From: a virus
Length of the DNA: 24,923 bases
IMG/VR virus record: IMGVR_UViG_3300009074_000030
Location: 1 to 24,923 of that record
Direction: 5' to 3' (one strand)
Under the pieces are notes generated by a model that was not told the origin of the DNA, ran no database searches, and saw only the letters and a list, made by a program, of their open reading frames with translations. Of this stretch, positions 1 through 24,923 are shown piece after piece; the stretch's first letter is position 1; the number at the start of each line of letters is the position of its first letter. Both the position numbers and the translations under genes were made by a program.

Positions 1-609
1 AACATAACCTTGCATGAGACCGCCACGAATAGTTCCATCTTTCATGCCCATTAAAGATTTTGCAATAACTTCTTCCGAATGTTGTTTTTTATGTGGCTCT
101 TCGACAGCAAGGCGCTTTTCATTTCCATAACGGTCAATCCCAATGATTGCCCATCCATCTGGCGTGGAATCGTCTGACTCTTCAACTGGCTCATCGTCCT
201 GCATCACTGCATTAGGATCATTTGGTGTTTCATCATCAATGTTTGTTGTGCTTACGCCATTTTGAACACCACCTGAATAATTGCTAGTTGATTGTGTTGT
301 AGTGTTTTGTTTCTTAGCTTGCGGCGCGGCGGCTGTCCTTGCTGCTGGACGTGTGCTTGCTGCTGAAGTTGCGCTGCCGCCCATGCTGTATTCCATTTGT
401 GGCAACGGTCCTAAGATATCTTGTACCTTTTCTTTGTCGCCATTACTGTAGGCGTCATCAAGTGCTAGTAAATCACTAAGGCTAAGTTTGCTAACAAGTT
501 CCATTATTTCATCGTCATCCAACTCTTCACGGAACATATCGTTAATCATTTTCTGGATGACGTCATTAATTGTGCCGCCAAGTTCTTTCATATCTTCAAA
601 TAATTTCAT
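1..609 (-). CDS. Phage protein of unknown function, C-terminus cut by window edge
   Basis: An open frame of 203 codons runs from ATG at 609 off the window edge with no stop. The start has a good ribosome binding site (AGGTGG, 6 nt upstream) and overlaps the stop of the preceding gene in TAATG, which suggests translational coupling. The first 70 residues are helical and acidic. A low-complexity linker rich in Ala, Thr, Ser and Gln follows at about residues 80-115, then an acidic Asp/Glu stretch, then a short globular-looking piece containing DGWAIIGIDRYGNEKRL at about residues 151-167. The N-terminus starts MKLFEDMKELGG but has no clear LxE cleavage site, unlike several neighbours. It is the last visible gene of the late operon. 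I do not recognise it; a structural or head-associated role is only inferred from position. Confidence 0.8.
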   Translation of the reverse strand, partial: MKLFEDMKELGGTINDVIQKMINDMFREELDDDEIMELVSKLSLSDLLALDDAYSNGDKEKVQDILGPLPQMEYSMGGSATSAASTRPAARTAAAPQAKKQNTTTQSTSNYSGGVQNGVSTTNIDDETPNDPNAVMQDDEPVEESDDSTPDGWAIIGIDRYGNEKRLAVEEPHKKQHSEEVIAKSLMGMKDGTIRGGLMQGYV

Positions 610-998
610 TATCTGCCACCTGCTGGTTCAGCGCCTTTTTTCCATCCAGGGCTACCTGGAGGATTCTTTCTTGCAGTATAACCAGTCATGTCATGACCTT
701 TGTCCTTCATTTTCTGTCTTGCAACGCCAATACCCTTGCCACGTTTCTCCGAACGCGCTTCAAGATTTGCAATAACTGCTCGCAATTCATCTTCTGCTGG
801 TTGTGCGTATTTCTGGAATGGTTCCTGCCACTTAGTAGCGGCGATGTCCGCTAACGCGTTATTTAGGATTTCGATCTGCCTATTTATAACACCATATTCT
901 GATGATGCGGTATCATTATATCCTTCAGGTGAAACTTCGTCAAGTGTACTCTCGTTGACGATGCCACTCAATGTTTTAAGTCGGTTAATGTCTGTCAT
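609..998 (-). CDS. Small phage protein with putative capsid-targeting propeptide
   Basis: This encodes 129 residues. The N-terminus MTDINRLKTLSGIVNE followed by S looks like a T4-type capsid-targeting propeptide ending in an (I/L)xE-like site (VNE|S). It is very close in style to the N-terminus of the 92-residue protein encoded at 22699-22977. The middle (about residues 36-85) is predicted helical and the C-terminal 45 residues are basic and rich in Gly, Lys and Pro. The start overlaps the upstream gene's stop as ATGA and its own stop overlaps the next start as TAATG, so it is tightly coupled in the late operon. The function is unknown; packaging into the head is an inference from the N-terminal motif. 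Confidence 0.8.
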   Translation of the reverse strand: MTDINRLKTLSGIVNESTLDEVSPEGYNDTASSEYGVINRQIEILNNALADIAATKWQEPFQKYAQPAEDELRAVIANLEARSEKRGKGIGVARQKMKDKGHDMTGYTARKNPPGSPGWKKGAEPAGGR

Positions 999-1279
999 TT
1001 GTTTAATGCCTTTACCATTTTGCTTGCCGGGTTTGTACGCTTAGTGCGCTGCGCCTTACGTGTCATACGGCTACCCTTTTGTGCTTTTGTCCTGCGCAGT
1101 GTGAAGCGTTTCTTCATATCAACTGGCTTGCTGCATTGACTAGGATTGGATACAACCCTGCCTTTGCGTTTACCAAATGTGCAACGATACTTACGGGCAA
1201 CTTTGCCACCCTTCTTAGCCCAAACCATTTTCGTCTCGACTAAGGTATCGTTTTCATTTATGATGTCGTTCATCTTCAT
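995..1279 (-). CDS. Highly basic small phage protein
   Basis: This encodes 94 residues, extremely rich in Lys and Arg (motifs KYRCTFGKRKGR, KKRFTLRRTKAQKG, RKAQRTKRTNPASK). Two cysteines are present, one in the RCTFG motif and one in SQCSKP. From memory, similar short basic proteins are widespread in T4-like marine phages with no assigned role; I cannot verify this here. ATG at 1279 is chosen over a TTG two codons upstream because AGGGA lies 5-6 nt before it, and over ATG at 1273. The N-terminus MKMNDIINE followed by N resembles a short head-targeting propeptide. A perfect late promoter lies 18 nt upstream. The charge suggests binding to nucleic acid, possibly to DNA in the capsid. Confidence 0.82.
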   Translation of the reverse strand: MKMNDIINENDTLVETKMVWAKKGGKVARKYRCTFGKRKGRVVSNPSQCSKPVDMKKRFTLRRTKAQKGSRMTRKAQRTKRTNPASKMVKALNK

Positions 1280-1296
1280 GGGCAATCCCTTTCAGG

Positions 1297-1304
1297 TATT
1301 TATA
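1297..1304 (-). promoter_or_regulatory. T4-type late promoter TATAAATA
   Basis: Perfect match to the T4 late -10 element (TATAAATA), 18 nt from the ATG of the basic small protein, with AAGGGA between them. It would be used by gp55-type sigma with the sliding clamp, from established T4 biology. Confidence 0.82.
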
Positions 1305-1347
1305 CGAAAACAACGCCGACTAGTTAGACGGCACTGTGATTCAGTGC
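1305..1347 (-). terminator. Possible terminator after the tail-anchored coiled-coil gene
   Basis: A 6-bp hairpin GCACTG-AATCA-CAGTGC (1331-1347) follows the stop at 1356. An overlapping 4-bp stem GCCG/CGGC then leads into GTTGTTTT. Stems are short, so the call is weak, but it lies between a gene end and a new late promoter. Confidence 0.4.
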
Positions 1348-1355
1348 TGTGAATT

Positions 1356-1652
1356 TTAAATGAAAGCGACTAATAACACAACAATCGTGCTCAAAAGTCC
1401 ACCAATTACTGTTGCGGCGGCTCCTACGAATAGTTTGTGCGTTCCTTGGGTATTTAGGGCATTTTCTTCACGGATTTGATTCATGTTATCAGCATGTTCC
1501 TTACGAAATTCTGCGACTTCGCGAAGTAGTGTATCAAAACGCTCGTCAAGAGTTTCAACCTTTTCACTTAAAATCGTATAACGTTGACGACTCATGTCAA
1601 CGTGGACTTCAAGATTTGTCTTTTCTAATTCGCTGTTGAATGAATCAGCCAT
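1356..1652 (-). CDS. Coiled-coil protein with C-terminal membrane anchor
   Basis: This encodes 98 residues. Residues about 5-65 form a charged heptad-rich helix (EKVETLDERFDTLLREVAEF), and the last 25 residues form one hydrophobic segment (FVGAAATVIGGLLSTIVVLL) that should be a tail-anchor transmembrane helix. This architecture fits an integral membrane protein exposed mainly to the cytoplasm, such as a holin-like or membrane-tethering protein, but no family is assigned. The start has GGGGAAAAGGT upstream and lies 24 nt downstream of a GATAAATA late promoter. A 10-bp inverted repeat encloses that promoter and overlaps the ribosome binding site and ATG (see repeat 1651-1702). Confidence 0.8.
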   Translation of the reverse strand: MADSFNSELEKTNLEVHVDMSRQRYTILSEKVETLDERFDTLLREVAEFRKEHADNMNQIREENALNTQGTHKLFVGAAATVIGGLLSTIVVLLVAFI

Positions 1653-1702
1653 ATCTTACCTTTTCCCCTACAATGATATTTATCGGGTACTGGGTAAGAT
1701 AT
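1651..1702. repeat. 10-bp inverted repeat around a late promoter
   Basis: ATATCTTACC (1651-1660) and GGTAAGATAT (1693-1702) are perfect inverted copies 32 bp apart. Between them is the GATAAATA late promoter; the lower arm covers the ribosome binding site and ATG of the gene at 1652. In read-through RNA the arms can pair and hide the start; in RNA begun at the late promoter they cannot. Confidence 0.7.
1677..1684 (-). promoter_or_regulatory. T4-type late promoter GATAAATA
   Basis: GATAAATA, fitting the NATAAATA variant known from T4-like cyanophages, 24 nt upstream of the tail-anchored coiled-coil gene. It lies between the two arms of a 10-bp inverted repeat, so transcripts begun here lack the upstream arm. 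Confidence 0.75.
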
Positions 1703-1712
1703 ATGCTGCCAG

Positions 1713-2123
1713 TTAACTCATCACAAAATATGTATTAACGTTGTCACGTGTGTCAAAGATGTTGACAGGAAATTCTACAGTATTGTTTAAATCACTTGTA
1801 ATTGCCACGCCATGTACGTCACTTTCAAGAAATGCCAATTCATTTTTACCATCACTCCATATCATGTTAGTCTCAATTTGAAATTTTATCATCCAAACGG
1901 TGGCACGAGTAACATCAAAAAAGTTACCCATTCTTCCTGTTATATCAGCATCAAACAATATACTGACTTGGGGATCAAATATTTGTGTGCGCAATCCACA
2001 TGTTTGCAGCAAAACGTTGAGATTTTGCTGTTGATGGTATTCTTTAGTGTTGCTTTCGCTTACTCTCTGTACACCTGTATCTGTAATGTCAACTAATGTA
2101 AAGGCCGTAATTCTCTGGGTCAT
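1713..2123 (-). CDS. Conserved-type late phage protein, function unknown
   Basis: This encodes 136 residues with mixed strand/helix composition and no signal peptide or membrane segment. The N-terminal part contains TAFTLVDITDTGVQR and a Gln-rich stretch (EYHQQQNLNVLLQT). The style resembles, from memory, an unassigned protein family of T4-like cyanophages that may be virion-associated. The start overlaps the preceding gene's stop as ATGA (2120-2123), so it is coupled to the 235-residue protein upstream. No promoter of its own is visible; expression should come from the 5401 late promoter. No function is claimed. Confidence 0.78.
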   Translation of the reverse strand: MTQRITAFTLVDITDTGVQRVSESNTKEYHQQQNLNVLLQTCGLRTQIFDPQVSILFDADITGRMGNFFDVTRATVWMIKFQIETNMIWSDGKNELAFLESDVHGVAITSDLNNTVEFPVNIFDTRDNVNTYFVMS

Positions 2124-2827
2124 ACAAGACTCTTACCTAAACGATAGCCACCAGCAAAGCCTGCTGCACCGGCTGCTGCCGCCGCTGCGGCTGTTTTGGC
2201 CACACTTGCCTTCTCTGGATTAGATGCAGAATTATCAACTAGGTTCTTGCTCTTACCAAGTGCTTTTATCATCTGGAACATTTCACTCCGACGTGCATTC
2301 ATCTGATAGAACATGTGCATACGTGTTAGCACTGTACGCTTTTGGCCAGTTTGTAATGTAGGCCAGCTTTGTGCTAGACGGCGAATAGAACGATAGTTGG
2401 AGTTGTCAATGTAAAGTGCGCTTTCCATTCGTTGTAGCGTCTGCATTGTCAATGCTTTAGTCATATTATTTCTGGATGCAGATCGCAAGTAACGTACAAC
2501 CTGAGGCACGTCAAGTTGAACACGCTCAAGTAGGGCGCCGTCTGCTTCACTGCTAAGTAGGTCAACACGATTTTCTGTAATCACATGCAAATTGAGATAA
2601 AGGTCAGTGCCCATTTGGCGATACTGTTGGAATCTGTTAAACGTTACGGTTCTTGCTGCATATTCTTGAGCTGCTGGATTAAACTCAAATTCATTGAACA
2701 TAATCCAGACACCAATCATGTCCATAAAGGCATGGTCGCAAACAACACGGGCAGTAGTTCCCCTGAACGCAGATTTACTACGATATTGAGTGCTTTCATT
2801 TAATTCTGAAATGAGTTTAAGATCCAT
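2120..2827 (-). CDS. Late phage protein with putative capsid-targeting N-terminus and Ala/Gly-rich C-terminus
   Basis: This encodes 235 residues. The N-terminus MDLKLISELNE|STQYRS has a (L)NE|S site after 11 residues, as expected for a T4-like prohead-protease propeptide. The body (residues 20-190) is predicted helical and basic, with TTARVVCDHAFMDMIGVWIMF near the start. The C-terminus has an unusual alanine-rich run (AKTAAAAAAAGAAGFAGG, about residues 210-227) that could be a helix or a weak membrane segment, followed by YRLGKSLV. The start lies one base after the upstream stop, with AAGGCG upstream. From memory, proteins starting similarly (NESTQYRTK-like) occur in T4-like marine phages with no assigned function. 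A packaged internal head protein is the working inference. Confidence 0.8.
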   Translation of the reverse strand: MDLKLISELNESTQYRSKSAFRGTTARVVCDHAFMDMIGVWIMFNEFEFNPAAQEYAARTVTFNRFQQYRQMGTDLYLNLHVITENRVDLLSSEADGALLERVQLDVPQVVRYLRSASRNNMTKALTMQTLQRMESALYIDNSNYRSIRRLAQSWPTLQTGQKRTVLTRMHMFYQMNARRSEMFQMIKALGKSKNLVDNSASNPEKASVAKTAAAAAAAGAAGFAGGYRLGKSLV

Positions 2828-2828
2828 T

Positions 2829-3266
2829 TTATTCGCCTTCCATTATAAGGGGTCCGCCTGGCAGATCCAATACTTCCATGTTAAAGCTTGGTGGTGTCAT
2901 GAGCATATTTGGCGGTGGTGCGCCTATCCCATCAAATAATGCTAGGCGTCGGGAGATATTATCCATACGGCTTTCTAGTCGTATTACTGAACGCTCAAGA
3001 TCACGTCCTTCATTGATGACCATATTCTCAATCTCACGGTTCTTATCGCTTACTAAATCTTCAAGATCATCAAAATCATCGTCAAACTCTTCATCCTGCT
3101 CCTCAAGATCTACCACAATAGCTTCTAATTTATCAATCCGTGCTAAAAGCTTTGTCTCTTCTTGAATTGACGAGCCATATGATACCACCAATGCGATACC
3201 ACCACTTGCTAGTGGTATTAAAATTGCTGCTATGTTGTTACGTATCCACGTTCCGAATCCTGTCAT
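2829..3266 (-). CDS. N-terminal membrane-anchored coiled-coil protein
   Basis: This encodes 145 residues from ATG at 3266; the open frame continues upstream to a GTG at 3317, but that would overlap the upstream gene and has no ribosome binding site. Residues about 8-31 (IRNNIAAILIPLASGGIALVV) form one transmembrane helix. A long acidic coiled coil follows (about 35-105, with the run EEFDDDFDDLEDLV), and the last 40 residues are Pro/Gly/Met-rich. It starts 4 nt after the stop of the ligase-like gene; the upstream GGAT is a weak ribosome binding site, suggesting reinitiation. With the tail-anchored coiled-coil protein at 1356-1652 it makes a pair of single-span coiled-coil proteins in one late operon. 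A role in lysis (holin or spanin-like) or membrane tethering is possible but unproven. Confidence 0.75.
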   Translation of the reverse strand: MTGFGTWIRNNIAAILIPLASGGIALVVSYGSSIQEETKLLARIDKLEAIVVDLEEQDEEFDDDFDDLEDLVSDKNREIENMVINEGRDLERSVIRLESRMDNISRRLALFDGIGAPPPNMLMTPPSFNMEVLDLPGGPLIMEGE

Positions 3267-3270
3267 TGTT

Positions 3271-4347
3271 TTATCCAATTGTCCATTTGTGACGCGGTAC
3301 AAGTTTAACCTTGTCACGGGCTGCTACATAGCCCTCGCCGCCACGTTCATTACCTATGCTTGATTTGACATCTACATCTGCATCGTCAAAATGATCTATC
3401 ACTTGATTCTTTAGTGCTTGTATTTTGAGCACTAGATCGAACAATACACTGTACTGTGCAAACTCAGGTGAGTTCATAATTTTTGCTTGTTTGTTTGCGC
3501 TTACCTTACTCTTAGTAAGCCACGCTTTGAAACCAGACTGTAATTCATCCCAACGCTTGTCTCTGCTCATCTGATTTACATATGTGTATATGATGTTTCT
3601 GATGTCGCTAAGTCCTGGCTGAGGCTCTACTAGCTTGTCAATCAATGCTGCATTCTTATTAACTTCTGCACGAAGTTGGTCTATTCCCTTAACGTCAGTT
3701 TTAGGAGGTTGCTGCATAAGAACAGGCGGCATAATAAACAGGCTACCTTCACGTAACATGCTAGGATTGGCTTGCTCTTTTGTACCATCTAATTCAGTAA
3801 ACGTGTGAATAACAACGCCCACATCACTGCGGGAAATCCGCTGACCAATTGCGCTCTTTTGCTTTACTGCATATGTAACCTTGTTAGGTGTGAATACATA
3901 GTGTCCGCCTTCAAGAGGTGGTGTCCCGCTGTAAAGTAAATCGCCATGAAAAAATCCACGCACATTGTCAGGAGTTGCACTCTCAAATGCTGGCCAAATC
4001 TGTGCCATTTTAGATGCAAACTCACGACGAGTGTCATCAACTTCTCTGCTGCCACGGTTAAGGAACATAGCTTCCAAGTCTTTAGCAGTCTTTACTTTAC
4101 CGTCATAGCCTTTGGCATTAAAGCCTGCAATGTCTGTTAAGATAAAGTCGCCTGCTGCATCACGACCAAAAATAACGGCTGGTGTGCCGTCCCATTTGAC
4201 GCTAACATCTCCAACATCACTACCAAAGCGGTCTAGAATAGAGAGTGCTTTCATTGCACCCTCGCTACCATCCACAAAAACGAGATCCTCCAAATGCTGG
4301 AGGTTACGTCCTACTGGTGCTTCAGTTAGGAGAGTTTGGAGTCTCAT
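3271..4347 (-). CDS. Nucleic-acid-ligase-like nucleotidyltransferase with capsid-targeting propeptide
   Basis: This encodes 358 residues. The N-terminus MRLQTLLTE|A is a textbook T4 gp21-type site (LTE|A) after 9 residues. Residues 50-56 read VKWDGTP, matching motif I (KxDG) of ATP-dependent DNA/RNA ligases and capping enzymes, with Lys51 the predicted adenylylation site. Later elements fit the fold: GFFHGDLLYSG resembles motif III (GE/D), and DVGVVIHT resembles motif IV. From memory, a similar family of unassigned proteins (HLEDLVF... KWDGAPA) occurs in T4-like cyanophages, also with LxE-like N-termini. Its ATG overlaps the stop of the pol-beta-type nucleotidyltransferase gene (ATGA), so the two enzymes are co-translated. 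The substrate is unknown; DNA or RNA end repair after injection is an inference. Confidence 0.8.
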   Translation of the reverse strand: MRLQTLLTEAPVGRNLQHLEDLVFVDGSEGAMKALSILDRFGSDVGDVSVKWDGTPAVIFGRDAAGDFILTDIAGFNAKGYDGKVKTAKDLEAMFLNRGSREVDDTRREFASKMAQIWPAFESATPDNVRGFFHGDLLYSGTPPLEGGHYVFTPNKVTYAVKQKSAIGQRISRSDVGVVIHTFTELDGTKEQANPSMLREGSLFIMPPVLMQQPPKTDVKGIDQLRAEVNKNAALIDKLVEPQPGLSDIRNIIYTYVNQMSRDKRWDELQSGFKAWLTKSKVSANKQAKIMNSPEFAQYSVLFDLVLKIQALKNQVIDHFDDADVDVKSSIGNERGGEGYVAARDKVKLVPRHKWTIG

Positions 4348-5141
4348 TCCAGTTCCTTCCAGTGTGGCTCTGCACGCAAGCGTGCTAATAATTCTTCACC
4401 TTGCTTATCACCTAGTGCAGCCATAATTGATTCCATGCTGCCTAGGTCTTTGGCACTTGCACCTCTACCTAGCAGAGTTTGGGCTATCTTGTCAATATCA
4501 TCTGTTGCAAACTCGCCCTTTTTACCTTCTTCGTTGCGGTGAAACAATCCTTGGTATGGGCTCCATAGCATGTTATGTTCCTTAGCAAGTGCAGCCATTG
4601 CAATGTGCTTGTTAACACCTTTGAACTTGCTGCCTTGTGGAATGTCATGTGTATGGAAACGTGATGCAATCTCTGCTTTAGGTACGACCATAATATCAAC
4701 CTGGTGTGCTTCGCCTGCTACTTCAACACGAACATGGACGCTAACGCCGCTCTGCCCTGTTTGGAAGCCAGCTTGATCAAAAAGTGCACGTAGGCCCTTC
4801 TTAATTGCTACAGGTTTGTCTGTGCCAGTTGCCTGCGCAACTTGGTCTTGATCAACAATCATGTCAAGATCACCACTAACTTTGCCTGGTTGCGGTGATG
4901 CTCCACTGCCAATAGGAATAGCCTTAGTACCAGCTTTACTGAGTACACTATTGATAGCTTTCATAATTGCTGGAATTTTCTTGTGATCAAAAGGAACAGT
5001 GTCATCAAAGACGTTGCCGCCCTCGAGAATGCCTTTTAAATTAATTGGCTTCTTGAGTGCAATACCCTTTGATCTTATTCCACGGCGGTTACGCCAGTTG
5101 CGGCGGTTAGTTCCCCCGCTTAGAATGTCCTCGACTCTCAT
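4344..5141 (-). CDS. Pol-beta superfamily nucleotidyltransferase
   Basis: This encodes 265 residues from ATG at 5141, chosen because TTAGGAGAGTCA is an excellent ribosome binding site. The frame is open further up to 5195 but that overlaps the preceding gene by 89 bases. The pol-beta-type signature is visible: IPIGSGAS (Gly78-Ser79), then GDLDMIVD with Asp91 and Asp93, then a third carboxylate in VDIMVV (Asp149). The N-terminal 30 residues are very basic (NRRNWRNRRGIRSKG) and may bind nucleic acid. It overlaps the ligase-like gene by 4 nt, suggesting a two-enzyme unit that adds nucleotides and seals ends. The family includes CCA-adding enzymes, poly(A) polymerases, toxin transferases and repair polymerases; which one applies cannot be told from motifs alone. 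Confidence 0.8.
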   Translation of the reverse strand: MRVEDILSGGTNRRNWRNRRGIRSKGIALKKPINLKGILEGGNVFDDTVPFDHKKIPAIMKAINSVLSKAGTKAIPIGSGASPQPGKVSGDLDMIVDQDQVAQATGTDKPVAIKKGLRALFDQAGFQTGQSGVSVHVRVEVAGEAHQVDIMVVPKAEIASRFHTHDIPQGSKFKGVNKHIAMAALAKEHNMLWSPYQGLFHRNEEGKKGEFATDDIDKIAQTLLGRGASAKDLGSMESIMAALGDKQGEELLARLRAEPHWKELE

Positions 5142-5379
5142 TGACTCTCCTAATTCCTCGTTCAAATTTCTTAGGATCCTGAGTACGAATAGCATTCAAC
5201 AAACGTTTTGTTAGGTCATTTGCAGTATCTTCATCGTATGTCTCACTAATAAGATTCAGGAGATTTTCTGTGCCAGCAATAATGTGTGCTGCCTTGCTCT
5301 CAATAAAGTGTTCTTTATCTTTGTGGATATCAATACGACTGATTTCCTCTAGAATACTACGAGTGCGCCTTTTCACCAT
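5107..5379 (-). CDS. Small helical late phage protein
   Basis: This encodes 90 residues, mostly helical and charged, with no cysteines. The N-terminus MVKRRTRSILEE is followed by I and could be another short head-targeting leader (ILE or LEE), less convincing than its neighbours. The C-terminus (KKFERGIRRVNESRGHSKRGN) is basic, and the coding sequence of its last 11 codons also supplies the ribosome binding site and start of the nucleotidyltransferase gene, a 35-bp overlap. It is the first gene after a perfect TATAAATA late promoter at 5401-5408, with GAGG 9 nt before the ATG. From memory, similar small proteins occur in T4-like marine phages; the function is unknown. Confidence 0.82.
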   Translation of the reverse strand: MVKRRTRSILEEISRIDIHKDKEHFIESKAAHIIAGTENLLNLISETYDEDTANDLTKRLLNAIRTQDPKKFERGIRRVNESRGHSKRGN

Positions 5380-5400
5380 GATTGGATCCTCTTCTAGTAG

Positions 5401-5408
5401 TATTTATA
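5401..5408 (-). promoter_or_regulatory. T4-type late promoter TATAAATA
   Basis: Perfect late element just after the helicase gene and 21 nt before ATG 5379. It should drive the late operon from the 90-residue protein through the nucleotidyltransferase, the ligase-like protein and onward. A 6-bp hairpin (TACTCA/TGAGTA, 5412-5430) in the end of the helicase gene lies just before it. Confidence 0.85.
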
Positions 5409-5410
5409 CG

Positions 5411-6781
5411 TTACTCACTTCGTTTGAGTATTGCCTTCAGTTTGTCGCCGTTGTTGATAGCTCGTTCTGTTTTGTTTACATTATCGCTTTGCGAATTTTT
5501 ACTCAACTTATCATACAATCCATTTGATGTGTGCGTCTCAGCATCATCTTCATCTTCTTCCAAGTCTCGTATCCTGAGACTGTCAACGTTGAAATGTAAG
5601 TCTACCTTTTGTCCAACACCACTACTTGAGCGTGTCTTCATAAACTGAATTTGTACACGGCCGCGTTCTCGCATTGCACGGCTACTAAAGATACCAATCA
5701 CATTGTCTGCTGTTTGAATCTTACTCAAGCCACCTGCAATGTGACTGTGATCAAATTCAACTTCATCAACTGCGCCACGGTTTAGCTGTGATGCTGTTGC
5801 AAATAGATAGTCGCCTTCCATTGCAAAGTTGCGTAGTTCTTCGCTAACGTGCTTGTCCTTCTGGCTGATGTTGTCGCTACTAATTTTAACCTTAGCAGGA
5901 TTCATCAAGTCTAAGTAGTCAAGTAGGACACCGTCAACCTTAATGTCGTTTTGAATCTGATATTCTTTGATGTATGCTTTGAGGTCGTTAACATTGATAC
6001 CGTTAGGCAACTGCACAATCTGCAAGCTGCCTGACTTCTTGCCCTTCATTGCAATTTTAAGTGCAACATCGTCTTTGTTCTTGAAAATTTCCTTGGTACT
6101 GTATCCTGTTAGCATACTATCAAGACGTGTGCCGCAAAGATCTTCACTAAGTTCCAGGCTAACGTAGATAACGTTGAAGCCTTTCTCTACCCAGTTAAGC
6201 GCCAAGTTCTGTAGGAATAGACTCTTACCAGCGCCTGAACCACCTGCAAAAATATTGAGTTCGCCCCGGTTGAAGCCCCCATACAACGGATAGTCTACCG
6301 TCGTCCAACCGGTGCTTGTCCCGCCCTTCTTCTCCATAATACGCTGGAGTCTTCCGGCTGGATCTTCCCAATAGTTTGTTCCCAACTCTTTGGCAAGCCC
6401 AATCTGGACGGCATTCTTAATCAACTCTTCAACAGCCCCGTACTCTTTACGTTCTAATTTGTCAGTTGATTGTAGAATAGCAATTTCAAGTGCCTTGTAT
6501 CGACAAAACTTTTCAAAATCGTCAAGGAACCATTTGCGGTGGTCCTCACCAGCTTTACCGAGATCTTGTAATTCTAATCCTGTTTTAGCTTGTATCTGTT
6601 TACGCTCTGGCACCATGCCATACTCGTCAACATACTCCCGCACAAACTTAACGCTGTCGCGCACTGCCCTATCAAAATAGTTTTCATCCAGGATACTGTT
6701 ACATCTAATAAACAGTTCATGGTCACTCACTAGAAATTCTAGGAAAAGCTTTTGTAATTCTGTGTTATATTCTTCAGCCAC
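5411..6781 (-). CDS. 41: Replicative DNA helicase gp41 (DnaB-like)
   Basis: This encodes 456 residues, close to T4 gp41 (475). It is the hexameric 5'-3' helicase that unwinds the fork and forms the primosome with gp61. Visible motifs: N-terminal helical domain (1-130), Walker A GGSGAGKS at residues 180-187, SLELS with the catalytic Glu at about 210, Walker B GVLLDYLD at about 284-291, and the H4-type FATASQLNRG near residue 350, followed by an arginine-finger region with MKTRSSSGVG. The start is GTG immediately after the primase TAA stop (TAAGTG) with AAGGA about 12 nt upstream; the first internal ATG would remove part of the N-terminal domain. Coupling to primase matches their joint work at the fork. 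Confidence 0.95.
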   Translation of the reverse strand: MAEEYNTELQKLFLEFLVSDHELFIRCNSILDENYFDRAVRDSVKFVREYVDEYGMVPERKQIQAKTGLELQDLGKAGEDHRKWFLDDFEKFCRYKALEIAILQSTDKLERKEYGAVEELIKNAVQIGLAKELGTNYWEDPAGRLQRIMEKKGGTSTGWTTVDYPLYGGFNRGELNIFAGGSGAGKSLFLQNLALNWVEKGFNVIYVSLELSEDLCGTRLDSMLTGYSTKEIFKNKDDVALKIAMKGKKSGSLQIVQLPNGINVNDLKAYIKEYQIQNDIKVDGVLLDYLDLMNPAKVKISSDNISQKDKHVSEELRNFAMEGDYLFATASQLNRGAVDEVEFDHSHIAGGLSKIQTADNVIGIFSSRAMRERGRVQIQFMKTRSSSGVGQKVDLHFNVDSLRIRDLEEDEDDAETHTSNGLYDKLSKNSQSDNVNKTERAINNGDKLKAILKRSE

Positions 6782-7801
6782 TTATGTGTTGTCCTTTAAA
6801 TATTTTTTTGCTAGGACCCGAATCTTTGTTGGGTTATTTGTTGCTGCTTCAAGAACAGATCGCAGTACAAATATGCGACCTAACGCGCAACTTGCACTAT
6901 TTGCATCTTTATATAATTCCATCCACTCAGGAAAACTAACAGACCAGCCATGTTTAATAGCTGGATCAATTAATTCATTACCAGCTTTATCTGCATCAGG
7001 CAATAATATTGTCCGGCGCTTCAATTGGTTGATCAAACTGGCTTGCTCATCGCTTATACTGTTACTACCCAAGCTAACACCATCCATACTTATAGCGTCA
7101 AAATCGCCTTCTGTAACGACGACAAAGTTCCTGTCAGGTTTTTGTCCACCAAGATTGAATACAAAATGTGGCGGCTTTGTATTGAGATATTTTGGTGTTG
7201 AGCATGTTGGAGGTACACCAATATATCGTGCTGTGTATCCTACCAGCTTATCATCGTAACGGTAAGGCAATATAATACGCTTGCGGTATTTGAAGTCGCT
7301 AGCAGTGTATGCCCAATCAGTCCAATGCAACAATTGCCTGTCACTCAGCATCACTATAGCTTCTTCAAAGTTATTGTTCATTTGGTCTGGTGTAATATTA
7401 TTTAATAGCTGGCTATCATCAGGCAATTCTATCTCTGGCCAGACTGGATGAAATTCTGGTTTGGGCTCGGGCATCGGGTTCAAGAGCTGTGTAGTCTCTT
7501 GTTCACGCATAAGCTGAATATTAATACGTTGTAGATCACTTGATTGAATACCAAACCCATCAAGTAACATTCTCGCGCCGCCACTCAGTAACGATCCCTT
7601 TGTCCATCCAGTTGCAAATTTACAATTGAAGCAATGGTAAACCCATTCATCGTTATCGAAATGGAAGCCGCCCCTGCTTTTGATATCAGGACGCTCTTCA
7701 CCCGCACGAACGCAAACAGGGCAGTTACCTGCCACCCATCCGCCGCTTGACGGACGCCACCCGGACGCGAGTCCGCGCATATAATCAACAAAGAAATGCA
7801 T
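6782..7801 (-). CDS. 61: DNA primase gp61
   Basis: This encodes 339 residues, matching T4 gp61 (342). It makes RNA primers for lagging-strand synthesis on ssDNA with gp41. The N-terminal zinc-binding motif is complete: CPVC at 27-30 and CFNC at 57-60. The TOPRIM core is visible as VVVTEGDFDAIS (catalytic Glu, about residue 226) and LLPDADKAGNE (the DxD pair). The ATG at 7801 has no Shine-Dalgarno sequence; a sigma70-like promoter (TAGACA, 17 nt, TATACT) ends 7 nt before it, so the mRNA is predicted to start at or next to the ATG. The helicase gene follows directly. Confidence 0.94.
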   Translation of the reverse strand: MHFFVDYMRGLASGWRPSSGGWVAGNCPVCVRAGEERPDIKSRGGFHFDNDEWVYHCFNCKFATGWTKGSLLSGGARMLLDGFGIQSSDLQRINIQLMREQETTQLLNPMPEPKPEFHPVWPEIELPDDSQLLNNITPDQMNNNFEEAIVMLSDRQLLHWTDWAYTASDFKYRKRIILPYRYDDKLVGYTARYIGVPPTCSTPKYLNTKPPHFVFNLGGQKPDRNFVVVTEGDFDAISMDGVSLGSNSISDEQASLINQLKRRTILLPDADKAGNELIDPAIKHGWSVSFPEWMELYKDANSASCALGRIFVLRSVLEAATNNPTKIRVLAKKYLKDNT

Positions 7802-7808
7802 TGTAATC

Positions 7809-7837
7809 AGTATATTACATCTTGTAGTGAATGTCTA
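7809..7837 (-). promoter_or_regulatory. Sigma70-like promoter of primase, TAGACA-17-TATACT
   Basis: The -35 box TAGACA (5 of 6) and -10 box TATACT (5 of 6) are separated by exactly 17 nt. The -10 ends 7 nt (GATTACA) before the primase ATG, so transcription should begin at the start codon. There is no Shine-Dalgarno sequence. Confidence 0.7.
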
Positions 7838-8275
7838 TCAAATGTTTAGGGAAACTGTAGTAGAATCAAGCACTTCAAGTACAAAGCGTGGTAAGCTTCT
7901 TGTTGTCTGTGCTAGTAAAGTTCGTCCACGGTCATCTGTATATTCAATTGAAAGGCTATAGAGACCTTCCTCAAATGCGCCAGTAGCTACACTATTCATT
8001 ACCAAAGTTGCTGCACCATCTACTATAGGGTCAGCTACCATTGGTCCAGACCAAACTTCAGTATTTTCTGTATTGAAGATACGGGCTGTAATAGTACGAC
8101 CTATTGTAAAATAAGGACGGTGTGTATGCTTGCGGAATGCAAAATAAAGAATAGCATCCCAACCCTTTGAAATCTGAATAGGGTCTGGGTTGTCGCTGTT
8201 TACCCGATATGTGCCTGCTCGGCGATCATTAACGGGACTCGCAATATATGGTGTATGATAAGCATAAACTGTCAT
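7838..8275 (-). CDS. Late phage protein, probably beta-rich, function unknown
   Basis: This encodes 145 residues from ATG at 8275. The frame is open to a TTG at 8341, but the promoter lies within that extension. The protein is rich in beta-forming residues and resembles an Ig-like or jelly-roll phage structural domain: YFTIGRTITARIFNTEN, GLYSLSIEYTDDRGR, and LPRFVLEVLD at the end. It begins MTVYAYHTPYIASPVNDRRAG. No enzyme motif is seen. Its promoter is GATAAATA, separated from the ATG by only GTGGC, and no ribosome binding site is present, so translation of a leaderless late mRNA is predicted. It is divergent from the plus-strand gene at 8324. A head or tail decoration role is a guess from composition and late timing. 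Confidence 0.78.
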   Translation of the reverse strand: MTVYAYHTPYIASPVNDRRAGTYRVNSDNPDPIQISKGWDAILYFAFRKHTHRPYFTIGRTITARIFNTENTEVWSGPMVADPIVDGAATLVMNSVATGAFEEGLYSLSIEYTDDRGRTLLAQTTRSLPRFVLEVLDSTTVSLNI

Positions 8276-8280
8276 GCCAC

Positions 8281-8288
8281 TATTTATC
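8281..8288 (-). promoter_or_regulatory. Late promoter GATAAATA, 5 nt from ATG
   Basis: GATAAATA followed by GTGGC and the ATG at 8275. In T4 the start site falls 5-6 nt after this box, so the mRNA would begin at the ATG. It is back-to-back with the plus-strand box at 8311-8318. Confidence 0.75.
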
Positions 8289-8310
8289 CAAATTACCGAA
8301 ATGCCTTGAG

Positions 8311-8318
8311 TATAAATA
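8311..8318 (+). promoter_or_regulatory. Late promoter TATAAATA, 5 nt from ATG (plus strand)
   Basis: Perfect TATAAATA followed by AACGC and the ATG at 8324; no ribosome binding site fits. It forms a divergent promoter pair with 8281-8288, separated by 22 bp. Confidence 0.82.
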
Positions 8319-8323
8319 AACGC

Positions 8324-8704
8324 ATGACGGTAAATAATCAACTAGAAGAACTATTGGAAGAATATCCATTTCTCACTGTAGCAATCTACGGTAGGAATGA
8401 ATATCTAGGTATTATACAAAATCAGGATGGCAATTTGATTTCAATGTATGTATTTGACGAGATCAAAGATTCAGACTTGCGACGTTTGTTCTTAGAGTAT
8501 GGAGCAGAATGGTGGTGGGAAACAAACCGCTTAATTCCAATCAATATTATATTAGGACAACGGTTCAAGCCATTTCGTGAATCACTACGAACATTTAATA
8601 TCAAGGACTTTGAAATCAAATATGGTCCTAGTGTGTGTCTTAAAGACATCATGCAGAAACGTGTAAAGCGAAAAAATGTTCAGATGATTAGAAAAGTAGA
8701 CTAG
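8324..8704 (+). CDS. Conserved-type late phage protein, only plus-strand gene
   Basis: This encodes 126 residues from ATG at 8324; the frame is open further up, but the promoter lies inside that part. It is aromatic-rich (GAEWWWETNRLIPINIILGQ) with a basic C-terminus (KRVKRKNVQMIRKVD). From memory, proteins starting MTxNxxLExLLExYPF with WWWExNRxIPIN are common in T4-like cyanophages without known function. A perfect TATAAATA late box ends 5 nt before the ATG and there is no ribosome binding site. It is convergent with the DnaE-like gene, and the two stop codons share the palindrome CTAG at 8701-8704. It is the only gene here read on this strand, so early minus-strand transcripts from the uvsW operon would be antisense to it. 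Confidence 0.85.
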   Translation: MTVNNQLEELLEEYPFLTVAIYGRNEYLGIIQNQDGNLISMYVFDEIKDSDLRRLFLEYGAEWWWETNRLIPINIILGQRFKPFRESLRTFNIKDFEIKYGPSVCLKDIMQKRVKRKNVQMIRKVD

Positions 8705-9264
8705 CTACTCATTTGTTCTGTAATCAAGTTCATATGTAATTTAACAGCTTGGGCATATCCGAGTGCGTGGCTCTTTTTAAACGCATACCCTTCATCTACC
8801 TTTGTCCAGACGTGTCTGTTAACATGGTCCCAGCTCTTTCCAACCAAGTGACGCTTTGCTGGGCGAATCATTGCTAGCACTGCGGCAAGTTGCAACAAGT
8901 TCTTTGGTTTCATCTTTTTACAAATGTCATGGTGCCCGCGCATATGGAAAAGCATATCGCAGAATTCTTCCTCTTCCATTAACTCCCAAATAGGTTCACG
9001 ATCAAGCAATTGCTTTAAGTGCTCTTCGTTACGAACGCCTTTATATATAGAAACATTGAGCACGTCAATCTTAAAATAGCCCATTGCCTCAGCATCGTCA
9101 TAGTCAATGCTGCACCGCCCTGTAAAAGGGTTGACTGGTGTACGATGGAAGTAAACACCAGTGTTGTGTTTTACATCACCATTATTGGCAACGATGTGTG
9201 GAAATAGTTTAAGTACCGCGTCCCTGTTTGGAACGTCAATATCAATATCAGTTACTGTTTTCAT
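8701..9264 (-). CDS. Miniature DnaE-like (DNA Pol III alpha-related) protein
   Basis: This encodes 187 residues from ATG at 9264, with GGGAG 8 nt upstream; the frame remains open far upstream but that part shadows the neighbouring gene. Motifs occur in the order of the DnaE palm/fingers: TDIDIDVPNRD (5-15) resembles PDFDVDFCMDGRD, which holds the catalytic Asp pair; HNTGV (33-37) resembles HAAGV; MGYFKIDVLN (61-70) resembles GLVKFDFLG with the third Asp; KMKPKNLLQLAAVLAMIRPAKRHL (about 117-140) resembles the LKP...ALxRPGPL region; and AFKKSHALGYA (161-171) resembles FNKSHAAAYA. DnaE is over 1000 residues, so this is a much reduced form without PHP, OB or beta-binding regions. Whether it polymerises is unknown; it could be a regulatory or structural derivative. 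Confidence 0.8.
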   Translation of the reverse strand: MKTVTDIDIDVPNRDAVLKLFPHIVANNGDVKHNTGVYFHRTPVNPFTGRCSIDYDDAEAMGYFKIDVLNVSIYKGVRNEEHLKQLLDREPIWELMEEEEFCDMLFHMRGHHDICKKMKPKNLLQLAAVLAMIRPAKRHLVGKSWDHVNRHVWTKVDEGYAFKKSHALGYAQAVKLHMNLITEQMSS

Positions 9265-9604
9265 TAACAGGCTCCCACATCTTTGCAAACTTGAGCACGT
9301 TCGGTCGCTCATCGTCGTCCATTGGCAATACCACAGCACAACTCTTCTCAGCATTGAGGGTTGTGTTCTCATGTCCAAGCCAGCAGGGCAGTTCGCTAAT
9401 CTTAGCAAACTCTTTGCGATTAACTCGCAACACGACCTTCTTGAAGCTGTTCTCAAGCCAATCTTGGTATACATCAAATTCATCAGTGCATAGTTTATCA
9501 ATGTCTGCAAAATACATGTGAGCATTGATCACACTGTGAGCCACTAGAGTAGGCACCATGAAATCTGGCACCCCGTCTAGCACTGCAATATACATTTTCT
9601 TCAT
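9248..9604 (-). CDS. PTH2-like small protein
   Basis: This encodes 118 residues. The pattern is MYIAVLDGVPDFMVPTLVAH near the start, a central Trp followed by SFKKVVLRVNRKEFAKI, then ENTTLNAEKSCAVVLP near the C-terminus. This matches the topology of peptidyl-tRNA hydrolase 2 (an AAH-type helix, W...KxVLKV strand, then a TQIxPGTxTVLAIGP strand), though identity is weak and the usual active-site residues are not confirmed. The first residues (MKKM) offer alternative starts. It overlaps the zinc-ribbon-like gene upstream by ATGA and the DnaE-like gene downstream by 17 nt. A role in tRNA or peptide salvage is only suggested; it may be a structural homologue with another function. Confidence 0.72.
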   Translation of the reverse strand: MKKMYIAVLDGVPDFMVPTLVAHSVINAHMYFADIDKLCTDEFDVYQDWLENSFKKVVLRVNRKEFAKISELPCWLGHENTTLNAEKSCAVVLPMDDDERPNVLKFAKMWEPVNENSN

Positions 9605-9867
9605 TTTTCCTCCGTGGGTGGTATTGGGCGTGCCGTATAACCTAGACTGGTGGCCATTCGATGCATCTCTCTTATTCTATGGGCACGAACGGCTAATGGT
9701 GCACCGCAATGTTGACAATACCATTTGGATGCGGTTGCTTGTCTATATGTCATCTTGTGTGAACTTTTTTTACTGCATTTATAGAAAGTTCCTGATGGAA
9801 AGGAACTGCCCGACGGCCGCCTGCCGCTCGTTCCTGATGGTACATTTAATTTATCCGCTCTTGTCAA
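9601..9867 (-). CDS. Small basic protein with possible zinc ribbon, non-ATG start
   Basis: This encodes about 88 residues. No ATG occurs before codon 43 of the open frame, so a TTG start is needed; the TTG at 9867 has GGAG 6 nt upstream, while the TTG at 9879 lacks a clear site. The N-terminal part carries repeated PSGT/PSGS units (VPSGTSGRRPSGSSFPSGTF) encoded by a repeated CCATCAGGAAC. The core has YKC followed about 20 residues later by WYCQHCGAPL, which could form a zinc ribbon. The C-terminus is basic (VRAHRIREMHRM). It overlaps both neighbours and sits in the early/middle operon below uvsW. Function unknown; nucleic-acid binding is plausible. Confidence 0.62.
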   Translation of the reverse strand: MTRADKLNVPSGTSGRRPSGSSFPSGTFYKCSKKSSHKMTYRQATASKWYCQHCGAPLAVRAHRIREMHRMATSLGYTARPIPPTEEK

Positions 9868-10522
9868 GAATTTCTCCAATCCATTCTACTGTAGGTTTAT
9901 TGAGTTTAATCTTGCGCTGCCAAAATCCTAAGTCAATAGTATCTGCTACTTCACTAAGTAATTCACTTGGTAACTGATCTAACCTATCCTTTGCAGGTTC
10001 ATATCCTAAGAACACCCAGGGTGATATTTTACCCATCTTAATATCGTTTACTAGTGCATACGGCTGGACTTCAGTCCAATAACGACTCCAGTGATGCCCT
10101 GTACGCTCTGACCACCTGTCAGCGTGTATGACAAAGCGTTCGAGCGCCCGCTCTGCTGTTTCCCGCTTGCTTTGCTCCGCAAGATACTCATTGTATACTG
10201 TATCTTTACACCACCTGTCAACTGGTTTTTGTTTCTCAATTAACCAACTAAGGTAACGTTCTGGTGCTAGCACACGGGCTTCTAATATATAAAGACCGAA
10301 ACGAACAAAGGCGCCATAGTATTGGCTCTTCATAAACTCGCGGTAGTCCTTCTTACCGTTACTGCCCATCGCAATGCGATACCAGTCGTTGAATTGTGTT
10401 AGCGCCAGCTTGACATGTTGGTCGTCTCGTTGCATCCAACGCTTTTTGTCGCGGCACATGTGAGCAAAGATCGTGCGTTCTTGCTTGAAGCTTTTACCAC
10501 AGTACTCACATTTAAAACTCAT
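9851..10522 (-). CDS. Phage protein with N-terminal C2H2-like zinc finger
   Basis: This encodes 223 residues. The N-terminus MSFKCEYCGKSFKQERTIFAHMC has two Cys (C5, C8) followed by H21 and C23, a compact C2HC/C2H2-type finger. The rest is helical with many aromatics (KSQYYGAFVRFGLYILEA, VDRWCKDTVYNEYLAEQSKRET). From memory, a family with CEFC near the start and KSQYYTAFxKFG in the middle occurs in T4-like cyanophages; no T4 counterpart is known to me. It overlaps the preceding gene by ATGA and the next by 17 nt. Placement in the uvsW operon suggests a role in DNA or RNA metabolism, but no reaction can be assigned. Confidence 0.83.
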   Translation of the reverse strand: MSFKCEYCGKSFKQERTIFAHMCRDKKRWMQRDDQHVKLALTQFNDWYRIAMGSNGKKDYREFMKSQYYGAFVRFGLYILEARVLAPERYLSWLIEKQKPVDRWCKDTVYNEYLAEQSKRETAERALERFVIHADRWSERTGHHWSRYWTEVQPYALVNDIKMGKISPWVFLGYEPAKDRLDQLPSELLSEVADTIDLGFWQRKIKLNKPTVEWIGEILDKSG

Positions 10523-10986
10523 TTCATTAATGCTTTAATCTCTTTGTCGCTCATCCCATGTGCAGTTAACAGCTCACGGATGTCGTCAGGCTCCTGCATT
10601 CTAATTAGCATTTCAATCTCGTCATTATTGAAGTGAGGGAACATGTCTTCGTAAAACCCAAACAGCTTAGGATTTTTGCTATCCTCTTTGCGTTTCTTCA
10701 TAGGTTTGATCCACTGATGAAACTGACTCGTGCCGATTGCAGCGCATTGTAATAGGCGCCACTGTAGCTCAGGATGCTTACGCATATCATTAAAATTGAC
10801 GTTAACCAAATTGTTAACCATCGTCAGATAATGCTCGTTGATCTCTTTTACATTACTATTGGTCGTGGCAGCATAGCGCATGAGGACATACATACTAAGG
10901 CTCTTTTGGTCCTCCTCACTTAGCCCGTCGTACCACTTAAAGTTACGTCGGTCCAGAGCAGCCATCTCTTCTTTAATAGTTGGCAT
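10519..10986 (-). CDS. Conserved-type phage protein, function unknown
   Basis: This encodes 155 residues, largely helical: DRRNFKWYDGLSEEDQKSLS followed by MYVLMRYAATTNSN, then KHPELQWRLLQCAAIGTSQF, KKRKEDSKNPKLFGFYEDMF, and a C-terminal NDEIEMLIRMQEPDDIRELL with DKEIKAL. I recall similar sequences in T4-like cyanophages annotated only as hypothetical. It was compared with the clamp-loader subunit gp62 and judged not to match. The ATG at 10986 has an AAGAAAG stretch upstream. It sits between the two tiny open frames at 10920-11253 and the zinc-finger protein, with an ATGA overlap to the latter. Confidence 0.83.
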   Translation of the reverse strand: MPTIKEEMAALDRRNFKWYDGLSEEDQKSLSMYVLMRYAATTNSNVKEINEHYLTMVNNLVNVNFNDMRKHPELQWRLLQCAAIGTSQFHQWIKPMKKRKEDSKNPKLFGFYEDMFPHFNNDEIEMLIRMQEPDDIRELLTAHGMSDKEIKALMK

Positions 10987-11138
10987 GAAGCTTTCTTTCT
11001 TTTTGTCTTTGCATATAGGTTTAAAATTGTCCAGAACGGCTGTGATATATACGACTCTGTTCCGTCCATTGTAAGCAACACGCCTGGAAAGTCAAGCATT
11101 TCTTTTATTTTAAAGCGTGGTCGTTTAGGGGCGAACAT
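10920..11138 (-). CDS. Possible small gene or displaced part of a split gene
   Basis: This open frame encodes 72 residues starting MFAPKRPRFKIKEMLDFPGV followed by LLTMDGTESYISQPF. The first 45 residues look protein-like and have no competing gene; the last 22 lie inside the next gene in another frame, an unusual 67-base overlap. The ATG has no good ribosome binding site. It begins 14 nt inside the end of the 42-codon frame at 11125-11253. Either these are two small coupled genes, or one gene of about 115 residues split by a +1 frame change near the six-A run at 11139-11144. Confidence is limited. Confidence 0.45.
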   Translation of the reverse strand: MFAPKRPRFKIKEMLDFPGVLLTMDGTESYISQPFWTILNLYAKTKRKKASCQLLKKRWLLWTDVTLSGTTG

Positions 11139-11253
11139 TTTTTGACCAAGGCTTCATCTTTTCTTCGACTGATCCAGGCAGATGTCCCATCGTATTTTTA
11201 TATTCAAGCAGCGTCCACCGCCGCTCTTGTTTAAGTAATGTAAAAACTACCAC
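11125..11253 (-). CDS. Possible 42-residue gene
   Basis: This is a short frame starting GTG at 11253, inside the last codons of the preceding gene, with AGGTGA as a ribosome binding site a few bases upstream. It encodes about 42 residues (LLKQERRWTLLEYKNTMGHL, ending KPWSKNVRP). Composition is protein-like and it fills the otherwise empty gap between the genes at 11247 and 10986, together with the 72-codon frame. It may be the first part of a split gene. No family recognised. Confidence 0.42.
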   Translation of the reverse strand: MVVFTLLKQERRWTLLEYKNTMGHLPGSVEEKMKPWSKNVRP

Positions 11254-11747
11254 AAGTCACCTATATCCATGACGTCCGGTATCTTGTTTGTCTCTTTGAC
11301 AAAGAAAGCGCATTCGCTTCCTGGCTTGTCGCTTAGTGGCACTGCTAGCAAGTGTCCCTGCTTGAGCTTTGGAAAGTGCCATTTGACTTCATTGTAAACG
11401 TTAACTATTTCAATTTTTGGATAACTAGGCATGTAGCTTGAGATTGGATTGAGTGAAAACGCTGTAAAGCCTCTGTCATTGAGACTTGTGATCGGTATCA
11501 CTTCAGGTTCACCTACCTCACTATCGCATATAATCAGGCTCCAATCAATCGGCATTTTAAATGTCGATTCACCGATTTGTAGCACGGCTGCTGGAGCGTT
11601 AAAGATTTCCAAGAATACAAGTGGCATAAAGAAGTAGTCAGGGTTTTGTTTATCGCTGTAGTCTAAGACACAATAACGTATGTCATCGATCTCTTCAGGC
11701 ACAAAATCCAATTCATAGGTTTCGTTGTCACTGGTTAAAATTTTCAC
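11247..11747 (-). CDS. Conserved-type phage protein next to uvsW
   Basis: This encodes 166 residues, acidic and strand-rich, without catalytic motifs or membrane segments. Recognisable stretches are MPIDWSLIICDSEVGEPE, RGFTAFSLNPISSYMP, KWHFPKLKQGHLLAVPL and the C-terminal FFVKETNKIPDVMDIGDLW. From memory, a protein with SLNPIxGFMP and PKLKxGHxLxVPL lies beside uvsW in T4-like cyanophages, with no assigned function. Its ATG overlaps the uvsW stop (ATGA at 11744-11747), so the two are translated together. A functional link with UvsW is only inferred from this pairing. Confidence 0.85.
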   Translation of the reverse strand: MKILTSDNETYELDFVPEEIDDIRYCVLDYSDKQNPDYFFMPLVFLEIFNAPAAVLQIGESTFKMPIDWSLIICDSEVGEPEVIPITSLNDRGFTAFSLNPISSYMPSYPKIEIVNVYNEVKWHFPKLKQGHLLAVPLSDKPGSECAFFVKETNKIPDVMDIGDLW

Positions 11748-13318
11748 TTAGGTTTGACCTTTCGGTTGTCGAACCTCTCGAATAAATCCTTTTGGAGTCG
11801 CATGTCCTCGCGCCAGTTAGTCTTTGTAATTTTAAAGGCATACTGTGCTTTTTTGTAGAACTTCTTCCTCTCAGTAAGGTGACGCTTGCTGAACTTGGCG
11901 CTAGAGGTAAAGTCGTAAATGTTAACGAAATCTTTGTCCTCAGCTTTACGTAAACCTCGTCCGATACTTTGAATGACACGGATAAAGCTCTTGCCTGGTT
12001 CAACTAACACCATATTAAATATTCGGGGAACGTTGATTCCTACAGATGCTACTCCGTAAGTGGCGACAATAATCTTATTGTCTTCCTTTGAGATCTCCTT
12101 ATAGTGACCTCGGCGATCTTCGTTCTTCATCTCACCACTTACAAACACTGTACGGTCTTCTGGCAGTCGTTCCAGCAAACCCTTACCTGCTTTTACACGA
12201 TCAACTAGAACTAGAGTATTGCCTTCAGAAGCAATAGCCATAATCATTGCTGCCATGTAATCAAGGCGGTCACTGTCTGTTGTGAGATAACTTAACTCGG
12301 ATTGGTAATTGTCGTAGTGCACCACATCTTGCATCTGAATGACATCAATGTGGCAGTTACTAAGGACACCGGCGTCCTGTAGTGTTTTAGCTGCAAGGTC
12401 TCCTACGACTGGACCTAAGCTGACTGTTAAGCCAATAGCAGCATGTTCGTCTGGTGGGATGGTTCCTGTCAGTCCCCAACGAATGGGTACATTGCGGAAC
12501 GGTCCTGTTAACAGTTTCATGAGTACGTCAGCCTTTGCACCATGTGCTTCGTCGACGATGACTGCCATTACTCCTTTGCTGAAGTCTTCAAGCGACATTT
12601 CGCTCTTGCCTTCGCGGAAATTCTTATGGATAATCTCTAGGCTTTGCCAAGTGCATATTGTGTGAGTGCAGTTATACTCTTTGCGATCACCGTAGTAGAC
12701 GCCTACGTCTAAACCTAGGTTGACATAGTCTTCTTCTGTCTGTGTTACAAGTCCCTTGTTGGGTACGATAACAATTGTGCGAGCACCACCGTCATTGCCT
12801 GTCACAAGCTTGTGCATTACTAGCTGCTCATCAGTCATACAACGTTCAACGAGTTGACTGAGTGCTGCGGTCACCAGTGTCTTACCAGCGCCTGTTGCTA
12901 CCTCTTGTACACTCTTTTGGTTGACCAGGAAGTTGTTGATAATCTCAACTTGATAGTCGCGCAGCATAACAGGCTGCCCGGCAACAGGATGATCTTCTGG
13001 CCATACTTTGTGGGCAAAATGATCTGCTGTAATTGTGGTCAAATCTACTTGATAATTGATGCGGCTGTCACTCAAAGTAACATCGTATCCTGATTCAATA
13101 AGATCCGGAACGATATCCTCAAGTAGACTACTGAAAGTTTTACCGCCTATTGCGAAGTAGTTCTTCTTACCGTCCCAACGACCCATCTTGAATGCTGGCA
13201 CATGGTATGCATGTGGTAGCATGTAACTAAATTTGTCGTAAAACTTTCGTCTATCTGCCGTTGACAAGCCGTGAATTTTACAATTCACCTCATCAAGTAA
13301 CTCAATTTTTGCTTCCAT
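11744..13318 (-). CDS. uvsW: RNA/DNA helicase UvsW
   Basis: This encodes 524 residues (T4 UvsW 503), an SF2 helicase that unwinds R-loops and branch-migrates stalled forks and recombination intermediates. Motifs: an N-terminal DNA-binding domain with FKMGRWDGKKNYF (43-55), Q-like MLRDYQVEII at about 118-127, Walker A ATGAGKT (141-147), DEAH-box VIVDEAHGAK at about 251-260, motif III LTGTIPP, and motif VI QSIGRGLRK. ATG at 13318 is chosen because the N-terminus then aligns with T4 UvsW; the frame remains open upstream. There is no Shine-Dalgarno sequence, and a near-consensus sigma70 promoter ends 7 nt before the ATG, predicting a leaderless mRNA. In T4, uvsW is a late gene; here the promoter looks early. 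Confidence 0.95.
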   Translation of the reverse strand: MEAKIELLDEVNCKIHGLSTADRRKFYDKFSYMLPHAYHVPAFKMGRWDGKKNYFAIGGKTFSSLLEDIVPDLIESGYDVTLSDSRINYQVDLTTITADHFAHKVWPEDHPVAGQPVMLRDYQVEIINNFLVNQKSVQEVATGAGKTLVTAALSQLVERCMTDEQLVMHKLVTGNDGGARTIVIVPNKGLVTQTEEDYVNLGLDVGVYYGDRKEYNCTHTICTWQSLEIIHKNFREGKSEMSLEDFSKGVMAVIVDEAHGAKADVLMKLLTGPFRNVPIRWGLTGTIPPDEHAAIGLTVSLGPVVGDLAAKTLQDAGVLSNCHIDVIQMQDVVHYDNYQSELSYLTTDSDRLDYMAAMIMAIASEGNTLVLVDRVKAGKGLLERLPEDRTVFVSGEMKNEDRRGHYKEISKEDNKIIVATYGVASVGINVPRIFNMVLVEPGKSFIRVIQSIGRGLRKAEDKDFVNIYDFTSSAKFSKRHLTERKKFYKKAQYAFKITKTNWREDMRLQKDLFERFDNRKVKPK

Positions 13319-13325
13319 ACTGTTT

Positions 13326-13354
13326 AATATACACTTTTTATTTAATGATGTCAA
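13326..13354 (-). promoter_or_regulatory. Sigma70-like promoter of uvsW, TTGACA-17-TATATT
   Basis: Consensus -35, 17-nt spacer and a 5 of 6 -10 box; the -10 ends 7 nt (AAACAGT) before the uvsW ATG. The -35 and following spacer (TTGACATCATTAAATAAAAA) are almost identical to the promoter at 13465-13493. Confidence 0.8.
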
Positions 13355-13380
13355 TGTATTATATAATAACATAGATGATT

Positions 13381-13458
13381 GCGGGCCGAACTAATGCTCG
13401 ACCCGCTTAACTAACCAGAGACGCAATGATGGAAAGGAGATGTTACTAGTTAGTTATT
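13381..13458 (-). ncRNA. Candidate structured small RNA / leader upstream of uvsW
   Basis: Starting 7 nt after the TATTAT box, the RNA would open with an 11-bp stem (TAACTAACTAG, 13446-13456, with CTGGTTAGTTA, 13408-13418, one G-U pair). The 27-nt loop holds CATCTCCTTTCC (13431-13442), an anti-Shine-Dalgarno sequence. A second, GC-rich hairpin follows at once (13381-13406, 9 bp with one G-U, loop of 8). No gene fits this gap. The following bases are not U-rich, so termination here is unsure and it may instead be a uvsW leader. The loop complements AAAGGAGAT in the leader of the gene at 16174 over 9 nt. Confidence 0.55.
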
Positions 13459-13464
13459 GTCCTT

Positions 13465-13493
13465 ATAATACTATTTTTCTTTAATGATGTCAA
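13465..13493 (-). promoter_or_regulatory. Sigma70-like promoter, TTGACA-17-TATTAT
   Basis: Consensus -35 and a 17-nt spacer with TATTAT, inside the last codons of the 100-residue gene. It points to the structured RNA at 13381-13458, which should begin about 7 nt downstream. It shares TTGACATCATTAAA and an A-rich continuation with the uvsW promoter, suggesting duplication. Confidence 0.75.
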
Positions 13494-13773
13494 GAAGATA
13501 TTTAGGATTACAAAATTCATCTACTTTGAAACGTTCACTAAACGCGTCAAAGTATCCATACGATCCATATTCAGTGCAGCTAACAAGAACTGAAGCGCCG
13601 CCGTCAATTATTTCTACTGTGTCCACTCCAAATTTAAGTTCCTTGAACACCATTTGCTCTACTGGTGCCAACCTTGAACGAGCCTCAGCTCGTTTCAACT
13701 CAACCAATTTATCAGCGATCACATATAGTTCATTTTCAATGCGTTCAAACTCTGCAATGTCTGCTCGGTTCAT
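13471..13773 (-). CDS. Small phage protein, function unknown
   Basis: This encodes 100 residues from ATG at 13773, which has the strong ribosome binding site GGGAGG; the frame is open further up inside the AAA+ gene. The N-terminal half is a charged helix (ADIAEFERIENELYVIADKL) and the C-terminal half is strand-rich (DTVEIIDGGASVLVSCTEYG), ending PKYLLDIIKEK. It starts 1 nt after the AAA+ ATPase stop, so the two are likely translated together. Its last codons contain a -35 element and spacer of a promoter pointing at the structured RNA upstream of uvsW. No family recognised. Confidence 0.82.
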   Translation of the reverse strand: MNRADIAEFERIENELYVIADKLVELKRAEARSRLAPVEQMVFKELKFGVDTVEIIDGGASVLVSCTEYGSYGYFDAFSERFKVDEFCNPKYLLDIIKEK

Positions 13774-13774
13774 A

Positions 13775-14788
13775 TTACCTCCCCCGCAAACAAGTTTGCT
13801 CTGCGTAGTCTTTCCAACCAGTAGGATCCATCCGAACCAAGTCCGCAATCTTCTTAACCATCCGCAAGCTGAGCTCCCGCAGGTTCTTCTGGTTATCGTG
13901 GATGTAAGTCAGGATCTCATCAACTTGAAAGGGCTCAAATTTGTAGTCCGTTAGCATGCCGTCCCGTACAATCTGCTTGCACCGCAAATACTTTTCGTGG
14001 TCACCGTGGATGCCCATGTCCAAGTAGTGGCAACGGGACACAATAGCTTGCAGGTGCTCGCCAATCTTACCACGTGCCTTTTCAAAGTCCAGGTTGGTGA
14101 TAAAGATAACGCTGCCCTCAAACTCAAAGCTATCAGGGATGCCACGATCTTCGAGGATCCGGCTCTCTGTGCGCCATGTCAGCCTACGCTTGTCACCACT
14201 GTCAGTTGCAGCCTTTAGCATGTTAATGCCAGCTTCATCATAAAGCACTGTGTCGCTGTCGTCGAGCACCAACAAGCTGCCCTTTTTACGGTACTCCCAA
14301 AGCAACTGGTAAAGTCCCAATACGCTTGCGCTTGCAACTTTTTCTATGCCGCGCTTGGCAGCATCATCGTTCAAGTGAGTGTCGCACAACTTGTCCATAA
14401 CGTCCAGGCTTTCAATCACCTTCTCAACGCCAAAGCTTTTGCCAACGCCCGGAGGACCCGTAACGATCATTGCGCGAACGTGTCCTTCAACGGCAGCAAT
14501 TGTCATACCGTCCAGGACACCAAACTTCTTGGCATGCCGATCCATAATCTCTTCATCAGTCTCGCCAACTTGCGCTTCAGGCGCAGGTGCATCTTCTCCA
14601 TGCAGGAAGGTGAGGTCAGTTTCAGCTTCAATCATAATCCGCACTTTGCGTTCCAGACCAAGCGGGGCACCATCAACAGTAACATAAAGACCCTTCTTAC
14701 CCATCTTAGGTGGGATCTCCATTGTAAACTGCATATTCTTGATAGCTTTGCTACCGTAAGTGCCGTTTTGAACAATAATCTCTGTCAT
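13775..14788 (-). CDS. AAA+ ATPase
   Basis: This encodes 337 residues. Walker A GPPGVGKS (111-118), Walker B SLLVLDDSD (about 171-179), a sensor-1-like VIFITNLDFE, and arginine-bearing VSRCHYLD support an AAA+ ATPase. The 90-residue N-terminal region contains Ala/Glu/Pro-rich APAPEAQVGE. From memory, ATPases of this type occur in many large phages with no assigned substrate; it is not the clamp loader gp44, whose motifs differ. A promoter TTGACT-17-TAGAGT and the ribosome binding site AATAGGAG lie upstream, and the preceding gene is closed by a terminator. The cluster of replication genes suggests a role in DNA metabolism or remodelling of a complex. Confidence 0.88.
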   Translation of the reverse strand: MTEIIVQNGTYGSKAIKNMQFTMEIPPKMGKKGLYVTVDGAPLGLERKVRIMIEAETDLTFLHGEDAPAPEAQVGETDEEIMDRHAKKFGVLDGMTIAAVEGHVRAMIVTGPPGVGKSFGVEKVIESLDVMDKLCDTHLNDDAAKRGIEKVASASVLGLYQLLWEYRKKGSLLVLDDSDTVLYDEAGINMLKAATDSGDKRRLTWRTESRILEDRGIPDSFEFEGSVIFITNLDFEKARGKIGEHLQAIVSRCHYLDMGIHGDHEKYLRCKQIVRDGMLTDYKFEPFQVDEILTYIHDNQKNLRELSLRMVKKIADLVRMDPTGWKDYAEQTCLRGR

Positions 14789-14813
14789 GTCGTCTCCTAT
14801 TGCTTACTCATAC

Positions 14814-14842
14814 ACTCTAGCAAACGGTATTGGTATAGTCAA
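14814..14842 (-). promoter_or_regulatory. Sigma70-like promoter of the AAA+ gene, TTGACT-17-TAGAGT
   Basis: TTGACT (5 of 6), 17-nt spacer, TAGAGT (4 of 6), directly after a terminator and 25 nt before ATG 14788. The leader contains the ribosome binding site TAGGAG. Confidence 0.62.
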
Positions 14843-14846
14843 CAGA

Positions 14847-14870
14847 AAAGGTGCCCCGAAGAGCACCTTT
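14847..14870 (-). terminator. Rho-independent terminator with UUCG tetraloop
   Basis: On the minus strand AAAGGTGCTC-TTCG-GGGCACCTTT forms a 10-bp stem (with one G-U pair) capped by the stable UUCG tetraloop, followed by TTTTCT. It closes the OB-like gene, 21 nt after its stop codon, and abuts the -35 of the AAA+ promoter. Confidence 0.85.
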
Positions 14871-14891
14871 GTTTTCTTTGTTTACAGTAGC

Positions 14892-15665
14892 TTAGTCGAT
14901 CTTGACGCGATTGACCATTGTCTCCTGGCAGCCAGTGTAGCTATTTACTTCTTGCTTCTTAACTGTACCCATAAAGGTAATGTTCTGGCCATTGATATTT
15001 TCTGCAAGGTCGCGCAGGTTCTCGTTCATAAAGAACTTAACTAGCTTACCATCAGTCGTGTGTACTGTTGTAAGGTGTACACCATGACGAGGAATAAACT
15101 TGACATCTATGACGCGTCCTGCGAGTTTAAGTCGGGATTTTATATTACCAACATAACCGTTTTCACGGTTTTTATTATAAAATTCCTCCATCTCGATGCG
15201 CTTCTCGCTGACGCGGCGGCTGTTAGGAAGGCTAACCAACATTGCAAGCTCTTTGGTGACGTCAATTTCGTCTTTTGCAAACATCTGGCTCATATGCAAA
15301 TTAAAGTCATTTATCCGACCATCTGTTCCTTGTTTAACAAGGTCATCAGATAGCTTATCCATAACCAGGATTTCGTCAAAGTGCAGGAAAATCTCTTGGG
15401 CTTTGGCGCGGTCTTCATCTGTAGGAATAAATTTAGTCTCAGCTGAACACTCTGCAATAAGGGCGTTACCATCAAGTGACTGGTTCATAACACGTAACAC
15501 TGCCAATGCTGTTGAACGATTGTCTCCAACATGAATTTCTGTTTCTGGATCATAGAATCCTTGGCCGGATTTCACAAATCCTTGTACACGGTCGACAGCA
15601 ACAGCAACAGCGAGTGCATCCATAATCGGATATGTCTCACGATTGCCTCTATAATGTCCATACAT
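14892..15665 (-). CDS. Phage protein with a probable C-terminal OB-like domain
   Basis: This encodes 257 residues. The N-terminal half (MYGHYRGNRETYPIMDALAV, then DRVQGFVKSGQGFYD) is helical and acidic. The C-terminal 85 residues look strand-rich: SRLKLAGRVIDVKFIPRHGV, HLTTVHTTDGKLVKFFMNE, and NITFMGTVKKQEVNSYTGCQ followed by ETMVNRVKID. The alternating pattern with a final Tyr-Thr-Gly-containing strand resembles OB-fold nucleic-acid-binding proteins. It has its own promoter and a ribosome binding site (AGAAGGTAAG), and ends before a strong terminator, so it is a single-gene transcription unit. An accessory ssDNA-binding role is inferred, not shown. Confidence 0.82.
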   Translation of the reverse strand: MYGHYRGNRETYPIMDALAVAVAVDRVQGFVKSGQGFYDPETEIHVGDNRSTALAVLRVMNQSLDGNALIAECSAETKFIPTDEDRAKAQEIFLHFDEILVMDKLSDDLVKQGTDGRINDFNLHMSQMFAKDEIDVTKELAMLVSLPNSRRVSEKRIEMEEFYNKNRENGYVGNIKSRLKLAGRVIDVKFIPRHGVHLTTVHTTDGKLVKFFMNENLRDLAENINGQNITFMGTVKKQEVNSYTGCQETMVNRVKID

Positions 15666-15694
15666 ATTTCTTACCTTCTGTTCTAACTTGCCCC

Positions 15695-15723
15695 AGTTTA
15701 ACGGGATATGCTTCTGTTGTCAA
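15695..15723 (-). promoter_or_regulatory. Sigma70-like promoter, TTGACA-17-TAAACT
   Basis: Consensus -35 overlapping the stop of the 77-residue gene, 17-nt spacer, -10 TAAACT (4 of 6), 29 nt before ATG 15665 of the OB-like gene. It makes this gene a separate unit closed by the terminator at 14847-14870. Confidence 0.65.
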
Positions 15724-15953
15724 TCGTTAAATACAACCACATTGTAAAGTCCGCCTGGGGTAAACCCACGCCAGGCAATCATTTCGCCATCTGCTTTTTC
15801 TACTTCAGTCAAAAGGAACAACTGTGTTTTGCCTGTGCGCGCCGAACGAATATAAAATGAGCCGGCGGTAAATCCCTCTAAAATGCTTGCTTCAGTTGTA
15901 AAGCAGCGGGTTTCCTTGTTATATGCGAACTTTCTTGAACTATAAGTTTTCAT
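15720..15953 (-). CDS. Small phage protein, function unknown
   Basis: This encodes 77 residues, strand-rich with many aromatic residues: KFAYNKETRCFTTEAS, AGSFYIRSARTGKTQLFLLT, WRGFTPGGLYNVVVFND. It could be a small beta-barrel. The ATG overlaps the preceding stop in TAATG. Its last codons contain the -35 box of the promoter for the next gene. It lies in the two-gene operon that begins at the 16199-16227 promoter. No family recognised. Confidence 0.75.
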   Translation of the reverse strand: MKTYSSRKFAYNKETRCFTTEASILEGFTAGSFYIRSARTGKTQLFLLTEVEKADGEMIAWRGFTPGGLYNVVVFND

Positions 15954-16174
15954 TATACTTCCTCAACTTCTGAGCCAGCAGCAAAACGCAGAAGCTCTGC
16001 TGCTAGCAGGGCGGCGTCAGTGCGGGTCAATTGCAAGTAGCCTATTCCGAATGGATTCGCAGGTTCAACGCGCTGTTGGCGCTGGGTCACTTGAAGACAA
16101 GGTCCTTTGCTGTCACCGCCGGAAAAGCGAGTTTGGTGTATAGTAGGTGTTACATCACGAAGTTCTGTAGACAT
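15953..16174 (-). CDS. Small phage protein, function unknown
   Basis: This encodes 73 residues with MSTELRDVTPTIHQTRFSGG at the start, GPCLQVTQRQQRVEPANPFG, and a C-terminal helix (TRTDAALLAAELLRFAAGSE) ending in acidic residues. It is the first gene after a near-consensus promoter (TTGACA-17-TATATT) and has the ribosome binding site AAAGGAGAT 6-8 nt upstream. That site is perfectly complementary over 9 nt to the loop of the structured RNA at 13381-13458. Expression from a strong early promoter suggests an early function such as host takeover, but nothing in the protein sequence identifies it. Confidence 0.8.
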   Translation of the reverse strand: MSTELRDVTPTIHQTRFSGGDSKGPCLQVTQRQQRVEPANPFGIGYLQLTRTDAALLAAELLRFAAGSEVEEV

Positions 16175-16198
16175 CTGTATCTCCTTTGCTTACAACTC

Positions 16199-16227
16199 AA
16201 TATAGCAAAGTGTCTTGGTGATGTCAA
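16199..16227 (-). promoter_or_regulatory. Sigma70-like promoter, TTGACA-17-TATATT
   Basis: Consensus -35, 17-nt spacer and TATATT, lying just after uvsY and before ATG 16174. The approximately 20-nt leader carries AAAGGAGAT. Confidence 0.8.
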
Positions 16228-16238
16228 CACTTATTTCA

Positions 16239-16700
16239 CTAATCTAGTGAAATATCTTCCATACCTGCTGTTCGCAGTTTGGTTATGTTATTGATTTGGA
16301 ATTGTTTTGCATCTAGTCCCTTCATGAGGGCTAGATATTTGTTGCGTACTAACGCAAATTCATTGACTAGGTGCTCCATGTCAATGTAGTCCTGGTCACC
16401 TTCAGCAAACTTATCTGCGTCACGGCTGCTCAGTGCTTTATTGTAATGCTCAAGATATTTGCGGTACTTTGCGCGATGTATCTTACGCATCTCTATGTTG
16501 AGGTGTTCAAGTATAGCCTCAACTTCTTGTAGCTGACCGAAACGATATGCTACGTCTCCTGGAACGCGCTTGCTGTTAGCCTCGAGATTGCCGTTAAGGA
16601 AAGTCTCTGAGCGGGCCTCGTCAAGTTGTTTTTCAAAGTAACTTATAGCTGGAACAATGTCGCCCAGGTTATCTTTTACTTTGTTGTACCATCCAGCCAT
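16239..16700 (-). CDS. uvsY: UvsY-type recombination mediator
   Basis: This encodes 153 residues (T4 UvsY 137). UvsY loads UvsX onto gp32-coated ssDNA. The whole protein is helical: WYNKVKDNLGDIVPAISYFE at the start, RFGQLQEVEAILEHLNIEMR followed by KIHRAKYRKYLEHYN, then ALSSRDADKFAEGDQDY, and NNITKLRTAGMEDISLD at the end. The central I/L-E-x-L-N-I-E-x-R-x-I-x-x-x-x-x-R-K-Y-L-E pattern and the C-terminal KLRxAGxxD match, from memory, the UvsY proteins of T4-like phages of alphaproteobacteria more than T4's own. Similarity to T4 is low, so the call rests on this pattern and on the uvsX/gp32 context. It overlaps the preceding gene in TAATG. Confidence 0.78.
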   Translation of the reverse strand: MAGWYNKVKDNLGDIVPAISYFEKQLDEARSETFLNGNLEANSKRVPGDVAYRFGQLQEVEAILEHLNIEMRKIHRAKYRKYLEHYNKALSSRDADKFAEGDQDYIDMEHLVNEFALVRNKYLALMKGLDAKQFQINNITKLRTAGMEDISLD

Positions 16701-16954
16701 TAGTATAGCCCTTTAAGTAGTTTTTCATTTTGCCCAAAGCTGACGCGGGCACGGTCTACTGCATCATCCCAACATTCAAGTTTAGTCTGTACTGGTGATG
16801 TTGAGCGCAAGAAGGCTATAATGTATGCTTTGTCTGGATTATCTGTGTCGAGATTAGTTAGTCGCTGATCAAGTCCAAACCAGTTACGACATGCAATGTC
16901 ATAATTAATGGTTCCAATCAGCTCTGCAAGTTCCTCGACTGTACTCGTAGACAT
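16700..16954 (-). CDS. Small phage protein between uvsX and uvsY
   Basis: This encodes 84 residues: STVEELAELIGTINYDIACR, then WFGLDQRLTNLDTDNPDKAY, then RSTSPVQTKLECWDDAVDRA ending LLKGLY. It is helical, acidic overall, with tryptophans and two cysteines. The start and stop each share a base with neighbours (TAATG at 16954 and 16700), so it is translated in a chain with the 85-residue protein and uvsY. It likely belongs to the recombination module by position. No family recognised. Confidence 0.8.
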   Translation of the reverse strand: MSTSTVEELAELIGTINYDIACRNWFGLDQRLTNLDTDNPDKAYIIAFLRSTSPVQTKLECWDDAVDRARVSFGQNEKLLKGLY

Positions 16955-17211
16955 TATTCATCCCAGTCTTCAAGGGCTTCATCAATATCGTGTAACCCGT
17001 TCTCTTGGCAATATGTGCGCAGTGCTTTATCAAACGTATCACATACGCCGTAAAGTTCTGCACTCATAATGCTAAGGTCAACAAGTCCAGCATCGTCAAT
17101 TGTAGCGATGTATTGTTCTGCTGCGCTCATTTGGTCTTTTGCTGGGACATAGTTTTTAAGTCCTGCCCAAACTTCGACCAATGCGACAGCATCTGTTGCG
17201 TGTAATGTCAT
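16954..17211 (-). CDS. Small acidic phage protein between uvsX and uvsY
   Basis: This encodes 85 residues, helical and acidic: TDAVALVEVWAGLKNYVPAK, DQMSAAEQYIATIDDAGLVD, and a C-terminus NGLHDIDEALEDWDE. The ribosome binding site is AAAGAGG 7 nt upstream of ATG 17211. From memory it resembles an unassigned protein of marine alphaproteobacterial T4-like phages. It is coupled to the next gene by TAATG. The acidic tail may bind basic partners such as a recombination protein; this is speculation. Confidence 0.8.
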   Translation of the reverse strand: MTLHATDAVALVEVWAGLKNYVPAKDQMSAAEQYIATIDDAGLVDLSIMSAELYGVCDTFDKALRTYCQENGLHDIDEALEDWDE

Positions 17212-17240
17212 AAATTGCCTCTTTGTTTCTGTTATCGGAT

Positions 17241-17531
17241 CTATTTAGTTGTTGGAGTAAAATTGCTATCTCGCTCCATAATCACATATACCCTTAGAGT
17301 GCGATCAACCTTGGCATATAATGTGTGCGAGAGATACAGATAGTCTTGATGTCTACAACGTATCTGAGTAGGTCCTTCGGGCGCAGGCAGTTTTGCCTCG
17401 CCCTTAGAATCTGCATAAGCTACAGAATATACGCCGTCGTCACATATAGCAGCAATGGTTGTACCTGGAGCACAACCTACCACTTCAATGCTAACTGTCT
17501 GGCGCTTCATCAGTGACTTGATCACTATCAT
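17241..17531 (-). CDS. Small strand-rich phage protein overlapping uvsX
   Basis: This encodes 96 residues if started at ATG 17531, or 89 from ATG 17510. The first overlaps uvsX by 41 nt and has AGGA about 12 nt upstream; neither has an ideal site, so the start is uncertain. The sequence is strand-rich: TVSIEVVGCAPGTTIAAICD, GVYSVAYADSKGEAKLPAPE, QIRCRHQDYLYLSHTLYAK, RTLRVYVIMER. The V-x-x-x-G-x-x-x-x-A pattern with a Pro-rich turn recalls PEGA-like or Ig-like beta domains. Three cysteines are present. Overlap with uvsX points to co-expression. Confidence 0.75.
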   Translation of the reverse strand: MIVIKSLMKRQTVSIEVVGCAPGTTIAAICDDGVYSVAYADSKGEAKLPAPEGPTQIRCRHQDYLYLSHTLYAKVDRTLRVYVIMERDSNFTPTTK

Positions 17532-18588
17532 CTTCTATTGCTTCCTGCTCTGCAATATGCATGTCAAACTGTGCCATAATAACGTCTAGGTAGCCGTTAT
17601 CGTTGCGTTCCCATGCTTTACGGAACATTTTGTAGACTTCACCAGTCTCTTTATCAATATACTCTAAACTATTTCCGCTCTTTGTCAATACCGAATGTCC
17701 TTCAAAGAAATCAACGAGTCCTGAGTATGGATTCATACCAGTTTCGTATGGGATCTTAATCTGAACACTTTCAAAGGGCTTTGCGTAACGTGACTTAACC
17801 ACTTTACATGCTGCACGAATACCGTGTACCTGTGATGTTTTTACGCCGTCTTCATCTTCTTTTAGCTTGAGCTTCTTGATTGCAACTACGATTGAGCTAG
17901 CAAAAACCATGCCTTGTCCACCTGAAATCTTGTCATCAGGGTCAAACATGTCTTGGCTTGCATAGGTGTGGTTTGTTGCTACAAGACCAATATTAAGGTC
18001 ACCAAACATATTGACACAGTTGGTTACAAGTGCTTTGAGCTGTTTTGGTTTACGTCCCATGTCGCCCTTCATTTCACCCTTTTCAAACTGTGCTAAGTCT
18101 GTTGGACTCATAAGCATACCCAATGAGTCAACTACAAATAGAACCTCAGGACGTTCGTCAATGTCAACATTTTCATAACTTGAACGATATTCTGATACAA
18201 AGTCATGAATAACTTTTGCAACGTCGTCGATCATTGCCATGTTGAGTTTAAGTAGTTTGTCTTCGCTCGTATCAACGTCAAGGGCTTTAAGCCATTTTTC
18301 GTCTAGAGCGTTCTCGCTGTCAATCAGGACGACAAAAATGCCCATGTCTTGTGCAGCTTTTACCAGGTTACCTGAGCAAATAAAGCTCTTGCCACTACCG
18401 CTCTCACCAGCAAACATTGTTACTTTGCCTAGTGGAACGCCTTTGTGAAAGTCTCCTGAGATTAGTCTGTTGAGTGTGTAGTTTCCAGTTGAGATCCAAG
18501 TCTTAGGGTCTCTAAATCCGACTGATAGGCCTTTTACACTCTTTGTGATGCCTTTACGGAATTTTGCTACGTCGAACGCCTTGGCCAT
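17491..18588 (-). CDS. uvsX: RecA-like recombinase UvsX
   Basis: This encodes 365 residues (T4 UvsX 391). UvsX polymerises on ssDNA and drives strand exchange and recombination-dependent replication with UvsY and gp32. Motifs: Walker A GESGSGKS (61-68), catalytic Glu in LIDSENALD (Glu92), Walker B EVLFVVDSLG (about 148-157), and ATNHTY at the L2-adjacent region, followed by KISGGQGMVFASSIVVAI. The acidic C-terminus (EQEAIEDDSDQVTDEAPDS) resembles the regulatory tail of RecA-type proteins. The ribosome binding site is GAAGGAAG, 6 nt upstream. It follows gp32 across a hairpin attenuator, so it should be made in smaller amounts than gp32. Confidence 0.96.
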   Translation of the reverse strand: MAKAFDVAKFRKGITKSVKGLSVGFRDPKTWISTGNYTLNRLISGDFHKGVPLGKVTMFAGESGSGKSFICSGNLVKAAQDMGIFVVLIDSENALDEKWLKALDVDTSEDKLLKLNMAMIDDVAKVIHDFVSEYRSSYENVDIDERPEVLFVVDSLGMLMSPTDLAQFEKGEMKGDMGRKPKQLKALVTNCVNMFGDLNIGLVATNHTYASQDMFDPDDKISGGQGMVFASSIVVAIKKLKLKEDEDGVKTSQVHGIRAACKVVKSRYAKPFESVQIKIPYETGMNPYSGLVDFFEGHSVLTKSGNSLEYIDKETGEVYKMFRKAWERNDNGYLDVIMAQFDMHIAEQEAIEDDSDQVTDEAPDS

Positions 18589-18606
18589 ACTTCTTCCTTC
18601 TCTAAG

Positions 18607-18634
18607 TAAAATGGACGGGACTACTGCCCCGTCC
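18607..18634 (-). terminator. Hairpin terminator/attenuator between gp32 and uvsX
   Basis: GGACGGG and CCCGTCC form a 7-bp GC-rich stem with an 8-nt loop, followed by ATTTTA. The T-run is short and no promoter follows before uvsX, so partial read-through is expected. Confidence 0.75.
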
Positions 18635-18651
18635 TAGGTTTGAGTGTGAAA

Positions 18652-19662
18652 TTAGCCGGCTTCTTTACGAGCGCGGATTGCTGCAAGAATATCTTTCGCA
18701 TCCTTGCCTCCACCGTCAGACGCCGGAGGAGTGTCAACGGGCTTAGAAGCGGCGCTGTCATCCTCTGCGGAATCTTTGGTTTCACTCTTAACGCTTTTAG
18801 CCGAGGCAGGTTCAGCTTCGGGCGTGGTAGTGTGACTGGACCGATTGCTCGATCCACTGTTAGGCGCCTCAACGCCCCATGGACGGTAGAAGTCTGCGAA
18901 ACGTTCTGGGTCGTAGAGTTCACCGTCAACGCTAGATTCGAACATATCGAAAATAACTTGTAGCTCTTCCTCACTTGGCTTCTTTGGCATAAAGTCATTG
19001 AGGTTGTAGTGACCATATTCAGCAATAGCATCACGCTCTGCTTGATCTAGGCTGCGCTCTTTACGAGCCCAAGTTGATGTTGTATAGTCCGCATACTGAC
19101 CTTTCTTGGTCTTTGTTACGCGGAAGTCAACTCCCATATCGTAGTCAGTTGGCATATGGTCACCAAAATCTGGATCCATAAGTGCTGACTTGATTAGGTT
19201 GTGAATCTGTGCGCTAATAACGAATCGACGCACTGGATTTTCTGGAGTTTCGTCTTCAGTGAACGCACTGTTGACAACAAGTCCCTGATACAGGTAACTA
19301 CGCTTCTTCCAGTATTTCCGTGCCATTTCTTCCATGCTAGGATCCTTAAACCAAGGGCGGATTTCCTGATGGACTGGGCACTTTTGACCATCCCACATTT
19401 CAATACATGGGACCTTAACAGTAACAGGCTTGCCTTCGTCCTGTCCTTTAACGCCACTGAATGTGAGGTTGATCATCTGACGTTCGCGCCAGAAGAAGTC
19501 GTTTGTAGGATCATCGTCTGCGAGGAACCTAATTGTAGATGTTTCGTTTTCGGGAGTGTTCCAATGTGGGTAAAGTGCGTTGTCGCCGCCACCTCCACCT
19601 TTATTGTTTTGCTTCGATTCTTGCTGTTGAAGCTTCGCACGGATTTCTGCTAGAGTTGCCAT
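18652..19662 (-). CDS. 32: ssDNA-binding protein gp32
   Basis: This encodes 336 residues (T4 gp32 301). It coats ssDNA in replication and recombination and organises UvsX/UvsY and the replisome. Features: a basic N-terminus with a Gly-rich run (NNKGGGGGDNA, about 19-29); a zinc-type motif C86-x8-C95-P-V-H98 (CIEMWDGQKCPVH), resembling the gp32 zinc site; an OB-core region with KKRSYLYQGLVVNS; and an acidic, Ser/Ala-rich linker at about 275-320 ending in a basic tip DAKDILAAIRARKEAG. The promoter TTGACA-17-TAAATT and an approximately 89-nt leader with two hairpins lie upstream. The ribosome binding site TAGGAG precedes ATG 19662. The leader may serve autoregulation as in T4. Confidence 0.94.
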   Translation of the reverse strand: MATLAEIRAKLQQQESKQNNKGGGGGDNALYPHWNTPENETSTIRFLADDDPTNDFFWRERQMINLTFSGVKGQDEGKPVTVKVPCIEMWDGQKCPVHQEIRPWFKDPSMEEMARKYWKKRSYLYQGLVVNSAFTEDETPENPVRRFVISAQIHNLIKSALMDPDFGDHMPTDYDMGVDFRVTKTKKGQYADYTTSTWARKERSLDQAERDAIAEYGHYNLNDFMPKKPSEEELQVIFDMFESSVDGELYDPERFADFYRPWGVEAPNSGSSNRSSHTTTPEAEPASAKSVKSETKDSAEDDSAASKPVDTPPASDGGGKDAKDILAAIRARKEAG

Positions 19663-19751
19663 AATAATATTCTCCTATAATAGCCTATATTTGATACCGG
19701 ATAGTCCGGCTTAAGTTTTGCTCTATAATCAAGCAAGTTACTCTATGTAAC
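19663..19751 (-). promoter_or_regulatory. gp32 5' leader with two hairpins
   Basis: The predicted mRNA starts near 19751 with the hairpin GTTAC-ATAGA-GTAAC (19737-19751), followed by CCGGA-CTA-TCCGG (19697-19709), then an AU-rich stretch with the ribosome binding site. T4 gp32 represses its own translation by binding a leader pseudoknot and the unstructured region after it, and this layout is compatible, though no pseudoknot was demonstrated here. Confidence 0.5.
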
Positions 19752-19757
19752 CTCTTG

Positions 19758-19786
19758 AATTTACACTAATATTCGGCACTTGTCAA
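19758..19786 (-). promoter_or_regulatory. Sigma70-like promoter of gp32, TTGACA-17-TAAATT
   Basis: Consensus -35, 17-nt spacer, TAAATT (5 of 6), about 95 nt before the gp32 ATG. The -35 overlaps an inner stem (TCAACC/GGTTGA) and the spacer overlaps one arm of a 10-bp inverted repeat, so promoter access may depend on DNA or protein structure there. Confidence 0.72.
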
Positions 19787-19815
19787 CCCATTAGGTTGAT
19801 TAAACGCCGAATATT
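19768..19815. repeat. Nested inverted repeats at the gp32 promoter
   Basis: AATATTCGGC (19768-19777) and GCCGAATATT (19806-19815) are perfect 10-bp inverted copies. Inside them TCAACC (19783-19788) and GGTTGA (19794-19799) form a 6-bp stem with a 5-nt loop. The structure spans the end of the 440-residue gene and the -35 and spacer of the gp32 promoter; it could act as an operator or as the end of the upstream mRNA. Confidence 0.65.
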
Positions 19816-21122
19816 TTGCGCACGTTATATTTATCCATTGACTCGGAGATCTTGCTGATTTCCGACTCTTCTACGTCAACTTTTTCTTCATCAATGTGGT
19901 TTGATTCTGCAACTGTTGCAGAGCGCTTGATCACGTTCAACGCTTGCATAGCCATGTTTAGGTACTTGCCGTCCAAATCATGTACAGCGTCAGACATAAT
20001 CATCAGTAGATTTGATAGTTGATCATCAGCAACGGCAGGTGCCATGAAATCTACTGTCGCAGCGATCTCTGTAGCTGGGTCACGAAACTTACGTGCTGAT
20101 GGGCTCTCAGGATCGTCAAAATCAATTTCACGGTTCAGTGTGATATTGTCTTTGTTCTTTATAACATATCGTGCAAGGTCAGCAACCTGCTTTTCAAGAT
20201 CTTGACGCTTACGGAAACCTTCAATAACACGCGCTACATATGGTAGGCTGTCAGCAATGGTTTCGTCAAAGTATGACATAGTGGTTGCATCTTTTAGTTC
20301 GTCAATACGTTCTTGTGATACATCTTCGCTTTCTATTGTAAAGCTTTCCATCTGTGCTGCATAACCGCGCGTTGTGCTCATGCTCTTGAGGCTACCACGA
20401 AGGTTGCCAATGTGTGCAGTAATCTCTTCGCCAATTTGCGCATCCTCAAAGAAGTCGTTACGCTTGTTCTTGCGGCTGAATTTCTTAAGCTGGTTGAGCT
20501 CTTCCATAATACCGTAAATGTGCTGGCCAAAGTCATCAAATGGTGCGCCGCCTTCTTGTACGTGACGCGCCATTGCCTTTGCGGCAGTGATGTTGGTGCT
20601 AGGAAACTTAAAGCGTTCCCCTTCTGCGTTCTCAATGAAAATGCTTTCGATCTGTCGTGTGCGGGCGCCTCGCTTTTCTTCGTCAACGCTACGTTTGTGC
20701 TTGACGATGATGCGGGCATTACCTAGTTCGTTTACGCTCTTACGCGCTGATCCGTGCCAGCCGCTGAAGCCTTCTTCTACTTTGTTTTTTGCCATGAATG
20801 CGAAGTCCCTTGGTTCAATTGATTTGCCAAACGTCTTAACCGTGTATTCGATAATGTAACGGTTGGCTAGGTTGCGAATTGCTGCTAACATTGGTTTAAC
20901 TGATTTGATGTCGGTGTGGCTGCTGAGGTTGATTACAATTTCGTTTGTTGTCTCATCAACAACATAGTTCACCATCATTTGCAGGTTCTTAGCATAAAAG
21001 CGGCGTGCCTCTGCTGGGTCCGTCGTCTTTTTACCATCGTCTGTAAACAGTACGATTTGGTGTCCAAAACCTTTAATAACTTTGAATAGTTGTTCTGCTA
21101 TGTGCTCTACTGAATTTACCAT
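19800..21122 (-). CDS. Large conserved-type phage protein, leaderless late gene
   Basis: This encodes 440 residues from ATG at 21122; the frame is open further upstream but that part shadows gp17. It starts MVNSVEHIAEQLFKVIKGFG. The first 200 residues contain RNLANRYIIEYTVKTFGKS and a basic stretch IIVKHKRSVDEEKRGARTRQ, then FIENAEGERFKFPSTNITAA followed by KAMARHVQEGG. The C-terminal half is helical and acidic and ends DKYNVRKIFGV. From memory, proteins with RGARSRxI, ETAEGERFLFP and ARAMARHxxEGG occur in T4-like cyanophages next to gp17, with no function known. TATAAATA ends 5 nt before the ATG and there is no ribosome binding site, so the mRNA should be leaderless. Confidence 0.88.
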   Translation of the reverse strand: MVNSVEHIAEQLFKVIKGFGHQIVLFTDDGKKTTDPAEARRFYAKNLQMMVNYVVDETTNEIVINLSSHTDIKSVKPMLAAIRNLANRYIIEYTVKTFGKSIEPRDFAFMAKNKVEEGFSGWHGSARKSVNELGNARIIVKHKRSVDEEKRGARTRQIESIFIENAEGERFKFPSTNITAAKAMARHVQEGGAPFDDFGQHIYGIMEELNQLKKFSRKNKRNDFFEDAQIGEEITAHIGNLRGSLKSMSTTRGYAAQMESFTIESEDVSQERIDELKDATTMSYFDETIADSLPYVARVIEGFRKRQDLEKQVADLARYVIKNKDNITLNREIDFDDPESPSARKFRDPATEIAATVDFMAPAVADDQLSNLLMIMSDAVHDLDGKYLNMAMQALNVIKRSATVAESNHIDEEKVDVEESEISKISESMDKYNVRKIFGV

Positions 21123-21127
21123 ATCAG

Positions 21128-21135
21128 TATTTATA
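21128..21135 (-). promoter_or_regulatory. Late promoter TATAAATA, 5 nt from ATG
   Basis: Perfect TATAAATA followed by CTGAT and the ATG at 21122. It sits 3 nt after the gp17 stop codon. No Shine-Dalgarno sequence is present, so a leaderless late mRNA is predicted for the 440-residue protein. Confidence 0.82.
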
Positions 21136-21138
21136 CAA

Positions 21139-22695
21139 TTATAAAATTCCGACTGGCATCGGTCGGCGTAACTCACTGTCGTCAAAACTGTCTTTGAGAT
21201 CATCAAATACGTCAGCATCATATTTGGCAACTTGCATTGCCATACGCACGGCTAGAATGGTTGCCATAACTAGGTCGTCAGTCTCACCATCTTTAGCTGC
21301 ATAGCTATTACCACGAGCAACGAAAGTTTTGAGCTCACGCATAAGATTCTTGCTACGGATTTTCATTGTTTCTTCTTCTACCCAACGCTTGAGTTTTGCA
21401 CATGATGCAAGTTTGGTAGAGTGCGTTGTGTTGAATCCTTTTCTGTAGCGACGGGAATTACCCTTGCGCTTTGGTTCACTAAGGAATATACCAGGCATAT
21501 TCTCCTCGCCCATTTCGTCAATTGATATAAGTGCAGCTTCACCCAATGTATTATTTTCCACGCTGTAGTAGATTTCACTATTTGGCGCTTCATCTTCAAT
21601 CTCTTCCAAGATCTTTTTCATAATTTTGATTTGCATTTGGATTGGCGTCTTGTTGTGCTGCCACTCTCCAATTTGCCGCATCCCTGGAATTGCAAATACC
21701 TGTATAGCTGCTGGATCGCCACCAGTTCCTAAACTAGGATCAAGTGCGACTAGATATGTTTGATCATCACGCAACCGATCATACCAACGAACTTGCCCAT
21801 GCTTGCGTAAAGGCTCCATACCTAAATCCATCTCACTAAGGAAGATTGAATTGATTAATGTCTCGTCAAACGCAATGAATTCACATTCATGCTCACGGCG
21901 GAAACGTTCGTCTCCAATCTTGCCACGTTCAGCATCTGCCCATGCCTGGTCACGATCTGGATGTTTGTCCCATTTAGTAATGAATGGGCGGAAGCCGTTT
22001 ACCCCAAGTTCTGTTTCGTTGCCATATTCATCAATACGCTTGTTAGCTGACTTCCAAATTTGAGCAAACTGGTCATCGTCTTGGTTAGGTGTTGATGTAA
22101 TAATACATTTACCACCAGTTGAAAGAGTTGGTGAGATAGATGTCCAAAATTCCTCTGCAACACGTGGTGGAACGAATGCAAATTCGTCTAAGTAAACTAG
22201 TGAAAGTGACAAACCACGTCCTGTATTCTCGGTCGTAGCTTGCGCAATAATTTTGCTGCCGTTATCAAAAGTAATAGAACCTTTGTTGTATTCTGTGGCG
22301 CCTGCACGTATAAAATCTGGGCAACTCTCATACATATAACGTAGACGTGCCATAATTTCTCCAGCGCCGTCACGTTTGTGTGCTGCAATTAAGATTGTAC
22401 TGTCAGGCTTGAACATTGCAAACCATAGTAAGTATGCTGCCGCACAAGTAGATTTGCCAGTCTGACGTGACAGTAGACTGATTGAGTATCGGTAATCGTT
22501 GTATGAATTAATAAGACCTTCCTGATAATCAAAAAGGGTAAAGGCCATCCTACCTTTAGTAGGATGCTGAATGTAACAGTAATTACGTATGAAGTATAGA
22601 GGATTGACTGAGCAAAGTGCTAATTCCCTGAGCTCATTCTGTGACATACGTTCCGTAGTATAGGGACGTTTGACTAGGTCGGTGTTTACGGACAT
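21139..22695 (-). CDS. 17: Terminase large subunit gp17
   Basis: This encodes 518 residues (T4 gp17 610). It is the packaging motor ATPase and headful nuclease that docks on the portal. Motifs: Q-motif area TLFDYQEGLI, Walker A SRQTGKS (76-82), Walker B LSLVYLDEFA (about 164-173), coupling motif TSTPN at about 200-204, nuclease Asp in YLVALDPSLGTGGDP (Asp319), VENNTLGEAA (second acidic residue), and DGETDDLVMATILA (final Asp). The ribosome binding site AGGA is 8 nt before the ATG at 22695. In T4, gene 16 directly precedes gene 17; here three genes intervene. A perfect 8-bp hairpin lies inside the early coding region. Confidence 0.96.
   Translation of the reverse strand: MSVNTDLVKRPYTTERMSQNELRELALCSVNPLYFIRNYCYIQHPTKGRMAFTLFDYQEGLINSYNDYRYSISLLSRQTGKSTCAAAYLLWFAMFKPDSTILIAAHKRDGAGEIMARLRYMYESCPDFIRAGATEYNKGSITFDNGSKIIAQATTENTGRGLSLSLVYLDEFAFVPPRVAEEFWTSISPTLSTGGKCIITSTPNQDDDQFAQIWKSANKRIDEYGNETELGVNGFRPFITKWDKHPDRDQAWADAERGKIGDERFRREHECEFIAFDETLINSIFLSEMDLGMEPLRKHGQVRWYDRLRDDQTYLVALDPSLGTGGDPAAIQVFAIPGMRQIGEWQHNKTPIQMQIKIMKKILEEIEDEAPNSEIYYSVENNTLGEAALISIDEMGEENMPGIFLSEPKRKGNSRRYRKGFNTTHSTKLASCAKLKRWVEEETMKIRSKNLMRELKTFVARGNSYAAKDGETDDLVMATILAVRMAMQVAKYDADVFDDLKDSFDDSELRRPMPVGIL
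22547..22567. repeat. Perfect 8-bp hairpin inside gp17 coding sequence
   Basis: CATCCTAC and GTAGGATG are perfect inverted copies with a 5-nt loop (CTTTA on the plus strand), about 130 nt after the gp17 start, in codons for QHPTKGRMA. Its role is unknown. Confidence 0.55.
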
Positions 22696-22698
22696 GCG

Positions 22699-22977
22699 TT
22701 AATCCTGACTTCGGTGCGCCAATGCTCCGTATTCGACCTCTTCAGATGCACGGTATACGTCACTAGCTGCCTGAGTCAAATCACCCAGATAACTGACATC
22801 ACCACCAAGTGCGGTGACCCTCTTATACAGTGGACCACCTTCCTTTGCTAGAAACTCGATACGATCAGCCATCTTTTGAATTTCAGCTGTAAGTTTACGG
22901 AATGCAACTTCATCCATATCTCCATATGGCGCTTCGTTCATTCCTGCAAGTTGCTTCATACGCGCCAAGTCAGTCAT
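22699..22977 (-). CDS. Small helical protein with capsid-targeting-like N-terminus, between gp16 and gp17
   Basis: This encodes 92 residues. The N-terminus MTDLARMKQLAGMNE|APYGD has the LxE/NE|A type site after 15 residues, much like the gene at 609-998 (MTDINRLKTLSGIVNE|S). The rest is one or two helices (AFRKLTAEIQKMADRIEFLA) with a Gly-rich turn and an acidic end. It overlaps the previous gene in TAATG and ends 3 nt before gp17. It could be a packaged protein or a terminase accessory; the separate gene at 24352 is the better match for gp16. Confidence 0.82.
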   Translation of the reverse strand: MTDLARMKQLAGMNEAPYGDMDEVAFRKLTAEIQKMADRIEFLAKEGGPLYKRVTALGGDVSYLGDLTQAASDVYRASEEVEYGALAHRSQD

Positions 22978-23816
22978 TACTTCTTGCCTTTGAATGACTT
23001 GTAAGCTTTAGCCAATGCACCAGGCTTAATGTCTTCAGCAACTGTAACTTTTTGTGGAGTCGCATTTAGATAACGGCGTAGGCTGAGATCAACTGTTTCG
23101 CCTTCTGGCTGCTCTTGGTAGTGACCACGGTCATCATACTGCTTATAGACAGAATTTGACCATTCACGCATTTGCTCTTGCTCAGTTCTTGGCATTGATT
23201 GCTCAGTTTTGCCAATTCTCTGTAATGCTTCAGCAGGTATTTCGTGCATCTCTTCACCATTACCGATCATGCCAGGCGAGTAGTCATCCTTTTCAAAGCC
23301 ATCGACGCCCATCTCACCATTAAAAATTGCGGACAGTTCATCCCAAGTAAAAAATTGTTGGTATCTTGAATTGTCAACAGCTACTCCATCAGATGAAATT
23401 TTTGCCTGTCCTGTTTCAGTTTCAACAGTATTGGATTCAGCAAATGCCTCGTCCATTTTTTCTTTGTCCTTAGCAGCTTTCTTAGCTGTTTCTTCTTTGT
23501 CACCATCATCGTCGATGTCTGCAAAATCTGGTTTATCAGCTTCTTCTAGCTCTTCATCGTCTGACTCTTCAATTGACTCTTCCCAAGGTGCTTTCTTTAG
23601 TGACACTTTTTTCTTGCCTGCTTCGTCATCAGCTTTATCAAATGCACGACGCTTTGCTTTTTCGTCATCATCACTTTCAACGACAGGCACATACGTTTCC
23701 ATAATTTGCTGTACAGTCTTACCGTTATCATTTGGATTATTTGGTCCTAGATCTTCTTTCTTAGCTTGGACAGTGCCTGCCAGAGTGCGTAATCTTTCGA
23801 GTTCTGCGTTGTTCAT
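22977..23816 (-). CDS. Acidic late phage protein with Ca-binding-like loop
   Basis: This encodes 279 residues, very acidic and low-complexity at 40-130. It starts MNNAELERLRTLAGTVQAKK, like other N-termini in this window but with no clear Glu at the cleavage position. Residues about 95-110 read KPDFADIDDDGDKEETAK; the DxDxDGD spacing is that of EF-hand/dockerin calcium loops, and from memory KPDxxDxDxDGDKxE motifs recur in marine T4-like phage proteins. The C-terminal 130 residues are more globular (YQQFFTWDELSAIFNGEMGV, ending KAYKSFKGKK). Positioned between gp16 and gp17 in the late region, it may be a scaffold-like or packaged protein. Function unassigned. Confidence 0.82.
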   Translation of the reverse strand: MNNAELERLRTLAGTVQAKKEDLGPNNPNDNGKTVQQIMETYVPVVESDDDEKAKRRAFDKADDEAGKKKVSLKKAPWEESIEESDDEELEEADKPDFADIDDDGDKEETAKKAAKDKEKMDEAFAESNTVETETGQAKISSDGVAVDNSRYQQFFTWDELSAIFNGEMGVDGFEKDDYSPGMIGNGEEMHEIPAEALQRIGKTEQSMPRTEQEQMREWSNSVYKQYDDRGHYQEQPEGETVDLSLRRYLNATPQKVTVAEDIKPGALAKAYKSFKGKK

Positions 23817-23817
23817 T

Positions 23818-24327
23818 TTAGTTCTCTACTTTCTTTAGGTGCTCTGCACGCTCTGCGGCAATCTCTTTGATGAAGGAATCTTTAAACTTCTCACCATAAA
23901 AATCGTCTGCTTTTATTTTTTCGGCTTCTGAATAATCATCATCACCGAGACGTGGCTTGTAATCTTCTTCAGGCAGTTCTTCTGCTTCATCTTCAATGTG
24001 CAGAGGCTCTAGTTTATTGCGTACGATTAGGAAACGCTCATGTATGCCCATTTTTTGTGTTAGCTCTGCTAGCAATGTCAAAGGACTTGCTGGCTGGCGT
24101 GTTTTAAAGTCAATCATATAAACTTCTGCTGCATCAATGCTGCGGAAATCACGTGGGTTACGTTGGATGATTGTCTTTTGTGGGGTTCCAATATCGAACC
24201 CATCATACTTGCGTAGGTGCAACTCCATTGCGTCGAGCTGCTCGTCTGTTGGCTCACGTGCAATTTTCACACGAAATTCGTGTACTGCTTCGTTTTCTGC
24301 CAAATAGTGCCCTAGTTTCTTGTTCAT
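23818..24327 (-). CDS. Late phage protein downstream of gp16
   Basis: This encodes 169 residues. MNKKLGHYLAE|NEAVHEFRVKIA contains an LAE site after 11 residues, another possible head-targeting leader. The first 110 residues look like a small alpha/beta domain (EFRVKIAREPTDEQLDAMEL, then DAAEVYMIDFKTRQPAS, then MGIHERFLIVRNKL). The last 60 are acidic and helical (EDEAEELPEEDYKPRLGDDD). From memory, a similar FRVKIA-containing protein occurs in T4-like marine phages, with no assigned role. It has its own GATAAATA late promoter 22 nt upstream, overlapping the gp16 stop, and the ribosome binding site GGAG. Confidence 0.83.
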   Translation of the reverse strand: MNKKLGHYLAENEAVHEFRVKIAREPTDEQLDAMELHLRKYDGFDIGTPQKTIIQRNPRDFRSIDAAEVYMIDFKTRQPASPLTLLAELTQKMGIHERFLIVRNKLEPLHIEDEAEELPEEDYKPRLGDDDYSEAEKIKADDFYGEKFKDSFIKEIAAERAEHLKKVEN

Positions 24328-24348
24328 AGGAGTCTCCTGCTTATAAAG

Positions 24349-24356
24349 TATTTATC
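24349..24356 (-). promoter_or_regulatory. T4-type late promoter GATAAATA
   Basis: GATAAATA overlapping the gp16 stop codon (GGA TAA), 22 nt before ATG 24327. The short leader carries GGAG within the palindromic AGGAGACTCCT. Confidence 0.72.
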
Positions 24357-24885
24357 CATCACCGTCTCTTTTCATGCCTGCAAGGATGTCATTCAGCATA
24401 TCATTTCGTGTAGAAATAATATGACCCTCAGTTTCCTGTGATTCTACACCTTCTGACGTTTTAAGGTGGCGCTGTTTAAGGTAATCTAGCTTTTCGTTTT
24501 CGTGTTCCAATTTAGCTTTCTGAATCTGTAGTTTAATTACTTCCAGTTTCTTTTGTGCCTTGTTGGTTTTTGCAGTGATTGCGTTGCCCATCATACTGCT
24601 AGCTGCATTGAATATATCAGCTGCATGTCGATCTTCAACGTTTTTACCTAAATCAATTAAATCATCAAATGTATCAATTGCCTTACGTGCGTACTCATCA
24701 TAATCTGTATCAACGTTGTCTAGCCCGCTGACCTGCGGCAAGGCAGCATCAATTTTGTCTGCTCGCTCCATAATCTGATTCATATCAGCAGGGGTGTATA
24801 GACTAATTTCATCTACTTCATCCTGATTGATTTCTGGTAAATCCATTGGCGGTAGATTAAATGTATCTTCTAGTTTTCTTGTCAT
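24352..24885 (-). CDS. 16: Probable terminase small subunit gp16
   Basis: This encodes 177 residues (T4 gp16 164). gp16 recognises phage DNA for packaging and stimulates gp17. The protein has an acidic N-terminus (DTFNLPPMDLPEINQDEVDE), then YARKAIDTFDDLIDLGKNVE, a helix DRHAADIFNAASSMMGNAIT and a coiled coil KAQKKLEVIKLQIQKAKLEH. The order YAR...LIxxGxxxxxxxxxxxA...RxxxxxxxxxxxVADTxDKLxxLQKKL matches, from memory, cyanophage gp16 proteins. The ribosome binding site is GAGGAA before ATG 24885. The identification rests on fold pattern and position ahead of gp17, so it is probable rather than certain. Confidence 0.72.
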   Translation of the reverse strand: MTRKLEDTFNLPPMDLPEINQDEVDEISLYTPADMNQIMERADKIDAALPQVSGLDNVDTDYDEYARKAIDTFDDLIDLGKNVEDRHAADIFNAASSMMGNAITAKTNKAQKKLEVIKLQIQKAKLEHENEKLDYLKQRHLKTSEGVESQETEGHIISTRNDMLNDILAGMKRDGDG

Positions 24886-24887
24886 GT

Positions 24888-24923
24888 TTATTCCTCTATT
24901 GGGTCCCAGGGTCTAGTATCTAT
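24888..24923 (-). CDS. C-terminal tail of an upstream late gene (partial)
   Basis: The last 36 bases before gp16 read on the minus strand as an open frame ending in TAA with residues IDTRPWDPIEE. The stop lies 2 nt before the gp16 ATG and the same bases supply gp16's ribosome binding site, as expected for a compact late operon. In T4 the neighbour upstream of gene 16 is the tail/neck gene 15, but 11 residues are too few to assign this one. Confidence 0.5.
   Translation of the reverse strand: MDTRPWDPIEE

Follow-up and report, generated by a model that had tools for sequence, protein, structure and literature searches.

Many late genes in a lineage of large T4-superfamily phages carry a T4-type late promoter box exactly 5 nt before the ATG, and a gp55-dependent promoter is very probably placed there such that the first transcribed base is the A of the start codon. 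We give this lineage-specific leaderless design a probability of roughly 0.88; we infer the mode of translation and, from T4, the exact start site. By the counts given below, such genes would make up about one-quarter of the late genes in this lineage. The window analyzed, the whole stretch of 24,923 nt, is a 24.9-kb fragment of a large marine T4-superfamily phage. Judged by its terminase, its closest named relatives are PA5oct (55.7%, tblastn), Phosso, and Atu_ph07, and a near-identity DNA search of a phage collection with the window returned no match.

The T4-type late promoter −10 element was taken as the octamer TATAAATA, with a variable first base. The original prediction described a 440-residue gene downstream of gp17 with this box, the spacer CTGAT, an ATG, and no ribosome binding site, and this arrangement was confirmed at 21135–21120 on the minus strand (Table 1). 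No Shine-Dalgarno-like run was present within 30 nt upstream of ATG 21122 (−). The distance from the gp17 stop to the start of the 440-codon frame is 16 nt, and an in-frame TTG lies upstream of the ATG, within gp17. The PA5oct homologue of the 440-aa protein, EST35_0206, is annotated as found in the virion by ESI-MS/MS, and no solved structure matched the 440-aa protein when searched. The gene order gp17, 440-aa gene, SSB, and UvsX is common to the jumbo phages 121Q and GAP32; the SSB of 121Q in that order carries only the annotation “structural protein.”

Table 1 Late promoter boxes and adjoining genes in the window (window coordinates)
Feature	Position	Strand	Basis
T4-type late promoter box TATAAATA	21128..21135	−	Exact match
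5-nt spacer CTGAT, equivalent to T4 positions −5 to −1	21123..21127	−	T4 box from −13 (PMC2988020)
ATG start codon, predicted +1 of mRNA	21120..21122	−	Spacing, sequence comparison
440-aa virion structural protein gene (phrog_13484), between gp17 and gp32/SSB	19800..21122	−	PHROG E 5e-40
Terminase large subunit gp17, upstream neighbor	21139..22695	−	PHROG E 3.5e-127; tblastn 55.7% to PA5oct
Late box GATAAATA, second putative leaderless gene, spacer GTGGC	8281..8288	−	Box search
145-aa frame 5 nt past box 8288–8281, without PHROG match	7838..8275	−	
Late box TATAAATA, third putative leaderless gene, spacer AACGC	8311..8318	+	Box search
126-aa gene (phrog_11637) 5 nt past box 8311–8318	8324..8704	+	PHROG E 2.8e-33
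Late box GATAAATA, leadered gene, 21-nt leader with AGGAG, ATG 24327	24349..24356	−	
Late box TATAAATA, leadered gene, 21-nt leader, ATG 5379, phrog_11854 virion protein	5401..5408	−	
Late box GATAAATA, leadered gene, 24-nt leader, ATG 1652	1677..1684	−	
Late box TATAAATA, leadered gene, 17-nt leader, ATG 1279	1297..1304	−	

The window contains nine ATAAATA boxes, seven of which precede genes, while two lie within frames. An ATG follows exactly 5 nt past three of the nine (21135 (−), 8288 (−), and 8311 (+)), and the claim that three of seven late promoters share this spacing is therefore right for the gene-preceding boxes. As had also been predicted, the other four (24356, 5408, 1684, and 1304, all on the minus strand) have normal leaders, 17–24 nt long with G-rich Shine-Dalgarno sequences. 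The homologue of the 126-aa gene (phrog_11637) in the related record G001 is likewise preceded by its box at 5 nt. Nine boxes are unremarkable in number (5.0 expected; at least nine in 11 of 100 shuffles), whereas the chance of finding three of nine at distance 5 is approximately 1e−5, by hand calculation from the control rate given below. The spacing, unlike the number of boxes, is the unusual feature of the window. The two boxes inside frames (NATAAATA; 19828–19835 (−) and 881–888 (−)) have no gene start just downstream and are possibly chance occurrences. The putative leaderless genes starting at 8275 (−) and 8324 (+) stand back to back with their boxes 22 nt apart, and divergent 5-nt pairs also occur in two related records, G003 (114162/114179) and G004 (37681/37721).

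A genome-wide count of box-to-ATG distances had been proposed, with a flat distribution as the outcome that would speak against a leaderless class. Because the window is a fragment, we ran the count on its clade relatives, namely 80 IMG/VR loci with a related gp17 together with extended regions from fourteen of these records (2.18 Mb), and found a peak at 5 nt. Distance was counted from ATAAATA to whichever ATG first opened a frame of at least 40 codons, and frames were assigned mechanically. The loci include close kin and some that overlap; identical contexts were removed and a family-level count guards against the remainder. The distances were bimodal, with 97 of 431 at exactly 5 nt, 7 at 4 nt, and 6 at 6 nt, and a broad second mode from 17 to approximately 30 nt that carries Shine-Dalgarno sequences. 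Distances of 9–15 nt were almost empty, which agrees with this picture, as a leader of that kind would have no room for a Shine-Dalgarno sequence. Counted over all boxes in the clade, 97 of 591 (16%) had the 5-nt spacing, approximately 30-fold above the control: seven AT-rich control heptamers gave 1–10 sites at distance 5 without a peak, and an ATG-opened frame stood at that distance in 27 of their 5,164 sites (approximately 0.5%). The 5-nt sites span 41 unrelated protein families, compared with three to four families at distances 4 or 6. In the fourteen long records, the pattern ATAAATANNNNNATG had 65 matches, against 6 for the reversed pattern (summed rows). The peak across the clade strongly supports the proposal of two late classes, leadered and leaderless.

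The T4 late box begins at position −13 (PMC2988020) and ends at −6, five bases before +1, so that an ATG at distance 5 would lie at +1. In other words, the first base transcribed from a T4 late promoter is the sixth past the box, and the mRNAs of the 5-nt genes should begin with AUG. An independent but indirect pointer to +1 is the pyrimidine-purine step, which at leadered promoters is commonest five bases past the box (0.48 in the clade and 0.65 in cyanophages, and also in the T4 set), although at the offset one base further upstream the value reaches 0.42 in the clade (0.14 in cyanophages). A T or C stood just before the ATG at 96 of the 97 leaderless sites, compared with 127 of 244 leadered genes, and a Shine-Dalgarno match of at least 4 nt was found in 18% of the 5-nt genes versus 85% of the leadered ones. 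The start codons at distance 5 were ATG in 90 cases, GTG in 2, and TTG in none in the clade, and ATG in 33 cases with no GTG or TTG in the HTVC type; this nearly exclusive use of ATG is what leaderless messages predict (PMC3616915). The structure of the 5′ end differed only slightly between the two designs.

Orthologues of both the 440-aa protein and gp17 occur in the two designs and begin at the same methionine, as in the shared N-terminus of MVNSVEHIAEQLFKVIKG (5 nt) and MTYSVDIIAQQLFKTIKG (21-nt leader). In a quick tree of the 440-aa protein, which has some long branches, the design switches at least three times among well-supported branches. Because orthologues switch design, membership in the leaderless class is not fixed by function. 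In the SAR11 phage HTVC008M, all seven 5-nt ATGs checked are the annotated starts; these genes encode the tape measure, a DNA end protector, the tail tube cap, two baseplate proteins, CsgF, and a 2OG-Fe oxygenase. The PA5oct gene EST35_0222, whose product is annotated as seen in the virion by mass spectrometry, has its start at a 5-nt site. The gp13 gene of HTVC008M (NC_020484, 59714) has a late box 8 nt before its annotated ATG, corresponding to a predicted 3-nt leader.

The starts in the clade are predicted from sequence, and together with the in-frame TTG within gp17 this leaves some room for the 5-nt ATG to be a chance or annotation artifact, the true start being a downstream methionine with a normal leader. 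Such an error is very improbable, because leadered orthologues with good Shine-Dalgarno sequences begin at the homologous methionine, the HTVC008M annotators independently chose the same ATGs, and the peak spans 41 families while being absent from the control motifs. That absence also weighs against reading ATAAATA beside the ATG as a translation enhancer or an AT-rich start context instead of a promoter. The clade is indeed AT-rich (38% GC), and AT-rich start contexts are described in other bacteria (PMC3160421); however, the identical box, which matches the gp55 consensus, stands 17–40 nt upstream of leadered genes, and none of 198 lies at 5 nt in cyanophage relatives that share the box, which makes this the least probable of the readings considered.

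The box could also be a promoter that merely adds RNA, with the 440-aa gene translated by coupling or reinitiation from gp17 on longer transcripts. The short distance from the gp17 stop is compatible with this, as is the general closeness of leaderless promoters to the gene upstream (median gap 21 nt versus 38 nt for leadered promoters). However, 29 of the 97 leaderless sites lack a nearby gene upstream, and the divergent leaderless genes of the window and of records G003 and G004 have no upstream gene to couple with. Coupling also leaves the exact 5-nt peak and the pyrimidine at −1 unexplained, and we consider it improbable, though somewhat less so than a misplaced start. Transcription starting on the A of the ATG remains the preferred reading.

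The 5-nt class extends beyond the clade. HTVC008M has 9 of 27 distances at 5 nt, its gp17 relatives have 25 of 150, and the pelagimyophage Mosig has 8 sites versus none in the control. Among PA5oct-type relatives (loci L437–L516), distances of 4, 5, 6, and 7 nt were found at 13, 46, 13, and 32 sites, respectively, or 104 of 215 in total. This looser spacing may reflect 1–2-nt leaders or scatter of the start site, and the start site may coincide less exactly with the ATG in these phages. In 42 of 52 cases, their presumed orthologue of the 440-aa gene, with a similar N-terminus, is of the near-zero type. For PA5oct itself, the pattern matched 8 times versus 4 in the control, a difference that is weak alone. 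The 5-nt spacing was seen at 0 of 198 sites in cyanophage relatives with the same box, at 3 of 241 in Straboviridae, and at 0 of 36 in T4, and none was seen in the parts of 121Q and Atu_ph07 that were sampled. By these counts, the predicted leaderless design is a property of particular lineages and not of T4-type promoters generally. Host class was rejected as the sole explanation, since the alphaproteobacterial phages Caulobacter Cr30, Sinorhizobium phiM12, and Rhizobium P10VF lack 5-nt sites.

During replication, gp55, gp33, and the gp45 clamp are required for the activity of T4-type late promoters. A gp55-type late sigma factor (phrog_12791) is encoded in the clade records G001 (2.7e−88) and G003 (3.9e−94), and a match to this gp55-like family is also present in PA5oct, 121Q, HTVC008M, and Mosig; no gp55 gene lies in the 25-kb window. 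Two phage-encoded components of the translation machinery were considered as determinants of the class and rejected. A gene for ribosomal protein bS21 is present in most clade records of at least 75 kb, as well as in HTVC008M, Mosig, and PA5oct. However, Atu_ph07, Phosso, and Vibrio phage 2.275.O, in which the class is scarce or missing, encode bS21 too. Translation factor IF3 affects how leaderless messages are translated in E. coli, and the clade encodes an IF3, but so do 121Q, GAP32, Atu_ph07, Phosso, and 2.275.O, while HTVC008M, Mosig, and PA5oct have none. The IF3 and bS21 genes overlap end to start in record G001, a close relative (L102:10195–10716 and L102:10709–10954), and lie close together in five other clade records (G002, G004, G007, G008, and G009), but the distribution of this pair among phages does not follow that of the leaderless class. 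The IF3 match in G002 (C1:112378–112626 (−)) has one in-frame TAA within the matched stretch. The nearest cellular matches of the phage IF3 are from Rhizobiales, at 47% identity, which is too weak to name a host.

In the mechanism that we propose, the gp55-type sigma factor would start RNA on the A of the AUG, giving an mRNA with a 5′-terminal AUG and neither leader nor Shine-Dalgarno sequence, and this AUG would be bound by a 70S ribosome for leaderless initiation. Leadered genes would use the same promoter start position, followed by a leader of approximately 12 nt or more with a Shine-Dalgarno sequence. One possible benefit is compactness, as promoter and start would fit into a very short intergenic gap; besides having the shorter median gap given above, 31% of the leaderless promoters, versus 6%, overlap the gene upstream. 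Another would be gating: read-through RNA offers a leaderless gene no ribosome binding site, so that such a gene would be translated only from its own late transcript.

The original prediction also suggested that the two classes might be separated in time or in yield, and the sequence patterns speak to the second of these. Leaders or gaps with Shine-Dalgarno sequences precede the sheath, tube, and portal genes in the clade and the sheath, tube, portal, and major capsid genes in HTVC008M, while terminase, baseplate wedge, tape measure, and DNA end protector genes are often leaderless. The ranking of some parts as low-copy follows general knowledge of T4 protein copy numbers, and the division by yield is suggestive, being post hoc and drawn from few gene families. 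It is doubtful, though conceivable, that there are two translation programs, one led by Shine-Dalgarno sequences for bulk proteins and one leaderless for low-copy parts, between which phage IF3 and bS21 could shift ribosomes; the first could include sheath, tube, capsid, and portal, and the second terminase, baseplate wedge, tape measure, and neck.

Late transcription in T4 is a textbook system, and its messages are routinely assumed to have leaders with ribosome binding sites. If the abundant marine and freshwater relatives have a major class of leaderless late genes, gene calling in these phages must change; such a class also suggests that leaderless translation is supported by SAR11 and other hosts while they are infected. 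Genes that have a leader in one phage and none in a related one provide a clean natural comparison, and it becomes possible to test directly whether a leaderless start makes a gene strictly dependent on the late promoter of its own. Leaderless T4-type late genes were not reported in any paper found by a full-text search of the literature, which covered mainly papers outside subscription journals. The Melnitz paper lists 15 late promoters (PMC9004378), and the part of it that was covered holds no remark on their spacing.

With the gp55/gp45-dependent late promoters of T4, whose box runs from −13, the clade shares the octamer, the predicted start position, and, in two of its records, a gp55-like sigma gene; however, T4 itself has no 5-nt gene and Straboviridae have few, whereas in the clade the 5-nt genes are a major class. 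The pelagimyophages HTVC008M and Mosig and the PA5oct-type jumbo phages have the same late-gene class, more loosely spaced in the PA5oct type. Leaderless mRNA is familiar from lambda cI. In Actinobacteria and Deinococcus, TANNNT lies approximately 12 bp before the ATG of leaderless genes (PMC3160421), and in Sinorhizobium all 171 leaderless start sites are AUG (PMC3616915). The genes described here resemble such bacterial and phage leaderless mRNAs in having a −10 element whose short distance to the ATG is fixed, no Shine-Dalgarno sequence, and almost exclusively AUG starts. They differ in that the element is a phage late sigma box and not the host housekeeping −10, the genes serve the virion and packaging, and the transcription starts are predicted.
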